A DNA stretch of 64,000 bases from a virus: the IMG/VR virus record IMGVR_UViG_3300036715_002359, positions 1 through 64,000 of that record; one strand, given 5' to 3'. A program made the position numbers and the translations under genes. The notes under the pieces are model-generated. The model made no database searches and was not told the origin of the DNA. It saw only the letters and a list, made by a program, of their open reading frames with translations. Positions 1 through 64,000 of this stretch are shown piece by piece. Numbering within the stretch: the first letter of the stretch is position 1; every line of letters starts with the position of its first letter.

Positions 1-28
1 GTATCCTTCCTTAATAGATATTGGAGAA

Positions 29-156
29 ATAGATGTCCAGTTTCTAAAATAAAAAACAGACAATTGGACATCTGCCTCTGTAGTTATAATAAATACTGAT
101 AGTTTCAAAAATAATAGATGTCCAGTTTTTTGGACAGAATTGGACATCTGTGTCCA
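29..156. repeat. Repeated inverted repeats AGATGTCCA / TGGACATCT
   Basis: Two hairpins share identical 9-nt arms: AGATGTCCA at 31-39 with TGGACATCT at 65-73, and the same pair at 116-124 and 141-149. The second also overlaps an alternative hairpin, TGGACA (141-146) with TGTCCA (151-156), so two foldings compete. They lie upstream of the promoter at 183 and of the reverse-transcriptase cassette. They could be part of a retron non-coding RNA, an operator, or the end of an upstream unit outside the window. No T-run follows, so a simple terminator is unlikely. The rest of 1-180 shows no gene. Confidence 0.6.
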
Positions 157-182
157 AAACCTCCGTCAACGAAGTTCAAAAC

Positions 183-193
183 TTTGGTATAAG
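183..193 (+). promoter_or_regulatory. Early-type promoter motif (RT cassette)
   Basis: TTTGGTATAAG, the element found before most plus-strand blocks of this window. It precedes the 46-aa gene at 261 and then the RT cassette. The A/T-rich tail of the best copies is replaced here by GATTTTGTAGG. Confidence 0.6.
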
Positions 194-220
194 GATTTTG
201 TAGGACAGTCTTATCACTCT

Positions 221-248
221 TTTAAAATCTCAGACCAGAAATTTTAAA
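221..248 (+). other. Leader hairpin with loop complementary to the 3' end of the cassette
   Basis: TTTAAAAT (221-228) pairs with ATTTTAAA (241-248) around a loop. TCTCAGACCAGA (228-239) is the exact reverse complement of TCTGGTCTGAGA at 1940-1951, past the RT gene. The hairpin lies between the promoter and the first start codon, so it would be in the transcript. A structural role in a retron RNA or as cassette ends is inference. Confidence 0.4.
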
Positions 249-260
249 AATAAGAAGAAC

Positions 261-401
261 ATGATTGCACTTTTAAGCTTGATTAAATTGTTTATTGATT
301 TGGGTAATATTGCTTTGGATCTACTCAAAGCAGCATTGAGACTCTATAACCAATACATGAATGATCTAAATACCAACCGCCAAGAATCTCTTTTGGCATA
401 A
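261..401 (+). CDS. Small hydrophobic protein, 46 aa
   Basis: ATG at 261 follows a purine-rich AAGAAG ribosome site and is the first start codon after the promoter at 183. The product has a hydrophobic amphipathic first two-thirds (starts MIALLSLIKLFIDLG) and a short polar tail, as in membrane-associated small peptides. No family is recognised. Its place at the head of the unit containing the RT suggests it belongs to that cassette; a toxin or effector role would be speculation. Confidence 0.45.
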   Translation: MIALLSLIKLFIDLGNIALDLLKAALRLYNQYMNDLNTNRQESLLA

Positions 402-403
402 CG

Positions 404-424
404 ACAGCTAGTTACTGGCTGTCA
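404..424 (+). other. Hairpin before the 185-aa gene
   Basis: GACAGC and GCTGTC pair around TAGTTACTG, just before the AAGGAAAG ribosome site and the GTG start at 435. It may be a processing or translational control element; no T-run follows. Confidence 0.4.
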
Positions 425-434
425 AGGAAAGAAT

Positions 435-992
435 GTGGATTTACTCATAGAATCATTTGAAACGAATACTACCTCCATAAATTCCCCTAAATTATCAAGT
501 CCCGTGTTTGAACTTAAAAACAATTACTTCGTGGTAACTGATGGTACGATACATAATTATTACACCATCAAAGTACACCCTGATGCAGAAACGGATTCAC
601 TTATCAGGTTTGAAAGAAGTCCCCCAGTAATACTGGAAGGGCTCGCCATTATTAACAAGAGAATTTTTAAAGTCACAGTTGACGACTTGTTACGTAGAAT
701 TATAAGAAAATCCCGAGAAATTAAATTAGAGGTATTGAATGGAACAAGTAGCACAAGTAGCAAGTCCGTTGGTGACATCGGAACCACAGACATCACAATC
801 AGCACAGAAACTAGTTTTACAACTTCTCCCGCAACAACCATTCAAGGTATCGTCCAACAACGAGTTGAGCATAAAACTGAAATGGAAGAACACGCAGCTG
901 CTGACGCTGCTTGGCAGGAACAAATCGGAACACTACTCGGTCTTATATCTAAAGAAGAAGGGGACGAGTGGGAAATTACGGAAGCTACATAA
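435..992 (+). CDS. Unknown 185-aa protein overlapping the RT gene
   Basis: The GTG start at 435 has a good AAGGAAAG ribosome site. The N-terminal about 100 residues look like a folded mixed alpha/beta domain, followed by a Ser/Thr-rich linker and an acidic C-terminus (ends in EEGDEWEITEAT). No family is recognised. The last about 250 bases overlap the reverse-transcriptase frame, an unusually long overlap for a phage. It is either a retron accessory/effector protein or the N-terminal part of a gene joined to RT by frameshifting. The same stretch encodes convincing RT residues only from about 880 onward in the other frame. Confidence 0.6.
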   Translation: MDLLIESFETNTTSINSPKLSSPVFELKNNYFVVTDGTIHNYYTIKVHPDAETDSLIRFERSPPVILEGLAIINKRIFKVTVDDLLRRIIRKSREIKLEVLNGTSSTSSKSVGDIGTTDITISTETSFTTSPATTIQGIVQQRVEHKTEMEEHAAADAAWQEQIGTLLGLISKEEGDEWEITEAT

Positions 993-1890
993 TCCTGATG
1001 GACTAATGAGAGTTGCTCAATACCGTATTCTAAAAGAAATTTTAGAGAAAATTGAAGTACCAGATTATGTTTGCGCTTTTGAAAAAGATCGTAACATTCC
1101 TGATATGGCAGCACTTCATGTTAACAAGAAAATTATTGTTAGTGTAGATCTTAAGGATTTTTTTACTAGCATTAAACAGTTTCATGTTAACCAAATCTTC
1201 GAACACTTGGGATTCGAATCGGCTCCGGCTAGAACCCTATCTGAACTTTGTACCTACGGATCTTTTGTTCCACAAGGTGCTCTGACCAGTCCTAAACTCA
1301 GCAATATTGTTACATCATTAACGTTCGGTCCTATTATAAAAGCGTTCTGTGAAGAACACGGTTATATTTTGACTATTTACGCAGATGACATTACAGTATC
1401 TAGCACAGAGAAAATGGATGGGTTAGAAGGTCGTCTTAAGGCTGGTGAAGTAGTAAACTTTATCAGAAAAACAGTAGGTTCCTACGGGTTCCAACTTAAT
1501 CCTAAGAAGATCAAAATTATGAAAAATCACATGCGTCAATACGTATGTGGTGCAGTTGTAAACTCTAAAGTAAATATGCAATTCTCTGAAAGGAATCGCT
1601 TACGAGCTATTGTTCATAACTGTTTGATGAATGGAATTGTTAAAGAAGCCGAGAAATTCGGTGTTCCCCCTGACAAATTCTCAGCCAAGATTATGGGACG
1701 CTTAAATTGGTTTAGCCAACTTAATCCCGTAGCTGGTGAAAAAGCTAAGACAAAGTTTAAAGAAGTCTGTGCGGATCAAATAATGTGCCCCACAGCCGAG
1801 ACTGAAAGCGTAAAAGATGCAGGATCGCTAGATGGTCTACCTATCACAGAACTACTGTTACCGGAAACGGAAACAAATGTACCATGGTAA
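739..1890 (+). CDS. Retron-type reverse transcriptase
   Basis: This is an RNA-templated DNA polymerase of the retron/group II-like class. Visible motifs are a first catalytic Asp in VDLKDFF (D137), a QGxxxSP motif (Q179-P185) and a YADD active site (Y214-D217). A retron-like C-terminus (GRLNWFSQLNP) and a VCG segment near the usual retron VTG position follow. QGxxxSP argues against a diversity-generating RT, which has a SQ variant. Clear RT similarity begins near residue 60, so the ATG at 739 is only the first in-frame start; the true start is uncertain because this region is also coding in the 185-aa frame. In retrons the RT copies an adjacent ncRNA into msDNA and is usually paired with an effector; both partners are unproven here. 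Confidence 0.85.
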   Translation: MEQVAQVASPLVTSEPQTSQSAQKLVLQLLPQQPFKVSSNNELSIKLKWKNTQLLTLLGRNKSEHYSVLYLKKKGTSGKLRKLHNPDGLMRVAQYRILKEILEKIEVPDYVCAFEKDRNIPDMAALHVNKKIIVSVDLKDFFTSIKQFHVNQIFEHLGFESAPARTLSELCTYGSFVPQGALTSPKLSNIVTSLTFGPIIKAFCEEHGYILTIYADDITVSSTEKMDGLEGRLKAGEVVNFIRKTVGSYGFQLNPKKIKIMKNHMRQYVCGAVVNSKVNMQFSERNRLRAIVHNCLMNGIVKEAEKFGVPPDKFSAKIMGRLNWFSQLNPVAGEKAKTKFKEVCADQIMCPTAETESVKDAGSLDGLPITELLLPETETNVPW

Positions 1891-1930
1891 GTTAAAACGG
1901 AAAAAGATTGATAAGAGTAATACGTACGTT

Positions 1931-1999
1931 GAGGGTAAGTCTGGTCTGAGACTTAACGTATATGAATTAACTGATTGTATAATCCTGGCAATCAGTTAA
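1931..1999 (+). other. Two hairpins after the RT gene
   Basis: AAGTCT-GGTCTG-AGACTT forms one hairpin around 1937-1954; its core contains the segment complementary to 228-239. A second is an 11-bp perfect stem, TTAACTGATTG (1967-1977) with CAATCAGTTAA (1989-1999). Neither is followed by a T-run. They could be a 3' structured RNA of the RT cassette. Confidence 0.5.
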
Positions 2000-2010
2000 C
2001 GAATTCTTCA

Positions 2011-2042
2011 GTGCCCTTATTGTTAGGGCACGTTTTTTTTTT
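2011..2042 (+). terminator. Rho-independent terminator of the RT cassette
   Basis: GTGCCC and GGGCAC pair around TTATTGTTA, followed by G and a run of ten T. It sits where the converging minus-strand spike gene ends. Confidence 0.85.
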
Positions 2043-3177
2043 AGCCTAACGCAACTCCAGAAGAACTAATTTTAACGAAATGACCACTAAAGGTTGAATC
2101 AATACCCCCACTATGCATCTTGATTTCTCCACCACTAAAATCGGCAGTAATACCCGAATCTGTCATATTAATAATAGGCCCTGAACCTTTAGTAAGATTT
2201 ATCTGAGTGTTATTAATTTTTATAACATTTACATCTTTATAAGTTACCTGAACTTCATCTTTATTTAAATTAACTTTAGTAAAATTACTGTTATCCCCGT
2301 TAGATGAGGTAATAGTAACAACACCGTTAGTTTCGTATATACGAGTAATCAAACTAGAATCAGCATTTTTAACAATGATTTCTTGTGAACCATCCAAATG
2401 AATTTCACGTTTCATAAGTTGAGTATCTGATACAGATGATCCAGTAACTATCTCCTCTTTAAAAATTCTATTATCTAAAGTTGGATCATCAGAAACAAAC
2501 TGATCTTGCATTGCCACTTCACCTAGGGACACATCTCCTATAATTTGATTATATTTATAGTTTTCAGTGCGGCTATCAGCAAAAGTTTGGGCATACCCAG
2601 CATAACGATACACACGATTTCTTAAGTTATAGATAACATCAATGCCAACATCAGTAAAATGTTGCCAATTACGAGATACTATTCTAACCAAATCATCCCA
2701 TTTACAAACGTATATTTCAGCTAAACGTGAAGCTCTCATAAGAATAGACCCACCTCGTAATACTCCAAGTAGACCTCCACCAGTACTTGTGGTAAGATTA
2801 TCTCCTAGACTCATATCATTTGGAGAATTCTGATCTAGAATAACTGAAGCTGAGGCAGGGCTAAAGCTACCAGTATTAACTAACTGTTCACCGGTATCGA
2901 TTGATACTGGAAATGCTCCATCCACTGCTTGTAACTTTGGTAAAAAACCAATGATTAATGGGTAACCTAATCCACTATGAAGAATCGCTCTAGATCCTAG
3001 TGCTGGAGAACTTCTAGTCCCAGCCCTAGTTGCACTACCACTATCTCCTAGGTAGGGAACGGCATTGAGATTTTGACCACGCAAAGTCTTAACTCTGCAT
3101 AATCTATTCACAATGTCTACTTCTGTAACAACTCCCTCATCTAAGAGGTAGTCTATTTCTGAGGAATTATTGAACAT
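2041..3177 (-). CDS. Baseplate spike-like protein (gpV/gp5-type OB domain plus beta-helix)
   Basis: The product is 378 aa. The N-terminus (about residues 14-90, containing EVDIVNRLCRVKT and VPYLGDSGSA) resembles the OB-fold of phage baseplate puncturing proteins. The C-terminal 130 residues are short repeating beta-strands rich in G, S and T (INNTQINLTKGSG, GGEIKMHSGG), as in triple beta-helix spikes. The protein would sit at the tail tip and pierce the outer membrane. It is alone on the minus strand between two early blocks, close to the tube and sheath genes. Family assignment is by pattern only. Confidence 0.6.
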   Translation of the reverse strand: MFNNSSEIDYLLDEGVVTEVDIVNRLCRVKTLRGQNLNAVPYLGDSGSATRAGTRSSPALGSRAILHSGLGYPLIIGFLPKLQAVDGAFPVSIDTGEQLVNTGSFSPASASVILDQNSPNDMSLGDNLTTSTGGGLLGVLRGGSILMRASRLAEIYVCKWDDLVRIVSRNWQHFTDVGIDVIYNLRNRVYRYAGYAQTFADSRTENYKYNQIIGDVSLGEVAMQDQFVSDDPTLDNRIFKEEIVTGSSVSDTQLMKREIHLDGSQEIIVKNADSSLITRIYETNGVVTITSSNGDNSNFTKVNLNKDEVQVTYKDVNVIKINNTQINLTKGSGPIINMTDSGITADFSGGEIKMHSGGIDSTFSGHFVKISSSGVALG

Positions 3178-3188
3178 AAATTAGTATT

Positions 3189-3207
3189 TTTGGTATAAGT
3201 ATAGTGT
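3189..3207 (+). promoter_or_regulatory. Early-type promoter motif, full consensus
   Basis: TTTGGTATAAG followed by TATAGTGT, one of the best copies of the element. It precedes the 49-aa gene at 3256 and the lipoprotein at 3416. Confidence 0.7.
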
Positions 3208-3255
3208 AGGAAATAATAATATGATTTTACACTAACCATTTTCTTAGGAGATGAT

Positions 3256-3405
3256 ATGCGTATTATTCCAGCTCTTATCACTCTAGCCATAAGTCTTAAA
3301 CTGAGTGATAAATTGATAGGTACCAAGTTTTACAATCCTACCTCAAAAAGCCAGCTACGGTATCGTCGGTATCGTGACCAAACCAAAACCCGTAAGTCAA
3401 CTTGA
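3256..3405 (+). CDS. Small basic protein with hydrophobic N-terminus, 49 aa
   Basis: ATG at 3256 has an AGGAG ribosome site at 3246-3250. Residues 1-16 are hydrophobic (MRIIPALITLAISLKL), then the chain becomes strongly basic (repeated Arg-Tyr). No family is recognised. It ends 10 bases before the lipoprotein start, so the two are probably co-translated. It is possibly a small inner-membrane peptide. Confidence 0.5.
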   Translation: MRIIPALITLAISLKLSDKLIGTKFYNPTSKSQLRYRRYRDQTKTRKST

Positions 3406-3415
3406 AGGAAACATC

Positions 3416-4108
3416 ATGAAAAAGCTCACACTGCTGTTCGCTATTGCTACAATCGTTTGTGTATCTGCATGTCAACCCATTCAATTGACGTTACCAGCTG
3501 CTGCTCAAAATCAACCACAGCAACCGGTAGTTTACCAGACTCAGCCACAAATGCAACAAACATCGTATCAGCCACAACAACAGCAATACTACCAGCCACA
3601 GCCACAGCAACAGCAACAAATGCAGCCGCAGCAACAACCACAACAGTACTATCAACAACCACAGCAGCAACAGCCAGTACTGTCTTATACTGTCAATCCG
3701 AACCAACCGGTTCAACCGACAATGCAAAACACCAGCTACTCTCCTGCAACCACTGGTGGCCTGCCGATTCAACCAAAAAACGTCGGCAAACTCCAGGGCT
3801 GTGACATCTTCGAAATGAGCCTCGATGTCGGTCCAGTAACTGTTGCTCGTTGCCCTGGTCCTAATGGTCAACCAAGTTTCACACAAATCAGCTCGGCTTC
3901 CACTCAAGTCGGCAAGATCGTGTTTAACGACGATGGCCCTAAACTGACCGGCGAGTCCGAAAAAACTGTTCGTAAAACGATCGAAGACCAAATCTACGCC
4001 AGCGTCAAACACAAAGTTGAAGACAAGTTGATGTCTGACTTTTCCGAAAACTCCGAAGCAAAAGGCGAAACCGACAGTCGCACCGTCGTGGCAGTCAACA
4101 CCAAGTAA
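3416..4108 (+). CDS. Gln/Pro-rich lipoprotein
   Basis: The start at 3416 (ribosome site GAAGGAA) gives a signal peptide MKKLTLLFAIATIVCVSAC with a lipobox VSAC at residues 16-19, so the mature protein should be lipid-anchored in the host envelope. An upstream in-frame GTG at 3374 would spoil the signal sequence and is not chosen. About 80 residues of low-complexity Gln/Pro/Tyr follow, then a charged C-terminal domain of about 110 residues. Envelope remodelling or superinfection exclusion are possible roles; no function is established. Confidence 0.8.
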   Translation: MKKLTLLFAIATIVCVSACQPIQLTLPAAAQNQPQQPVVYQTQPQMQQTSYQPQQQQYYQPQPQQQQQMQPQQQPQQYYQQPQQQQPVLSYTVNPNQPVQPTMQNTSYSPATTGGLPIQPKNVGKLQGCDIFEMSLDVGPVTVARCPGPNGQPSFTQISSASTQVGKIVFNDDGPKLTGESEKTVRKTIEDQIYASVKHKVEDKLMSDFSENSEAKGETDSRTVVAVNTK

Positions 4109-4137
4109 TACAGCCCAACAAGCCGAAAGGCAAGTGG

Positions 4138-4164
4138 GGAATATCCCTAACCGGATATTCCTTT
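4138..4164 (+). terminator. Terminator after the lipoprotein gene
   Basis: A perfect 9-bp stem GGAATATCC / GGATATTCC with a CTAACC loop, followed only by TTT. The short T-run makes it weak; it overlaps the leader of the next gene. Confidence 0.5.
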
Positions 4165-4179
4165 AGATTAAACATAAAA

Positions 4180-5001
4180 ATGAAAATACAAATTAAATCA
4201 GATTTACACAACGAATTTAGTTGGCATAAAACAAGACCCTATCGGGAAGGTGTAGTTCCGGCAGACCAATACATTAATCCTGACGCAGATGTCATCGTGT
4301 TGGCAGGAGATATTGTTGGACCAACCTGTGAAGATGCTATTCTGGCACATTACGGTAACTGTGGTAAACCTATCGTTTATGTTACTGGTAATCATGAGGC
4401 TTACGGTGATACCCATCAAAAAACTATTGCTAGGCTAAAAGCCAAGTTCGAAGGAACCAACATTCATTTACTTAATCCTGGATATCTAATCATTCAAGGT
4501 GTACTATTCGTTGGTGCAACCATGTGGACTGAATTACCAGATAACGCTATAACGAAGTTAGAACTTTCTCGCTGGTCCGATTGCCAATGGATTAAAGATA
4601 TGACTTTCGAACATTGGAACAAATTGCACGCTACTGATAAAAATGTTATGTATCAAAGTTTATCTTTTGCTCAATTCAAAGAATTACCAAAAGTAATGGT
4701 AACTCACATGCTTCCAAGTAACGAGTCTGTTCCTTTCCAATATAAAGGAGTTGCACAAAATATGTTCTTTGTGGATCCTTCATGTGAAGAGATTATGAAG
4801 GAAGACTACGCTCCTGAATTATGGATTCATGGTCATACTCACACTAGCTGTGATTATCAACTTCACAAAACAAGAGTGGTTTGTAATCCTTATGGATATT
4901 GGCCTAATATGTTAAACAAAGAATTTAAACCTGATCTTTTAGTTGAGATAAATAACAATCCAAAAGCTGATCCCGAACCTATAATCACTCAAGAATGCTA
5001 G
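4180..5001 (+). CDS. Calcineurin-like metallophosphoesterase
   Basis: The metal-binding motifs occur in the expected order: DxH (D8, H10), GD (G43-D44), GNHE (G70-E73), a later TH and a terminal GHTH. At 273 aa this is a single catalytic domain that hydrolyses phosphodiesters or phosphomonoesters with two metal ions. The natural substrate cannot be told from motifs; phage members act on DNA ends, nucleotides or signalling nucleotides. There is no obvious promoter of its own, so it may be read from 3189 through the weak terminator. Confidence 0.85.
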   Translation: MKIQIKSDLHNEFSWHKTRPYREGVVPADQYINPDADVIVLAGDIVGPTCEDAILAHYGNCGKPIVYVTGNHEAYGDTHQKTIARLKAKFEGTNIHLLNPGYLIIQGVLFVGATMWTELPDNAITKLELSRWSDCQWIKDMTFEHWNKLHATDKNVMYQSLSFAQFKELPKVMVTHMLPSNESVPFQYKGVAQNMFFVDPSCEEIMKEDYAPELWIHGHTHTSCDYQLHKTRVVCNPYGYWPNMLNKEFKPDLLVEINNNPKADPEPIITQEC

Positions 5002-5004
5002 ACG

Positions 5005-5029
5005 AAAAAAAGCCCAGCGAACCGGGCTT
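5005..5029. terminator. Hairpin AAGCCC/GGGCTT after the phosphoesterase
   Basis: AAGCCC (5010-5015) pairs with GGGCTT (5024-5029). The T-run is on the minus strand (A7 at 5005-5011 on plus), so it may stop antisense transcription as well as trimming the upstream mRNA. Confidence 0.5.
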
Positions 5030-5099
5030 GCCTGAATCTAGAATGGGTGTAATAGCATTACAGGACTTTCAAAGGTAGTTTAACACGGAAGGAAACGAA

Positions 5100-5333
5100 A
5101 TGTCAATTCTTAACAAAATTTTTTATGTCTTTTTCATCTTAAACATAGTCGTTATTTTTATAGCTATATTTTTCGGATGGACTCCTTACCGTGTAGATGC
5201 TGTTTCTGGACGAGCAATAATTATCGTAATTATTCATGGCCTCTACACTTTTATTGGTTTAGTAAAGTTATTTGCCAAGGAGGATGCTAAATTGATCAAT
5301 CAACTTTACGCTCAAAAACAACGGGTAAAATAG
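5100..5333 (+). CDS. Small membrane protein, two transmembrane segments
   Basis: This 77-aa product has hydrophobic segments at about residues 6-26 and 40-59, separated by a short loop, and a charged C-terminus. The ribosome site GGAAGGAAACGAA precedes the ATG. No family is recognised; inner-membrane location is inferred. Confidence 0.65.
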   Translation: MSILNKIFYVFFILNIVVIFIAIFFGWTPYRVDAVSGRAIIIVIIHGLYTFIGLVKLFAKEDAKLINQLYAQKQRVK

Positions 5334-5346
5334 GAAGCTAAACAAA

Positions 5347-5427
5347 ATGTCAGAAACTATTAAACAATTAACGCCGGTAAGAATTACGGTGCTGAATTAT
5401 CCGCTGGTAAAACGCTGCACTAACTGA
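5347..5427 (+). CDS. Possible 26-aa peptide
   Basis: ATG at 5347 follows AGGAAG and opens a short frame ending at 5427 (MSETIKQLTPVRITV...). It lies in the gap between two longer genes of the same unit. Its size gives little power to tell it from chance. Confidence 0.25.
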   Translation: MSETIKQLTPVRITVLNYPLVKRCTN

Positions 5428-5438
5428 TAGGAGTAGTT

Positions 5439-5951
5439 ATGAACGAGGAACAAGCAAAAAGCATCTTTATTTCAGCCGGGTTCGAAGTTTTAAAACTCTA
5501 CGAACTCACTAATCAATACTGGGGGAAAAATGATGTTGTCGGGCCTTGGTGGTTGGTTAAAACACCAATCGGTTTTATTCGTATTGGCTGGCGAAAACGT
5601 GTTATTGAAATCGATTGGTCAGACACCGGTATTCGGAAAATCATTACCGAAAGCGATGTCACCAAAGACGAAACGATGGTACATGCTTACACCGTTCCTT
5701 TGGCTGTTGAGTATCTCCAATTATTGTGTATGGAGTTTAACACCCACAACGCTCACCATCATAAATCATCCCATATCAGTAATTCACAATTAACGTATGC
5801 AACGTACGTTGTTGGTTCTTTACCCAACTATCTGGTTGAAGAATTATTTAACCAGTATTGTCATAGCTGTTATCATCTCAAGTCAAAATGTGCTTGTCCT
5901 ACCCCAATCACAACTTTTCTTGAAAGTGGTAACATCTGTGTTGCGCATTAA
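5439..5951 (+). CDS. Unknown protein with C-terminal Cys/His cluster
   Basis: 170 aa, with ribosome site AGGAG before ATG 5439. The N-terminal half is a mixed alpha/beta domain rich in Trp (PWWLVKT, IRIGWRK). The last 40 residues hold CHSCYH and CAC, a possible zinc-binding knuckle. It is not recognised as a known family. Confidence 0.7.
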   Translation: MNEEQAKSIFISAGFEVLKLYELTNQYWGKNDVVGPWWLVKTPIGFIRIGWRKRVIEIDWSDTGIRKIITESDVTKDETMVHAYTVPLAVEYLQLLCMEFNTHNAHHHKSSHISNSQLTYATYVVGSLPNYLVEELFNQYCHSCYHLKSKCACPTPITTFLESGNICVAH

Positions 5952-5955
5952 ACTA

Positions 5956-5983
5956 AGGCCCTGTTTATTCAGGGCTTTTTTTT
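5956..5983 (+). terminator. Rho-independent terminator
   Basis: GCCCTG / CAGGGC stem with loop TTTATT followed by eight T. It closes the block that began at 3189. Confidence 0.85.
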
Positions 5984-6001
5984 ACATTAATAAAGTGTAA
6001 A

Positions 6002-6018
6002 TTGGTATAAGTATAGTA
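6002..6018 (+). promoter_or_regulatory. Early-type promoter motif, full consensus
   Basis: TTGGTATAAG followed by TATAGTA, 20 bases after the previous terminator. It drives the 314-aa gene at 6076. Confidence 0.7.
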
Positions 6019-6058
6019 CGGGCAGACAATAATACATACTCCCGTATCCCAATAACTC

Positions 6059-6071
6059 CCCACAGGAGATT
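6059..6071 (+). promoter_or_regulatory. CCCACAGGAGAT-type ribosome-binding leader
   Basis: This is the best example of the ribosome site CCCACAGGAGAT that recurs, with small changes, before genes at 8533, 9029, 9443, 36863, 41846 and 61493. All 12 bases are complementary to ATCTCCTGTGGG inside the candidate small RNA at 15558-15569. Confidence 0.6.
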
Positions 6072-6075
6072 TACC

Positions 6076-7020
6076 ATGATTGTAGATACTCGTCGTAAAA
6101 CGTTACGGTGGAAAGATGACCAATGGATGTCGGTAGCTGAATGGCTTTTGAACAACCGTGCTTCCAAATGTGAAGTGTCCGGTCTGTTTGCCATTAAAGC
6201 TAAAGATATCATGGACGCTCAAGAAGCAATACTGACGTCAGAATACCATCGGACTGGAACTCCGATAATGGTGGACTTGCGTAAAAAACTGCAAGAATAC
6301 TTGGCAATACTGATTGAAATACGTGTTTCTGAACAATCGAAATTGACCGATCCGGTACAAGTTATCATTGACCAGGCGAAAGCTAATGATATTACTGCTC
6401 AGTTATTATCCCAGGTTTCGTCTGGGCAGCTGATGGATAAGCTGATCGATGTATTGGTCGATCGTCTGGTGGAACGTCTTGGTACCAAAATCAGTGACGA
6501 AGTCATTGATAGTTTGGCCATGATGAAAATGGGCGATCTTCCCACTCATTCACTTCCTTCAGTCATCCAGGGTTTGCCTAAAGACGAAGACGAAGACGAA
6601 GGTAACTCACTCTTCTTCGACTCTCGGCAGCCAGCATTGACTAATCATACTATTCCAAAAAGTACGGTTAGTTCAAAGTTGAAACACAACCCAGAAGTAG
6701 TTTCAGCTCCAAAAGTATTGAAGCCACGTATTGCGTTAATTGGCTTTACTCACAACGACTGGAATATTCTTCGCATCGAGTTTCCAATGTTCGAACTCCA
6801 ATACTTTAATGAAACTAGCAAGAATCTCCGTGCTTCGTTGAAGACGTTTGATTTCGGCCTGGGTGCCATCGGTCGTATGAATGGTGGTCTGCATCCTATC
6901 GCCAAAGATACTCTTGGCAAAAAGTACTTCCCTGCTGATGGTGCCGCATACACAATGCGTAACCAACTGAAATCTTGGGCTAAAGCCTTCGCAGAAGATC
7001 CAAGTTTCTTTCAAAAGTAA
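6076..7020 (+). CDS. Unknown 314-aa protein, two domains
   Basis: The N-terminal half (1-170) is helical and charged; a 50-residue acidic and polar linker (DEDEDEG) follows. The C-terminal 100 residues have an alternating beta-alpha pattern beginning KPRIALIGF, somewhat like DUF2325-type or related nucleotide-binding folds. No catalytic motif is clear. It forms a monocistronic unit with its own promoter and terminator. A regulatory or DNA-associated role is only a guess. Confidence 0.7.
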   Translation: MIVDTRRKTLRWKDDQWMSVAEWLLNNRASKCEVSGLFAIKAKDIMDAQEAILTSEYHRTGTPIMVDLRKKLQEYLAILIEIRVSEQSKLTDPVQVIIDQAKANDITAQLLSQVSSGQLMDKLIDVLVDRLVERLGTKISDEVIDSLAMMKMGDLPTHSLPSVIQGLPKDEDEDEGNSLFFDSRQPALTNHTIPKSTVSSKLKHNPEVVSAPKVLKPRIALIGFTHNDWNILRIEFPMFELQYFNETSKNLRASLKTFDFGLGAIGRMNGGLHPIAKDTLGKKYFPADGAAYTMRNQLKSWAKAFAEDPSFFQK

Positions 7021-7036
7021 TTGTGCGCCGTTCTTC

Positions 7037-7066
7037 AACCCCGTCTGTACGAGGGGTTGTTTTTTT
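7037..7066 (+). terminator. Rho-independent terminator
   Basis: AACCCC / GGGGTT stem followed by G and seven T. Confidence 0.85.
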
Positions 7067-7084
7067 AGATTAGTGAGGTTGAAA

Positions 7085-7094
7085 TTAGTATAAG
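7085..7094 (+). promoter_or_regulatory. Early-type promoter motif, variant
   Basis: TTAGTATAAG, one mismatch in the core, 50 bases before the 41-aa gene at 7144. The divergence makes it one of the weaker copies. Confidence 0.45.
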
Positions 7095-7143
7095 AGAAGT
7101 ACTAACAATTACTGTGTAAATAATCAGGATTAAAATTTTTAAA

Positions 7144-7269
7144 ATGGCGTTACCTCTTTCTAATAATTTAGGAAGAGCTATTCAGATTTTAATATCTGAA
7201 GATTTAAAAAATTATAAATTATGGGTTGATAATGACTTACTCGAACAACTAACAGGGGCTACTACATAA
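7144..7269 (+). CDS. Possible 41-aa protein
   Basis: An ATG at 7144 opens a frame of 41 codons that fits between a promoter-like motif and a terminator. The ribosome site is poor (AAAATTTTTAAA). The composition looks like a short helical protein (RAIQILISEDLKNYKLWV). The neat unit boundaries are the main support. Confidence 0.4.
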   Translation: MALPLSNNLGRAIQILISEDLKNYKLWVDNDLLEQLTGATT

Positions 7270-7270
7270 T

Positions 7271-7303
7271 AAAAAAGCCCCGCTTAGGCAGGGCTTTCTT
7301 TTT
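7271..7303. terminator. Bidirectional terminator
   Basis: AAAAGCCC / GGGCTTT with A-rich and T-rich flanks. It serves the early unit from the left and the tube gene from the right. Confidence 0.8.
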
Positions 7304-7306
7304 GGA

Positions 7307-7972
7307 TTAACCAAATGAAACTGGTACACAACGGTCATATTGAATTTGGATATTTTCAGCAATGACTGGTTGTTGACTAGCAACTTGGAATGAGTAACCT
7401 TCAAACATGCAATACTCAAGATATGTTGCAACAAGAGTTTTACCGTATCCGTCAGCACCGCCTCCACGTGACTTCATAATCAGCATCAGTCCAAACGGAA
7501 CTGCAAAGTATTCTGAGTCCAAGTTCATCATGATGTTGGAGCCATCAGCTCCAGGTGAACGTTGACCATTCGTAGCCATCAGAGGACGATAAGCAGCTTG
7601 GCTTAACGCAGCTAGGATATTTTTTTGGTCAGCTAAAACCTTACTCATACTAATCGTTGGTGCTGTTTTACCACGAGTAAAGAATGAACGGTTAGAACCA
7701 ATTTCGAATAAACGCATTAATTGTGCGTTTTGTTGATGAGCAATGTTATCTACTAATCCGATTGGAATCAGATCAGCAGCACCGCCAGATAAACCTGTGT
7801 AGCGAGCTGGACCGGCTAAAAGAATAGTCGAGTCTGGGCTTGCAGAATATTGTGAAAAACGCTCGTAGCCTTCTTCATCTAATTTCGAAATATAACTACC
7901 CTTCCAGTCAAAACTGGTAGAAAAGCCTGATTCCGTTACAGCGCTTAAACGATCATTTAAAGCGTCAGCCAT
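7307..7972 (-). CDS. Probable tail tube protein
   Basis: 221 aa. Contains PIGLVDNIAHQQNAQ and a basic RSFFTRGKT segment; the C-terminus is beta-rich. The gene is preceded by the late promoter-like element and structured leader also used by the sheath and capsid-decoration genes, so a high-copy virion product is likely. Its size and nearness to the sheath gene (9896) fit the tube protein that lines contractile tails. Identity is inferred from context and general pattern, not from a diagnostic motif. Confidence 0.55.
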   Translation of the reverse strand: MADALNDRLSAVTESGFSTSFDWKGSYISKLDEEGYERFSQYSASPDSTILLAGPARYTGLSGGAADLIPIGLVDNIAHQQNAQLMRLFEIGSNRSFFTRGKTAPTISMSKVLADQKNILAALSQAAYRPLMATNGQRSPGADGSNIMMNLDSEYFAVPFGLMLIMKSRGGGADGYGKTLVATYLEYCMFEGYSFQVASQQPVIAENIQIQYDRCVPVSFG

Positions 7973-8000
7973 TTTAAGTCCCTTAATATATAGTGTTAGT

Positions 8001-8053
8001 TTAGCTCGGTTTCATTCCAAGCTAAGAAAAAATTCGGTGAAGGTTAAACCTTC
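8001..8053 (-). other. Structured leader of the tube gene
   Basis: Two stems lie in the 5' leader: TTAGCT/AGCTAA (8001-8025) and GAAGGTT/AACCTTC (8039-8053). Similar paired hairpins precede the sheath and decoration genes; they may protect late mRNA 5' ends. Confidence 0.5.
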
Positions 8054-8060
8054 TTCAGCC

Positions 8061-8070
8061 CTTATTTTAA
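8061..8070 (-). promoter_or_regulatory. Late promoter-like element (tube)
   Basis: TTAAAATAAG read on the minus strand, about 90 bases before the tube start codon. Confidence 0.5.
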
Positions 8071-8098
8071 TCATAAATTTCAAATACGAATTAAGGAA

Positions 8099-8109
8099 TT
8101 TGGTATAGG
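8099..8109 (+). promoter_or_regulatory. Early-type promoter motif
   Basis: TTTGGTATAGG followed by TATTATG, one change from the core. It lies 41 bases before the start codon at 8150 and is divergent from the tube promoter. Confidence 0.6.
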
Positions 8110-8149
8110 TATTATGTACACAACTAAAACCTTTTTAAAGGAACCTATC

Positions 8150-8440
8150 ATGCACAAAGATATAGCACTTCGTGATTGTGTGGCTCACGCTAAAAAATAT
8201 CCAACAACTTTTGAAATACCAACCGTCGCTGAAGTAGCATCTTTAAAAGTTGGCGATACAGTAAAATTACATTTCGTTCATCGAAACTATTGGATGGAAC
8301 GTATGTGGGTTGAAATACAAGAAATAATCGATGGAAAATTTAAAGGTAAACTTCTGAATATTCCTCAACTCATTCTTTCTGATAAACTCCAGCACAATGA
8401 GGAAATAGAATTTCAGGGTCATAATATCTCAATGAGGTAA
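8150..8440 (+). CDS. DUF2314/DUF2185-like small protein
   Basis: ATG 8150 has a clear AAAGGAA ribosome site; the in-frame ATG at 8114 lies inside the likely transcript start and lacks one. The 96-aa product shows the pattern 'GDTVKL-F... ERMWVEI..I.DGKFKGKLLNIP' and a terminal 'EIEFQGHNI', typical of the small DUF2314/DUF2185-like domain (compact beta fold, function unknown) seen in bacteria and phages. Confidence 0.65.
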   Translation: MHKDIALRDCVAHAKKYPTTFEIPTVAEVASLKVGDTVKLHFVHRNYWMERMWVEIQEIIDGKFKGKLLNIPQLILSDKLQHNEEIEFQGHNISMR

Positions 8441-8471
8441 CAAATTTTCTTTTCAATTACGACCGTTGAAT

Positions 8472-8482
8472 TTTGGTATAAG
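8472..8482 (+). promoter_or_regulatory. Early-type promoter motif
   Basis: TTTGGTATAAG, 51 bases before the gene at 8533. The downstream A/T tail is AGAATTGG rather than TATAGT. Confidence 0.65.
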
Positions 8483-8532
8483 AGAATTGGTATCAAATAA
8501 ATCTATAACCTACCTCCCCACAGGATAACATC

Positions 8533-9036
8533 ATGTCATTCTTTCGTGCTAGCCCTTTTAATTCTTCCAGACTACCAATGGGCCTTATGGCTGACGTGGT
8601 TTTGAAGAGTATTTTCAATTCCGACAAAAATGAAACTCTCTATACCAAAATGGTTTCTGAAGATGTAGTGTTTGCCATAATATTCCAAAATCTTTGTGAC
8701 CGTTATGGTTTTGAATGGGAATCATTGTTTCATCCTCTTCAATTACGTATGCAGTTTCTATACTCCCAGGCGGCTGGGGATGAAACTCACCTGATGCCAG
8801 TAAGTCCAGAACTGATTCGGATTCTTCTGAAAGAAATGAATCTGACTGAATTGGATTTGGTTAAAAACTGGGTAGCTTTTTCCAAAATTTTGAAATCGGA
8901 AGGTATCTCTATCGGTACCCCTCCAGATCAAAGTCCAAGAAATTTGCAACGCCTGAGTTTCAAAGACCTAAAAAGTGTCTATGATGAACGCAGGACAATA
9001 GTAGTTCAACCACAGGAGATTCACGCTCATGACTGA
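8533..9036 (+). CDS. Unknown 167-aa protein
   Basis: Preceded by CCCCACAGGATAAC, the common early leader. Mostly helical, with no recognised domain. Its end overlaps the start of the next gene by 8 bases, indicating translational coupling with the helix-turn-helix protein, so the two may act together. Confidence 0.65.
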   Translation: MSFFRASPFNSSRLPMGLMADVVLKSIFNSDKNETLYTKMVSEDVVFAIIFQNLCDRYGFEWESLFHPLQLRMQFLYSQAAGDETHLMPVSPELIRILLKEMNLTELDLVKNWVAFSKILKSEGISIGTPPDQSPRNLQRLSFKDLKSVYDERRTIVVQPQEIHAHD

Positions 9037-9388
9037 AATTTTCGCTTCCGCTGACCACATCCTCGTAACTGCAATCAAACAGACTCGCCGCAGTTTGAAC
9101 TTCACAATCCTCGGCTTGTCACACGCAACAAAAATACCAGAATCGACATTGGCTGTTATCGAAGCTGGTGAAACCCGTAACTTTGATCCAGTTAAACTAG
9201 AACGTATTTCCCTTGCGTTCAACATGGAAACTAAGGCATTATTGGGCAAATCAATTGCATTCACCAAATACCTAGAAGAACTGGGTGTCCACATCGGTGT
9301 CGCAAAAGATCCAAAATGTGTTCAACTTGATGTCAATGATCTGGTGATGCTACACGAAAAGTACGCTGCTCACTCTCAACCGGCATAA
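9029..9388 (+). CDS. Helix-turn-helix (Xre-like) regulator
   Basis: 119 aa. Residues about 8-65 follow the Xre pattern: two helices (AIKQTRRSLNFTILGLSHAT), recognition-helix region KIPESTLAVIEAGE and DPVKLERISLAFNM. The ribosome site is CCACAGGAGATTCACGCTC. A DNA-binding regulator of phage or host genes is likely; the target is unknown. Confidence 0.7.
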   Translation: MTEIFASADHILVTAIKQTRRSLNFTILGLSHATKIPESTLAVIEAGETRNFDPVKLERISLAFNMETKALLGKSIAFTKYLEELGVHIGVAKDPKCVQLDVNDLVMLHEKYAAHSQPA

Positions 9389-9442
9389 TAATAACGACCC
9401 GCTTTCATAGGGGTCGGATTCACTCACAGGAGATTTCTTAGT

Positions 9443-9865
9443 ATGGAAAACAAAAAAGTAATGCTGGACAACATCATTGGCACTGTTGTTCGGAAGATTC
9501 GTCAAAACAAAAATATGACTCATGAAGAATTATCCGAGAAAAGTAAATTGGCTATTGTGTTCATTCCGATGATAGAAGAAGGTCGCTTTGCAATGGATCG
9601 GGTTTCCTCTATCAAAGTAGCAGAAGGTCTCGGGCTGAGCTATCTCCAGTTTACCAATATTGTCGAACAATTCTCCATCTACTTTCAAGAAGAGGGTTTT
9701 GAAATTTTGCGACAACACTTGGTTCGTAATCCGATCACAGCTGAAACTGTGCATATGCATTTTTTCACTTTTCTACGGCATCTGTCAACTCGGGACACGT
9801 ATCCAGGTCTTTTGGCATTGAAAGCCATAGGCAAGATGGAAGAAGGATTTGCTTTAGCAGCATAA
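9443..9865 (+). CDS. Helix-turn-helix (Xre-like) regulator, second copy
   Basis: 140 aa with HTH at about 10-65: IRQNKNMTHEELSEKSKLA, then IPMIEEGR and VAEGLGLSYLQF. It is organised like the 9029 product but diverged, so probably an old duplication. The C-terminal 70 residues are helical and may dimerise. Its own CTCACAGGAGATTT leader lies in the short gap after 9388. Confidence 0.75.
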   Translation: MENKKVMLDNIIGTVVRKIRQNKNMTHEELSEKSKLAIVFIPMIEEGRFAMDRVSSIKVAEGLGLSYLQFTNIVEQFSIYFQEEGFEILRQHLVRNPITAETVHMHFFTFLRHLSTRDTYPGLLALKAIGKMEEGFALAA

Positions 9866-9897
9866 AAAAAGCCCCGTATTTCAGGGGCTTTATTTTT
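9864..9897. terminator. Bidirectional terminator
   Basis: AAGCCCC / GGGGCTT with A7 on the left and T-rich on the right; shared by the converging regulator and sheath units. Confidence 0.85.
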
Positions 9898-12535
9898 AGA
9901 TTACTAAGTACACATCTAAGTAGTTCAGAATCTTCGGTTGTAATGTTTGGATACGTAATGTAACACGATCTTTATTTACTGGATTTTGTTCCAGAGTATC
10001 GATTGTGTAACCCAACAGAGGAGCACCAATACGTGGTAATTTCTTACTCATCAACAACAGAGCACTTGCGTCAACTGTTTGATGAATAACTCCAAGTGTT
10101 TCTGGAGTGATGTTCCACTTACCAATAAATGGTGAAAGTTTATCACGGAAGTAGTATGACAAGAAATCCCAGTTTTTAACAGCTTGAAGTTCACGGTATT
10201 CGTAAACACTCATATCTGTGGTCAACTCATGACGGACGTAAGGAATACCACCGCTTGTCTCTTGAACAAACAACAGAGTTCCTGCTTCAGCTATAGTATC
10301 TAACTGAGCACGAGTAAAGTAGAAATTAGAATCTTTCAGATCACTAATTCCAGCAATACCAATATTTGTAAATCCTTGTTGTGCAGGGAATCCAGCAGTT
10401 AAACCTGCCAAGGCTGCACAGAGGTAATAACCTGGTTGAACCACATTACGACCACCTATGTTTACAACAACCAAATCAGGCTGCACGTGGCAGATACGGT
10501 TTGATCCAAGTGTGTTACTAGTAGCAGCTACCGCAGCAGCTTTTTGAGTTTTGCTCAATGTACGACTAACGTAGAAGTTAACACCAGTAGCAACTCCAAG
10601 AGCTTGAACAACGATTTGTTGATTCGAAACAATGCTCAGAATTTGCATGCTACCAATTGGACTTGGTGAACCCGAACCTGCTGTTACTACCAATGTATCT
10701 CCGGCTACAACACCATCAGAAATGAATGTCGAATTTGAAGAAGTAAGAACATAACTACCAGTATTTAAAGCAATGGTGTTATTTCCGCTATTGGAGTTAA
10801 CTAGAGTAGCGTTCCATGAACCGATAGCAACTGTCGATGGGATAGCTGTATTAACGTAACCTACACGCCATGATGCATTAGCAGGGGTAGACAACCCATT
10901 TACATGGATATTAATAGCTTGAGCAACTGACACACTTTGTGTCAAAGGGGCTAAAGCATACAGACGTTCACCTTCAGCTAAAGCCAAAGCAGCAAAATAT
11001 CCAGTATCGTCATTAGACGAAACGGCAATTGCACGAACACGAGTTGTTGTATTTGCCAAAGCAATTTCAACACCTAGAGCCAGTGGATTCATTTCTGAAA
11101 CATCACCGAAAGTTCCCAGATTATCAGCTTGGTCTGTAATAGCCATAACTGTTCCGCTCAGATCTGTACGTAAAGCACGATATCCGATGTAGATAGATCC
11201 GGAGATCAACTTACCGTAGATAATTTCTGGTCCTGCATTCAGAGTAATTGTTCCATCAATAGCCGTATTTGTAGTTACGTAGTTAGTTCCACCAGAGATT
11301 GGTTTAGTAACTGGAATCAATTGGTTATTAAACAGTTTACGTGTTTTAAAAGCTACGGTTGCACGTTTTTGAATAGCCACAGGTCCGGTAACAGTAGTAA
11401 CAGTAGCTGGGCTTAAACCAGTAACAACTGCACCTGTTAAAGTACCAATAACAGCTTCGTGATCAGCACCACCAACACCAGCACCTTTGATAAGGATAGT
11501 GTCACCAGTTGCAAAACCTGTTGCCGAAGTAAAGGTGAATCCTACAGCACCAGCAGTAATGCTAGCGGTAGAAGTAGACGCAACTTGAACACCAACTGGA
11601 AGAACGTCAGCCAAAGTGATATTTGTAACGTTTCCAGTTGCTGAATTAATACCAATCACTGTAGTGTTAAAACTATGAGCAACAGCACCAGTATCTGTGT
11701 AGTTAACACAAACTTGATCACCTGCTTCAATCAACAGAGTTGAAGTAGTACTGGAAACATTGTTTAACGAAATCTTAGACATAACTGCACCAACGATAGC
11801 TATCGTAGCAGCTGTATCCAAAGTGAAAGTTGTTCCACTGATGTTTGTGATTCTAGCTACCAAATTAGCAGCAGCAACACCAGCACCAGTAATGGATACT
11901 ATATCCCCTTGCACATACAGATTAGCATTAGTAACGTTGATTATCACCGCTGAACTAACACTAGTGGTACATACCCCTGAGGCAGCTGAATAAGTTAATG
12001 CATTCGAACCAACATAACCGTTGAAACCAGCCGAAACTGTTTCTACTTTTGCATTGTTAGCATAAACTTTGATTGAACTTGAATCAATGACTTGACCAGG
12101 AACTTGACCTGGTAAATTGTAAACATTGTTAACTAATGGATTAGTAAGAATACCTTGTTTACTAACAACGGAACTAGTTACAGTGATTCCAGCTGGAGTG
12201 TCTAAAGTTAAAACACTACCAAGGGCTCCTGTGACAGTAGCTGTTAATGCACCACCACTAACATCAGCACCGGCGATCAAAATTTTATCACCGACGACGA
12301 AAGGGGGAATTGTATCAAAAGTTAAAGTATAACTACCAATAGCTATTGAACCATTGGCTGAAGCTGCACTAGTGGCTGCAGTTTTAATCAAAGCAGCTGT
12401 ATTACCAGCAACGTACGTCAATACGTTATATGCTGGTCCGATAATGCAAGCTTCCAGATCTGGAGTAGTATCCGCAACTCCGCCTGCATTTTCCAGTTCC
12501 TGGTACACTTGTACACTTGGGACTATATATGACAT
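9896..12535 (-). CDS. Contractile tail sheath protein
   Basis: 879 aa. The C-terminal about 250 residues have the sheath pattern: a probed nucleotide-fold region (PDLVVVNIGGRNVVQPGYYLC), an insertion and a conserved C-terminal domain (RAQLDTIAEAGTLLF, YEYRELQAVKNWDFLSYYFRDKL, LGVIHQTVDA). The N-terminus (MSYIVPSVQVYQE) matches sheath starts. The middle about 350 residues are Ala/Thr/Val-rich repeating beta segments, which makes the protein longer than the common sheath and probably forms outward domains. It carries its own late promoter-like element and leader. Confidence 0.85.
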   Translation of the reverse strand: MSYIVPSVQVYQELENAGGVADTTPDLEACIIGPAYNVLTYVAGNTAALIKTAATSAASANGSIAIGSYTLTFDTIPPFVVGDKILIAGADVSGGALTATVTGALGSVLTLDTPAGITVTSSVVSKQGILTNPLVNNVYNLPGQVPGQVIDSSSIKVYANNAKVETVSAGFNGYVGSNALTYSAASGVCTTSVSSAVIINVTNANLYVQGDIVSITGAGVAAANLVARITNISGTTFTLDTAATIAIVGAVMSKISLNNVSSTTSTLLIEAGDQVCVNYTDTGAVAHSFNTTVIGINSATGNVTNITLADVLPVGVQVASTSTASITAGAVGFTFTSATGFATGDTILIKGAGVGGADHEAVIGTLTGAVVTGLSPATVTTVTGPVAIQKRATVAFKTRKLFNNQLIPVTKPISGGTNYVTTNTAIDGTITLNAGPEIIYGKLISGSIYIGYRALRTDLSGTVMAITDQADNLGTFGDVSEMNPLALGVEIALANTTTRVRAIAVSSNDDTGYFAALALAEGERLYALAPLTQSVSVAQAINIHVNGLSTPANASWRVGYVNTAIPSTVAIGSWNATLVNSNSGNNTIALNTGSYVLTSSNSTFISDGVVAGDTLVVTAGSGSPSPIGSMQILSIVSNQQIVVQALGVATGVNFYVSRTLSKTQKAAAVAATSNTLGSNRICHVQPDLVVVNIGGRNVVQPGYYLCAALAGLTAGFPAQQGFTNIGIAGISDLKDSNFYFTRAQLDTIAEAGTLLFVQETSGGIPYVRHELTTDMSVYEYRELQAVKNWDFLSYYFRDKLSPFIGKWNITPETLGVIHQTVDASALLLMSKKLPRIGAPLLGYTIDTLEQNPVNKDRVTLRIQTLQPKILNYLDVYLVI

Positions 12536-12611
12536 TTATTAATGCTCCTAATTTTATGAATCTTAATTTTTATTTGCCTCTCGCTATTTGCGCTAGGTCG
12601 AATTTGATACC

Positions 12612-12627
12612 GATAGATAAATCTATC
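12612..12627 (-). other. Leader hairpin of the sheath gene
   Basis: GATAGAT / ATCTATC, a 7-bp stem in the sheath mRNA leader, with a smaller CGC/GCG stem closer to the gene. It parallels the structured leaders at 8001 and 23783. Confidence 0.5.
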
Positions 12628-12632
12628 ATAAG

Positions 12633-12642
12633 CTTATTTTAA
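12633..12642 (-). promoter_or_regulatory. Late promoter-like element (sheath)
   Basis: TTAAAATAAG on the minus strand, about 100 bases before the sheath start; identical to the elements at 8061 and 23832. Confidence 0.5.
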
Positions 12643-12685
12643 CAGCCAAACAGAAATTTAAGTTGAATTCATAGGATTATATTAT

Positions 12686-12696
12686 TTTGGTATAAT
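12686..12696 (+). promoter_or_regulatory. Early-type promoter motif
   Basis: TTTGGTATAAT, last base changed, 50 bases before the gene at 12746; divergent from the sheath promoter. Confidence 0.55.
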
Positions 12697-12745
12697 AAAG
12701 GTATATAAGCAGTTAATACTGATATTAATTTACCTTGGAGAAATC

Positions 12746-13171
12746 ATGTTGGAATTCTTATTTTTTATACTCACATTCGGTGGTGGGGGTTATGCAGGTT
12801 ATTTGTATTCACATAAAATAGCTCCTTTAAGAGAAAATTCAAAGAGGAGTTTGGAAAATATAGACTTAAACTCTTGGCTAAAAAATGCAATGGATAATAT
12901 TGTTCCAACGATCAGGGAAGGAGATATTCCTAATTTTGGTAAAAGTATGATATCTCTAGAAATGTTACCTATTTTTGGATACTATCTTTTCAATGTCTTT
13001 ATAGTTTATCTGTGTGCTTGGTTTGGAGCGACTTTTACGGCCATTATGGTTTTAGCAGCAGGTACTTGGTTAATGAATTTGGAATTGAACGAATACCAAA
13101 GAAGGCATAAGATCTTCTGGGATGCACTAGCAGATGCAGCCCGAAGAGTAGTTGAAAAATCAACTAATTGA
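12746..13171 (+). CDS. Membrane protein, 141 aa
   Basis: An N-terminal hydrophobic segment (2-20), a charged central region, then a long hydrophobic stretch at about 72-108 that can form two spans, and a basic amphipathic tail. Ribosome site TTGGAGAA. No family is recognised; inner-membrane location is inferred. Confidence 0.7.
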   Translation: MLEFLFFILTFGGGGYAGYLYSHKIAPLRENSKRSLENIDLNSWLKNAMDNIVPTIREGDIPNFGKSMISLEMLPIFGYYLFNVFIVYLCAWFGATFTAIMVLAAGTWLMNLELNEYQRRHKIFWDALADAARRVVEKSTN

Positions 13172-13178
13172 CCTCGTT

Positions 13179-13197
13179 TTTGGTATAAGTATAGTAT
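13179..13197 (+). promoter_or_regulatory. Early-type promoter motif, full consensus
   Basis: TTTGGTATAAG with TATAGTAT, between the membrane protein gene and the gene at 13249. Confidence 0.7.
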
Positions 13198-13248
13198 ACA
13201 AGAAAAGGGTATAATCCATTTGTATTATAAATAACCTACGAGGGAATC

Positions 13249-13671
13249 ATGAACACAAGCATAGTTTTGAACTCAGTAAACGTTTTGGAATTAGTTGGTT
13301 TGTACCAAACGGTCTTTAATAAACTCCCAGACGCAGAGGGCCTGCAGTATTGGGCCGGCCGTATGGACCAAGGTATGACTCTTCCGCAAGTTGCCCAGAG
13401 CTTTCTAGACAATCCAGTTTGGGTCGCCGCACATCCAACTCCTGCAACACAACCAACCATGTTGACCGATATTCTGGCTCAACAAAATGCATTCACCAAT
13501 GAATTCCTTGGTAATGCATTCCATGGCACCATTACAGTGAACCCACAATTCGTGGATCACTGGACAATTATGTACTTGGACACAGTACCAAAAGCTGAAG
13601 CGGCAGCGTCAATTGCAATTCAGCTGGTAGGTGTCCCCCATAAATTCGCATCTTGGGAAATACATATCTAA
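13249..13671 (+). CDS. DUF4214-like protein
   Basis: 140 aa. Residues 15-60 carry the DUF4214 signature: LVGLYQTVFNKLPDAEGLQYWAGRMDQG-type spacing (Tyr, Phe, Pro-Asp, Gly-Leu, Tyr-Trp, Gly) and a following VAQSFLDN. A second weaker copy may follow at about 75-125. In bacteria this domain occurs in secreted or surface repeat proteins; here it stands alone as an early product. Function unknown. Confidence 0.75.
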   Translation: MNTSIVLNSVNVLELVGLYQTVFNKLPDAEGLQYWAGRMDQGMTLPQVAQSFLDNPVWVAAHPTPATQPTMLTDILAQQNAFTNEFLGNAFHGTITVNPQFVDHWTIMYLDTVPKAEAAASIAIQLVGVPHKFASWEIHI

Positions 13672-13703
13672 AAAGAAAAGCCCAGTAGTTCTGGGCTTTT
13701 TTT
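13671..13703. terminator. Bidirectional terminator
   Basis: AAGCCCAG / CTGGGCTT followed by T7; separates the DUF4214 gene from the converging connector genes. Confidence 0.85.
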
Positions 13704-13706
13704 AGA

Positions 13707-14282
13707 TTAATTAACTGTAAGAAAGAAATCTTTTAATTTCATTGAGTCTTGTCTAACTACCCAATCTTCTTCCATCATATAAGGAATACTAATCACAATT
13801 TTAAACTTCTCAACGTTTTCTTTATCAGGCTGACATTCACTTACTTCCATAGGAATACCAAATTCTTTAAAGTTTTGACTACTACATAGGAAAGGGACAG
13901 ACCAAATCAAAAAATGAGATACCATATCAGCTATTAATTCACAAGTACCTTCTTTAGCAGCTTCAATAGTTATTCTAGCTTGACCGGTAATAAATACTAA
14001 ATTGGTTCTATTCGACTGACCTTTGTTAGCGTAAATACCGTTACTTTCAGCAAGGTTATCTGATATACCAGTTTTGCCGATTCTAAAGCTACCTCTATTT
14101 ATTAGTATACGTGGGTTTGTTTCTGTACTAATAGTGTTATAGTTATTTTCTGAATCTATTTCTATGGTGCGAATCTTTTCATCTTCGTCCCATACAAGTC
14201 CACTTTCTTTAGCGTAGTTCTCAAAGAAATAACGTAAAGGCTCAATAATTAATGAGCTTACAAGTAATGGGGAAAATCTCAT
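13707..14282 (-). CDS. Virion protein, possible tail completion/terminator
   Basis: 191 aa. The order (after connector-like genes, before sheath) and a fold of N-terminal helices followed by strands (LVFITGQARITIEAAKEG, FKIVISIPYMMEEDW) resemble tail-terminator proteins that cap contractile tails. No diagnostic motif is present. It overlaps the stop of the 59-aa gene by one base. Confidence 0.45.
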   Translation of the reverse strand: MRFSPLLVSSLIIEPLRYFFENYAKESGLVWDEDEKIRTIEIDSENNYNTISTETNPRILINRGSFRIGKTGISDNLAESNGIYANKGQSNRTNLVFITGQARITIEAAKEGTCELIADMVSHFLIWSVPFLCSSQNFKEFGIPMEVSECQPDKENVEKFKIVISIPYMMEEDWVVRQDSMKLKDFFLTVN

Positions 14283-14461
14283 TATTTTCTACCTTTTTGT
14301 TTGTGTTGTTTAGAATTGTATTGACGATTAAAACTACGAACAGTTTCTACATGTCCGCTGATATCAGCGACTGTTCCTACTAAATCATCCCCCTGGGTAG
14401 ACACAACTCTATGAGCCATTCTGATCTTTCTATATGCTACTTTTTCTAAGTATTTGTTCAT
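14282..14461 (-). CDS. 59-aa protein beginning with the YLEKVA motif
   Basis: ATG at 14461 gives MNKYLEKVAYRK, then a short helix and a very basic tail (KQHKQKGRK). It overlaps its neighbours at both ends (ATG within the end of the upstream gene; stop in the downstream start), which strongly supports translation. The first nine residues match the motif found in head-region proteins at 24331, 25296, 28743 and elsewhere. A virion component is likely. Confidence 0.65.
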   Translation of the reverse strand: MNKYLEKVAYRKIRMAHRVVSTQGDDLVGTVADISGHVETVRSFNRQYNSKQHKQKGRK

Positions 14462-15360
14462 AGATACTGTATCGGGAAATCTGGTAAATTTTTTGTTACT
14501 AATTGGTTTTCTATATCGTTCTTACTTAGTTGTGTTAATTTTAAAACCTGTCTAACAGTATTTGTTTGAAGAACAGTAGGGGTCATACCCTCAACTCTAT
14601 ACACATCCCAAGTACCAGTTTGAACAACTATATCATCTGGACGAATCTCTGGCAATGAAATAGTCCAACCGGTTATTTGACTAGGTTCAAATACTCCAAA
14701 ATAGGTCTTTAGATTTGAGTTAGGGTTAGTATCATAATTGATGAAACAAGGTGCTCCATCAAAATACCCACCTTTAAATCCAGTACCTATGCAAGTAGAA
14801 CAATGATCTTTCATTATCTTCTCTAAACGATTATCCCAGCATTCCGGACATCTTTGTCCATAAGTTTTACGACGAAATATGTAAGATCTAGTTCCATTAA
14901 ATTTACTCAAGAGCACATATTCTCGACGTTGAATTTCTATACTACGTAACTCCACAAATCTATGTTGATCAGAAGACCAACTGGTTACTTTAGACTTGAT
15001 GGAGACATTACCTTTATCCAGTAAGATGGCTTCAATTACATAAAAGCCCCTATTGAACTTACGATATTCTTGAGTACCAGTATCTATTAAAAAAGTACCT
15101 GTTACTGGTTGTGAAGTTAATTTTTGGAAATCACCATCTTCTACCTGAGAGAAGTAAACATTAAATTCACAGTTTCCCCAATCAGCTGGAATAGCCCATT
15201 CGACAGATACCTGTTTATACCAACGGGGATAAATCTTAACCTGTATATTTTCTGAGAAATTATTAGTCGCCAAAAAGGCTGACGAACGATTTTCATCAGA
15301 GTGGTTGTACACAGAATTCTGTGACAGGAAACCAAAGTTAAGGGCGAAGTTAAATGACAT
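14458..15360 (-). CDS. Connector/neck-like virion protein with four-Cys cluster
   Basis: 300 aa. The first about 120 residues look like a beta-sandwich (FnIII-like: WAIPADWGNCEFNVYFS). A zinc-knuckle pair follows, CPEC and CSTC, around residues 170-190, then a beta-rich C-terminus. Position between connector candidates and the tail-end protein suggests a neck or head-completion role. Identity is not certain. Confidence 0.5.
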   Translation of the reverse strand: MSFNFALNFGFLSQNSVYNHSDENRSSAFLATNNFSENIQVKIYPRWYKQVSVEWAIPADWGNCEFNVYFSQVEDGDFQKLTSQPVTGTFLIDTGTQEYRKFNRGFYVIEAILLDKGNVSIKSKVTSWSSDQHRFVELRSIEIQRREYVLLSKFNGTRSYIFRRKTYGQRCPECWDNRLEKIMKDHCSTCIGTGFKGGYFDGAPCFINYDTNPNSNLKTYFGVFEPSQITGWTISLPEIRPDDIVVQTGTWDVYRVEGMTPTVLQTNTVRQVLKLTQLSKNDIENQLVTKNLPDFPIQYL

Positions 15361-15378
15361 GCTTTATTTTAGTGGTAA

Positions 15379-15403
15379 TAAAAAATCCAGGACAAGCCTG
15401 GAT
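15379..15403 (-). terminator. Terminator on the minus strand
   Basis: ATCCAGG / CCTGGAT with T6 on the minus strand. It would stop late transcripts coming from 16.8 kb, just before the 14458-15360 gene, and lies upstream of the small-RNA promoter on the other strand. Confidence 0.55.
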
Positions 15404-15427
15404 TGAAGTTAAAGAAGAGTGGCTGAT

Positions 15428-15445
15428 TTTGGTATAAGTATAGTA
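15428..15445 (+). promoter_or_regulatory. Early-type promoter motif, full consensus, with no gene downstream
   Basis: TTTGGTATAAG plus TATAGTAC, as good as the copies at 3189, 6002 and 13179. No protein frame with a ribosome site follows; a terminator comes about 190 bases later, defining the small-RNA unit. Confidence 0.7.
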
Positions 15446-15634
15446 CTAAAGCACATAACAATTAACTTTACCAGGTCACCCCTGCTCACATTCGGTTTTC
15501 CCCTAGGTACAAAGTAGTCATTCATATTGTTTGTTGAAGTCCCAATCTTCAACAGACATCTCCTGTGGGAATGGCTAGTAATCTTTGTACTTTTCGACCG
15601 AGTGAGTGTGTGTTCCTCCTCGGTCTTTTTTTTT
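15446..15634 (+). ncRNA. Candidate small regulatory RNA complementary to early ribosome sites
   Basis: The unit has a consensus promoter, about 190 bases without a plausible gene, then a 7-bp terminator stem and T9. Internal structure: an 8-bp hairpin TGTTGAAG / CTTCAACA (15532-15554), and an outer pairing GTACAAAG (15507-15514) with CTTTGTAC (15583-15590). Between the hairpin and the closing arm lies ATCTCCTGTGGG (15558-15569), the exact complement of CCCACAGGAGAT before the gene at 6076 and nearly so for six other plus-strand genes. Trans-acting repression of early translation is inferred. Alternative: the opposite strand reads as a leader for a tiny frame (13 or 38 codons), but it lacks a promoter and would run through the one described here. 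Confidence 0.55.
15596..15634 (+). terminator. Terminator of the small-RNA unit
   Basis: GACCGAG (15596-15602) pairs with CTCGGTC (15619-15625), then T9. Confidence 0.85.
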
Positions 15635-15638
15635 GTAA

Positions 15639-16073
15639 TTACCAAATAGGAAAGTAAGCTGCATCTCCACCAAGCCCGCCCCAACCAGATTCCATATTCG
15701 TTTGAATTTTTAAAGCACGAGCTTGGGAATCAAAGTTAGCATGATACCCAGCGGCTAAATTTTTATATAACTCAAAGCGTTCTTCAATAGGAATTTGAAG
15801 GCCACCATCAGAATAGTTCATGGTATTACGAGCTAGAAGAGCTGCCTTGCCTTCATACATCTGCCATAAAGTACCCCATAATAAAATACTCTTAGAAGGA
15901 AAGTTATCAGGACTTAATCTCGAAACTGGGGTCATGTTATTGTAAACGTCAACTCCAAGTCCGATACACATTTTGATAAAAGTGTTAGTCATCTCCTCAC
16001 CATCGATGAGGTAATTGTTCGGAGTATAATCGCTTATGAATTCACGAACTTCGTCAACAGTGAGGATTGCCAT
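15639..16073 (-). CDS. Head-tail adaptor-like virion protein
   Basis: 144 aa, largely helical at first (TVDEVREFISDY) with a Tyr/Gly-rich end. Small helical proteins of this size in this position are often connector adaptors (gp6-like), but there is no diagnostic motif. It is separated by two bases from the upstream gene, so co-translated. Confidence 0.4.
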   Translation of the reverse strand: MAILTVDEVREFISDYTPNNYLIDGEEMTNTFIKMCIGLGVDVYNNMTPVSRLSPDNFPSKSILLWGTLWQMYEGKAALLARNTMNYSDGGLQIPIEERFELYKNLAAGYHANFDSQARALKIQTNMESGWGGLGGDAAYFPIW

Positions 16074-16075
16074 AA

Positions 16076-16474
16076 TTATTTAGCTTTTTTAGATTTTGTT
16101 GCTGATGCTTCTGGGTCTTCTACGACTGGGGTTGAGTTAACACCTTGTTCACCTTGACCAAGAGCAGTACTAGTAGCTCCTGAACTTGGACTTACTTCGG
16201 GCTCAATCAATTTAGAAGCTTGTAGTTCATCAGCAGACATACCGGAGTAAGGAGTGGTTACTTCAATTTCTACTTCTGGAACAATTGTAGGAACACCCTC
16301 AGGTTTGATGTCAGTGATACGAGCCCAGTTTCGGCCAAGAGCCCATTCAATTGTTTGTTCGGTTTTATCATTTTCACTGATAGGAGCAAATCCTCCAGCT
16401 GGGATATCCATATATCCTGTTTTCAGTACTAGGTTAGTAGCTGTAAGATTTACGATGTAATTTTGAGTTGTCAT
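16076..16474 (-). CDS. Unknown virion-block protein, 132 aa
   Basis: The N-terminal 70 residues are beta-rich (NLTATNLVLKTGYMDIPAGG), then a low-complexity Ser/Pro/Glu region and a Lys-rich end (TKSKKAK). A decoration or joining function is possible; nothing specific is recognised. Confidence 0.5.
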   Translation of the reverse strand: MTTQNYIVNLTATNLVLKTGYMDIPAGGFAPISENDKTEQTIEWALGRNWARITDIKPEGVPTIVPEVEIEVTTPYSGMSADELQASKLIEPEVSPSSGATSTALGQGEQGVNSTPVVEDPEASATKSKKAK

Positions 16475-16518
16475 TTTATATTAAGGTTAGGTTAGATCCC
16501 AATTGGGAATACCTGAGT

Positions 16519-16848
16519 TTACTTCTTTTCGTATTGTTTGTCAATTCTAGCTAGGATTTTATTATCTTTATGTTGATGATACTTATGTAGTCCCAGGAAT
16601 CCAGCTGTGGTAGCTGTAGCAACGCCTAGACCTGTTTTAACTCTAGTTTGAGTTGAACGACCTCTAGCTACATTAGCAAGGCGATCAGTCTTAGTGAGAG
16701 CTCTTTGTTCAATACCTTTGACTCTCATTTCTTTAGCCAGGTGAACGCCATCAGTCATACTTTTTAATTTACGAGCAGAATGACCTATGAGTCTATCCCC
16801 ATATTTTTCAACTTTGGATAGAATTTGGTTAGAGGTAAAGATTGGCAT
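16519..16848 (-). CDS. Basic protein with a glycine-rich hydrophobic segment
   Basis: 109 aa, Lys/Arg-rich, with a Gly/Ala-rich helix GVATATTAGFLGLHK near 80-95. This layout (basic helix plus short glycine-zipper helix) resembles the proteins at 23867, 28477 and 24916. It may be an internal or ejected virion protein. First gene of its late unit. Confidence 0.5.
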   Translation of the reverse strand: MPIFTSNQILSKVEKYGDRLIGHSARKLKSMTDGVHLAKEMRVKGIEQRALTKTDRLANVARGRSTQTRVKTGLGVATATTAGFLGLHKYHQHKDNKILARIDKQYEKK

Positions 16849-16874
16849 AGTTTATGTCTTTTCGTTAGATAATA

Positions 16875-16884
16875 CCTATTTTAA
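16875..16884 (-). promoter_or_regulatory. Late promoter-like element
   Basis: TTAAAATAGG on the minus strand, 27 bases before the start at 16848; one change from TTAAAATAAG. Confidence 0.45.
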
Positions 16885-16897
16885 CAAATCACAAAAA

Positions 16898-16908
16898 CTT
16901 GGTATAAG
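16898..16908 (+). promoter_or_regulatory. Early-type promoter motif
   Basis: CTTGGTATAAG followed by GAATGGTAG; starts the long accessory operon 16947-20820. Confidence 0.6.
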
Positions 16909-16946
16909 GAATGGTAGCACAATCTTATCTAATTTAGGAGAAAAGA

Positions 16947-17198
16947 ATGCCAGGACCAACTAAACCAAAATGGCCGTACAAAGAAAATATGGTTTCAGTA
17001 GAAATCACCACCAGTAGAGGATTAACGTTTACTGGGTATTTGCATCGTGGTAACCATAACACGTTAATCATGGGTTGGCTCAAAGGTCATGCAGTTCTTC
17101 CACTGCTAAATTTTGACGAGTCACCTGCTTACTTTTTAGGTATAGATCTCGGTACCACCGCTGCAGTTCGTTTATTTAACTTGGTGAAACCATCATGA
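16947..17198 (+). CDS. Unknown 83-aa protein
   Basis: First gene of the operon, ribosome site TTAGGAGAAAAG. Beta-rich (MVSVEITTSRGLTFTGYLHRG). It overlaps the macro-domain gene by 4 bases (ATGA-type), so the two are translationally coupled. No family is recognised. Confidence 0.65.
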   Translation: MPGPTKPKWPYKENMVSVEITTSRGLTFTGYLHRGNHNTLIMGWLKGHAVLPLLNFDESPAYFLGIDLGTTAAVRLFNLVKPS

Positions 17199-17734
17199 TT
17201 GTTACCAAAGTAGAAAGTGATTTACTCACCTTGGAAAAAGGTATTCTTGTACATGGCTGTAACTGTATGGGTATAATGGGTGGTGGCATTGCTTGGAGCA
17301 TTCGTGAAAAGTGGCCTGGTGTTTTTGCTGCTTACTCCAATCATGAAGCTGCAGTAGGTCTGCATCTTGGCGACATAGTTGCTGTTTCCAAACATGGTGT
17401 TGTTACTCAAACTGATTCAGAAGGTAAAATTTTCACCGCTGATACTGAATATAGAGATAACAATCTACCTCCAGAGTTAATCGTAGTAAATGCAATGACT
17501 CAATTTAATTTTGGGGGAAATACGGACGTTATCTACGTAGACTACGATGCTATCTCTGCCTGCTTTGCAAGGGTCAAAATTTTAGCCAGACAAAGTGGCT
17601 TAGCAGTACACTTCCCTCTCATTGGCTGCGGCTTAGCGAATGGAGATTGGGAAGAAGTTTCAAACCGGATAGAACAAGCATTAGGTCCGGATATCAAAAC
17701 CCAATTGTGGTTATTACCTCCAACCTCGAAATAA
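17195..17734 (+). CDS. Macro-domain protein (ADP-ribose binding/hydrolysis)
   Basis: 179 aa, a single macro domain. Hallmarks are the ligand-binding HGCNCMGIMGGGIA loop (about 20-33), the IVVNAMTQ strand and the second loop IGCGLANGDW (about 147-156). Macro domains bind or hydrolyse ADP-ribose derivatives; a phage copy may reverse host ADP-ribosylation, recycle NAD breakdown products or blunt ADP-ribose-based immune signals. Those roles are inference from the family. Confidence 0.88.
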   Translation: MIVTKVESDLLTLEKGILVHGCNCMGIMGGGIAWSIREKWPGVFAAYSNHEAAVGLHLGDIVAVSKHGVVTQTDSEGKIFTADTEYRDNNLPPELIVVNAMTQFNFGGNTDVIYVDYDAISACFARVKILARQSGLAVHFPLIGCGLANGDWEEVSNRIEQALGPDIKTQLWLLPPTSK

Positions 17735-17745
17735 GAAAGTATTAA

Positions 17746-18246
17746 ATGAATCACAAACAAGTCACTAACATCATTTCCGCCCATGGTTTTCTTTTGCCTA
17801 ATGGCCAGTTTCAACTGCATAAACCAATGAAGGTTTTTAAGAAGGTTTATTCCACCGACCATAATAATCGAGTAACTGCTAAGGCTATTGCAAATCTTAT
17901 CCTTCCGGTAGGAGCGATTATTAATCCTCCACAAGGTAATAGTAATAAATGCCGTGCTAGTGAAGCATTCTGTTGGTCTATTGTTGAAATTAAAAAGCAT
18001 ACCCAATTGACAATGGCATCTTCTGGTCATACTGCTAATTTTAAATATCGTTCTGCCAGAGCTTTGGGTATGGATATTAAAACGTTGTTTACTGTTAATC
18101 CTCGAACAATTAATGCATATCCAATCCATATTGCTAGTATGTTACATCAAGTAATGTGCAAACCTGATGCCTTTAGCTATCATCGTCGTGAATGTGATCC
18201 TGGCATTCATTTCTTTGTTGAACACACTGATGCAATTGCCTGGTAA
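17746..18246 (+). CDS. DUF5758-like protein
   Basis: 166 aa. Contains a 'PMKVFKKV' start strand, 'KCRASEAFCWSIVEI' and a terminal 'ECDPGIHFFVEHTDA', the arrangement of DUF5758-type phage proteins. A short paralogue follows immediately. Function unknown; lies between macro-domain and exonuclease genes. Confidence 0.6.
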   Translation: MNHKQVTNIISAHGFLLPNGQFQLHKPMKVFKKVYSTDHNNRVTAKAIANLILPVGAIINPPQGNSNKCRASEAFCWSIVEIKKHTQLTMASSGHTANFKYRSARALGMDIKTLFTVNPRTINAYPIHIASMLHQVMCKPDAFSYHRRECDPGIHFFVEHTDAIAW

Positions 18247-18252
18247 TTAAAT

Positions 18253-18543
18253 ATGGACCCCCATAAAATTAAAAGCTATGTTTTACAGCACGAGTATAAA
18301 CTACCTAATGATCAAGTCCAACTTACAAAGCCTATGAAGGTTTTTAAAAAGGTTCTGGTTTTAAAAGATTTGTTTCTGTATAACGCTAATAATATTAAAG
18401 CATATAATCATACAGAAGCAGGTAGACGTCTTCGTAGATCATTAGCTAAACCGACAGGCGGATTTTGTTTTGATTGGACTACATGTGAAGCAGGTATTCA
18501 TTTCTTTGTGGATGTAGGATCTGCAATACACTATCGTGGCTAA
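18253..18543 (+). CDS. Short paralogue of the DUF5758-like protein
   Basis: 96 aa. Shares the N-terminal 'LPNDQVQLTKPMKVFKKV' and C-terminal 'CEAGIHFFVDVGSA' segments with the preceding protein but lacks its central 70 residues including KCRAS. It is an internally shortened duplicate, with its stop overlapping the next start. Confidence 0.6.
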   Translation: MDPHKIKSYVLQHEYKLPNDQVQLTKPMKVFKKVLVLKDLFLYNANNIKAYNHTEAGRRLRRSLAKPTGGFCFDWTTCEAGIHFFVDVGSAIHYRG

Positions 18544-19066
18544 ATGGGTTCTAGTTGATGTAGAATCTGATGGTCCTTGTCCAGGCATAGATATGTACTC
18601 AATGGTTTGTTTTGGAGCTGTTGTTCTAGGAGATAAACTAGACAACAGTTTTTATGGACAAACATCACCGATCAGTGAAAAGTACATTCCCGATGCCTTG
18701 GCAATATCAGGATTCACAAGAACCCAACACGAAAAGTTTGATGATCCGAAACTAACTATGGATAAATTTGCTGAATGGCTAAAAAGTATTAACGAACCCA
18801 TAGTTTTAGTTTCTGATAATCCAGCTTTTGATTGGCAATTCGTTAATTATTATCTCCATAAGTACACTGGCAATAATCCTTTTGGATTTTCAGCTCGTCG
18901 TATAGGGGATATGTACGCAGGTATTATGCGTAATTCAGGTGCAGCAAATAACTGGAAGAAGTATCGTAAGACCAAACACACTCATAACCCTGTTGACGAT
19001 GCTAAAGGCAATGCTGAAGCATTGTTGGTGTTTAGGGATAAATATAATTTTAAGGTACCAACATGA
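18536..19066 (+). CDS. DnaQ-like 3'-5' exonuclease
   Basis: The GTG start at 18536 overlaps the upstream stop. 176 aa with ExoI DxE (DVESDG, D8/E10), ExoII-like SDNPAFDWQF and ExoIII-like HNPVDDAKGNAE. The full acidic set suggests an active DEDDh nuclease removing 3' nucleotides from DNA or RNA. Not fused to a polymerase. Genes on both sides are in the same operon. Confidence 0.85.
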   Translation: MAKWVLVDVESDGPCPGIDMYSMVCFGAVVLGDKLDNSFYGQTSPISEKYIPDALAISGFTRTQHEKFDDPKLTMDKFAEWLKSINEPIVLVSDNPAFDWQFVNYYLHKYTGNNPFGFSARRIGDMYAGIMRNSGAANNWKKYRKTKHTHNPVDDAKGNAEALLVFRDKYNFKVPT

Positions 19067-19446
19067 ACCAAACAAAAATAGATTTACTAAAAACTCAAAT
19101 AGCTAACCAAAATTCGCTTATTAGAGCACAAGAGAATACCCTCATGGCTATCGAAGTTTTATGTCGCAGCCAAGCAGGGCTTCCAGCTCCAACTGATTAC
19201 AACAAATATGTAACTAATAAGCATGCGGCAAATTCGACTTTAAATGAATACAAAAATAAGTTGACTGATCTTAAAACTGCCCTTAAAGCAGCTGAAACTC
19301 CTCCTATGCTTCAACGCATTAATCACACACCTACAGCTAGTGTTTACGCATCTCAAACAAATGTAGCTCCGGCTTGGCCTTACCCAACTCCACCAGCATT
19401 ACAACCTATTCCTAAGGCTGTACGAACTGAGGTTCGATTCGGATAA
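19063..19446 (+). CDS. Coiled-coil protein, 127 aa
   Basis: The N-terminal 80 residues form a heptad-like helix (LLKTQIANQNSLIRAQENTL); the C-terminus is Pro/Ala-rich. It overlaps both neighbours by a few bases. Possibly a partner of the AAA+ ATPase that follows; no family is recognised. Confidence 0.65.
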   Translation: MNQTKIDLLKTQIANQNSLIRAQENTLMAIEVLCRSQAGLPAPTDYNKYVTNKHAANSTLNEYKNKLTDLKTALKAAETPPMLQRINHTPTASVYASQTNVAPAWPYPTPPALQPIPKAVRTEVRFG

Positions 19447-20621
19447 TGTCTGATTATAAGAGGAATATACAGCCAGGTATACCTACCTCAGTACCTAGAG
19501 TAGGTAACATACTACAACCAGATGTTTTTGATAGAGTAGTGGACACTATCCTTAAGGCCCGTCGTTCCAGAAAAGCTAAACATAATGTAACACTTACAGA
19601 AGGAAAAAATTTGAGTACTGAACTTGATCCCTCCGAAACCGAAGTACTTTACTCAGCAAGTGATTTTGCTGAGTATTTACTTCATTCTTTTCTTAAACGT
19701 AATCTGTTACAGAAGGTAGATGTCCGTAGACATCAAAAGAAATCCATCTGGGTACGAGCAGAAAATGCTTCAGAGATGTTGGATCTCCTGGCTAAAAAAT
19801 ACTCGTTAAACATCACTCAAGATAGTTCCAAAACGTTCCTGATAAACGATGTAGTATTCATTTGTTTGAATGCTACTAAAGGTGAATTTATCGGCATTAG
19901 AATCTATTCAGTTAGTAAAGAACTTTCTGAAGAGATTATCAAAGATGTGGACTCTTTTTCATGCACAGCTAATCAATTGTCCTTTGAATGGATTTATTCT
20001 CCAGAAGGTCATAGCATGACTATTACTGAAGAATGGGATGAAACTGTGGATGCCAGTTTGTATCCTAATATTCAAGACTTTGATACATTCACAAAACGAT
20101 TCATTGAGTCGAAAAGTAATATACTTATTCTTCAAGGTCCACCAGGTACAGGTAAGACGACTTTGATTAAGCATTTAATGTTAGCCATGAACAACAAGGC
20201 TTATGTTACTTATGACTCCAGAGTTTTAAGTAATGATGGCTCATTTGCTCGTTACATGGAAGATAGTAGTGCGGGTGCTTTCATCATTGAAGATGCTGAT
20301 ACTTTTCTTAAATCTCGTGCTGAGGGTAACGAAATGGTTTCTCGTTTCCTTAACGTTGGCGATGGTTTGATTAAGTTGAAGAACAAGAAGTTGATCTTCT
20401 CCACTAACTTACCAAATCTTAATGATATCGATTCTGCCTTGATTCGCCCAGGTCGTTGTTTTGGTATTATTAACTTCAGAGCGTTGACTCGTGATGAAGC
20501 TCAAGTAGTGGCTGATAAACGTGGCTTTACTTTGGAAGCTGATAAAAAGACTTTTACTGTAGCTGAAATTTTCAATTCTCCAGTTCTTAAAAAGGAAGAA
20601 GCCAAGTTCGGTTTTTGTTAG
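19446..20621 (+). CDS. AAA+ ATPase
   Basis: 391 aa. Walker A GPPGTGKT (231-238), Walker B FIIEDAD, sensor-1 FSTN and the arginine-bearing DSALIRPGRC, all in AAA+ order. The N-terminal 200 residues are not recognised and may bind a substrate or partner. The domain resembles the BCS1/spastin-like group, remodelling protein or nucleoprotein complexes using ATP. The start overlaps the coiled-coil gene. Confidence 0.88.
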   Translation: MSDYKRNIQPGIPTSVPRVGNILQPDVFDRVVDTILKARRSRKAKHNVTLTEGKNLSTELDPSETEVLYSASDFAEYLLHSFLKRNLLQKVDVRRHQKKSIWVRAENASEMLDLLAKKYSLNITQDSSKTFLINDVVFICLNATKGEFIGIRIYSVSKELSEEIIKDVDSFSCTANQLSFEWIYSPEGHSMTITEEWDETVDASLYPNIQDFDTFTKRFIESKSNILILQGPPGTGKTTLIKHLMLAMNNKAYVTYDSRVLSNDGSFARYMEDSSAGAFIIEDADTFLKSRAEGNEMVSRFLNVGDGLIKLKNKKLIFSTNLPNLNDIDSALIRPGRCFGIINFRALTRDEAQVVADKRGFTLEADKKTFTVAEIFNSPVLKKEEAKFGFC

Positions 20622-20622
20622 T

Positions 20623-20820
20623 ATGAAAAGAGAAGACGCTCTCAAAATTGCTCGATCTCCTGAAGGTGGAGCATGGGCTGCTTGTGATCCAGATAAGGTA
20701 ACCAGATTACTTATGCTGATTAACGAAGTTGAGAAAACTACTTGGGGCAAGGCTAATGAAACTATCCAAAAATTAACCAAAGGGTATGATCCTCGTTTAG
20801 AAGATATGCCTCCGAGTTAA
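20623..20820 (+). CDS. Unknown 65-aa protein
   Basis: Starts one base after the ATPase stop; helical with a short Trp-containing centre (GGAWAACDPDKV). Probably co-translated with the ATPase. No family is recognised. Confidence 0.6.
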   Translation: MKREDALKIARSPEGGAWAACDPDKVTRLLMLINEVEKTTWGKANETIQKLTKGYDPRLEDMPPS

Positions 20821-20836
20821 ATCTCGATGCCTCTTC

Positions 20837-20846
20837 TTGGTATAAG
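20837..20846 (+). promoter_or_regulatory. Early-type promoter motif
   Basis: TTGGTATAAG followed by AAAAATGTAG, 42 bases before the start at 20888. Confidence 0.65.
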
Positions 20847-20887
20847 AAAAATGTAGTAAATATTAACTTAACTTTTGAAAGAAGATC

Positions 20888-21280
20888 ATGAAGACGAATT
20901 CACGTTTACTCGGTACCATCGGTGCCATTATCATTATGGTTGTGCTCGTTTTTACATTCAAAGACGCAAGGGCTGATTGCTACTCGGACGGTGTTAGAAA
21001 AGGAGAAATACAAAAGTTCTCAGCCAAGGGTCTGATCAATAAAAGCTGGGAAGGTGAAATGGTTCAAGACGGTGTTCGTGGTAAGCAAGTGGGTCAGTCA
21101 GCCGCTGTCACTAACATCTGGAAATTTTCTGTTACCGACCCTGCTGTAGCAAAGAAAGTTGAAGCAGCAATGTTTGAAGGTGGTCGAGTAGCAGTTAAGT
21201 ATTGCCAATCTGCCTTTACCAATTCTTTGATGCAGAACACTTCCTACACCGTTACTGACGTCAAGGTTATACCAAAATGA
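20888..21280 (+). CDS. Exported or membrane-anchored protein, 130 aa
   Basis: Hydrophobic segment at about 8-26 then ARADC, compatible with a signal peptide cleaved after ARA or an uncleaved anchor. Two Cys (after cleavage and near 103) could form a disulphide in the periplasm. The remainder is a small beta-rich domain. Overlaps the next gene by 4 bases. Family unknown. Confidence 0.7.
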   Translation: MKTNSRLLGTIGAIIIMVVLVFTFKDARADCYSDGVRKGEIQKFSAKGLINKSWEGEMVQDGVRGKQVGQSAAVTNIWKFSVTDPAVAKKVEAAMFEGGRVAVKYCQSAFTNSLMQNTSYTVTDVKVIPK

Positions 21281-21510
21281 AATCTTGGTTAATAATCTTT
21301 TTGGTCACGATTCTTTTAATTGCGTGTGCTCCAAAAGACTTCGTAACTACTGGCGGCAAAGCTGTACCTCTAGCTTACGCTGCATCAGAATTTTGTTATG
21401 ACGGGGTAGTATATGTGGAATTTGGTACTGGTAATTCTGCTACTGGTAGTGTCAAATTTACTCCAGACGATAAAGTTGTTACTTGTACGTATTCCCCTCA
21501 AAAGAAATAA
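21277..21510 (+). CDS. Small lipoprotein, 77 aa
   Basis: Signal peptide MKSWLIIFLVTILLIAC with lipobox LIAC (14-17), then a short beta-rich domain with two more Cys. Translationally coupled with the preceding exported protein, so they probably work together in the envelope. Confidence 0.75.
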   Translation: MKSWLIIFLVTILLIACAPKDFVTTGGKAVPLAYAASEFCYDGVVYVEFGTGNSATGSVKFTPDDKVVTCTYSPQKK

Positions 21511-21513
21511 ACT

Positions 21514-21541
21514 AAAGCCGGACTAACACCCGGCTTTTTTT
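21514..21541 (+). terminator. Rho-independent terminator
   Basis: AAAGCCGG / CCGGCTTT followed by T-run. Confidence 0.85.
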
Positions 21542-21588
21542 AGCTGATTTAAGACGTTTTTAAATTAGCAAGTCCCACCCTATTAAAA

Positions 21589-21846
21589 ATGTTTAAACGT
21601 GGCTCCAAGAGCCTATACGAAAGAAATAGAATGACACGAGAACTAATCATAGATGGTGTTGTACGAGGTTTGATTATTGAGAATCAACCTGATGGTGTTT
21701 GCACTGATTGTGGTGCTATTGAAGAAACTAGACCATATGGTAAATATGGAGCTGAAATTTGTTTTACTTGTGGTATGAAAGATAAAGATCAAACTAATGC
21801 TATGTTTGAAAAACGTTTAGAAGCCATGGGAAGTAAAGTTCACTAA
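21589..21846 (+). CDS. Zinc-ribbon protein, 85 aa
   Basis: CTDC (about 41-44) and CFTC (about 62-65) form a four-Cys zinc ribbon in a small basic protein. ATG 21589 has a poor ribosome site; ATG at 21631 (MTRELI) is an alternative start that keeps the ribbon. A nucleic-acid-binding role is plausible from the fold. Confidence 0.6.
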   Translation: MFKRGSKSLYERNRMTRELIIDGVVRGLIIENQPDGVCTDCGAIEETRPYGKYGAEICFTCGMKDKDQTNAMFEKRLEAMGSKVH

Positions 21847-21851
21847 GCCAA

Positions 21852-21869
21852 TTTGGTATAAGTAGAGTG
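21852..21869 (+). promoter_or_regulatory. Early-type promoter motif
   Basis: TTTGGTATAAG followed by TAGAGTG, 31 bases before the start at 21893. Confidence 0.7.
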
Positions 21870-21892
21870 GATAATAACTAAAGGAATTTTCC

Positions 21893-22102
21893 ATGAATAC
21901 CTTAAATATTAACACTGAACTTGTAATTGGTTTCTTTGTCGTGCTCTTTACTGGATATTTGGCACAAGTAGCATTTGTTGATGCTCCAGTAAAAGAGTTG
22001 GAACGTAATTCGTTTCGACTTGGTTGCATTCAAGTGGGTATCGATCCCCACGATGTATGTGACAAAAAAGCAATTGAATATATACGCAGTAAGCACAAAT
22101 AA
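21893..22102 (+). CDS. Small membrane-anchored protein, 69 aa
   Basis: One hydrophobic segment (about 10-28) followed by a polar domain with two Cys. Ribosome site AAGGAATTTTCC. No family is recognised. Confidence 0.65.
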   Translation: MNTLNINTELVIGFFVVLFTGYLAQVAFVDAPVKELERNSFRLGCIQVGIDPHDVCDKKAIEYIRSKHK

Positions 22103-22113
22103 AGGGTAGGATC

Positions 22114-22344
22114 ATTCCAATTTACCAGGAACGATACGTCAGAGATATCGATGCTCAAAAAGGTCGAAACAGGCATTACCAACGAATCGATAAGTTGATC
22201 AAGAAAAAGTATAATCTCTCTGATGACATGATTTTGGAAATCAATGGGGTAAAGTATGTAATGGATGCCGAAATAGAAGTAGTCAATCCTATGGCATCTG
22301 ATCAGTCTGCCTACAAGTCTATGAAGTTGAATTTGATGTTGTAA
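22114..22344 (+). CDS. Open frame with no ATG/GTG/TTG start near its 5' end
   Basis: A frame of 76 codons runs from ATT at 22114 (or ATC at 22111) to TAA at 22344, with protein-like composition (YQERYVRDIDAQKG, DMILEINGVKYVMDAE). AAAGGG/TAGGA lies just upstream. The first normal start in frame is a TTG at about 22195, which would cut off the basic N-terminus. ATT starts are known for bacterial infC and a few phage genes. It could also be a truncated gene. Confidence 0.45.
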   Translation: MPIYQERYVRDIDAQKGRNRHYQRIDKLIKKKYNLSDDMILEINGVKYVMDAEIEVVNPMASDQSAYKSMKLNLML

Positions 22345-22352
22345 CAGACAAA

Positions 22353-22383
22353 GAAAAAGCCCAGATAAACTGGGCTTTTTTTA
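22353..22383. terminator. Bidirectional terminator
   Basis: AAAGCCCAG / CTGGGCTTT with T-run; separates early genes from the converging capsid gene. Confidence 0.85.
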
Positions 22384-22400
22384 GCTTTGCTAAGTTTAGA

Positions 22401-23294
22401 TTAGAAATCGCAGACGATTGCGCCGTCAACGTTACCAATACCAGAACCGATTGCTTCGTATGTTTCGAATTCGATCATATCAGCTTCAGTCTTCAAGAAC
22501 ACAGTAGCGTCTTGCAAGCTGTAGAATTGACCAAGGTACTCTTGCGGAGCAAAAACGATACAACGGTTAGTAGGCAGAATATCTGATTTGTTAGTTGTAA
22601 TGATTTTGTAACCGAAGAAGTTATCCAACGATGCTTGACCACGGAACAGTTCTGAAGCAGCAGGAGAACCGATATCTGTAGCAGCGAAAGTTAACAGATC
22701 AGCATACATAGCCTGAGTCATCAGGATACAACCGACTGGTAATTTTTTAGCTAACAGTTTCTTCACAGCAGCCATCAGGTTCACTTTAGTAAATCCACCA
22801 GAGATGGTAGAAATGTTCGAGTTCGCAGTTGCGATAGAAACGATGTTGTTGTAGAAGTTTACGTCTTCTTGTGCTTGCAAATCTTTGACCGAGTTTTCTT
22901 GCAGAATCGTACGGATGTCTGTACGGTATGTAGCAAGTTCAAACTTCGATTTTTTGAAACGATTCGAAGTGATCTTTTGGAAAGTCACTGGGTAACGTGT
23001 ACCTTTGAAGTAACGAATCTCTGCACGGCCAAGGAAAGGCATGTTTGCAGCAACGCTGTCAGGCTCTTTCTCAACGATAACAGTTGGTTCTTCAGTCAGT
23101 TGACGATCCAACTCGCTAACAGTGATCTGAACTGGGTTCAGAATCTTACGAGTAAAACCATCTTCACGCAGTTTTTGACGGACGAATGCGGACATTGCTG
23201 CACCGGCTTCTTTTTCCATCCCGCCGTCGATCTTGTCTAAGAACGACTTGTTCAAAAATTGAACATTAATTGTTTCTGTATTATATCCGCTCAT
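22401..23294 (-). CDS. Major capsid protein (HK97-fold)
   Basis: 297 aa. An N-terminal helix region (FLNKSFLDKIDGGMEKEAGAAM), an E-loop/P-domain-like centre with basic strand 'YFKGTRYPVTFQKIT' and a C-terminal A-domain-like stretch (PVGCILMTQAMYADLLTF, FFGYKIITTNK). Upstream are a decoration protein and the prohead core and protease genes, the usual head order. Part of the N-terminus may be removed on maturation. Confidence 0.8.
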   Translation of the reverse strand: MSGYNTETINVQFLNKSFLDKIDGGMEKEAGAAMSAFVRQKLREDGFTRKILNPVQITVSELDRQLTEEPTVIVEKEPDSVAANMPFLGRAEIRYFKGTRYPVTFQKITSNRFKKSKFELATYRTDIRTILQENSVKDLQAQEDVNFYNNIVSIATANSNISTISGGFTKVNLMAAVKKLLAKKLPVGCILMTQAMYADLLTFAATDIGSPAASELFRGQASLDNFFGYKIITTNKSDILPTNRCIVFAPQEYLGQFYSLQDATVFLKTEADMIEFETYEAIGSGIGNVDGAIVCDF

Positions 23295-23305
23295 TATTTT
23301 CTCTC

Positions 23306-23749
23306 TTATTTCACAAGAACAGTTAAGTGGGCGGTTTCGGTTGTGCTAACAGCTATCACATCCAGAACAACTGCCACGATTGGATCAGTACCTTGAACAC
23401 CAAGAGTTAACACTCCAGGGTTTGCGGTTTTGATTGTCAGTGGGCTACCAGGTGCATATGTGGGCACAGCGTCATAGTTAGAAACGTCAACAATGAAACC
23501 ACTCCACAGTACAACTGCTTTGTTAGTATTCAGAGATGATGCTGAATCACCATTACCTACCATTACTAGACCAGCTGGGGCACCAGCGGACAGATTGACT
23601 GTCAGAGTTTTCGCTACAGTACCATCGGTCTGCTTTGAAACCCAGTCACCATTTACTAAGGTAGTCGAGGCTTTGATGAGTTCTGCACGCTCTACAGCGC
23701 CATCATTCGGCCAACCACGACGGACCATTGCTACGGCTTCCATCTTCAT
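23306..23749 (-). CDS. Capsid decoration protein
   Basis: 147 aa, beta-rich with many Gly/Thr/Val, directly upstream of the major capsid gene, the usual place of gpD-like head decoration proteins. Contains 'GDWVSKQTDGTVAKT' and 'PTYAPGSPLTIKT' strand-turn patterns. High expression is suggested by its own late element and structured leader. Assignment is by context and composition. Confidence 0.6.
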   Translation of the reverse strand: MKMEAVAMVRRGWPNDGAVERAELIKASTTLVNGDWVSKQTDGTVAKTLTVNLSAGAPAGLVMVGNGDSASSLNTNKAVVLWSGFIVDVSNYDAVPTYAPGSPLTIKTANPGVLTLGVQGTDPIVAVVLDVIAVSTTETAHLTVLVK

Positions 23750-23782
23750 TTTATAATTCCTTATGTTTGTTTTTACTTACCC

Positions 23783-23826
23783 CAGCCAAGGCTGAAGCTA
23801 TTATCTTTTCGTTACATTGCTGTAAC
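23783..23826 (-). other. Structured leader of the decoration/capsid unit
   Basis: Two stems: CAGCC/GGCTG (23783-23794) and GTTACA/TGTAAC (23811-23826). The layout matches the leaders at 8001-8053 and 12612-12627. Confidence 0.5.
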
Positions 23827-23831
23827 TAATT

Positions 23832-23841
23832 CTTATTTTAA
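23832..23841 (-). promoter_or_regulatory. Late promoter-like element (capsid unit)
   Basis: TTAAAATAAG on the minus strand, about 85 bases before the start at 23749. Confidence 0.5.
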
Positions 23842-23866
23842 TGCCTAAATCAAATTACGTCGGAAT

Positions 23867-24331
23867 TTAGTATCCGTTGTTATCATCTTGTCTGTTACTT
23901 TTTAAAGCCATTCCTGCACCAAGTCCCACAGCACCAGCAGCTACAGCACCTTTACCAACTTGAGCTTGAGCACGGCGCATATTTAATTCTGCGTTATTAG
24001 CTTTACCTTGAAGGTCTTTAATTTTTCCACCTAAGCGGTTAACTGCTTTATTATGAGCATCAACGTGAGGTTTAGCACTCATAGCTCCGCCAATTTCATT
24101 GACTCTAGCAGCAGCACTACCTTGGACCATGCCAGGAGTTCTATTACCAATAGATCCGATAGCAGCAGCTCTTGCACTATGTTCGGCTTGTAGACCACTA
24201 AGTTTTTGAGCACGGGCTACTAAAGGTTTGTAATCCTTACCCATAGCAGTACTAACGGTCCTAACACCAGTTTTGATGGCGTTACCAATACCGCTTAATC
24301 CTGCAATTTTTTCTAAGTATTTGTTTGTCAT
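23867..24331 (-). CDS. Head-region protein with N-terminal NKYLEKIA and glycine zipper
   Basis: 154 aa. Begins MTNKYLEKIAGLSG, then a helical basic-and-alanine region and a Gly-rich hydrophobic helix (AGAVGLGAGMALKSN) before a short acidic end. Four bases separate it from the upstream head gene. It may be an internal head protein; the N-terminal motif is shared with other proteins here. Confidence 0.6.
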   Translation of the reverse strand: MTNKYLEKIAGLSGIGNAIKTGVRTVSTAMGKDYKPLVARAQKLSGLQAEHSARAAAIGSIGNRTPGMVQGSAAARVNEIGGAMSAKPHVDAHNKAVNRLGGKIKDLQGKANNAELNMRRAQAQVGKGAVAAGAVGLGAGMALKSNRQDDNNGY

Positions 24332-24334
24332 GGC

Positions 24335-24916
24335 TTAGCTCAGCATGAACTCAAGCAAAGCGTCAGTCTGTGGTCTAGCAAATCCATCTCCACGGCCCAT
24401 TTCCCAAGGCTCATCCATTACAGACGCAACTTTAGTCAGCAATGCTGGATCCATAGTTTTTAATTGTTCTAAATCTTCGAAAGTAAAAGCACCTGATCCA
24501 GCCATTTTAGTAAATTGTTCTGGTAATTTGATTTCTTCTACTTGAGTAAAATTAGCAGCTTTTTCCAGAGTTTCTGTAGCTTCGTCTAATTTTGTTTCTA
24601 GCTCATCGATATAAGCAGCAGCTTTTTGTAGAAGACCCACGGTTGGATCCACATCAGCTTCTGGTGCAAAAGAAACTAAATCTTTCAAATTTACCTTAGC
24701 AGCTTTAACTAGAGCAACAGCTTGGTCAAGATCAATACCACTCATAGCCATAAGCTCTTGAGCAGCCACTTTTTCCATAGTATGTTGAGCAACTGTTAAA
24801 CGAGCATCTTTATCAGAATACCCAGCTTGTTTTAAAAGACCAATTGCTACTTCTTCAGGCGAACCCAAACGAAGTTCTTCAGCATGGTTTAATAGAGTTT
24901 GTGAAATTTGAGCCAT
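24335..24916 (-). CDS. Head-core-like acidic helical protein
   Basis: 193 aa, acidic, predicted almost fully helical, with coiled-coil character (YIDELETKLDEATETLEKAA). Contains SGIDLDQAVALVKAA, a module found several times in the 439-aa neighbour. Composition and location suit a scaffold/core protein degraded or retained during capsid maturation. Confidence 0.6.
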   Translation of the reverse strand: MAQISQTLLNHAEELRLGSPEEVAIGLLKQAGYSDKDARLTVAQHTMEKVAAQELMAMSGIDLDQAVALVKAAKVNLKDLVSFAPEADVDPTVGLLQKAAAYIDELETKLDEATETLEKAANFTQVEEIKLPEQFTKMAGSGAFTFEDLEQLKTMDPALLTKVASVMDEPWEMGRGDGFARPQTDALLEFMLS

Positions 24917-25500
24917 TATTTGTAATCTTCCTTGAGTAAATCTAATATGTACGGATGAGCTACGTTTATTGATTCTAATGCATTGTCCCTAGCTGCGATA
25001 CGACCTGTATGTGCTCCTACACCTAATCCAGCAATAGCTCCTAATGCTCCTATTTGTAATGCTTTACCAGTAAAAGGTAATCCCCATAGTGCTCCTAGTG
25101 CTCCCCCAGCTAAAGCTCCACCACTCATGTATTTAAGTTGAGTGCTAAAACCTTTATTTTCAATATGGTTAGCATATTCATGATATTGAGGGCGTTCTAA
25201 AGTTACTTGACCAGTTGCAAGATTTTTATTTCCCCAACCAGAATGTCCTGGTATTTGGTAATTTTCAGCAATCTTTTCTAAATATATATTATTCATGGCT
25301 TCTTTATCTAAATGTTTATTAAGTTTAACCGCAGCGTAATCAGTAGCTAAGGCTGTACCTGTACCTAAGGCTGTCATCTTCTTGACACTAGTAGACCAAC
25401 CAAGTTTTTTACCTAGCACATTAGCCCCTAATGTACCTAGAGCACCAGCACCAAAAATAGTGGCTGTGTGTTTAATGTCTTTTTTAGATTGGTCGTTCAT
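24916..25500 (-). CDS. Head-region protein with glycine zipper and internal IYLEKIA
   Basis: 194 aa. Gly/Ala-rich hydrophobic segments near 15-35 and 125-165 (ALWGLPFTG..., GALGAIAGLGVGAH). An internal MNNIYLEKIAEN at 25296 could be an alternative start, making a product that begins like the 23867 protein. It shares a base with the next gene. Possible membrane-active ejected protein. Confidence 0.55.
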   Translation of the reverse strand: MNDQSKKDIKHTATIFGAGALGTLGANVLGKKLGWSTSVKKMTALGTGTALATDYAAVKLNKHLDKEAMNNIYLEKIAENYQIPGHSGWGNKNLATGQVTLERPQYHEYANHIENKGFSTQLKYMSGGALAGGALGALWGLPFTGKALQIGALGAIAGLGVGAHTGRIAARDNALESINVAHPYILDLLKEDYK

Positions 25501-25617
25501 TTGAACCTTTAATTTTGTTATATAAACTAGGTGATAAAGTCCGCTCTGTTTGCCGGTATATTAGAGCCAATTTATATAAAAAAATGGCCGAGCCGAAGCT
25601 CAGCCAAATTTGTAAGA

Positions 25618-26937
25618 TTAATAACCGTACAGTTCGTCAGCTTTTGCGTTAACCAGATTAACTGCAGTGTCAAAATCAACACCAGCATCAATCAAGCCAT
25701 CAACAGCAGCTTTTTTCTCACGGCCTAAAGCGTAACCAGCAGCACCTCCAAGGCCAGTAGCGCCCACACCGGCAGCAATACCGAATGTTTTAGGATTGGA
25801 CTTAACGATTCTAGCAGCGTTAGAACCAGTAGCTTTAGCCATTTCTTTAGCAGCAGTACCGTATGCATGGGCAGTACCATAAGCATCACCAGCTTTACGA
25901 GCGATGTTAGAACCAGTAGCTTTAGCCATTTCTTTAGCAGCAGTACCGTATGCATGGGCAGTACCAACAGCATCACCAGCTTTACGAGCGATGTTAGAAC
26001 CAGTAGCTTTAGCCATTTCTTTAGCAGCAGTACCGTATGCATGGGCAGTACCATAAGCTTTACCTACAGCAGCTTTAGCAGCTTGCATTTTGCTTGCTGA
26101 TTTGATCAGAGCAACGGCAAAGTCAAAATCAACACCCGAATCCAACAGTTCGTTGAATGCAGCTTGCTTAACTTGTTCTTCGTGTTCTTCTTCCAATTCA
26201 TCAGAAGCTTGCTTAACCAGATTAACAGCTTCATCAAAATCCAGACCAGAATTAACCAGAGCTATAACAGCTGCAGTTTTCTCTTGGTCTGTGCCGTTCA
26301 GACCAGCAGGACCAACGATACCAACTTGAGCTGGAACTTGGTCATTAATAGCACCTTCAGCATGAGCAGTATTACCAGTTTCTTGTTCGTCTTTAGCACT
26401 TGTTGAAGCCATAGCGTCAGAAACGATAGCATCGAAGATTTGGTTAATGGTACCACCATTGCCTAGACCATCAGTTCCAGGAGTTGCTTGGAACGACATG
26501 TCGTGTTCAGCACGTTGTTGAGCCAGATCAACTTGAGTCTTGTTTGGCACAACCCCAGCAGGGATACCATTTGAAGTGCTCTCGTCGCCTACACCGGCTT
26601 GTTTCAGTAATGCTTGAGCTAGTGCTTTACCAGCGTAAGAAGCTTGTTTGTTCATTTCTTCACCTTTGTTAGTTTGTTCAGTTGTTTTGGAAGCAGCTAC
26701 TTTTTCCATGATTTCTTTTGCAAGATCTGATCCAGCTTTGAAAGCCGCTGATGCAGTTTTTTCTTGATCTTTCTTACCGGCCAAAGTTACGCTTTTGTCG
26801 CCGTCTTCTTCTTCTTCATCTTTAGCAGTAACTTTAGCAGCAGCTGCAGCTTTGTCTTCCGCTTCTTTATCGGAGGCATCGCTAGCAGATTTTTCTAAGT
26901 CTTGCAAAAGACTATCAAGAGTATATAATTGGTTCAT
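25618..26937 (-). CDS. Scaffold/core-like protein with internal repeats
   Basis: 439 aa, Ala/Lys/Glu-rich. Three repeats of a 29-residue unit (GTAHAYGTAAKEMAKATGSN...) occupy about residues 295-375. A second module, G-V/L-DFD-x-AV-x-L (for example NSGLDFDEAVNLV), appears three times in this protein and once in the neighbour (24335). A Gly zipper precedes the C-terminus. Size, composition and location just after the prohead protease suit a scaffold or core protein. Confidence 0.6.
   Translation of the reverse strand: MNQLYTLDSLLQDLEKSASDASDKEAEDKAAAAAKVTAKDEEEEDGDKSVTLAGKKDQEKTASAAFKAGSDLAKEIMEKVAASKTTEQTNKGEEMNKQASYAGKALAQALLKQAGVGDESTSNGIPAGVVPNKTQVDLAQQRAEHDMSFQATPGTDGLGNGGTINQIFDAIVSDAMASTSAKDEQETGNTAHAEGAINDQVPAQVGIVGPAGLNGTDQEKTAAVIALVNSGLDFDEAVNLVKQASDELEEEHEEQVKQAAFNELLDSGVDFDFAVALIKSASKMQAAKAAVGKAYGTAHAYGTAAKEMAKATGSNIARKAGDAVGTAHAYGTAAKEMAKATGSNIARKAGDAYGTAHAYGTAAKEMAKATGSNAARIVKSNPKTFGIAAGVGATGLGGAAGYALGREKKAAVDGLIDAGVDFDTAVNLVNAKADELYGY
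25821..26055 (-). repeat. Three tandem 87-bp repeats inside the 439-aa gene
   Basis: Near-identical copies are spaced 87 bases apart (TAGAACCAGT occurs at 25821, 25908 and 25995). The reading frame is kept, so the repeats lengthen the protein by 29 residues each. The near identity indicates recent duplication. Confidence 0.85.
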
Positions 26938-27010
26938 TTTTGATTAGTCCTTTTAACTATATTTTTAAGGTAGCTTAATTCTACCTAGTTGGGTGTTCCT
27001 TGTCAAATCT

Positions 27011-28477
27011 TTATTGATTCTTTATAATCTTAACCATAGCCGCTTTAGCCAGTTGGTATGTAAGTTTATAATCAGATGCTGACTTAACTAGAATTATTTT
27101 AACCGGTGAATTACCGTTAGTGTTTACAGATTCTTTCATTCTTGCTTCGATGGCACGAGTGATGTACCATTTTGCTGCAACTGCTGCACTACCTATTGAT
27201 AGTATAGTGTGGATTATTCTAATCAAACCTTCTTTACCTTCTGGTTGAAGGTTGACTGCTTTGAATCTTTCATAATTAGTTGGTTCGATATGAGGGCCGT
27301 TACCAATGTATCCAACGTTACTATATTCAGATGCTCTTTTTTCTACAAATTCTGGGAGTAAAGAACATTCAGGAATAGATGATTTTAAAGTTGTTGCAAT
27401 ATCAAAACTAGGATCATGTGAGGTATACTCTTCTTCAGAGAAGGTCATGTTTTTAGCACCGGTTTCGTGTACCACTGAGGCAACGAGCGAACCAATTCCT
27501 TCTGCACTTGGTCCCATAGTTTTACGGGCTATAAGTTCTGATAAAAAAGTAATAGAAGGACTAATTCCTAAATCTGCCATAGTGGCAAAGATTTCAGGTA
27601 ATTTGAAGTGTTGTAACATACCAATAACTTTTAAATCAGGATCTTTAACCTTATTTAACATAGGTTCAAGACTCTCTGAGTAATCAGCTATGTCTCCATC
27701 CACTTCTTTGATAAATTCTGATAATTTTTTAAACGCAGCTCGTTTTTCTCCATCAACGATTTCGTCTGCTGATGCAGCATCGACTGATCCAATGATTCTA
27801 CCGTTTTCACTTGCTACTTTTTGTAGCACTGAACTGGTAACATCAGCGGGACGAATGACAATACTCATATCGAAGAACTTAAGAGGAGCAACATTTAATG
27901 CCATAACCTTACGTCCATCAGGATAAACTTTACCTAAATTTTCACTTAGATGCTCACAATACTCTTGACGAGTATGAGCTTTGTTTCCACAGATCGAACA
28001 TACGTCATATGGTGTGCGGCAGGCCATCGAAGTAGCTGGAAAGTCTCCAGTTTCTATACGAGCAACAACGTCACTACCTTTGTCTTTATCAATCCATGCT
28101 ATGATTTCCACACGATGCATACGTTCGTTATAAATAGCGAAGATAACCTGACCAATAGCAATAGCTGGATTTTTGTTTATATGGTTACGGAATATATGAG
28201 CAGGACTAGTTTCAAAAGTTTTGTAACAATCAATTAGATTATGCTCTGGAAAATAATCGGCGTTACGATTAGCTCCATACCATTCACCAGCACCCATAGC
28301 CAAGATGTGTACATATACCTTGTTTGGTTCTGGTTTAATTTGTGATGTGAAATCACGAATGCGAATATCTGCAGACGCTTGTTTTAAAAGGCCTCTTGAG
28401 CTATTAAAATCCAAGATAGTAACTTGTGGTTCATCTTTGAAAATAGATGAATTATCTATAAGTTTAGTTAAGGCCAT
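27011..28477 (-). CDS. Prohead maturation protease-like protein
   Basis: 488 aa. The N-terminal domain has a catalytic-like His in FRNHINKNPAIAIGQV (about 95-110) and a Ser in FPATSMAC (about 148-155), the spacing of phage prohead serine proteases (gp21/U9-like). A Cys cluster CSICGNKAHTRQEYCEHL follows at about 163. The second half is helical. The upstream portal and downstream capsid genes fit. Whether His and Ser are catalytic is inferred from family pattern. Confidence 0.65.
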   Translation of the reverse strand: MALTKLIDNSSIFKDEPQVTILDFNSSRGLLKQASADIRIRDFTSQIKPEPNKVYVHILAMGAGEWYGANRNADYFPEHNLIDCYKTFETSPAHIFRNHINKNPAIAIGQVIFAIYNERMHRVEIIAWIDKDKGSDVVARIETGDFPATSMACRTPYDVCSICGNKAHTRQEYCEHLSENLGKVYPDGRKVMALNVAPLKFFDMSIVIRPADVTSSVLQKVASENGRIIGSVDAASADEIVDGEKRAAFKKLSEFIKEVDGDIADYSESLEPMLNKVKDPDLKVIGMLQHFKLPEIFATMADLGISPSITFLSELIARKTMGPSAEGIGSLVASVVHETGAKNMTFSEEEYTSHDPSFDIATTLKSSIPECSLLPEFVEKRASEYSNVGYIGNGPHIEPTNYERFKAVNLQPEGKEGLIRIIHTILSIGSAAVAAKWYITRAIEARMKESVNTNGNSPVKIILVKSASDYKLTYQLAKAAMVKIIKNQ

Positions 28478-28905
28478 TATCTTGTAGGGTTATTAAACTT
28501 TGGTCTAGTAACAGCCACAGGAGAAGGGGCCAGAGTAGAAGTACTCAAAGTTTTATTGATGTTGTTTAATGCAGTTAAGGACTTACGTTCTATATTAGAT
28601 TTATCTTCAGTAATTTTAGTAGCAGCTCTAGAATTATGATAATTAGCTAAGCCAAGGCCCAAACTAACTGAAGAGATCCCCACTCCTAGCTTTCCTGTTC
28701 TATCAAGATTCTTGCTCATAGCAATTTTCTCTAGGTATCTATTCACGCTTGCCCCTTTACTCATTTCTTGATACGGTCCGTCATCGCTTTGATTATATTT
28801 AAACTGTGAGTTTAAATTACCAGTAACGTCTGCGTTCGAACGAATTTCTTCAGCGTAAGAACCTAACGCTAATTTAGTAGAAGTTTCTGGTAGTTCTGTT
28901 TTCAT
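28477..28905 (-). CDS. Head-region protein with internal NRYLEKIA
   Basis: 142 aa. About 53 polar residues precede VNRYLEKIAMSKN, followed by a Gly/Leu-rich hydrophobic segment (LGVGISSVSLGLGLAN) and a basic C-terminus. The GTG just before NRYLEKIA could be an alternative start. It overlaps the protease start. Confidence 0.55.
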   Translation of the reverse strand: MKTELPETSTKLALGSYAEEIRSNADVTGNLNSQFKYNQSDDGPYQEMSKGASVNRYLEKIAMSKNLDRTGKLGVGISSVSLGLGLANYHNSRAATKITEDKSNIERKSLTALNNINKTLSTSTLAPSPVAVTRPKFNNPTR

Positions 28906-28919
28906 CTGTCAATTATATA

Positions 28920-29450
28920 TTATGTATACGATTTTGGCGAGAACGTTGTGTTATCTTTGTAACGACCTTCTAACTCAGTAAGAGTTTTGATAGTCATTGG
29001 GTCAATACTTTCCCCCTGAATAGCATTAGCTAAAACTGAACTTAACAAATTAGGATCAGTTGCAACGTTAGGAGCAAATTTGAACATTGTTTCGGCGTAT
29101 TCACGAACTTTGTTTTTATTAGCTTCTTTAACAATACGGTTAGTGGCTATAACTTTTTCTAGTGAAATTAAGAATTTAGTGTGTAGATTATTGTTGTTAA
29201 CAATTCCAGCCAAGCTCCCAACACTTTGAATACCTGCAGCCATAAGAATACCACCAACTCCCTCACCCAGAGCTTTACCAAAACCTACTTGTAAAGAAGT
29301 CCCTATAGTGCGAGTACCTCCACCTGTAGGAGTAGAATTTCTAGCTCTTGTAGTCATAGCGGCCTTAACAAAGCCTACTACAAAATCTGCTTGAGCTTGG
29401 GCATCATCAACATATTTCTCTGCTGCGACTGCGTGTAATTTTTCTAACAT
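28920..29450 (-). CDS. Virion-block helical protein with glycine-rich centre
   Basis: ATG at 29450 is chosen because AAAAGGT lies before it; a longer version starting at 29489 overlaps the neighbour. 176 aa, begins MLEKLHAVAAEKY, then FVVGFVKAA and a Gly-rich stretch (GFGKALGEGVGGILMAAG). No family is recognised; likely an internal head protein. Confidence 0.55.
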   Translation of the reverse strand: MLEKLHAVAAEKYVDDAQAQADFVVGFVKAAMTTRARNSTPTGGGTRTIGTSLQVGFGKALGEGVGGILMAAGIQSVGSLAGIVNNNNLHTKFLISLEKVIATNRIVKEANKNKVREYAETMFKFAPNVATDPNLLSSVLANAIQGESIDPMTIKTLTELEGRYKDNTTFSPKSYT

Positions 29451-29461
29451 TATTTTACCTT

Positions 29462-30535
29462 TTAGTTTTGACGTTGTAGAGTGTCCCAAGCATCTCTGCT
29501 TCCACCCGTGTCTTTATTTTTTCCTGGAGAATAAACGGCAGCATCAGTAGCAGCCAAAAGTCCAGTTCCTAGAACAGCACCTACACCAACTTTTTTAGCA
29601 GTTGGGGATAAAGGAATTTTACCTAATCCTTCTCGAATTTTGTTAGTAGTAGGCAAGACTTTGTTAACCATATTGCTACTGGTATTTTTAATGGCTTGGC
29701 CCATTGTTTTAGCTACAGCACTCACAGGAGTACTTATAGTTTTACCTATGCCAGTGCCAAACATTTGAACACCTTTACCAATGATACTAGCAATACCTGC
29801 TTGCTTAACTAAATTGGCTCGGGTTTGTAATTCTTCTTTTTCTTTGATACCTGCTGAAACTTCTTGAGCTTCTTTAACCAGTGCTTGAACTTTCTTTACA
29901 GATTGTAATTCAGCTTCTTTAAAGATACCAGTATTAGATTGATTAATAACTTCGCCATAAACCAATTTGGTCAGTAAAGCTAAATCACGACCCTCAAATG
30001 CAGCAGCTAATTTTTCTAATCCTTGAGGATCAGCTTTAATAACACCAGCAGCTTTAAATAGTTCAGGAACAATAGTAATACTACGATCTTTTAGCTGCTC
30101 TAACTGCAGGGCATTTTCAGAAGCCATTTTCAAAAAGTAAACTTGTTGTTCAGCAGCGACTAAATCTTTTGCCATCTTACAAGCTTCTTCTTGGGAATTA
30201 AGAGGCAATCTACCATCTTCTTGTAGAGGTGCAGCGATTCTAGCAGCTGTGGCAATTTTACTCATACTGAAATCTTCAGGAAGTGCTACTGCTCTCATGA
30301 CCTCAGCATATTTACACAATGGAAATTCCACTGTACGATCAGCTGACATTTCTAATACTTTTAAATATGCAATAGAGTTAGTTGCCTCTACTGCACGATG
30401 AATTTGTTCTGAGTTCATTTCGTAAGCAGCAGCTTGTTTAGCAAGACCTTGGCTTAATGGAATTTTGTCATTTAGAAATGACTCAACGCTTTTAACGGAG
30501 ATATCTCTAATTTGATCGCTTGAAATTAATGGCAT
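29462..30535 (-). CDS. Large helical virion-block protein
   Basis: 357 aa. Ala/Lys-rich helices with many KQA/KEA triplets; a C-terminal Gly-rich helix (VGVGAVLGTGLLAATDAAVY) like the other zipper proteins. No enzyme motif. Possibly another internal or core protein. Confidence 0.55.
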   Translation of the reverse strand: MPLISSDQIRDISVKSVESFLNDKIPLSQGLAKQAAAYEMNSEQIHRAVEATNSIAYLKVLEMSADRTVEFPLCKYAEVMRAVALPEDFSMSKIATAARIAAPLQEDGRLPLNSQEEACKMAKDLVAAEQQVYFLKMASENALQLEQLKDRSITIVPELFKAAGVIKADPQGLEKLAAAFEGRDLALLTKLVYGEVINQSNTGIFKEAELQSVKKVQALVKEAQEVSAGIKEKEELQTRANLVKQAGIASIIGKGVQMFGTGIGKTISTPVSAVAKTMGQAIKNTSSNMVNKVLPTTNKIREGLGKIPLSPTAKKVGVGAVLGTGLLAATDAAVYSPGKNKDTGGSRDAWDTLQRQN

Positions 30536-30543
30536 GTCTAATC

Positions 30544-30747
30544 CTATTTATAATTCTTATGATTTATTTTAGCCGTGAATTTACGCAGTTTAGGCTTCTT
30601 GATCCGTTTAGGACGATGAACCGATCTTTCACTTCTTGGAGATTCCGGTGGACGTAACAACATACAAACTTTAGTTAAATATCTGTTTTCCGTTGGTTCA
30701 TCCAATTCTTCTCTTAGTTCCGAAATTTTCTCTAATAATTTACTCAT
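30544..30747 (-). CDS. Small very basic protein, 67 aa
   Basis: Starts MSKLLEKISELREEL and continues NRYLTKVCML, a decayed look-alike of the YLEKIA motif; the second half is Lys/Arg-rich (RPKRIKKPKLRK). DNA binding inside the head is plausible. It follows the HNH remnant by five bases. Confidence 0.5.
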   Translation of the reverse strand: MSKLLEKISELREELDEPTENRYLTKVCMLLRPPESPRSERSVHRPKRIKKPKLRKFTAKINHKNYK

Positions 30748-30752
30748 AATAT

Positions 30753-31117
30753 TCAGGTAGGTATTATATGGTCATTATGTACTTCTTCATTTAATTCTAA
30801 AGATAATTTATAACAAAATTCATAACTTTGTTTTATCTTTATTAAATCTGCCCATAATGGTGTTCTTTGTTTTATGTAATCAGTTCTTAATTTATATTTA
30901 TGATGATAATAGGGTTTATTATTAAGGTAATGATTTCTAAATAATATTTTTGCTTTTTCAGTATTTTCTTTATGTTTATTTTTAGATCTAAGATTTACAC
31001 ATTGTATACCTGATATACCACTAAGGTATCTTTCACAAATATGACCATTGGGGCAAGGTGTTCCTGTGAAATATTTTTTATTCCTTTGGTTTTAGCTTCT
31101 TCTTTAGTTATTAACAT
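30753..31117 (-). pseudogene. Frameshifted HNH homing endonuclease
   Basis: Starting at 31117, MLITKEEAKTKGIK is followed after an A6 tract by a second frame reading KKYFTGTPCPNGHICERYLSG, and ending in EVHNDHIIPT then a stop. Together this matches the common phage HNH endonuclease pattern, with one A missing to join the frames and the C-terminal part (after DHIIP) lost. The start overlaps the end of the upstream gene. Probably a dead homing gene, unless the A-tract is a read error. Confidence 0.7.
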
Positions 31118-31742
31118 CTAGACTATCTAACCCCTCAAAATCAGGAACTACTTCACTAAGAGCGATTTCTAAATCCTTACGAGCAGCTGCATTATCTAGA
31201 ACCCAAAGTTTAAGAAGACGAGCGATGTCAAGTGATAACTTAACCCATTTAGTGCTTTCTTTACTAGCTTCTGAAACATTGCCATTAAACATAGCTTCTT
31301 TGGCTTTATAATGACAAGTAGTAAATAGGTTTTGTAATCCGTCAATAGGAGAAATGTTTACTTCTTTTCCTAAACGCCAGGCAATAAAATCTAAGCCTTG
31401 AGACAAAGCCCATAGCTTTAGTAAACCTTCATTTTTATCGTGACAGTTTAACAACTCCATTTTAGAAAGCTTATCTAATCCAGTTACTTCGTAGAATACA
31501 TCTCTGTACATCGTTAGGACATCCAGAGGTATTTCTATAAGATCAGATATTTTCTGTAGGTCACCAGAAGTCAAAAGGGAACTTTCAACGTAACCCTTTT
31601 TCAGTGGACTTTCATTTATCTTCTTCGCTGCTGCATAGAGGATAGCCTCGGCACAGGTCTCATCTTTTAGAATTTTATCTACTAGTGGATCCTGGCCAAG
31701 GGTCTTTTTACGTAAAAGAATTCCTCTAGCATTTACAGGCAT
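31104..31742 (-). CDS. Unknown 212-aa helical protein
   Basis: Mostly helical, no catalytic motif; includes LWALSQGLDFIAWRLGKE. It lies between the 622-aa protein and head proteins and probably belongs to the virion or its assembly. Its 3' end is entered by the homing-endonuclease remnant. Confidence 0.55.
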   Translation of the reverse strand: MPVNARGILLRKKTLGQDPLVDKILKDETCAEAILYAAAKKINESPLKKGYVESSLLTSGDLQKISDLIEIPLDVLTMYRDVFYEVTGLDKLSKMELLNCHDKNEGLLKLWALSQGLDFIAWRLGKEVNISPIDGLQNLFTTCHYKAKEAMFNGNVSEASKESTKWVKLSLDIARLLKLWVLDNAAARKDLEIALSEVVPDFEGLDSLDVNN

Positions 31743-31751
31743 TTCGTTCTA

Positions 31752-33620
31752 TTATTTCTTTTCTGGTTTAATAGCTAACATTTCTTGTAATTTTAAGAAG
31801 TTGTCACCTAGCATACGATACACTGCTTTCAACGAAGCCAAGAATGCGAACACTCCGTCTGCATCATTATTTTCAGCAAGTTCACTTATATTAACACGAG
31901 CTAAGAAAAGAGTACGACCTAGTTTATCCATACATTCTTCGATATCTGGTAGGTATTCTTCTATCAACTCGTACATGTCTGGTGTTTGTAACAATTCAGA
32001 AATGATAGTGACTTCAGCCGTTTGTGCATCACCAAGTTTTAAAGCATTGGTAACGTTAGGCATGAAAGAACCATTTAATCCAACCTTAGGAGCAGGATTC
32101 ATTTCTTGGCCATACTTAGGAATTTCTGCTGGTTTAAAGCTAGTATCTCCTGCACGTTTAGTTAGGTAAATTTTTGTGTATCCACGTTCAGCTGCTTGTT
32201 TAATAAACGTTTTAGCCAGACTAGGATCAATACCTTCTTCTGCTGCGAGTTTGTTCATCATAGCATGTTCACCACCAATTGGTAATCCATTAACAGAATA
32301 TTCGATACCATCAAATCCGATATCAAGTTGTTCACCAAGTATACCGGCTTCAGTAATTTCACGAGTTTTAGCAGCTGAGTTTACTGAACGTTCCAGCAGA
32401 CCTGTTATAGAATCTTTAAGTTTTAACACTAAAGATGAGTACGGCATGTAAATTGTTTTACCCTGAGCTTGAGGACGTAATCCATAATTACGATATGCTA
32501 ATAGTGTGTAAGAACCATAAGGAATACCTCCACGAGCTGAGGCTTGGATTTCAATGCCTAAATTAGTGATAGTAACTCTATGTGCATTGAAAACGCCCAA
32601 TAGTTCAGCGTCACCACTAATAACAGCAAAAGTGTCACCAACGCTTACATCTGCTGGAAGTACTGGAGGTAGATTACCAAAGATACTTTCTAGCACTTCT
32701 GTGCGATCGAGTTTGGCACCTACAGTTACAAATGAATCAGAAATAGCGTAATCACCATTAGCGAATAGAGCAACACTATCACGCTTAGCAGCACCATTAA
32801 CCCCAACATCCATAGCTTTTGGAATAAATGCTTCACGGCTAGAACCATTTGAAAACATAACTTCATGATCACTATTACCGTCAATTTCAGTTACAGAAGT
32901 AAATTTATTGTCATCATACGATTGTGACGATATGGCAATACGACGAGTAGGCTGAGTTCCAGAAACGTGGAAACCATCGTTTAGAATAGACGAAATTTGT
33001 TCTGCTGATAGATTAGTAGCGGCACCAGTAACAATAGAGATCGGTGAGGCGTTAGTAACTGCAGCTAAAGATTGTACTTTAGGAGTTAGGGCTGCAAAAA
33101 TATCTTGAAGTGAAAATAGTTTGTGTAATTTTTCATACACTGATTTTTCTTCAGCAATTTTTTCAAGAGTAAATGTTTTCAGATAATTAGGCATTGATTC
33201 CAAAAAATCACCTAAACGAGAAGCCGAAGCGTACACGAATTTACCTGTACGTGGCGGATTAATCATCTTAGTTACATCAGGGTTTTGATTAACTATTGCT
33301 GGAATTTTACTTGGCTTACCTTGAGTTAACTTACTAGACGTGATAATCATGTCTGTAGTTTTTTTAGTAATAGGGAAGAATTTGCCCTTTGAAGCAAAGA
33401 AAATAGAATCTACTGGATAGACATTATCCATTTTAGAAATCACAGGAACATAAAAAATTTCGTTGCCGACACGTAGCACGAAAACTCCGACTTTAATATC
33501 AGATTCATTTTTCAAATCTTCTGTAACATCTTTGAAAGTTACGATAGAGCTACCTAGTTCAGGCACGGTCTGAAGTAGTTTTGCCAGTGCTACTGAATAG
33601 AAATCGAATTCTTGTTCCAC
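31752..33620 (-). CDS. Large unknown virion-block protein, 622 aa
   Basis: Mixed fold with several beta-rich segments (VALFANGDYAISDSFVTVG, GIEIQASARGG). Contains TLEKIAEEKS at about residue 150 (33153-33170), a match to the core of the YLEKIA motif. No family recognised. A virion or head-assembly function is inferred from location. Confidence 0.55.
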   Translation of the reverse strand: MEQEFDFYSVALAKLLQTVPELGSSIVTFKDVTEDLKNESDIKVGVFVLRVGNEIFYVPVISKMDNVYPVDSIFFASKGKFFPITKKTTDMIITSSKLTQGKPSKIPAIVNQNPDVTKMINPPRTGKFVYASASRLGDFLESMPNYLKTFTLEKIAEEKSVYEKLHKLFSLQDIFAALTPKVQSLAAVTNASPISIVTGAATNLSAEQISSILNDGFHVSGTQPTRRIAISSQSYDDNKFTSVTEIDGNSDHEVMFSNGSSREAFIPKAMDVGVNGAAKRDSVALFANGDYAISDSFVTVGAKLDRTEVLESIFGNLPPVLPADVSVGDTFAVISGDAELLGVFNAHRVTITNLGIEIQASARGGIPYGSYTLLAYRNYGLRPQAQGKTIYMPYSSLVLKLKDSITGLLERSVNSAAKTREITEAGILGEQLDIGFDGIEYSVNGLPIGGEHAMMNKLAAEEGIDPSLAKTFIKQAAERGYTKIYLTKRAGDTSFKPAEIPKYGQEMNPAPKVGLNGSFMPNVTNALKLGDAQTAEVTIISELLQTPDMYELIEEYLPDIEECMDKLGRTLFLARVNISELAENNDADGVFAFLASLKAVYRMLGDNFLKLQEMLAIKPEKK

Positions 33621-33672
33621 GTAAATTAATCCTTAAAGTATAGAAGTATTTTAATCTCCGTATCGAAGATTA

Positions 33673-33682
33673 CTTATTTTAC
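33673..33682 (-). promoter_or_regulatory. Late promoter-like element, variant
   Basis: GTAAAATAAG on the minus strand, about 53 bases before the start at 33620. Confidence 0.4.
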
Positions 33683-33700
33683 TATATAAACTGAAAACTA

Positions 33701-34501
33701 TCAACAACCAGCTATTGATAAGTTATTTCCGCTTGCTATAGTTTGTGCCGGTCCTGTTGGAGAAGCGTTATTAGCTACAGCCTGTCCACTGCTTTCTGTT
33801 ACTGGTAATCCTGTGGGTCCTTGCCCGTTATTAGCTATTTTATACGCCTCTCCTCTAATTATAGAATTAGCGTAAGCCTCTGGAGTAGTACCAGGTTTAT
33901 CAGATGCTCCTAATCCTAAGTAGGCAGCAACAGCAGCGGTTAATTTATTAGAGTATGTTCCAGTTTTTACTAAACCAGGAGCAAGTTCTTTATATTTGCC
34001 TTCTAACACCACTAAAGCACATTTAATTTGTTTCTCGTACGTGTCATCCCCTAGTAGAATTGTTTCTACAGACTCTCCTGGATTCACTAAACAATCAGAA
34101 GTTATATCAGGACGTAATCGTTCCATCTCAGATTTACCACTAGGCCCAGCACCTTTTATAACATACCAACCAGTAACTTGGCCAAGCCCAAAAGCAGCGT
34201 TAGCATTAACTATATTGGTTTTTTCTAAAGCCGTTCCAGAATTATATTTGCTAGATATGGCAGAAAGTTTTAATAGTTTTTTTAAAGCGTCATCTGAGTA
34301 GCTAATTCCTCGCTTAGAAACAAAAGAACTTTCCCTGTAAATCATAGCCATCACAACATTAACTATATCTGGAGCTTGGCCTAAAGTATTAGCAAAGTTT
34401 GCTTTTAGTTGGTCAACCACTAGTTGTCTAATTATCTGCCTATTAGCAGGAGATGACACAACTTGTTTAGCCATACCATTAGAGGTATTAGTACTTACCA
34501 T
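33701..34501 (-). CDS. Lytic transglycosylase-like protein
   Basis: 266 aa. MAMIYRESSF provides the catalytic-Glu region and AAFGLGQVTGWYV the G-L-x-Q motif of SLT lysozyme-like domains, though the spacing is longer than the shortest forms. The C-terminus is a low-complexity linker ending in Cys. It may make the peptidoglycan hole during injection or act in lysis. Overlaps the beta' C-half gene by 14 bases. Confidence 0.7.
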   Translation of the reverse strand: MVSTNTSNGMAKQVVSSPANRQIIRQLVVDQLKANFANTLGQAPDIVNVVMAMIYRESSFVSKRGISYSDDALKKLLKLSAISSKYNSGTALEKTNIVNANAAFGLGQVTGWYVIKGAGPSGKSEMERLRPDITSDCLVNPGESVETILLGDDTYEKQIKCALVVLEGKYKELAPGLVKTGTYSNKLTAAVAAYLGLGASDKPGTTPEAYANSIIRGEAYKIANNGQGPTGLPVTESSGQAVANNASPTGPAQTIASGNNLSIAGC

Positions 34502-36314
34502 CTGTAGGATCTCCGAATTCTGTACCCATCATATAAGAAGCAATAGGATCAGTTGAATGAATTGCACTCTCTTCGTTATAAGCGGCGGCATTTTCAATCG
34601 TGTCTTTAAGTTTATTAAATGACAGTTTAGATACCCAATTTTTATCTAGTAACTTAGCAGTTTGTAAACCAGGAACAATAGGAGTTACTCTAAGTTTAGA
34701 TGAGGATACATCTACTTTAGTAATACCTTTTTCTTTTAATTCCTGAACGTGGTTATAGTCTAATAGAGTACCTGGAGTTAAATCCAATACTCCTTTAGCT
34801 AAAACTTTGCCTTCAGCATCGTCAATATCGACTACCTTTTGATGCCCAATAAGATATTTAGCAATAACATCCACATTAAGTTTATCGCCTGGTAGAAATC
34901 CAGTTTCACCCGGATCTATCACTTGTACGTATTTGATAAGGTTACGTGCAATCAATTCAAAGTGACGAGGGTCTAATCCTCCACCATAAATGTGACGCAG
35001 TTCGTCAGCCATGTATTTACGGCCAGCACCCATACCACGTAGATGTACTAGTTTACGAGGATTTATAACTCCAGTAGATATGCGATCACCTTGTTTAACA
35101 TGGTCACCAGCTTTAACTACCAATTCTTGATTAATGGGAACGAAGTGTTTTTGTCCTTCGATGTATACGTTATGATCACCTAGAGGGGTTTTAACAATTG
35201 ACTCAACAAGGCCATTAACATTAGAAATAGTAGCTTCATCTTTAAAATTCTCAGATGGATTCATAAGAATATTAGAAGCTTGTTCGTAAGCATTACCCTT
35301 ACGTTCACCAACTGTGGCTCTGTGTTTGGTTGATAACATAGCCTGTGTCAAAACTTCAGTTACATATTGAGCGGCTATGACCCCAACGTTTTCACCAATA
35401 TTAGGCATTTTACCATTAGCCATTAGTCCGAAACATTTTTTACAAACTCCGTCTGGAGCTTCACAAGTCATAGAACTACGGACTTTAACTTCTTTCTTTC
35501 CAGAGTTTGCAAGTTCAGCTTGATAGTCTTGTGTAATTTCTCTATTAGTTCCAGCCTCAAATCTTCCTGTAACAGATTTTTTATCTGAAACATCTTTCAT
35601 GATACCGTTCTTAGTTCCACAATCATCTATTGTAATGGTTTCGTGAAATACGGTTGGAGATAACTTCTTGAACAAGGCACCAGGAAGGGCTGTGGAGAGC
35701 TGTGCTAACACTGTTGAGGCCCTACCCATGTAACTCATGGCAAGATGCTCAGCGGGGCTCATACCCTCTGCAAATGAATGTTTGATAACAATAGGGAGTA
35801 ACTCACCTTTAATGTTTGAAGACATCAATGGAGTTGAAGTACCAACGGCTAATTGTTTAGGATTACCACGAGCACCAGTGTTAGCCATCATAGCTGCAAC
35901 TGATCCTTTACCTAATAAATAGTCCAGATTTTGTTTTTCAATCATACCATTATACTTACCGGTAAGATTTGTCAAAGCATTATTAAGTTCAACTTTATTT
36001 TTTGTTTTTTCTTTTAAGTCTTTAACTTTATAGTCGAATTCTTTAATGATAGCTTGACGTTCATCAGAGTCATTCATGTAATCCGAAAGAGGGGTACTCG
36101 CTCCAATTTCGGTAGCTTTATTAAAGAATTGCTGGCCAAGATTATTAATATGTTCGTGAGCTTCGTCTCCCCCATGCTCTAACAACATATTGACGAGGTT
36201 GGACATTCCACCTTTATCTAAACGACGATGGATATCAAATCGGTTTTTCGATTCTTCGGTAGGCATTCCATGCTTTAAAAGCAATGCACCGGCAGTAGTT
36301 AGTTTTTCGCTCAT
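34488..36314 (-). CDS. RNA polymerase beta' subunit, C-terminal half
   Basis: 608 aa. Begins with TAGALLLKHGMP-like and DKGGMSNLVNMLL segments matching the beta' region that follows the funnel, then the bridge/trigger part (GVIAAQYVTEVLTQAMLSTKHRAT) and the C-terminal part (GAGRKYMADELRHIYGG). A Cys cluster CEAPDGVCKKC suggests zinc binding. Together with the 46489 gene it makes a complete beta'. Subunit split within beta' is typical of jumbo phage RNAPs. Location among late genes suggests a virion-packaged enzyme, by inference. Confidence 0.85.
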   Translation of the reverse strand: MSEKLTTAGALLLKHGMPTEESKNRFDIHRRLDKGGMSNLVNMLLEHGGDEAHEHINNLGQQFFNKATEIGASTPLSDYMNDSDERQAIIKEFDYKVKDLKEKTKNKVELNNALTNLTGKYNGMIEKQNLDYLLGKGSVAAMMANTGARGNPKQLAVGTSTPLMSSNIKGELLPIVIKHSFAEGMSPAEHLAMSYMGRASTVLAQLSTALPGALFKKLSPTVFHETITIDDCGTKNGIMKDVSDKKSVTGRFEAGTNREITQDYQAELANSGKKEVKVRSSMTCEAPDGVCKKCFGLMANGKMPNIGENVGVIAAQYVTEVLTQAMLSTKHRATVGERKGNAYEQASNILMNPSENFKDEATISNVNGLVESIVKTPLGDHNVYIEGQKHFVPINQELVVKAGDHVKQGDRISTGVINPRKLVHLRGMGAGRKYMADELRHIYGGGLDPRHFELIARNLIKYVQVIDPGETGFLPGDKLNVDVIAKYLIGHQKVVDIDDAEGKVLAKGVLDLTPGTLLDYNHVQELKEKGITKVDVSSSKLRVTPIVPGLQTAKLLDKNWVSKLSFNKLKDTIENAAAYNEESAIHSTDPIASYMMGTEFGDPTDGKY

Positions 36315-36318
36315 GTTA

Positions 36319-36770
36319 CTATTTTAGAAGTTGTTGTTTGGAATTTCTTGGCTTACCCATTTTTGGTATAGATACTTTTCTTTTATGTTCCTCTGAATGT
36401 TTTCTACCTTTATTACCATTTTCTTTTTTAGGTCCTATAATTTTTTCTTTTTTGAGGTATACTCTTCCAGATTTTAGTAAAGATTCAGAAATTTTTAGCT
36501 TTTGTTCCTCTGACTATTATTATATGCTTTATTTCCTCCGGACATAACTGTAGCAGCAAAAATTATTCCTAAATGACTAGGATATAATTTTATTAATAAT
36601 TGATGTGCCACGTAATGTTCTTCAGTAGTTAATGAAACTAAATTTTCTAAATCATTAGACCCTCTTAGGCATTTAGGAATGGTATGATATTTTTCAGTGT
36701 CAACTTCTTTTGACAAATTTCTATTTTTTGCTTTAACTATTAATCTGTCGTATATAATTTTATAATTCAT
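36319..36770 (-). pseudogene. Frameshifted HNH endonuclease with NUMOD3 tail
   Basis: The frame from 36770 gives an HNH domain: EKYHTIPKCLRGSNDLENLVSLT and EEHYVAHQLLIKLYP. It stops at 36495, but the next frame continues SEEQKLKISESLLKSG and KGRKHSEEHKRKVS down to 36319, a NUMOD3-like DNA-binding module. A single-base shift near AGTCAGAGG separates them. It sits directly upstream of the beta' C-half gene, like a homing gene beside a split host gene. Confidence 0.75.
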
Positions 36771-36798
36771 ATTTCAATTTTACACTATCGTAGACGTT

Positions 36799-36809
36799 TA
36801 TGGTATAAG
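36799..36809 (+). promoter_or_regulatory. Early-type promoter motif
   Basis: TATGGTATAAG followed by TAAAGTGG, 54 bases before the start at 36863. Confidence 0.6.
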
Positions 36810-36862
36810 TAAAGTGGGAGAAAACGTTGTATCCCGATTTTACAATCCACAGGAGAAGTAAC

Positions 36863-37018
36863 ATGACGGTAGATGAATTTAACAATCAGCCCAGGCCAAC
36901 TTTTGATCAACGAGTAAAATTTCCTATAAAACAGGAGATGATTCGTTCATCCAATGTTAAGCCTCGTCCATTTGTCCCGCAACTTATGACATTACTCGGT
37001 AATGCTCGAAGGGGATAA
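36863..37018 (+). CDS. Small protein, 51 aa
   Basis: ATG 36863 follows CCACAGGAGAAGTA; an upstream in-frame ATG lacks a ribosome site. Pro/Arg-rich, unordered-looking. No family is recognised. Confidence 0.55.
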   Translation: MTVDEFNNQPRPTFDQRVKFPIKQEMIRSSNVKPRPFVPQLMTLLGNARRG

Positions 37019-37020
37019 AA

Positions 37021-37302
37021 ATGAGCCACTCCAATCAATCAGCATCAGAATTAAAGACTTTTGCTTTCAGATGTGAGTGGATTGACAAATCCAATAATCC
37101 TGACGGATTTACCTATGCAATAACAGGTAAGGATTTGGAGGAAGAAATAATTCGTCGTCAGAACCGATGCGGCGGTAAAGCTATTAAAAGAAAAGTAGTT
37201 CTGGTGCGATATCCATTCTGGGAAATGATAAAGTCCAGGAAAGTACCGGTATATTCCACAGTCGAGGGTAAACACCCCGACGATGTAGAAAAGTTCATTT
37301 AA
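37021..37302 (+). CDS. Unknown 93-aa protein
   Basis: Starts three bases after the upstream stop, ribosome site AAGGGGATAAA. Basic, mixed fold (RRQNRCGGKAIKRKVVLVRY). Not recognised. Confidence 0.6.
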   Translation: MSHSNQSASELKTFAFRCEWIDKSNNPDGFTYAITGKDLEEEIIRRQNRCGGKAIKRKVVLVRYPFWEMIKSRKVPVYSTVEGKHPDDVEKFI

Positions 37303-37330
37303 TAACCTGTAATATAACTTGGAGTAAAGT

Positions 37331-37918
37331 ATGACTAACAAAACCAAACCTTTGCAAAGCATTCGTGCTCGTATCTTTCTCGTACTTTCCTCTCAGCCAT
37401 TGAAAGAATGGGGAATTTCCGAAATTAAAACGGTGCTGGCCGCAGAAGGTTATAACCCATCTTCTGTAAAACCAGCAATCATGAAGATGTACAACGAAAA
37501 CCTCGTCACTATCGCTTCTGGCGGTGGCCGTGGTAATCCGTACTTGTTCAAACCAGTACATGGTGCCCCGGTTCCTATCGATGACAAAGGTTACAAACCA
37601 CGTGCTAATCGCAAGACCAAGCACATCACCAAGGTCAGCAAAATGGCTCGTAAGGTTAAGGCTGAAGTTGCCAAAACCAACAAAACAATCCGTGAAGGCA
37701 AGGCACCAGTGCTGACACCTATTATAAAGTCTGTACCAATTGATAAAAAAGTGCATTCTCAAATAATTGGTATCTTGGCTGATGGTGTGGTTTCGGTGAA
37801 GGACATTAACCCTAACGTCCCGTACCTGTTGTACCATGGCAAAATAATGCCGTTGGCCGAAGTCAAAGAAATCCTCAAACAATGGGAAGTTCTGACCGAG
37901 GCATTGAAAGGCTTGTAA
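37331..37918 (+). CDS. Winged-helix-like DNA-binding protein
   Basis: 195 aa. Residues 8-70 look like a winged helix (IFLVLSSQPLKEWGISEIKTVL, then a wing with basic GGGRGNPYLF). A Lys/Arg-rich linker follows (KTKHITKVSKMARKVK), and a C-terminal helical domain. Probably a transcription regulator or DNA-binding accessory protein; target unknown. Confidence 0.55.
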   Translation: MTNKTKPLQSIRARIFLVLSSQPLKEWGISEIKTVLAAEGYNPSSVKPAIMKMYNENLVTIASGGGRGNPYLFKPVHGAPVPIDDKGYKPRANRKTKHITKVSKMARKVKAEVAKTNKTIREGKAPVLTPIIKSVPIDKKVHSQIIGILADGVVSVKDINPNVPYLLYHGKIMPLAEVKEILKQWEVLTEALKGL

Positions 37919-37933
37919 CTTAACGAGGTAATC

Positions 37934-38122
37934 ATGGCCAAAAAAGACATTCGGTATCAACTTGGTGAAGTATGTAAGTGGTCAAGAGACCACCAGGTAG
38001 TGTTCCGCTATGTGGACATTTATCAGTCTAACCAAACAACTTCTAGTTTGAGTCATCAGACTATTTCCCTTCCAGAAGAAGAGGCTCGTAAGTTAGTTAA
38101 TTACATGGCCAATTCTCGTTGA
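37934..38122 (+). CDS. Unknown 62-aa protein
   Basis: Ribosome site AACGAGGTAATC. Small mixed fold, not recognised; last gene before a terminator. Confidence 0.55.
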   Translation: MAKKDIRYQLGEVCKWSRDHQVVFRYVDIYQSNQTTSSLSHQTISLPEEEARKLVNYMANSR

Positions 38123-38126
38123 ATTA

Positions 38127-38154
38127 AAACGGCGCTCTTATAGGCCGTTTTTTT
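38127..38154 (+). terminator. Rho-independent terminator
   Basis: AAACGGC / GCCGTTT with T7. Confidence 0.85.
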
Positions 38155-38175
38155 AGTTTCATTAAATCGTTTGTA

Positions 38176-38186
38176 TTTGGTAAAAG
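38176..38186 (+). promoter_or_regulatory. Early-type promoter motif, variant
   Basis: TTTGGTAAAAG, one change in the core, 31 bases before the start at 38217. Controls the nucleotidyltransferase block. Confidence 0.5.
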
Positions 38187-38216
38187 ATTGATAGATACAA
38201 CCTATTTAGGAAAAAC

Positions 38217-38483
38217 ATGGAAGATGAAATCACAGAAATAACCGAAGAGTCTTCGGTGTTTATGAAACTTATGCCAGTCATTGATATATCTTTTTTAGAT
38301 ACTAATGTCGTGGGTAACGCTTTATTTTACTCAGGATATGATGAAGACGATGATTTATTATCCGATCAGTACTTTGAATGGCACATGGGTTGGAATGGAA
38401 ATGAATTCGCAAAAGCATTGAACATAGCTTTATTGGCTAAACAGGTTCCAGAAAATTCTGTTATCCTGCTGAAAATGTATTAA
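38217..38483 (+). CDS. Acidic unknown protein, 88 aa
   Basis: Ribosome site TAGGAAAA. Acidic (EDEITEITEE, YDEDDDLL), mixed fold. It might mimic DNA, but that is speculation; no family recognised. Confidence 0.6.
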   Translation: MEDEITEITEESSVFMKLMPVIDISFLDTNVVGNALFYSGYDEDDDLLSDQYFEWHMGWNGNEFAKALNIALLAKQVPENSVILLKMY

Positions 38484-38499
38484 TTATTAAGGAATATTT

Positions 38500-39888
38500 A
38501 TGGGCGGAAAAGCTCTGTTAGAAAAACATCCGGGCATTAAACGCTTGACCCGTGATGAATTTGCTATGATATCAAACGAACTTGTTCAGAAGTTTCGTGG
38601 GTTATTCAGAAATTACAATACTGAAATTCGAGTCCTTCCCACTTATTCAGATAAGACGAGTTTTGGAGATGTAGACTTTATTGTAGATGCTAGTAGACTA
38701 CCTCAAGGTATAGATGGTGATAATTGGAAACAGATGATTATCCAGCATTTCAAACCTAAAGCTGTTGTAGAAAATGGAAATATATTCTCGTTTGAATATA
38801 AAAATCATCAGATAGATATTATCTCCGTGATTTCTAATAACTACGCATTTTCATTTCAGTATTATTCATATAATGGAATGGGTAGTTTGATGGGTAATGT
38901 GGCTAAGGCCATGGGGTTGAAACTAACTGAAACTGGATTGTATCTTCCAGTTTACCAAGGTCAACAAAAAATTGAAGATATCCTAATCACTAATGATTGG
39001 GGTCAAATGTCCAGCGTTTTAGGTTACGGTAGTAACCGATATGGGTACTCTTTTGATCGTCTTTCTTCAATCCTTTCTTATTTATCTTCGTGTGTCTACT
39101 TCTCTCAGGAGTTATACAACGTAGAAACTATGAATGCTGATGAAAGAGGGTCTTACGGTAATCTACCTATATACAAAGATTTTGTAGAGTACATAACGGC
39201 ACACAAAGCTACTTTGAAAAACTATAATTTTGAGTCCAGTCCTAAGCCTTGGATGTCTTTGATTAAAACAAGTTTTCCACAAGTGGTTGATCGTAGTAAA
39301 GAACTGATGGAAATTCTAGCTAAAGAAAGAATTTTTAAGCAGAAATTCAACGGTGAAGTTATTATGGCTGCTACCGGTATTACAGAAGGTAAAGGTCTTG
39401 GTAAATTCATCGAAGCTTTTAAGAAATCCTTTCCCGGACCTTTAGAGTTTGATATTTTTATTATGAGCTCTTTGCCTTCCACAATTGAAGAAAAACTGAA
39501 GGCTTTTCAGGAAGAATATGTTAAGACTTTGAAAGTGGAAACCAGTATTGGTAAATTAACTGCTGTTAAAGATTTATCTAAAGAACCGAGATTAGATAAA
39601 AACCCTAATTTTAGAATTGATTCCAATCCCGTATCTGAAAGTGATCATATTCGAGAAATACTCCTTGAACAAATAACTCTAGAGTACGAAGATGAACGAG
39701 CATCTACTTTACAAGCTCGGCAGTTAGTTGAAGTAGTTACAGAACTACCATCCTCTCCTCCTCCACCTTTGGCTGCTATTCCACGAGCCCCTAGACCTCC
39801 ACGGCCTATGGTAGCTTTAGAAGCTATTGATGTTCCTAGCCAAGAAGAAGCTGAAGAAATAGTTCGAGAACTACAGTCTCGATCGTAG
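38500..39888 (+). CDS. Nucleotidyltransferase-like protein
   Basis: 462 aa. KTSFGDVDFIVD (about 52-63, D57 and D59) is the D-x-D strand of a nucleotidyltransferase fold; later strands include HQIDIISVI with another acidic residue. A long helical centre follows and a Pro-rich end. Such enzymes add nucleotides to DNA, RNA or small molecules. Close linkage with the phosphoesterase and ligase genes suggests work on nucleic-acid ends, by inference. Confidence 0.65.
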   Translation: MGGKALLEKHPGIKRLTRDEFAMISNELVQKFRGLFRNYNTEIRVLPTYSDKTSFGDVDFIVDASRLPQGIDGDNWKQMIIQHFKPKAVVENGNIFSFEYKNHQIDIISVISNNYAFSFQYYSYNGMGSLMGNVAKAMGLKLTETGLYLPVYQGQQKIEDILITNDWGQMSSVLGYGSNRYGYSFDRLSSILSYLSSCVYFSQELYNVETMNADERGSYGNLPIYKDFVEYITAHKATLKNYNFESSPKPWMSLIKTSFPQVVDRSKELMEILAKERIFKQKFNGEVIMAATGITEGKGLGKFIEAFKKSFPGPLEFDIFIMSSLPSTIEEKLKAFQEEYVKTLKVETSIGKLTAVKDLSKEPRLDKNPNFRIDSNPVSESDHIREILLEQITLEYEDERASTLQARQLVEVVTELPSSPPPPLAAIPRAPRPPRPMVALEAIDVPSQEEAEEIVRELQSRS

Positions 39889-39894
39889 TATAAT

Positions 39895-39920
39895 AGACGG
39901 TGCTGTATGGCCGTCTTTTT
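39895..39920 (+). terminator. Terminator after the nucleotidyltransferase
   Basis: AGACGG / CCGTCT around a short loop then T-run. Readthrough would be needed for the next gene unless it has an unseen promoter. Confidence 0.65.
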
Positions 39921-39951
39921 TAGCCTTAACAAGTCTTAAAATAGAAATACC

Positions 39952-40653
39952 ATGTTCAAAGATAATACTCCAATTTTACTCACTCGACAACTACACTTAG
40001 CTGATAGAGCAGGTAGACACTATGACATTCGTTTAGTGTTGGGAGACAAAGCTTATTCCTGGGCTACTCGTAAGGATATGCCAGCAGTGGGAGAAGCTAT
40101 AGCTTTGTACGAACAGCCAGTTCACACTGCAGAATATGCCATGCGTAGACGTATAGTTATCCCTAGAGGAAACTATGGTAGTGGAATAACCACTTTAGAT
40201 TTTGTTAGAAAAGCATTAGCCACTAACAGTGATGGTGGTAAAGATAAGTTTGTACTTACGGTTCCAGAATCTGGTGAACGTTATTTGTTTAAGAAATTTG
40301 GTGGACAGAACGGGAATACTTGGATGTTAAAGAACCTAGGTGAAAGAAAAATAGAAGAGACTCCAGTGACTAATAAATACTTAGAAAAAATAGCGTCATT
40401 TAGACCAAAAAAGAATAATGAACCTAACGGTAAATTTGAAGACCGAGCAGGGTTTAAGAGTCGCTTTGCTGAAATGTTTGATGCTTCAGTTAAAAGTCGT
40501 AAGATGAACAAAGATAAAGTAAAGAATTATAAGTGGGGTAAAGCTGTCGGGATTGCCAACAAGGATGGACATTTGGTGAAATTAATGGTACCATCTAAGA
40601 CTGAGCCTGGTAAACATTTCACTCTTAAACATCCTGATTATAAAGGTAAATAA
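39952..40653 (+). CDS. LigD-type 3'-phosphoesterase domain protein
   Basis: 233 aa. Residues 12-75 match the PE domain of bacterial LigD: a HYDIRL core (conserved His/Asp/Arg), SWATRKDMP and IPRGNYGSG. This domain trims 3'-phosphates and ribonucleotides before end joining; here it is not fused to ligase or polymerase. The second half holds NKYLEKIA (40372-40395), the motif shared with head proteins, then a basic region. Followed by a stand-alone ligase gene. Confidence 0.8.
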   Translation: MFKDNTPILLTRQLHLADRAGRHYDIRLVLGDKAYSWATRKDMPAVGEAIALYEQPVHTAEYAMRRRIVIPRGNYGSGITTLDFVRKALATNSDGGKDKFVLTVPESGERYLFKKFGGQNGNTWMLKNLGERKIEETPVTNKYLEKIASFRPKKNNEPNGKFEDRAGFKSRFAEMFDASVKSRKMNKDKVKNYKWGKAVGIANKDGHLVKLMVPSKTEPGKHFTLKHPDYKGK

Positions 40654-40655
40654 TA

Positions 40656-40688
40656 AATAGGTATCTTGAGAAAATAGAAAGCAAGTAA
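40656..40688 (+). other. Orphan in-frame NRYLEKI segment after the phosphoesterase
   Basis: Starting right after the stop codon of the preceding gene, a different frame reads NRYLEKIESK and ends in TAA, without a start codon of its own. It copies the motif found inside the phosphoesterase 280 bases earlier. It may be a leftover of a duplicated or deleted gene. Confidence 0.45.
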
Positions 40689-40692
40689 GTGC

Positions 40693-40887
40693 TTGACTCC
40701 TAATGCCATTTATCAATTATCTGTTAACCCTATCGAAAATAGTATTGGAGTTAAAGTTTTGCTTCCAAAACATATAATCATCCCTTCTGAGCATAATTCT
40801 AAATTAAAAATGGAAATGCATGATTCGCTAGAATCGATATTAGCCAAGTATTTTATAAAAACAAAATTAAATGTACCCACGTCATAA
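40693..40887 (+). CDS. Small unknown protein, 64 aa
   Basis: A TTG at 40693 starts a frame with protein-like content (YQLSVNPIENSIGVKVLLPKH); no good ribosome site is visible and ATG is absent, so the start is uncertain. It ends inside the ligase start by 17 bases. No family is recognised. Confidence 0.4.
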   Translation: MTPNAIYQLSVNPIENSIGVKVLLPKHIIIPSEHNSKLKMEMHDSLESILAKYFIKTKLNVPTS

Positions 40888-41758
40888 ATATGTAGAACCT
40901 AATAAATTAGCTTGGCAGGATGTTAAAAATCCTCATGCTACACTTAAGTATGATGGCGGGCACTACTATTTATGTGTAACTTCAGATGGAACTCTCAAAT
41001 ACTACTCACGTCGAGAATCTGTAAAAGGGGGATATCCAGAACGCTCTGAGAAAATTCCACATCTCGCAGATAAAAAAATGCCTGAATACGCAGGGCAAAC
41101 CTTTGCTGTGGAATTGATCCATAGTGGCTTTAAAAAAGGTGCTAAAGAATCTCACTCTGCTGCTGGAGGTATTATTAACTCATTAGCTCCTAGGGCTATT
41201 CAAACTCAAAAAGACACTGGACCAATCCGTGCTGTACTTTTGGATGTTATTAACCCCCCTTTAAAAACGTATGGTGCCAAGGTTGCACATATGGAGAAAT
41301 TCGAAAAAGACTTCGGTAAGTCCGATGTTCTATGGGTTCCTCCAGCAGCTAGAACTAAGGAAGAAATCGTTAAACTTATTAATACAAGTAAATTAGAAAA
41401 TCGTGAAGGAGTTGTAATCACAAGTGCTACAGATCCTGAAGAGAATAATCCTCGTATTAAAATTAAGCACTACGATACGTATAATCTTCGTCCAGTAAAA
41501 ATGTACGAAGAAGTTGATATTCGTGGCAAACCTAAAGGTGCAATGGGAGCCGTGGATATGGTTGACGGTTCTGGTCGTGTTGTAGCTACAGTTGGTAGTG
41601 GTTGGAATAGAGAACAACGAAATGCTGCTTGGAAGAATTTTTCTGAGTGGAGTAAAGATCTGCAACAAGTTAAGACTATGGGCTGGGGCTCTGTTGATGG
41701 TAAGTTACGTCAACCGGTGTATAACGGTCCTGCTGATGGTGAGTTAGATACAATTTAG
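40871..41758 (+). CDS. ATP-dependent DNA ligase
   Basis: 295 aa. KYDG (K26-G29) is the nucleotidyl-lysine motif; then YYSRRES (motif III region), a VELIHSG (IV-like), EGVVITS (motif V: E-G-hydrophobic) and IKIKHYDTYN (last motif). Short, close to minimal ligases. Seals nicks or ends in DNA; with the upstream 3'-phosphoesterase it reproduces two of the three LigD activities. Starts at ATG 40871, overlapping the upstream frame. Confidence 0.82.
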   Translation: MYPRHKYVEPNKLAWQDVKNPHATLKYDGGHYYLCVTSDGTLKYYSRRESVKGGYPERSEKIPHLADKKMPEYAGQTFAVELIHSGFKKGAKESHSAAGGIINSLAPRAIQTQKDTGPIRAVLLDVINPPLKTYGAKVAHMEKFEKDFGKSDVLWVPPAARTKEEIVKLINTSKLENREGVVITSATDPEENNPRIKIKHYDTYNLRPVKMYEEVDIRGKPKGAMGAVDMVDGSGRVVATVGSGWNREQRNAAWKNFSEWSKDLQQVKTMGWGSVDGKLRQPVYNGPADGELDTI

Positions 41759-41767
41759 AGTTAAAAA

Positions 41768-41778
41768 TTTGGTATAAG
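41768..41778 (+). promoter_or_regulatory. Early-type promoter motif
   Basis: TTTGGTATAAG then TAAGATGTG, 68 bases before the start at 41846. Confidence 0.65.
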
Positions 41779-41845
41779 TAAGATGTGAGGATAATAAAAC
41801 AAACCCACAAATCCAACTCAATAATTCCACCACAGGAGTTTACAC

Positions 41846-42244
41846 ATGGAACTTACAGCATCCAATGTTCATACCGTTTTAGTCGATTGCTTGCGTCCAG
41901 GATTGACCAATGAAACAACTACCGTCGAAGGCATTATTAACAGCTTTCGATTTTCAGTTGACAAATTGAAGTACTATTCCAAAAGCATTAACAAAATGCT
42001 CGATCAACTCCCGTTTGAATTCCGTGAAGACAAAGGCGGTGGATGGTCATTTCTGCAAGCTGGCATTACAAACAAAGGTATTCAATGGGGAGACCAACGT
42101 GAGATGGAAATTCTCTTCGCTCTCGGCCTTGCCATTGGATCAGTCATCACTACTGTTCCAAGAAAAGAATGGAAAACCCTTCCTGGCGGCATGCCTTATT
42201 ATGCTGTTCTGAATGAAGAACACCGTCATCCAATTCCCGATTAA
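41846..42244 (+). CDS. Conserved phage/bacterial hypothetical (GGGWSFLxA family)
   Basis: 132 aa. Contains GGGWSFLQAG, QWGDQREMEILFALG and LPGGMPYYAVL, a conserved pattern known from phages and bacteria without assigned function. Ribosome site CCACCACAGGAGTTT. Followed by a membrane protein gene after 13 bases. Confidence 0.75.
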   Translation: MELTASNVHTVLVDCLRPGLTNETTTVEGIINSFRFSVDKLKYYSKSINKMLDQLPFEFREDKGGGWSFLQAGITNKGIQWGDQREMEILFALGLAIGSVITTVPRKEWKTLPGGMPYYAVLNEEHRHPIPD

Positions 42245-42257
42245 CGAGGAGAACAAT

Positions 42258-42641
42258 ATGTACGCTTATCCAATACTCAACATCGTATTTACCTGGTTGC
42301 TTGCCGGGTATTTACAATATCTGTTTACTGTTAACAAAACAAATGATTTCAACCGAAAAGTACTTCAAGTTTTGGAGATAGGTGCAAATATGTATCTATT
42401 GACTTTACTTGACATGCGTACTCGTAAACTTCATATTTACGGCAAAATAACAGTTGTTCTAGTAGTATTGCAATACGCTGGTATAGCGTATTGGCAAACA
42501 ACAGAAGTTTACAAATACTTAAATTCCTGGTGGTGTGTGTTTGCGTACGTCCTCGGCTGTATAGTATTGTTCAGTGCGGCTAAACATTTATACACCAATA
42601 CGTACTTATCGATACGGGATGACAAACCAATTCCAATGTAA
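42258..42641 (+). CDS. Multi-span membrane protein, 127 aa
   Basis: ATG 42258 has AGGAGAAC before it; an in-frame longer start lies inside the upstream gene and is not chosen. Three to four hydrophobic segments (about 5-20, 40-50, 63-80, 90-110). Same operon as the GGGWSF protein. Function unknown. Confidence 0.7.
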   Translation: MYAYPILNIVFTWLLAGYLQYLFTVNKTNDFNRKVLQVLEIGANMYLLTLLDMRTRKLHIYGKITVVLVVLQYAGIAYWQTTEVYKYLNSWWCVFAYVLGCIVLFSAAKHLYTNTYLSIRDDKPIPM

Positions 42642-42642
42642 C

Positions 42643-42677
42643 AAAAAGCCCCGGTTTTACTCGGGGCTTTCTTTTTT
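42643..42677. terminator. Bidirectional terminator
   Basis: AAAGCCCCG / CGGGGCTTT, T-rich on both strands; separates early genes from the converging fibre block. Confidence 0.85.
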
Positions 42678-42684
42678 AGCTTAA

Positions 42685-42914
42685 CTAAAAATTAGTTAAA
42701 TACAACGAAACTAAGAGAAGAGTGGTCAAACCACCGTTAACAGATTCTAACGAAACTAGCACAGTGCTTGAAGCAGTTACTAAATTATTAGTAACAACAA
42801 CAGACGATGCACCAACAGCAATAGCTACACGGCCACGAACGGCATGGATAGTTGCAGCACCAGGGGTACCACTTGTATCAACTACGCCGTTACTATTTTT
42901 TGCCAATTAGCCAT
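42685..42914 (-). pseudogene. Small virion protein gene with a frameshift at an A6 tract
   Basis: ATG at 42914 gives MANWQK and then stops four codons later; adding one A in the A6 run would give MANWQKNSNGVVDTSG and join the long frame ending at 42685 (ending in LVSLYLTNF). Ala/Val/Ser-rich beta-type composition, like fibre or structural accessory proteins. An alternative TTG start at 42906 avoids the shift but has no ribosome site. Confidence 0.55.
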
Positions 42915-43206
42915 GATTAGTTCCCCGATGAGCGCCTAGCGGAAGACCTTTTGGAGCTGTGTAATCAGCAGATGAACTATACAGAGTTACAAATGGAGCA
43001 TCAGGCGTAGCTTGAGCTTGGATCGAAAACGCTGTCAGAGCAGCTGAAGTACCACTGGAAACAACTTGAACGAAAGTTTTAAGTGTACCTGCAGTTTTAA
43101 ATTGGATGACTACTGTTGGTGTTGATCCAACTAAAGTAGTAGCGTCCCCGCTTTGTTATTTAAACGCACCTGGTACTACCGAGGTGACTGTTGCTGGATT
43201 TGCCAT
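42907..43206 (-). pseudogene. Small virion protein gene with an in-frame stop codon
   Basis: From ATG 43206 (ribosome site AAAAGGAAA) the frame reads MANPATVTSVVPGAFK then TAA at codon 17, and continues in the same frame QSGDATTLVGSTPTVVIQF... to 42907. The downstream part is protein-like with no new start. It overlaps the next start (ATG within the stop region). Either a nonsense mutation or a read error. Confidence 0.55.
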
Positions 43207-43293
43207 TATTTATTTCCTTTTAAAAGTATTTAATTACAAACTTCACGGGTGTAGTATTACCCGTGAATGATATCAGTTAATATTTCAACTTAC

Positions 43294-46200
43294 TTAAAAA
43301 CCCTTAATCAAGGTGTACCCTGCTGTAACACCGGTACCAGCAGTAGATACACGGCCTCTTAGAAACTGAGTGTTAACATTGGTTACTTGTAACTGGACAG
43401 TACTTGACGCTACTGCTGTTAAAGGTGAACCGATGCTATACCAAGTAGTACCAAAATCGTCCGAACCTTCTAATTGAATAGCATTAGCAGTAGTAGAAAT
43501 AGCTCCACTATTAACAATTACTTGAACGTTACGGCAAGACTGAACAGTCAAACTAGGAGTTACTGAGTTCAAAGTATTAGGTAAAATTGTACGATCGATA
43601 ATTTGACGAGTAGCAATTACACTATCACTACTTTGTAATCTATTAATAGCACGAGTAAATGACGGAGTTGTACCAGATACAGTTTGTACATAACGAATAC
43701 GATTACCAGTCAATGGAAGCTTGGGACTACGATACATACCAGTAGCAATGATACGGGGAAAATCATACACCCGGAACCAGTTAGTACCAGTATCATCAGA
43801 TTCTTCAATACCAACGTCTAAAGTAGGAGTTGTACCAGAAACAACAGTTACTGGAATATTAACTTCATAACTTGTCCCAAAAGTAGGGGCAGGCGCAGCA
43901 GTAGTTGTAGTTGTTGTTAACGCAGCAGAAGCTATATCAGCTATAGTACCTGGAATACCTAAGTTACCAGAAGTAACTGCACCTACAGTTGTAACAGTAC
44001 CAGAACCTATAACTACTGTACCAATACTATTAGCTCCGGTAGGGAGTGCAGCTGCAACTGTAACAGGTAAAGAAGCTTGAGCTGTTTGAGACTTAACAGA
44101 AGTAACAGCAACTGTCTGTGGAGAATAATTATCTACAGCCACAAAACCTACTGTCCAAGTTGTAGTAGAGGCAGGAGCTGTAGAACCATTTAACGAACGA
44201 ATTTGTAAGAATAGTGGGTAAGTAGAATCAGCAACGTTAGATACACGAGAAGCTCTTACCACAGCTTGTTGAGTTGTAGAAGAAGCAATCAATTGATCTA
44301 ATAGGGAAACAGTATCATCTTCAACTGATAGTAATCCCATATGGCCGGGTGATGCTGTAGTGTTGATAGTGGCAGCAGTAAAACCAGAGTTCCAACCACG
44401 ACGTTGACAATCAAAGTTTAAGTTGGTAGCAGTAGCTCCTGTGTATTGAATTTGATGATAATTCCAACCAAATAAAGACACGGTTCCGGTACCTGAAGCT
44501 GGCCAACCAGCAACAGTAAATGTAATGTTATTTCCAGATACTGATGCGATGGTGTAACGACCAGGTATAGCACCTGCAACACTGGTAATACCACCAACAT
44601 ATATAGACTGACCAACGTTCGCCGCTGTGAAAGAGCTACTTGGAACTGTAACTGTAATGGAAGTAGCAGAATTAACTGTTAAAGTTAAAGCATCTCCGAT
44701 GACGTCAACCATCTCAATAAATAAGTTGGCATTAACAATACGTTGAGAAGCAATGACTTGCCATTTAACAAGCATAGAATCTTTAAAACTAACTAATGAT
44801 CTAACAATTGTTTCTGAGTTGGTAGTAGTACCAGTAGTCATTACTAAGTTACCACCAGTTTGTAAGATAGTTTGACCAGATCCAGTAAACATGGTATTAA
44901 AAAATGTGGAATCAGCAGCAGCAGCTACAGCAGCAGCAAAAGTTACTCTCCATTTTTGTGCTGGTAATGTACGAACAGGTATGAAAGTATCAGTACCTAA
45001 AGGAACTGCAGTATTACCATTACTAGGAGTTATCTTAGTTAAAAAAGAAAACCAGTTGGTTAGACCACGTTTAATAGCAGAAATTATAGAATAGTTACCA
45101 GTACCATCAGCACCAGCAATAGTGTCTGTTATGGCTCCTTGGCTTGTATCCATATTACCTAGACTAGCATTAGTCACCGCAACAGTACCACTAATTGGAA
45201 CTGTAGAGGCTCTCAATTGAGTATCAGTTAAAGGCTGTGATAAACCAGTATTGGCAGTAACTGTTCCAGAAATAGGAACAACAGCTGCACGTAATTGAGT
45301 ATCAGTTAAAGGTTGAGTTAAACCTGTATCTGCTGTGACTGTTCCAGAGATAGGAACTGGTGACGCACGAAGTTGAGCATCAGACAAATCACCCGTAGTA
45401 ACACTACCACTAATAGGAATAGTTGAAGCTCTTAATTGAGCATCAGTTAATCCACCAGTAGTTACGCTACCACTAATAGGTACGGGAGTTGCACGTAATT
45501 GGGTATCAGTTAATCCATTAGTAGAAACCGTTCCACTAATAGGAATAGGGGTAGCACGCATTTGTGCATCAGTAGCTGGTTGAGTTAAACCTGTATTAGC
45601 AGTAACTGTCCCAGAAACAGGTACAGGAGTTGCTCTTAGTTGAGTATCAGTTAATGGTTGAGATAAACCAGTACTTATAGTACCACTAACTGGTAACGGA
45701 GTAGCACGAATCTGAGTATCAGTAATTCCACCGGTGGATACTGTACCACTAATAGGAATTGGGGTAGCACGCATTTGTGCGTCTGTAGCGGCTTGAGCTA
45801 ATCCAGTATTAGCAGTAACAGTTCCTGAAATAGGTACAGGAGTTGCACGTAACTGAGTATCTGTTAGCCCACCAGTAACAACAGTACCACTAATAGGTAA
45901 TGCAGATGCACGTAATTGAGTATCAGTTAAAGGTTGTGACAGACCGGTGTTAGCAGTAACTGTTCCAGAGATAGGAACTGGTGATGCACGAAGTTGAGCA
46001 TCTGTTAAATTAGTAGAACCTAAAAGTTCTAGATTATTAAAAGAAGGAGCAGTTCCAAAGTCAGCACCAGTAGTAGTATTGTGCCAAATATATACTAAAG
46101 TGGTAGGAGAATCAGTAACGTCTAGTACTTGAGTATAACTGATAATATCATTGACACTAGCCCCTGAAAACGCAGTTTTACAACGATACATAGTCGTGAT

Positions 46201-46443
46201 TAATTCACGATCATATAAAGCTCCGCCACCGCCGCTTCCACCTCCGCCAGTTATCGTAGGGAGAGTAGAATCTACCCAACCACTGACAGTTAATTTACCA
46301 GCAGACACTGCCGGTTCAAAAGCATCGTAGTATAAATCTTTATTAGAGATAGTAACTGAATCTCCTGGGTTTAAATCCCAGGCTTTTCCCTGACGGTCTA
46401 TAACCGTTACTATGTTGCTATCTATGTTTGTAATTAACGCCAT
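43294..46443 (-). CDS. Large fibre-like protein with 12 QLRA repeats
   Basis: 1049 aa. A Gly-rich linker (about 65-75) follows the N-terminal 60 residues. From about residue 145 to 415 there are 12 repeats of about 20 residues centred on DTQLRAxPVPISGTV. The rest is beta-rich, Thr/Val-rich, as in tail fibre or capsid-fibre proteins. No enzyme motif. Likely exposed on the virion. Confidence 0.6.
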   Translation of the reverse strand: MALITNIDSNIVTVIDRQGKAWDLNPGDSVTISNKDLYYDAFEPAVSAGKLTVSGWVDSTLPTITGGGGSGGGGALYDRELITTMYRCKTAFSGASVNDIISYTQVLDVTDSPTTLVYIWHNTTTGADFGTAPSFNNLELLGSTNLTDAQLRASPVPISGTVTANTGLSQPLTDTQLRASALPISGTVVTGGLTDTQLRATPVPISGTVTANTGLAQAATDAQMRATPIPISGTVSTGGITDTQIRATPLPVSGTISTGLSQPLTDTQLRATPVPVSGTVTANTGLTQPATDAQMRATPIPISGTVSTNGLTDTQLRATPVPISGSVTTGGLTDAQLRASTIPISGSVTTGDLSDAQLRASPVPISGTVTADTGLTQPLTDTQLRAAVVPISGTVTANTGLSQPLTDTQLRASTVPISGTVAVTNASLGNMDTSQGAITDTIAGADGTGNYSIISAIKRGLTNWFSFLTKITPSNGNTAVPLGTDTFIPVRTLPAQKWRVTFAAAVAAAADSTFFNTMFTGSGQTILQTGGNLVMTTGTTTNSETIVRSLVSFKDSMLVKWQVIASQRIVNANLFIEMVDVIGDALTLTVNSATSITVTVPSSSFTAANVGQSIYVGGITSVAGAIPGRYTIASVSGNNITFTVAGWPASGTGTVSLFGWNYHQIQYTGATATNLNFDCQRRGWNSGFTAATINTTASPGHMGLLSVEDDTVSLLDQLIASSTTQQAVVRASRVSNVADSTYPLFLQIRSLNGSTAPASTTTWTVGFVAVDNYSPQTVAVTSVKSQTAQASLPVTVAAALPTGANSIGTVVIGSGTVTTVGAVTSGNLGIPGTIADIASAALTTTTTTAAPAPTFGTSYEVNIPVTVVSGTTPTLDVGIEESDDTGTNWFRVYDFPRIIATGMYRSPKLPLTGNRIRYVQTVSGTTPSFTRAINRLQSSDSVIATRQIIDRTILPNTLNSVTPSLTVQSCRNVQVIVNSGAISTTANAIQLEGSDDFGTTWYSIGSPLTAVASSTVQLQVTNVNTQFLRGRVSTAGTGVTAGYTLIKGF
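45183..46011 (-). repeat. Coding repeat array (DTQLRAxPVPISGTV)
   Basis: Twelve imperfect copies with two alternating spacer types (GL... and TANTGL...). DNA copies differ at many silent sites, so the array is old, unlike the 87-bp repeats at 25.8 kb. Confidence 0.8.
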
Positions 46444-46488
46444 CTTTATCCTTGAGTAAAAAGTGTTAATTAATAATTGACACTATAA

Positions 46489-47658
46489 TTATTTTAGAAT
46501 GCGGAGAGGTGTATTTTCTTTAATAGTTCCAGCCTTCAACGCAGCTAATGCTTGTTCCTCTGTACCAAATTGGACGGTTTTTTGGGTCTCATCGGGTTCA
46601 GTCATATGCACACTACCAATAATAGCTTCATGTCCAGGAGCTACCATTGAGTTACCAACTCCACGACGATAATCATGAATGTGATGCTCTGGTAATAATT
46701 TTTGTCTAGCTTCAACTATAGCTTCCGGGGTCATGGGAACCTGAATAGTTAAAGCATCTCCATCATAATCACCTGCGTATAGTGGAAGGTGTAACGGATT
46801 TAATCCTATAGTTTTACCCTTAATAGGAACAGGGTAATGCGCAGTAATATTTGTACGCATTAATGTTGGGGCACGATTTAACAATACTGGTATTTGTTTA
46901 ATCAGTTTATTAAATGATGCTTGTGCAGCAGGGTTACGTGCTTCTATTGCTTTTTTAGCTGATACGAAGTCAAAACCTTGCTTAACTAAATCACGAAGAA
47001 TATGGAAATTATAAGTAGTCCAGATCATATCTTCTGGAATAGCAGCTTCGTTAAATCCAAGATTAGGCTCGGCGTAAATAGTTCCACGACCAGAAAAGTC
47101 TAATTTCTTACTTAGTATTTTAGAATGGAACAATCCGTACTTAGGCCCATTAGTACCACTAATTTGACGAACGTAGCCTTTAAGAGTTTTACCACGTGAA
47201 GCACCAGTGATAGCATCCCCTAAACCAAAAATAGCTTTGGCACCGCCGTAGAAATCTTTACGTGCTCCTACCAATTGATCATTAGGTAACAAATCTTTAA
47301 CATCCCTGAAAGTATTGTTAGCCAACATGTGATCTTTATATAAATCGTTAACGTCAGCATATTCAATCTTGTTGTTACCCATAACCATAACAGGTCTAAC
47401 AACTGGAGGAGCTACTGGAATATTACGCAATAGATAGGCGTGTTGAGGCTTAAGCTCAGCTCTACGTAATCCTTCAAGATACTTCAATTTTTTAACTAAA
47501 CTATCTTTCTTGCTTGGACTTTTAGTTGTTTGAATTTCTTGTTTGATACCGTTGAACTGCTTATCTACGTCTACTTTGCTTAGTAGCATTTCGAATGCTG
47601 GACCACCGACAACTAGGTCATCGGTGTCCACATCTTCTCTTTGTTTTTCTTTAGCCAT
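46489..47658 (-). CDS. RNA polymerase beta' subunit, N-terminal half
   Basis: 389 aa. Typical beta' motifs: KLDFSGRGTI (about 185-194, cf. VDYSGRS), LLNRAPTLMR (259-268), and the catalytic DYDGD (297-301, Mg2+-binding Asp triad) within YAGDYDGDALTIQ. Ends after the equivalent of the start of the funnel; the remainder is encoded at 34488, some 10 kb away with early and fibre genes between. Assembles with that half and with beta (55775). Confidence 0.88.
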   Translation of the reverse strand: MAKEKQREDVDTDDLVVGGPAFEMLLSKVDVDKQFNGIKQEIQTTKSPSKKDSLVKKLKYLEGLRRAELKPQHAYLLRNIPVAPPVVRPVMVMGNNKIEYADVNDLYKDHMLANNTFRDVKDLLPNDQLVGARKDFYGGAKAIFGLGDAITGASRGKTLKGYVRQISGTNGPKYGLFHSKILSKKLDFSGRGTIYAEPNLGFNEAAIPEDMIWTTYNFHILRDLVKQGFDFVSAKKAIEARNPAAQASFNKLIKQIPVLLNRAPTLMRTNITAHYPVPIKGKTIGLNPLHLPLYAGDYDGDALTIQVPMTPEAIVEARQKLLPEHHIHDYRRGVGNSMVAPGHEAIIGSVHMTEPDETQKTVQFGTEEQALAALKAGTIKENTPLRILK

Positions 47659-47679
47659 GGTTATATTATACGTTATTTC

Positions 47680-48810
47680 TTATGCAAAGATAACTAATAA
47701 TATTAGACCAATAATTAATGCTACTATCCCAATAGTTTTATAGGTAGTACTTTCTGGCACAACTGGTACGACCGGAGTCGGTACTGGAGGAACAGGAGTA
47801 GGTGGAACTACTGGAACAGGGTCAGGAATAGGTGGAACAGGAGTTGGATCTACTGGTGGCACAGGTACTGGAACCGGATCAGGTACAGGTGTTGGAGTAG
47901 GAGGAACCACTGGAACTACTACGGGTGCATGTAGAATAAAATCGGGATTGATAGTGTTTTTAATTTCGGCAAATTCTCTAATAGCAAAGAAATCAAAACC
48001 ATTATCAAGAATGACTGAAGTACGAATAGCAGCGTAGCCTTTATCACCCCAATTTGGTCCCCAGGAATTTTCAATAATAATATAATCATTTTCTTCATCG
48101 TATCCAACCATAAAAATAGCATGACGGCCAACAACCCCAGGACTGTTATCTAATAACTGCCCAGGATTATACTGAGCACGATGAGTACTCAATGGACCTG
48201 AAATTTTAAAGAAGTCTTCATGCAAAATCATCCCAAAGTTAACTGGAATATTAGAAGCCAAAGCTACTTTGATATCTGTTAGTTTATCACGATCTACGAA
48301 TGATCCACCAATATAGGCCTGCATTCCTAGAGTTTCATAACGACCAACTAAACGAGTCTTTCCATCAGTATACGCTGCATCAGAGGGCTTGTCATTAACT
48401 GGTTGATCGTATGACCATAAATCTTCAGTACATACTCCATTCTTAGTCATTTCTCCTAAAGCTAAAAAGATAGAAGTTCCTGAATCAGTAACTGGATCTG
48501 TGGATTGACGAACAGCTAAAACACGAGCACGAGCATTGTAATAGACATACAAACGAGAAAGGCTAAGACTGATATTATTCAGTTTTAAATTCATTTCCCC
48601 AGCAGCTACTAAAGAATTACCAACACAAGAACCGTAGTTCAGTTGGTTTTCCATTTCTAGAGTGTCCGCTCTCATATCTGCAGACTTGGGAATTTTTGAA
48701 GTATCCCAAGTATACATTGTTGTGTTATCAGGAGCTATAGATCCAAAGACATAGTTACGTACGTCCTGTGGAGTTTGCTGTACTGTTGTTAGTAAGGTTG
48801 AATAATCCAT
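47680..48810 (-). CDS. Papain-like cysteine protease with Pro-rich stalk and membrane anchor
   Basis: 376 aa. QLNYGSCVGNS (Q56, C62), GRHAIFMVGYD (H230) and ENSWGPNWGDKGY (N248) are the C1 papain catalytic set. Residues 285-350 are Pro/Val repeats (a rigid stalk) and the last about 17 a hydrophobic span. A protease with such a C-terminal anchor in a fibre/RNAP gene block is unusual for phages; it may process virion or host envelope proteins. Not preceded by a signal peptide. Confidence 0.8.
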   Translation of the reverse strand: MDYSTLLTTVQQTPQDVRNYVFGSIAPDNTTMYTWDTSKIPKSADMRADTLEMENQLNYGSCVGNSLVAAGEMNLKLNNISLSLSRLYVYYNARARVLAVRQSTDPVTDSGTSIFLALGEMTKNGVCTEDLWSYDQPVNDKPSDAAYTDGKTRLVGRYETLGMQAYIGGSFVDRDKLTDIKVALASNIPVNFGMILHEDFFKISGPLSTHRAQYNPGQLLDNSPGVVGRHAIFMVGYDEENDYIIIENSWGPNWGDKGYAAIRTSVILDNGFDFFAIREFAEIKNTINPDFILHAPVVVPVVPPTPTPVPDPVPVPVPPVDPTPVPPIPDPVPVVPPTPVPPVPTPVVPVVPESTTYKTIGIVALIIGLILLVIFA

Positions 48811-48811
48811 T

Positions 48812-51800
48812 TTATGCTGCCTTAATGTAAGTTGTAAGACCTGTACGAAGTGCTGTTACGGAAGGTAAAGTAACTGAAGCATAGCCATTTGTTATATCAC
48901 TGTTTAATACGACTGCTGTTGCACCAGAATCAGTACCACCGAAATAAACTCCTGGAGTACCAACGTAGAAAAGTTTAGCTGCTGTTGAGCCCAATTCATT
49001 AGAAGCTTTCCATGTTACAGCTGAATCACTCGTAGTGAAATATGTAGAACCAGTACCAGCAGAAACCATAACTGATGAAGATGAAGCTGCAGCAATTTCA
49101 GCAGCTATACCTGGGTAATTAGTTGATAATGGTAATAATCTACGAGTCCAAGTAGAACCATCTGTTGAAGTAATTACTTCACCTTGATTACTAAAGATGT
49201 ACATACGAGTTGCATCAGAAAGAACCGAAGTGACTACCCCGGTAAGACCAGTAAGAGTGTATACTGCGAAAGTAACTCCATCATCTGTTGAACGATATAA
49301 TCTTCCACCTGTTTGTACTGCAAGAATGACAGAGCTGAAATATGCTGCACAAGTAATAGGTACACTAGTAGAATTAGCTACAATGGTTTTATCTACTGTA
49401 ACGTAATGATAAGATTTTAAATTATCAGTAGATACAATTACTCCACCTATTAAATTATTATATAAAACAGATTTTTGAATAGTATTTCCATTTTGACGAC
49501 GAATTAGTGAGAAAGAGGCTATGTCTGTACCAGTAATATTCAAAGCACTCCAACTATATCCATCACAGCGAGACATAATTGCTCCGGTCATTATCGAAAA
49601 ATATCCATTTACGTATTTAGGCCAGCTGGAGCCAGCAATTAAAGTACCAGGAAGCAAATTATTTAAGTTTTTAATAGTTGCTCCATTATCATAAGACATT
49701 TGGCTTACTCCTATCATCACTTGGCCACCAGACCCTGCAACTATTTGTCCTGTGTTGTATCCTGAGTAGTTAGTGTTGGTAGCAAAAGTTATACCATCAG
49801 CACTAGTTTTTGGGTTACTAGCATTAGTGTTATCAAAAGCCCAAAATAATCCGTTATAAAAAGCAACATATATCATACCAGCACCTGACCCCGTACAGTT
49901 AGTCCAAGTTGTTCCGTTAGAAGAATACGCTAATGTACTAGCAGTATAAGGAATAACGTATTTACCAGCACCGAAAGCTATAGATTGTCCTTTAGAATCT
50001 CCTGGTGTTTGTGAACCAGGATAAGTTCCAGAATTCCAAGTAATACCATCAGAAGATGAATACATCTGAGTCGAGGAGTTTGTAGATATAAAAAATAAAG
50101 TTCCCCCTGGAGCAAAATCTAAACGGTTAACTGTTGTAGAAGGTATTGTTCTGTTAGTCCAAGTTATTCCATCAGAAGACGTCATAACAAGAGTAGAAGT
50201 TACAGTAGTAGCAGCAACAAATAATGTACCTGAAGATGTTATTAACTTAGGTTCTATACCCTGTACGTTATAAGTACGAATTGTCCAATTTACAGAATCA
50301 GTAGAAGTGGCATAGGTATTACCATATATTAATGCTACATAAATACCATTAGCATAAGCATATTGATCATTAATGCTAAGAGGAGCAGCAAAATTATCAG
50401 TAGGAGCAACCGCCGTGGTATTAGTCCAAGCTGTACCATTAGAGGAAGTTGACATTTGAAAGCCACTATAATTAGATGGTAGTATGGCAAAACTACTACT
50501 AGCGGTATTATAAGGATACGCAGCAAACAAAGTTGGTGTCGCTACTATAATAACTGTAGCAGCAGTAGAACCAGTAAAGGTTCTGTTAGTCCAAGTAACT
50601 CCATCTGGAGATGTATACATAGAACCTCCAGATACTGCAGCAAATAATCCTGGGGTTGAAGCATACGTTAAAGATCGGGCTGTATTAGTTACCCCACTAT
50701 GAGTGCGAGTAGTCCATCCGTTAGTTGTAGCAGTATAGTAATTAGCACCAGCACTAAGAACAACGAAAGTTGTACCAGATACTGCAAATGCTGGATAAGA
50801 TGATGGAGCAGAAGGCGTAGTTGGGAGAGCCGTATCCACATTCCAAGTTTTACCATCAGCTGAATAATGACAGGTAGTAGTGTTGCCACTTACAGTTTTG
50901 AAATATCCTGATCCAGGATTAAATAAAATTTGACCCAAAGTAATTCCAGCTCCACCTGGTTGGCCGACTCCAACTGTCCAATTAATTCCATCCGGAGAAT
51001 TGAAGTATACATTAGAAGTACCATTATAAGTGCTAGCTACGAATAAACCATTTCCAAACGCAATATAATTTTGCTGGTTAGCGCCTAGGGATATTGAATT
51101 ATTATAAGTTTGAACACCTAAAACCTGTTTAGATTTCCAATTAATACCATCAACAGAATAAGAAATCATCCAAGTAGTACCATACCATAAGTTAGTTACA
51201 TATAGACCATTACCATAGGCTATGTGGTATATTCCTGAAGCTCCCACAACGGGATAGGTATTCCAGTTAACTCCATCAGTGGAAATAGAAATAGCGTAAC
51301 CACCTAGGGCAGAACCCCCAAAAGCAAAAAATTTACCGTTAGCAGTATAAGACATGATTTGTCCGACATTAGCCACTCCTATACCACGTGCTGCGTTAGG
51401 GTTACTCCAGGTAATTCCTCCGTCAGTAGAATTGCGAGTATAGATTACATTAGCGATAGTGTCTCTTAAAACAACCGAAGTTGAAGTAGAATTTACATTT
51501 ATAGATGTAACATTAATACGCCAGTATCCAGCTCCACTAGCAGATCCTGCTCCACCAAAAAAAGTAGATTCACAAGGAGTCCAAGTTATACCGTCCGAAG
51601 AAGAAGACGCAGATTGTCCGTAAGAAGTCGCAGTACCAACGTTAGATGCTAAAGTATCAGGAGCAAAAGATTCATTTTCTCCTCCAAATGCAATCCAACG
51701 AGCCCCCATCCAAACAACTCCGCAAGTAGCAGTAGTGTCACGAATAGCTCCATTTGATACTGCACTATTTTTACGGTATATAGTGCTTGCACCAGTATTA

Positions 51801-52336
51801 CCGTCAGTAATTTTAAGTTTAGGAAAATTAGTAAGAGCCTGGTATGTCCAAATACGACCGTCAGTTGATACCATGCAAGAATCTAACAATGAAACGACTG
51901 AAGCTCCACTAGAATAAAATGCACGAAACTTCGTACCATCCCAACAAGGAGAAGTTACATATTGTGAAGCAACAGGAAAAATACCTTGAAGAACAGAAGT
52001 TCCACTGGAATCCATAACTGTAATACCAGCAACAGTTCCGCCCGTGAACAGCATAACTGTTACAGTGCCAGCTGTATTGGTAGCAGCACTACCAACATAG
52101 TTACTAGCAGAGCCTAATGGATTACTAGAAGTTGTAGGTAAAGTATTACCTCCAGCTTGCAAACTATTTGCAAACGAGTTAAATGTACCTTGAGCTGGAA
52201 ATTGAGTAGCCAGAATTTTAGTTCCTGTCTGAGCCCAAGTTCCATTACTATTTGATATTACTGGTGAGATTGCAACGATGTCAATGATATCGCCAAAACC
52301 ATATTTTGATCCACTACTAGATGTCGAACGACCCAT
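48812..52336 (-). CDS. Giant Asp-box repeat adhesin-like protein
   Basis: 1174 aa. At least fifteen SxDGxTW-like repeats (S-x-D-G-x-T/N-W), spread over most of the chain, typical of Asp-box/BNR beta-propellers. The N-terminal 60 residues look like a virion-attachment part. The catalytic residues of sialidases are not visible, so binding of surface glycans is more likely than hydrolysis. Fibre block location suggests receptor recognition. Confidence 0.65.
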   Translation of the reverse strand: MGRSTSSSGSKYGFGDIIDIVAISPVISNSNGTWAQTGTKILATQFPAQGTFNSFANSLQAGGNTLPTTSSNPLGSASNYVGSAATNTAGTVTVMLFTGGTVAGITVMDSSGTSVLQGIFPVASQYVTSPCWDGTKFRAFYSSGASVVSLLDSCMVSTDGRIWTYQALTNFPKLKITDGNTGASTIYRKNSAVSNGAIRDTTATCGVVWMGARWIAFGGENESFAPDTLASNVGTATSYGQSASSSSDGITWTPCESTFFGGAGSASGAGYWRINVTSINVNSTSTSVVLRDTIANVIYTRNSTDGGITWSNPNAARGIGVANVGQIMSYTANGKFFAFGGSALGGYAISISTDGVNWNTYPVVGASGIYHIAYGNGLYVTNLWYGTTWMISYSVDGINWKSKQVLGVQTYNNSISLGANQQNYIAFGNGLFVASTYNGTSNVYFNSPDGINWTVGVGQPGGAGITLGQILFNPGSGYFKTVSGNTTTCHYSADGKTWNVDTALPTTPSAPSSYPAFAVSGTTFVVLSAGANYYTATTNGWTTRTHSGVTNTARSLTYASTPGLFAAVSGGSMYTSPDGVTWTNRTFTGSTAATVIIVATPTLFAAYPYNTASSSFAILPSNYSGFQMSTSSNGTAWTNTTAVAPTDNFAAPLSINDQYAYANGIYVALIYGNTYATSTDSVNWTIRTYNVQGIEPKLITSSGTLFVAATTVTSTLVMTSSDGITWTNRTIPSTTVNRLDFAPGGTLFFISTNSSTQMYSSSDGITWNSGTYPGSQTPGDSKGQSIAFGAGKYVIPYTASTLAYSSNGTTWTNCTGSGAGMIYVAFYNGLFWAFDNTNASNPKTSADGITFATNTNYSGYNTGQIVAGSGGQVMIGVSQMSYDNGATIKNLNNLLPGTLIAGSSWPKYVNGYFSIMTGAIMSRCDGYSWSALNITGTDIASFSLIRRQNGNTIQKSVLYNNLIGGVIVSTDNLKSYHYVTVDKTIVANSTSVPITCAAYFSSVILAVQTGGRLYRSTDDGVTFAVYTLTGLTGVVTSVLSDATRMYIFSNQGEVITSTDGSTWTRRLLPLSTNYPGIAAEIAAASSSSVMVSAGTGSTYFTTSDSAVTWKASNELGSTAAKLFYVGTPGVYFGGTDSGATAVVLNSDITNGYASVTLPSVTALRTGLTTYIKAA

Positions 52337-52338
52337 TA

Positions 52339-52650
52339 TTATTCCTCGTAACCGTAAACATTAACTGATACACCAGTCGAGTTTGAGTAAGCAACAATGT
52401 TATGTGTCGCTGCTATCACTAAACCAGAATCCTCTATAATTCCATTTCCATCTACTAATACATCGTACTCAATCCATTCGGAGAGCGCTGGTGTACCAGT
52501 CACAGACAATGCTAAACGCACAGTTACTGCTGAACTATTTCTATTTGTTATTCTAACAGTACACGATGTGGTTTTACCAAAAGGTACAGTATACACTGTA
52601 GTATTGGTAAGTGCTGCAAGATCAGCAGTGCCTAATTTTCCGTTTGCCAT
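52339..52650 (-). CDS. Beta-sandwich-like virion protein, 103 aa
   Basis: Short beta-rich protein (TVRITNRNSSAVTVRLALS); a pattern repeated in the 53337 protein. Two bases from the big adhesin gene. Possibly a fibre-attached or joining unit. Confidence 0.5.
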   Translation of the reverse strand: MANGKLGTADLAALTNTTVYTVPFGKTTSCTVRITNRNSSAVTVRLALSVTGTPALSEWIEYDVLVDGNGIIEDSGLVIAATHNIVAYSNSTGVSVNVYGYEE

Positions 52651-52659
52651 ATTTGTTCC

Positions 52660-53076
52660 TTAAGAGTTAATGCCGAAGAGTAAACGACCTCTAGAGACAC
52701 CATCTGTAATTCCGTATCCTGCTGTAGTTGTTGGAGTATTTAGTATCTTTGCCCAAGCAACTGAAACCATTTTTGCATCGGTAATTGTACCATCTGAGGG
52801 TATACCGATAGTCATAACGTCTCCTAATAGTACCACAAAACAAGATTGGGAAATAGTAGGAGCGGTGGTAAAAATAATAGTATTTAAAGAGACGGTATAA
52901 TCCACACCTGGATTTTGCCATACACCAGCTAAAGATACTAAAAGATTTTGAGCTGAACCTGGAGTTACTGCTGTTCCTCCAACTTGGCAGGTAAAAGTCG
53001 TTGTCACTCCGTTAAACGTGAATGCGTCTAACTTTGAATAGCTTCCGTATTGAGGTTGTTTACCAATATATGACAT
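52660..53076 (-). CDS. Tail fibre-like protein, 138 aa
   Basis: Begins MSYIGKQPQYGSYSKLDAFTFNG, typical of short phage fibre/tail-tip proteins, and ends TTAGYGITDGVSRG, a common fibre C-terminal turn. Small beta domain in between. Confidence 0.6.
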   Translation of the reverse strand: MSYIGKQPQYGSYSKLDAFTFNGVTTTFTCQVGGTAVTPGSAQNLLVSLAGVWQNPGVDYTVSLNTIIFTTAPTISQSCFVVLLGDVMTIGIPSDGTITDAKMVSVAWAKILNTPTTTAGYGITDGVSRGRLLFGINS

Positions 53077-53104
53077 GACTTATTTTACCTTAATGGTTCT
53101 GTTT

Positions 53105-53335
53105 TTACGCAAACGCTGTAATGATTTCACCAGCTTTTGCTAGCGCCCCAAGGCTAGTCAGTGCTCCACCAGCAGTAGCGGCATTAGTACCACCTTGTGT
53201 AACACCGACTTGTCCAGTTAGTACAGAAGCAGGGACAGGTATAGCAATAGTTCCAGTTAATTTGGAAGCATCTACCGATACAATATCCGTGTTTTGTAGT
53301 GGTACAGCAGTGGGTTTATTACCTACATAACTCAT
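53105..53335 (-). CDS. Small fibre-like protein, 76 aa
   Basis: Starts MSYVGNKPTAVPLQNTDIV, the N-terminal pattern common in phage fibre proteins, and has a Gly-rich GQVGVTQGGTNAATAGGAL section (trimer-type). Likely partner of neighbouring fibre proteins. Confidence 0.55.
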   Translation of the reverse strand: MSYVGNKPTAVPLQNTDIVSVDASKLTGTIAIPVPASVLTGQVGVTQGGTNAATAGGALTSLGALAKAGEIITAFA

Positions 53336-53336
53336 A

Positions 53337-53672
53337 TTAGCTCAGCTCTAAAATACTAATTATAACATCAGCAGAAGATGCGACAGTAGAAATAACTTGA
53401 ATATAATCGGTTGTTTCTAATACGACTTTTTGTTCGCCACCAACTATAACTAAAGAACCCCCTACGGGTATAGGAGCGTTTTTTATTAAATAGACTGTCT
53501 TGGTTCCTGAAACGTCAGTAGCAGTTACATCAACGTTAATTTGAGTAGATGGCAAACGATTGGAAACCGATAGTCCGATGATCGTACTTGTTGTTGCGGC
53601 AGGAGTTGTGTACGCTGTTGTAAGCGAAGTACCTACAGCCACTGTAAAACTATTTTTAAATGTATTTGCCAT
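53337..53672 (-). CDS. Beta-sandwich-like virion protein, 111 aa
   Basis: Similar in layout to the 52339 product (N-terminal FTVAVGTSLTTAYTTPAATTSTI, then repeated strands). Joins the short fibre genes. Confidence 0.5.
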   Translation of the reverse strand: MANTFKNSFTVAVGTSLTTAYTTPAATTSTIIGLSVSNRLPSTQINVDVTATDVSGTKTVYLIKNAPIPVGGSLVIVGGEQKVVLETTDYIQVISTVASSADVIISILELS

Positions 53673-53690
53673 CGTAGTTCCTTTTAATTA

Positions 53691-53937
53691 TTACCAGTAT
53701 TCTATTCTTATTCCACCAGCGCCGCCATTACCTCCACTACCGGCACCGGCTGCACCTCCATTAGAACTTGAAGGGTATGTACTATCTCCGCCACTATTCC
53801 ACCAAATAGTTTGAGTAAGCTGATGCAATGTTAGCACCATGAGAGGCATTAAGAACTCCCGTACCATCAGATAACAAACCTGAAGTAGCGATAGTTGATA
53901 ACCCTGTTACTACTGTTGCTGGAACTTTAGTAGTCAT
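53691..53937 (-). pseudogene. Broken fibre-protein remnant
   Basis: From ATG 53937 a frame of 47 codons (MTTKVPATVVTGLSTIATSG...) stops at 53794. A second frame overlapping its end reads GGDSTYPSSSNGGAAG... and finishes in IRIEYW at 53691, the typical Gly-rich end of phage fibres. The two look like the ends of one gene after an internal deletion plus frame change. Confidence 0.55.
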
Positions 53938-53940
53938 TTA

Positions 53941-54240
53941 TTACCCCAGTGCGATAGCTAAAGCTAAAGCATTACTATTAGCGACTGATACACTATGTGC
54001 AGTAGCAGCTTGTGTTGTTGATGACGAAACTCCAGTATCTTCAAGTTGAACAATACCTGGCACCGAGGTAGTAGCAGAAGGTACTGAAACTCCAGCCCAT
54101 TTAGTACCATCCCAAGACAAAGTAGAGTTAGTGGTAGTTGACCAAATTAAAGAACCTTGACCATCAGCAGGAGTAGGCGTAGTAGCGTTTAACGCTACAG
54201 CCATGTTGGAGAGCGTTAAATAATCAAGCTCTTTTGACAT
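53941..54240 (-). CDS. Small fibre-block protein, 99 aa
   Basis: Contains DGQGSLIWSTTTNSTLSWDGTKW and GIVQLEDTGVSSST, common in phage fibre or fibre-tip segments. Shares its last base position with the neighbouring start (overlap). Confidence 0.55.
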   Translation of the reverse strand: MSKELDYLTLSNMAVALNATTPTPADGQGSLIWSTTTNSTLSWDGTKWAGVSVPSATTSVPGIVQLEDTGVSSSTTQAATAHSVSVANSNALALAIALG

Positions 54241-55367
54241 TATGCTACCCAGTCTACTGTGTAGTTTGTGCTGGTTGGGGGTGCAACATTAAATATAACT
54301 TTAAAAGTATTAACAGTATCATACTGAATACTTGGACGAACCAAAGCAAAAGGTGAGCCTTGTTGCGTAACAAAGACTGGGAATCCTTTTTTGTTCTGAT
54401 TATGAGTAACAGTAAACACAGTAGTTGTACTATCACCAACAATAGTAGTTGCTGTAGCTGTACGAGCAACTGTACCGTCAACTGAAACACCACCTGGAGC
54501 AACGGAGACACCCCCACCAGAAGCTGGGTTAATAATAACTTGATTTCCGGTAATAGTAATACCGTTACCAGCAGTGTAAATAGACGATGCTGAGAATTGA
54601 TTAAACACCAAGACTGTAGTACCAACCACAATTGGATTAACTGTAGCAAGAATCCAGGAAGTTGTTTGAGCAGTTGTACCTTCTTCAATAACGCAGAACA
54701 TACCAGTGGTTACATTGCTACCTGAATTGGCATCACTACGACGAGCCCAAGCCCCAGCAGCTGCGACCCAAATACCATTCTGTGAACCAGTAGTCTGATT
54801 CTTAACCAAAATAGCATCCCCGGAAGTCAGAGTACCTGGCCAATCTCCACCTGTCTGATAGGTTAAACCCGTTAAGTTTACGTTACCAATAGTAGTGTAA
54901 CGAACCGAAGGTTTAGCATCAATACCTGCTGCTGATTGTTGTACTTGGCTGATAACCCATTGACGAGTAGCTGCATCGGAGTTAGAAACTGGATCAGCAA
55001 CGTTAGTGAGTAATTGATTGCCCATACTTACTGAAGCGGTAGGAGCAGTTAATTGATCCAATCTATTAGTACGAACTTGGGTATCAAAGTTGCTAATAGT
55101 ACTAGCAGTTTGAGTACCTGTATGATTACTACGATTAAGTGGATCTACTGCTAAAGCACTAAGAGGAATACCCGAAGCTTTAACAGGGTCCATCGTAATC
55201 CAAACTGTATTAGCTTGGTTACGCATACGAGGAGCGTCAAGTGTAGTATCATAGTACATTTGACGTGGTAATGGTGATCCTGGTGCTGAAGCTAGTGCCT
55301 CCAGTGACGCTCTGATTAGCGAGTTACCCGCTAAGTCAATATCTACTAAGATTAATTCATTTGACAC
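54240..55367 (-). CDS. Tail fibre protein, 375 aa
   Basis: Contains AATRQWVISQVQQSAAGIDAKPSV and SGDAILVKNQTTGSQNGIWVAA, features of phage fibre domains that carry a PTA-rich beta-structure. Ends in a strand-rich domain. Part of the adsorption apparatus. Confidence 0.7.
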   Translation of the reverse strand: MSNELILVDIDLAGNSLIRASLEALASAPGSPLPRQMYYDTTLDAPRMRNQANTVWITMDPVKASGIPLSALAVDPLNRSNHTGTQTASTISNFDTQVRTNRLDQLTAPTASVSMGNQLLTNVADPVSNSDAATRQWVISQVQQSAAGIDAKPSVRYTTIGNVNLTGLTYQTGGDWPGTLTSGDAILVKNQTTGSQNGIWVAAAGAWARRSDANSGSNVTTGMFCVIEEGTTAQTTSWILATVNPIVVGTTVLVFNQFSASSIYTAGNGITITGNQVIINPASGGGVSVAPGGVSVDGTVARTATATTIVGDSTTTVFTVTHNQNKKGFPVFVTQQGSPFALVRPSIQYDTVNTFKVIFNVAPPTSTNYTVDWVA

Positions 55368-55379
55368 TTTGTTTGTCCT

Positions 55380-55736
55380 TTAATTTAAATATGCTGTCCC
55401 AGCAAACGCTGCTGAGAATGTTAATATGATTTGATTTGCATTAGTATAACTAACTGCACTTCTAACTTTACGACCAGTAGAATCAATTACTGAAACACTT
55501 GGAAATTTTCCTAAGCTATGGTCAATAACCCACAAAGTTGAAGCAACAGGTTGAGAAAATGGATAAGTAGCTCCTTGAGAACCAGGAATTCCTTGATCTC
55601 CTTTAGTGCCAGGAACTCCTTGATCCCCTTTAGGGCCGGGATCTCCGGGCAAGCCTTTAACACCGATATCCTCGTTTGTGTTAACGATTTGACCGGGTTG
55701 ATTATTAGCGAATCTGGCAGGATCTCTTGAGCCCAT
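55380..55736 (-). CDS. Collagen-like fibre protein, 118 aa
   Basis: Residues about 28-55 are Gly-X-Y triplets (GLPGDPGPKGDQGVPG), forming a collagen-like triple helix; the C-terminal about 60 residues are beta-rich with NPASTLWVIDHSLG-like content. Likely trimeric fibre stem. Confidence 0.75.
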   Translation of the reverse strand: MGSRDPARFANNQPGQIVNTNEDIGVKGLPGDPGPKGDQGVPGTKGDQGIPGSQGATYPFSQPVASTLWVIDHSLGKFPSVSVIDSTGRKVRSAVSYTNANQIILTFSAAFAGTAYLN

Positions 55737-55774
55737 GTTTTACCTTTGTTAATTATTTTAAGTCAGTGTCTTTA

Positions 55775-58700
55775 TTAATTGATCAAATCATCATCTTCAA
55801 TTTCTTCTGGCTCTTGTTCTTCTTCTACTAAGTTAGAAGCGTGAGTATTAATGGTTTTTAGATATTTACCAGTTGAAGTGTCATGCACATGGAAGATACC
55901 ATCTTTCTCATGAACAAGACCCATAGTGCCAGTAGCTAAAGCATCAAACTCAGAACTTTTTAAACCTAACAAAGATTTTACAGGACGTTCAAATACAGGA
56001 TTAACAATTGATTCAGCTAACTTATAGTGAGTCCACTTTGTGCCTTTAACACCACCAGTTAAAGCTGCATCAAATAGACCACCTTTTTCTGGCTCCAGAT
56101 TTTTAGCCGATAAACGTAATGGTTCTTTTAAAGCACCATTAGACTGAGCAAGAATATCTGCATCAGTCATAGGACTAGCCGTAATAATACCATTATCAAT
56201 TGAAGTTTTAACTCCAGATGCATTCAGGTAATTAAGGAATTTTTCTGTAGCAAAGGTTTGACGTGGCTTAGGCAATGGCTGACCAGTAACGAACTTTCTC
56301 CAGTAATCAGAATTTTCTTGACTCTTAAGCGTTGCAATTTCTTTCAAATTTTTACGGGCATCAGATCCCATTAGGCCCAACATTTCCATATACCCAACGG
56401 ACTTAGAACCTTCTTCACCACCTTTAGTTGGCTGAAGGTTATTATCGTATCCACCAACGTTACGAGCTGAATAGTTTTGATCAGAGGTTTTGTACAGTTT
56501 AGTAAAGTACTGTGGCCCTGTTAATACTTTGCCGAGATCTTTACCAGTCTTTGGATCAACAAACATTTCACTATCGGGAATACCATGCTTTTGTAATTCA
56601 GCATGTAACTCACCAATGTTAGAAGTCTTCGAGAAATTATGGATAAGATAAGGCTTACCTGTTTTCAAAGCAATTTTACCTGCAACAGTTTCCATCAACT
56701 GACCAAGATTAATACGTGAAGTAACAGAGGCTGGGTTCAAAACGATATCAGCTGGCTTACCTGTTTCTTTGTTGTAAGGCATTTCATTATCATTTAGAAT
56801 TAACGACACAATACCTTTGTTACCGTGAAAACCAGTCAGTTTATCCCCAACTTCTAAATCTTTGACGGAACGCATAAGAATACGAATAGCCTTACCAGCT
56901 GTATGCGCATCGACTACTTCACCTGGTTCATCGTGTGACCAAATTTCAGATACTGGACGATATGGTAAAACCAAGGTCTTATGTAAACGACCAAGCATTT
57001 TATCTTCTGGTGTTGGCTCACGTTTTTCTAAGACAATATATACTGGATCACCTTTTTTGAATATGGCTCCGATGTTAGGAAAGCCACGATCATCTAGCTT
57101 ATCCAATTGTTCTCTTGTCCACTTACCAGGAAAATAACGTGGTAATAGAGATTTTTTTAATACAGTAGATGCTTGAATATCGTAATCAACTTTATAAGCA
57201 TGATGACTTGCCAGGCTATCGGCGCAAGTCTTACTGATGACTAATCCATCTTCGTGATTGTAGCCCTTGTAAGGCATGTAAGCGACGTTTAAATTCTTTC
57301 CTAATGCCAGCCCACCATCCTTGGTGTAATTGTTATCTACAAGTACTTGGAAGCGTTTAACAGTGTCTCCAACTTTGACCAAAGGAGCGTCATCGTCATA
57401 AAAACCCTTCATGTTAAAAGGAAGATTTTTAACCAATGTTATAGTATGGTTTTTACCGTCGTCCGTTCCTTTGATAACTATTTTTTCTTTGGAAATAGAA
57501 ACAACAACTCCGTCAACTGGAGAAGCTGTAGCGGAAATAGTTTTAGCCAATTGCATAATAAATGGAACCCCATTAGAATCAACTGTTTGAACCAATGGTT
57601 GTTCACGATTCACTAAAGACAATGCTTGAGGAATAGCTTTACCTGCCATAGTTAAACGGCCAGGATGATTAGAATTTAAGAAAGGCACAAGGTTAGTTGT
57701 AACAGTGTACATGTCAGTAGTATCGGCAAGCCAATAGTCAATGTCCTTAACGTCACAATCCCCAAGTACACCTTTGACTTGAGCTTGAACTATTTTCTTA
57801 CCTTTTTGATGAGGAAATCCAATAGTAGAAGTCATCATTTCGTGTACCGATAGGAAATGTTCTTTACCTGCTTTATCTAATACTCGGCAATAGGTATTAC
57901 CTTCTTTGTCACGACGAGCAGAGATAGTGAAACGTTGATCAATACCGGCATGGCCTGATTCTGGAGTACGACTAGGGTCAATGATACCTAAATGAGACGG
58001 ATCAATATCACGGGCACTCATAGGAACGCCACGCTCATTACCAATACCACCTTCAAGTCCACCGAGAATAGTTACTTTACCAACGTTCTCTAAAGATTCG
58101 ATTGGATTAGTTTCACTCGGAGTAGTAACCAAGTTAGATTCAAGTATATATGATGAGAATAGTTTATTAAAAGGCTTTGATACAACTGTGTTTTTAATCT
58201 TAATTGGTTCACCGGTTTTTTCAGCACGATCCAAAGAATACGCAATACGACTCTTCAAAGTACCAGTCAGAAGTTTTTCCTTTTTGAAACGAGTCTCTAG
58301 AAAGTCAGGTAAGTTCTGAACGCTTTTAAATTGTAAAGAGTCACGATTATCTTCTGGCTTTTTACCAGCATGAACTTCAACCAGATTACGTAAACTAAGC
58401 AGCAAGGCTTCATGAGTAACCGAAGCTATAGGTTTACCCAAAGTAACTTTAGTAGTAGCAACCGAAAGTTGGGAATTCTCTAAAGCTAAACGTAATGCAA
58501 GGATCTTATCTTCTTCACTAGCAGAAGGATCTTTTTTAAATACTAGTTTTTGGTAAAGATCATTGATGATCTTACCTTCTTTACCAGCAGAAGCCGTTAG
58601 ATTTTCATGCCATACTTCACCGGGAACGTACGCCATAATTTCTTTAGGGCCAACATTAAATACTCTACTTAACAACGGAGCTAAAAGAATACGTGAACTT

Positions 58701-59197
58701 TTAACTTCTAAGTAGAACAACATAGACTGAGGATCAAGTGTAAGCGAAAAAGAACTACCACTACCAGTATTGTAGTGAGCCTCTAACTCTCCAGTTTCTC
58801 TTGAACGAGTATATACTCCTGGACGTAATTGTAATTGATTGGCAATAGCGTAGTTATTACCACGGTAAAGCATAGTGTGCTTACCAGTAATATGAAATGC
58901 GTCCATAAGATTGAAATCTTTTTGAACGTCTACTACCTTACCAGTTTGATTTTCAGTTAAAGTCAATGTTCCACGAATAGGATACACCAAACTCTTACTA
59001 GTTAAAATGGCTTCTTTCTCATCTGCGGCTGTAAAATGCTTAGGCTCAGGTCTAATATCAGAAACACTCAGAGTATAATTCTTAGTAACGATAGGGAATT
59101 GGGAAGTCACACCCGCAACTAGAGCAGCGTCAACATTGTGACTAATTTCTTCTGGAGATGAGAATATGCGTTGTAGGTCTTGGGCTTGTTTAGGCAT
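55775..59197 (-). CDS. RNA polymerase beta subunit
   Basis: 1140 aa. Recognisable beta segments: VAYMPYKGYNHEDGLVISK (cf. VAFMPWNGYNFEDS), GFHGNKGIVSLILNDNEMPYN and PADIVLNPASVTSRINLGQLMET (cf. VDIVLNPLGVPSRMN). N-terminal half has the lobe and fork elements. Somewhat shorter than bacterial beta (about 1340). With the two beta' halves it forms a phage RNAP; sigma-like or other subunits are not seen here. Late-strand location suggests packaging in virions. Confidence 0.88.
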   Translation of the reverse strand: MPKQAQDLQRIFSSPEEISHNVDAALVAGVTSQFPIVTKNYTLSVSDIRPEPKHFTAADEKEAILTSKSLVYPIRGTLTLTENQTGKVVDVQKDFNLMDAFHITGKHTMLYRGNNYAIANQLQLRPGVYTRSRETGELEAHYNTGSGSSFSLTLDPQSMLFYLEVKSSRILLAPLLSRVFNVGPKEIMAYVPGEVWHENLTASAGKEGKIINDLYQKLVFKKDPSASEEDKILALRLALENSQLSVATTKVTLGKPIASVTHEALLLSLRNLVEVHAGKKPEDNRDSLQFKSVQNLPDFLETRFKKEKLLTGTLKSRIAYSLDRAEKTGEPIKIKNTVVSKPFNKLFSSYILESNLVTTPSETNPIESLENVGKVTILGGLEGGIGNERGVPMSARDIDPSHLGIIDPSRTPESGHAGIDQRFTISARRDKEGNTYCRVLDKAGKEHFLSVHEMMTSTIGFPHQKGKKIVQAQVKGVLGDCDVKDIDYWLADTTDMYTVTTNLVPFLNSNHPGRLTMAGKAIPQALSLVNREQPLVQTVDSNGVPFIMQLAKTISATASPVDGVVVSISKEKIVIKGTDDGKNHTITLVKNLPFNMKGFYDDDAPLVKVGDTVKRFQVLVDNNYTKDGGLALGKNLNVAYMPYKGYNHEDGLVISKTCADSLASHHAYKVDYDIQASTVLKKSLLPRYFPGKWTREQLDKLDDRGFPNIGAIFKKGDPVYIVLEKREPTPEDKMLGRLHKTLVLPYRPVSEIWSHDEPGEVVDAHTAGKAIRILMRSVKDLEVGDKLTGFHGNKGIVSLILNDNEMPYNKETGKPADIVLNPASVTSRINLGQLMETVAGKIALKTGKPYLIHNFSKTSNIGELHAELQKHGIPDSEMFVDPKTGKDLGKVLTGPQYFTKLYKTSDQNYSARNVGGYDNNLQPTKGGEEGSKSVGYMEMLGLMGSDARKNLKEIATLKSQENSDYWRKFVTGQPLPKPRQTFATEKFLNYLNASGVKTSIDNGIITASPMTDADILAQSNGALKEPLRLSAKNLEPEKGGLFDAALTGGVKGTKWTHYKLAESIVNPVFERPVKSLLGLKSSEFDALATGTMGLVHEKDGIFHVHDTSTGKYLKTINTHASNLVEEEQEPEEIEDDDLIN

Positions 59198-59223
59198 TTT
59201 ATTATTCGGTTAGATTACTAATT

Positions 59224-59520
59224 TTAAACAGTTTGGACTAATTCTAGATAAGTTACTACTAAAAAGAATTGTTGCATAAACGTAAATTTTTCTTTTTGTA
59301 GCACAACTATCTCTTTTCCTTGAAGCCCAGCAGTCTCTAATAGTTCAAGCTCTGCTACGGCTCCGCTATCATCTAAATCATATTTTCCGTAGCGTACTCT
59401 ATACTTTGTTAGATCGAATTTATTTGTGTTTTGACCACCAAATCCAGGCATAGAAATATTTTCTACCTTCATTGGTTGGGATGCTAACATTGCTGCGCTA
59501 TTGTTTCCTGACTCTGCCAT
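59224..59520 (-). CDS. Unknown 98-aa protein
   Basis: Between portal and RNAP beta, same strand, with short spacing on both sides. N-terminal disordered-looking (AESGNNSAAMLAS), then a beta-type domain (RVRYGKYDLDDSG). Not recognised; possibly a virion or RNAP accessory protein. Confidence 0.5.
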   Translation of the reverse strand: MAESGNNSAAMLASQPMKVENISMPGFGGQNTNKFDLTKYRVRYGKYDLDDSGAVAELELLETAGLQGKEIVVLQKEKFTFMQQFFLVVTYLELVQTV

Positions 59521-59522
59521 TT

Positions 59523-61355
59523 TTAATCTTCTTTTTTAGGTGTTGGTTTTTTATCTGGAGTTGGTTTGCTGGAAGATTTAGAATCTCCACCTTTATTATC
59601 AGCTCCACTACCACCTGGTTTCCCAGGTTGAGGCTGTTCATCATTCATACCTGGTTCTGCTGCTGTTTGTTGACTTGCTTGAAATTCTTCTAAAAGTCTA
59701 GATACTAGAATAAACATTGGGAAATCAGTAACTTGTAAGTTATTAAGAATTTGAACGACTTCCATTTCATCGCCTTGGTACAATTGCTGAGCAATTGCTT
59801 GTGCCTTAGTCAAACTAGAACGGTAATCGTTATCTTTATCAAACTTATCCACAATCTCTTTGGATGCTAAGAATACTGCTTGATCAACAACAAACTTAGT
59901 TTCCACATCTTTAATAGATTGAGTAATTGTATCACGTTGTTTAGCTTCCAGTTCTTTTTCGAAGTCCATACCAAATGCTTCAAATAAAGTAGATGGTGCT
60001 CCTTGTCCTTCTTTAACCATTTCTAATAGCATATTACGTAATGCATCGTCATCAGTAAGTTTGAAAGGAATGAAATCAACTCTGCAAGTCTCAATACCTA
60101 AATACTTACTAACGTGTAACATAACCCAGTTAACTAAATCCACAATTTGGGAAGTGTAAGTCAACATGGTATTCTCTAACAAACGTAATCCAGTAGTAGA
60201 ACTTTGCCAATTAGTGACACCAGATAATAGTTCTTTGGAAACACCTAAAGCTAATAGAATTGATTCTTCAGCTTGAGCAATTTCCTGTGATACCAATAGG
60301 TTTTTGCCTTCTCCACTAATAGCTTGATACCCAATAGGTACTGGAGCAATAAGAATATGGTTCTTATCTTTACGATGTTGTGACAATGCCGCCGTCATGT
60401 TACCTACAAAGTTCTTCATAGAAATAGACACTACAGGATCTGACTGGCCAGTTTGAGCAGTAGGGTAAACAACTCTCAACGGATTCATAAAGTCGGTAGA
60501 AATCGATTCATTAGCCTTGCGTAGTGTGGCTTGGTAATATACTAATGGGAACAACGAAATCAGCGGTGGAATAGCAATACCATTAATGGAATGACCAGCA
60601 CTAACATTCTTTAAATGGAAGATATGATTGTCATCGAATTTGAAATCTTGATTATTCTTAATAGCTTCAATTAGACCCCAAGGTACTGAGTTAACAAAAA
60701 GCTTGTCACCTTGTTGTACACGTTTCTTAATTTCATTAGGAATTTTATAATAGAACTCTGACTCTCCAGTGATGGGGTTGTGGTTCATAGCTATATGTGT
60801 TGGATCCCATTTAATTAGATTCATATCGGGGACGTGAACACTCTTAGCGTCCATACGCTTGAATTCTCCAACAAATTTACAAGCAGGGCAAGTACCATGC
60901 CATCCAAATTTCTTGAAAGTAGTAAAGATAGCTTTCTTAGCGTTGTACACTGTGGCACATCCTGGACATACCAATGAACGCTGAATAGGAAAATACACGG
61001 AAACGAAAACGTTACCAACTGTGTAGTATTCAAAGCCAATATCATGTAATAGGGGCTTTAGTTTAAAACTAGTAAAGACTTCTTTATACTTCTCTTTTAC
61101 TCGTTCACTTTTAGAGTCAACGACAAAATCAGTAATAGGATAGGTAGATAGTTTACGAATAACCTCAGTAGTAACTGGGCTTTGCATAGTAATGTATCTC
61201 GACCATCTGATAACGTCATGTAAATTACGAGGTAGGAACTGATTCGCTACTGTAAAGAATGGACTCGTTGCTGCAGCATAGTTACCCTGTGTAGAGCTTA
61301 GGCCAGATGCACCGTTTGTGCCTGGGATTATAGGTGGTTGAAAGTTGCTATCCAT
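59523..61355 (-). CDS. Portal protein with zinc ribbon
   Basis: 610 aa. Portal-type features: IRWSRYITMQSPVTTEVI near the start, long stem helices and a central wing; STDFMNPLRVVYPT and a C-terminal acidic/Pro-rich tail. A four-Cys ribbon (CPGC ... CPAC, about 130-165) is inserted in the first third. Ring-forming entry port for DNA packaging at the head vertex. Head-gene content of the region agrees. Confidence 0.8.
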   Translation of the reverse strand: MDSNFQPPIIPGTNGASGLSSTQGNYAAATSPFFTVANQFLPRNLHDVIRWSRYITMQSPVTTEVIRKLSTYPITDFVVDSKSERVKEKYKEVFTSFKLKPLLHDIGFEYYTVGNVFVSVYFPIQRSLVCPGCATVYNAKKAIFTTFKKFGWHGTCPACKFVGEFKRMDAKSVHVPDMNLIKWDPTHIAMNHNPITGESEFYYKIPNEIKKRVQQGDKLFVNSVPWGLIEAIKNNQDFKFDDNHIFHLKNVSAGHSINGIAIPPLISLFPLVYYQATLRKANESISTDFMNPLRVVYPTAQTGQSDPVVSISMKNFVGNMTAALSQHRKDKNHILIAPVPIGYQAISGEGKNLLVSQEIAQAEESILLALGVSKELLSGVTNWQSSTTGLRLLENTMLTYTSQIVDLVNWVMLHVSKYLGIETCRVDFIPFKLTDDDALRNMLLEMVKEGQGAPSTLFEAFGMDFEKELEAKQRDTITQSIKDVETKFVVDQAVFLASKEIVDKFDKDNDYRSSLTKAQAIAQQLYQGDEMEVVQILNNLQVTDFPMFILVSRLLEEFQASQQTAAEPGMNDEQPQPGKPGGSGADNKGGDSKSSSKPTPDKKPTPKKED

Positions 61356-61390
61356 ATGGAAGTTAGAGTCTTTATTAAAATAATTACTTT

Positions 61391-61400
61391 CCTATTTTAA
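61391..61400 (-). promoter_or_regulatory. Late promoter-like element (portal)
   Basis: TTAAAATAGG on the minus strand, 36 bases before the portal start; same variant as at 16875. Confidence 0.45.
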
Positions 61401-61437
61401 AGGAAATATATTCATAAGTCAATTCACCAAGTAAGTA

Positions 61438-61448
61438 TTTGGTATAAG
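61438..61448 (+). promoter_or_regulatory. Early-type promoter motif
   Basis: TTTGGTATAAG followed by TAAAATATCG, 45 bases before the start at 61493; divergent from the portal unit. Confidence 0.65.
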
Positions 61449-61492
61449 TAAAATATCGTGAGCAATTATGCTTACGTACCACAGGAGAAATC

Positions 61493-61756
61493 ATGTTCGA
61501 ACACAATGTCTTTATTAATCCCCCTGATGTAAAACAAAGAGTCAGAAAACACGATCTGGCAGTATTTAACAAGCGTATGGAAAAGCGAGCACTGCGGAAT
61601 AGCAAACATGCTCGTCGGGCTTGTCGCACTATGATGACTCGAATCCATATGGGTATTGCTCGTGAAGATTTATTCGCACATGACACTGGGGTGGTGGAAA
61701 AAATTCAGTCAGCAGCAAAAATACTCTGGTTAAATATCAAGGCAATATTTCAATAA
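61493..61756 (+). CDS. Small basic protein, 87 aa
   Basis: Ribosome site ACCACAGGAGAAATC. Arg/Lys-rich (RKHDLAVFNKRMEKRALRNSKHARRACR) with a hydrophobic end. Nucleic-acid or membrane binding possible; no family. Confidence 0.55.
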   Translation: MFEHNVFINPPDVKQRVRKHDLAVFNKRMEKRALRNSKHARRACRTMMTRIHMGIAREDLFAHDTGVVEKIQSAAKILWLNIKAIFQ

Positions 61757-61768
61757 TATGGGTATGTA

Positions 61769-61787
61769 TTTGGTATAAGTATAGTGT
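61769..61787 (+). promoter_or_regulatory. Early-type promoter motif, full consensus
   Basis: TTTGGTATAAG with TATAGTGTAG, identical core to the copy at 3189. Confidence 0.7.
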
Positions 61788-61852
61788 AGAGGAAATAACC
61801 GTATCAACAATATATCTTCTACACACCTCAATATCACCACATGGAGAAAACG

Positions 61853-62131
61853 ATGTCGAATACTCATAACAAAGTTAGCAAAGAAAATACCGAAGTCGGA
61901 ACCAATAACGAAAGTACGTTGGCCGCATTGTTGGGCATTATGCAGGCACAGCTGGACCAGAAAGATGCAGACCTGGCAGCAATACGTGCAACAGCGGCAA
62001 CAAAAACTGAAATCAAATCGACCTGGGTTGATCACGTTGTTTCCGGTATCTCGATCCTCGGTATCGCCGGTGGTCTGGCAGCTGGCGGCACAATGTTGTA
62101 CAGTCTGTTCAGTTCGAGCGACCAGAACTAA
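61853..62131 (+). CDS. Tail-anchored small membrane protein, 92 aa
   Basis: ATG 61853 is preceded by TGGAGAAA; the in-frame ATG at 61841 overlaps this ribosome site and is not chosen. Polar N-terminal half with helical QAQLDQKDADLAAI, then one hydrophobic segment (about 65-88). Function unknown. Confidence 0.65.
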   Translation: MSNTHNKVSKENTEVGTNNESTLAALLGIMQAQLDQKDADLAAIRATAATKTEIKSTWVDHVVSGISILGIAGGLAAGGTMLYSLFSSSDQN

Positions 62132-62151
62132 CGGTCAGGTAATAGTGTAGG

Positions 62152-62182
62152 AGAAGGAGGGCGGAACACACGCCCTTCTTCT
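62152..62182 (+). other. Strong hairpin hiding a GGAGG sequence
   Basis: AGAAGGAGGGCG (62152-62163) pairs with CGCCCTTCTTCT (62171-62182), 12 bp with one G-T, loop GAACACA. No T-run follows. It buries a GGAGG site and lies just before the 62220 gene; it may be a terminator-like or translation-control element. Confidence 0.5.
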
Positions 62183-62219
62183 TATGTTTTTCAATCCTAA
62201 ACTTTACCTTGAAAGAATC

Positions 62220-62642
62220 ATGAGCAAATCAATACAAGAGCAATTAGCTCTAATTATGGAGCAGCTGCCAGCACCGGGAAATAAGAAATCGAGAGAGGTC
62301 ATAAACCTACAAGATTTTTCTGTTGAACACCAGGCACAAACAGCACGAGACAAGGGGCACGATAAATCATCCCCTAATTACCTAAACAATGTAACTAAAT
62401 TTGAAAAGAAAGACCCACAGGTTTCGACATGTATCGAGAATCCTACTCTCTCAGATATACTTCATCTGTTACCTAACGCCAAAGTAGAAGAGATTTACAA
62501 GTTGATTTACGAGATCGAACGAGCCAGATTGGCTGCAATAAAGAGTGAAGAATTAAATAGTCGGATTTTCACAGTGTCTATCTGTGTTACTCTGCTGGCT
62601 GGTGTAATAAGTATAGGGGTTCTTATTTTACGTAGCTTTTAG
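62220..62642 (+). CDS. Tail-anchored protein, 140 aa
   Basis: ATG 62220 with GAAAGAATC; an in-frame ATG at 62184 sits against the hairpin. Polar, charged N-terminal 110 residues, then a single C-terminal membrane span (SICVTLLAGVISIGVLIL). Similar layout to the 61853 protein. Function unknown. Confidence 0.65.
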   Translation: MSKSIQEQLALIMEQLPAPGNKKSREVINLQDFSVEHQAQTARDKGHDKSSPNYLNNVTKFEKKDPQVSTCIENPTLSDILHLLPNAKVEEIYKLIYEIERARLAAIKSEELNSRIFTVSICVTLLAGVISIGVLILRSF

Positions 62643-62695
62643 GGGTAATAACTAAATGAAGGCTGTAAAATAAGCGCTAAGATAGACAAGCAACA

Positions 62696-62727
62696 AGACC
62701 TCAGTTATACTGGGGTTTTGTTTTTTA
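62696..62727 (+). terminator. Terminator
   Basis: ACCTCAG / CTGGGGT with one G-T, then a T-rich run. Confidence 0.75.
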
Positions 62728-62742
62728 GCTTAAGGAAGCCAA

Positions 62743-63060
62743 ATGAATTTTACTTTTGAAAATACTTTGATTAAAAACTACTTTGAAGGTAGTGATGAGT
62801 ACATTCCAGTTTCAGAATTGATATATCTGCACGAACACCCCCTTATCAAGGATTCGTTCTTAATAGAAATTGAAAGATTAATAAACGTTACAACTGAGTT
62901 GATGATTGCTAAAAAAATGCAAGGTGTTATTGTTCAAAAATTTGTTGATGTCACAATGAAACTTGGGGCAGAATTACCAAGTATCACTCAGCAAAACGCC
63001 CCAATAATTTTAGAACACTTACGAACTATTTATAAACTTTGTAATTCTTTATTGAACTAA
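62743..63060 (+). CDS. Unknown helical protein, 105 aa
   Basis: Short leader TAAGGAAGCCAA gives a ribosome site. Predicted mostly helical, no motif. No clear promoter; possibly read through the terminator at 62696. Its end overlaps the convergent 63049 gene by 12 bases. Confidence 0.6.
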   Translation: MNFTFENTLIKNYFEGSDEYIPVSELIYLHEHPLIKDSFLIEIERLINVTTELMIAKKMQGVIVQKFVDVTMKLGAELPSITQQNAPIILEHLRTIYKLCNSLLN

Positions 63061-63990
63061 GAAAGTATTAATTAATACTAAGCTTCCAGTGTTAGTATCA
63101 GAAGCATCTGCTCCAATACGTTCTAGAATAACATTTAGTTTTTCTTTATTCAAAGTCCAAACTCCTCCAACAAATCCAGCAAATTGTGTGTTAGGAACAA
63201 TTGCAGTTGCAGTGATGTTTGTTTGAATAGCATTAGCTGCACCTGTTACAGTGATAGTTTCATTGCTTGTAGTTATTGTAGTTGCACTAGTCAAATCTCC
63301 TACTGCGAATCCTTTATGACGTAAGCGAACAACAAAGTTACCGCTAGAAGCAGTAGAAGCAAATGTCATTTTTACACGAATAGCTTTAAAAGGATTAGTA
63401 GTTAATGCTGATCCAGCTAGTTGTAGAATTACTCCGCTCGTAGCTGCATCTGCAAAAGTTGCACTAGGAATCTCATTAGTAACGCCAATTGTTGCACCAC
63501 CCGAAGTTAATGCAATAGGAGTAACGTGTTGGTAAATACCTTTTAAATAAGGAGCACTAGCGTGTAAGGCAACTACTGGATTAGTAGTACCTTGAATATA
63601 AGTGATGTTAAATAATGGAAATTTACCAGAAGTAGTAGAGGCAGGAACTTCAGTACCTGTGGTTGCGGCTGTACCAGCTACTGTGCTTAACACTAATTCA
63701 CCATGAGTAAGCGTTGATGGTAAATAAAGATTAGCTGAATCAAGATTAGGTAAAGTAGAAGTAGAAATGTTACTAGTAGTTAACTCATTAAAGGTACCTT
63801 CAATAGTATATACAATTGATGTACCAGCAGTTACTGGAGGAGTAAATGTGAAATCAGTGGTTTTAGTAATTAAAGCTTGCTTCATAATTACGTCTGTAAT
63901 TGAAGTGCTTACAGCACGAGCTTCATACACTACACCTGGAGCAACTCTAATAACGTTAGTACTTGGAGTTGAAATTCCCAATCCCGCCAT
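63049..63990 (-). CDS. Fibre or baseplate-like virion protein, 313 aa
   Basis: Thr/Ser/Val-rich beta-type composition like the fibre proteins; starts MAGLGISTPSTNVIRVAPG. No diagnostic motif. First gene of the next late block, which continues beyond the window. Confidence 0.5.
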   Translation of the reverse strand: MAGLGISTPSTNVIRVAPGVVYEARAVSTSITDVIMKQALITKTTDFTFTPPVTAGTSIVYTIEGTFNELTTSNISTSTLPNLDSANLYLPSTLTHGELVLSTVAGTAATTGTEVPASTTSGKFPLFNITYIQGTTNPVVALHASAPYLKGIYQHVTPIALTSGGATIGVTNEIPSATFADAATSGVILQLAGSALTTNPFKAIRVKMTFASTASSGNFVVRLRHKGFAVGDLTSATTITTSNETITVTGAANAIQTNITATAIVPNTQFAGFVGGVWTLNKEKLNVILERIGADASDTNTGSLVLINTFLVQ

Positions 63991-64000
63991 GGAACGAACT

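Follow-up and report, generated by a model that had tools for sequence, protein, structure and literature searches.

Among the stand-alone RNA genes that virulent phages carry, few have, to our knowledge, a function that is known. The small RNAs of phage T4 lie within the T4 tRNA cluster. Small RNAs of virulent phages that have no assigned function have already been described, and in the virulent phage PAK_P3 RNA-seq revealed antisense RNAs made early, 176 ± 30 nt long, which lie mostly in the structural region and nearly all within genes, along with the late RNAs sRNA1 and sRNA2 of ~100 nt (PMC4933390). The stand-alone phage sRNAs PreS and VpdS are Hfq-dependent and act in trans on mRNA, and for the c4 RNA of phages P1 and P7, pairing over a ribosome site of its own phage was proposed, with one target, ant (PMC12197685).

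We analyzed a window of 64 kb (the whole stretch of DNA considered here) out of a 73.6-kb IMG/VR virus record. The strands of this phage are divided between late structural genes (minus) and early-type genes (plus), and positions 34488-36314 encode a multi-subunit RNA polymerase fragment (Pfam RNA_pol_Rpb1_5). Salmonella phage Arash and Vibrio phages D69, D148 and D181, 180-188 kb each, are distant relatives.

The locus described below, a very probable small RNA gene of ~190 nt at 15445-15634 on the plus strand, is similar in length to the early antisense RNAs of PAK_P3 and lies, like them, in the late structural region. Unlike them, it is intergenic, has a promoter and a terminator of its own, and was predicted from sequence alone. 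With PreS and VpdS it has in common the stand-alone organization and the U-rich terminator tail; these sRNAs, however, come from other phages, and their targets are known. A search for tRNA and tmRNA genes in the 64-kb window found none, and the RNA differs in this from the T4 small RNAs.

Promoter, Terminator, and Fold of the RNA

The sequence TTGGTATAAGTATAGTA at 15429-15445 (+) is an exact match to the early-type promoter, as an earlier sequence-only reading of this DNA had claimed. The promoter is of the extended -10 class (TGGTATAAG), without a good -35, and predicts a transcription start near 15445. Exact copies of TTGGTATAAGTATAGTA occur on the plus strand at two other positions, 6002 and 13180. 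The core TGGTATAA[GT] of the early-type promoter TTGGTATAAGtatAgTA has 17 copies on the plus strand of the whole record compared to 0 on the minus strand. Mostly, these copies are situated 10-90 nt upstream of a gene with a ribosome site; the copy at 15430 is the only one with no gene after it, and has instead a terminator ~180 nt downstream. The TTGGTATAAGtatAgTA motif is common to many related phage contigs.

The intrinsic terminator at 15596-15634 (+) consists of a 7-bp stem GACCGAG/CTCGGTC (15596-15602 / 15619-15625) followed by T9 (15626-15634); the terminator scan missed it because the loop is long. Upstream of it, folding predicts a long interrupted stem-loop at 15505-15592 (+), the tip of which is the hairpin GTTGAAG/CTTCAAC at 15533-15553. 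We observed that the RNA folded far better than its shuffled versions (z = -5.45, with 0 of 200 shuffles as good), and that the z-score was still -4.08 when the terminator was removed. Within the predicted transcript, ~15445-15634, no ORF both has a ribosome site and ends inside the unit. Thus, the hairpin, the terminator with its T9 and the stretch of about 190 bases devoid of a plausible gene, all parts of the sequence-only reading, were found as described, and the combination of own promoter, intrinsic terminator and no ORF is that of trans-acting sRNAs of the PreS/VpdS type.

The region could still be coding on one strand or the other, for a small protein or for a minus-strand gene read from a CACAGGAG site. 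Such a site is indeed present on the minus strand, where a frame of 47 codons has an SD-like energy of -7.5. This frame, however, crosses the promoter, and no counterpart of it is seen in the relatives; the plus-strand frames either have no ribosome sites or cross the terminator. We consider coding, on either strand, very improbable.

Placement Within the Late Structural Region

The unit sits wholly in the gap 15361-15638 between two minus-strand structural genes, coding for proteins of 144 aa and 300 aa. On the late strand, the terminator scan detected a terminator-like hairpin at 15384-15404 (-), which separates the RNA gene from the 300-aa gene. Upstream of the latter gene the sequence CTAAAATA is present at 15365-15372 (-); on the minus strand it was seen just upstream of late gene starts at 15372, 30572, 36327 and 46497, and is possibly a late promoter element for the phage's own polymerase. 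On the plus strand, a gene for a macro-domain protein is located at 17195-17734, and similar proteins are encoded close to the same structural genes in two other loci (L005 and L038).

A plus-strand unit between minus-strand structural genes is antisense within a late structural operon, and the counterparts in relatives are placed likewise. The main rival explanation builds on this placement: an early-made cis-antisense RNA would pair with late-strand transcripts leaking through this intergenic gap and would lower their expression. Such a role was proposed for the early antisense RNAs of PAK_P3, which have a similar size range and location (PMC4933390). Still, nearly all of those RNAs lie within genes, while the RNA described here does not extend beyond 15361-15638, overlaps no late coding sequence and covers no ribosome site. 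Since the RNA is limited to the gap and the late-strand hairpin stands between it and the 300-aa gene, this explanation is weakened, and we regard it as unlikely.

Counterparts in Related Phages

Five phage contigs, G001 to G005, were found via the flanking proteins and the promoter, and then read piecewise. All five have a counterpart without genes next to the 300-aa structural gene, again with a promoter of this type and with a terminator (G001 42301+, G002 62346-, G003 37329-, G004 12457+, G005 22357+). When the RNAs of the relatives were folded, three out of four had z-scores from -3.1 to -4.6; the G002 RNA, cut before the terminator arm, folded no better than shuffles (z = -0.40). Apart from a short 5' core, no sequence common to the RNAs of the window phage, G001, G004 and G005 could be detected. 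Because of this, common descent of the units has to be argued from position and promoter.

Other relatives have the gap either filled by unrelated protein genes or near empty. The two flanking genes are separated by 3 bases in Arash and by 9 in D69, which leaves no room for the unit. Across four loci (L005, L006, L056 and L060), the contents observed were an 86-aa early gene with the RNA unit, a 308-aa phosphoesterase-like gene with a 114-aa gene, an 87-aa gene, and a 222-aa gene. With contents so varied or near absent, the gap therefore looks like an insertion hot spot.

In such a spot the RNA might be a leftover or incidental transcription unit with no function. The unrelated genes or empty gaps of other relatives, and an RNA sequence that is mostly different between lineages, agree with this explanation. 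It is hard to reconcile, however, with a like unit in five relatives, with the strong folds, and with a divergence lower than that of adjoining third codon positions (see below). Absence of function thus appears to us improbable, and more so than action as a cis-antisense RNA.

A megablast search of the region against phage records gave no match, nor did the window match any family of Rfam 15 at gathering thresholds. With a relaxed Rfam threshold, applied to the window locus and four relatives, nothing above chance was seen at the RNA. Bacterial genomes scanned with a profile of the 144-aa protein gave no relative.

Besides the unit adjoining the 300-aa gene, we observed a second, larger gene-less unit of ~450 nt, with the same promoter and a strong terminator at its end. 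It is present at L065:254-720 (contig G001) and on the reverse strand of L015 from 13845. The two copies share 83-91% identity, one stretch varying in length, and have no Rfam match. A 22-nt piece of this unit occurs again in G005 near 13201 (L086), downstream of a promoter at 13138.

Divergence of the RNA in G002 and G003

The RNAs of G002 and G003 were identical in 148 of 155 alignment columns (95%), compared to 66 of 84 third codon positions (79%) in the gene stretches adjoining the RNA. The difference (P = 9e-5), observed in a single pair of relatives, favors constraint on the RNA. Over the entire 300-aa gene, the same pair was identical in 55% of third positions and in 52% of fourfold sites. 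The local comparison is the fair one, since third positions near the RNA are less diverged; for the same reason, a notion of extreme constraint, obtained by setting the RNA against the identity of about 50% at fourfold sites, was moderated. The low divergence reaches partly into the flanking genes and is seen in one pair only, and a recombination tract may thus be its source.

Given the syntenic gene-less units and the RNA identity above that of adjoining third positions, it is very likely that the RNA gene, with the same genome position in relatives, is real. The proposal of a candidate phage small RNA is therefore well supported by promoter, terminator and strong fold, by the shared location in five relatives, and by the low divergence of the only comparable pair.

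Complementarity to Early Ribosome Sites

The sequence-only reading went further and suggested that this RNA could mask many early ribosome sites, serving as a global early-to-late switch. The complementarity that it pointed to is present. Read in reverse complement, the segment ATCTCCTGTGGG (15558-15569, +) exactly matches CCCACAGGAGAT (6059-6070), in the leader before the gene at 6076. Six near matches, at 8517, 9009, 9423, 36846, 41829 and 61478, are each located in the leader of a plus-strand gene. The motif (C)CACAGGA precedes the start codon in seven early leaders, at 6059 and at these six positions. Complements of at least 8 nt to 7 early leaders were found, compared to 2.8 in shuffles (P = 0.04), and six nucleotides of the segment lie in a bulge of the predicted fold, with the rest largely paired.

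Complements of this kind, however, arise easily by chance. A 12-nt complement was matched by 0.9-1.4% of dinucleotide shuffles and by 0.6-1.4% of 190-nt stretches drawn at random from the window, which makes it marginal; these rates of ~1% apply to one RNA of such length set against the early leaders of this phage, before allowing for the search of the whole window that led to the segment. For example, chance complements of the same leaders, of comparable quality, are present on the late strand at 28515 and 29719. When the costs of opening were included, RNA-RNA pairing prediction against the leaders gave -8.5 kcal/mol for the best site, whereas the best sites of shuffled RNAs averaged -8.3 kcal/mol (P = 0.48). 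Moreover, the best-scoring site was the terminator arm and not the segment 15558-15569, which reached about -7 to -8 kcal/mol, and -8.3 at most.

Conservation of the segment, which the masking of ribosome sites would lead one to expect, was not seen either. A complement to ribosome sites was absent from all five syntenic RNAs (P from 0.2 to 1.0), and the early genes of these relatives carrying the unit were found to have no CACAGGA leaders. A scan of viral contigs with the segment and its flanks (ACAGACATCTCCTGTGGGA) gave no match and thus yielded no close relative for comparison. In addition, the RNA and the genes that it would target share the early-type promoter. Shutting of the early genes as a group, by pairing of 15558-15569 with the CACAGGAG leaders, is therefore very doubtful in spite of the exact 12-nt complement.

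Nor would such an RNA be the first of its kind, since the c4 RNA was already proposed to pair over a ribosome site, though with a single target each time (PMC12197685). c4 pairs near the ribosome site of ant; for the window RNA, the complement is absent from the related phages, no accessible loop segment with favorable pairing was found, and pairing is not thermodynamically favored.

A variant of the same idea is a lineage-specific regulon, in which the RNA and the seven early leaders would have acquired the CACAGGAG/CTCCTGTG complement, with one RNA tuning a group of early genes. The lack of both motif and complement in the five relatives would also be expected of a young regulon, yet it lends no positive support, and we find this variant just as doubtful.

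The 5' Core

Among the RNAs compared, the most widely kept part is the 5' core and not the segment complementary to ribosome sites. The core TACCAGGTCACCCCT at 15469-15483 (+) is common to the window RNA and to G002/G003, where it reads TACCAGGTCATCCCCT. This 15-nt sequence, TACCAGGTCA-YCCCCT near +25, is the sole one common to these RNAs; only 2 of 300 shuffles were as good. Its distance to the promoter is equal in the window and in G002/G003, and a variant, CCAGGCAAACCC, is present at the corresponding place in G001. In the window RNA the core may form a mini-hairpin, CAGG-UCACC-CCUG. More generally, a small hairpin AGG-N5/6-CCU could form in the window RNA, where folding predicts it, as well as in G002/G003 and G001, where it was deduced by eye.

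Scanned alone, the core motif returned mostly unrelated sites. The scan with promoter and core together returned only G001-G003 and one chance match within a gene for a protein of 2609 aa. A duplex scan, which ignores opening costs, for trans targets common to the relatives showed no convergence and found none. The core may also match the 3' region of 16S rRNA in part, though weakly, and we give this little weight.

Discussion

On balance, we find it moderately probable that 15445-15634 encodes an early structured untranslated RNA, likely a trans regulator acting via its 5' core rather than through masking of ribosome sites of the phage itself. From the sequence analysis came the anatomy of the unit, its occurrence at the same place in related phages, the low divergence within one pair of them and the absence of the anti-ribosome segment elsewhere; transcription, early timing, trans action, the importance of the 5' core and a target of the RNA are what we infer.

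In the preferred reading, the early-type extended -10 promoter would transcribe the RNA from within the gap of a late structural operon, and the RNA's own terminator would end the transcript. Early in infection the RNA would act in trans as a regulator, by base pairing or by binding a protein, and would be read mainly through the core at 15469-15483; regulation through this core is our best guess as to mechanism. Later, readthrough of the gap would produce a perfect antisense to the RNA, and late transcription could for this reason remove it.

Stand-alone phage sRNAs are already a known kind, and the strongest statement we would make is that the locus holds a real RNA gene, early-type and untranslated, belonging to an undescribed RNA family with no Rfam match. 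For RNAs of ~190 nt in general, the locus illustrates how readily 12-nt complements to ribosome sites may come about by chance. For this clade of large phages, it would add an RNA unit, missing from Rfam, with a kept genome position and with coordinates of start, stop and core that can be put to the test.
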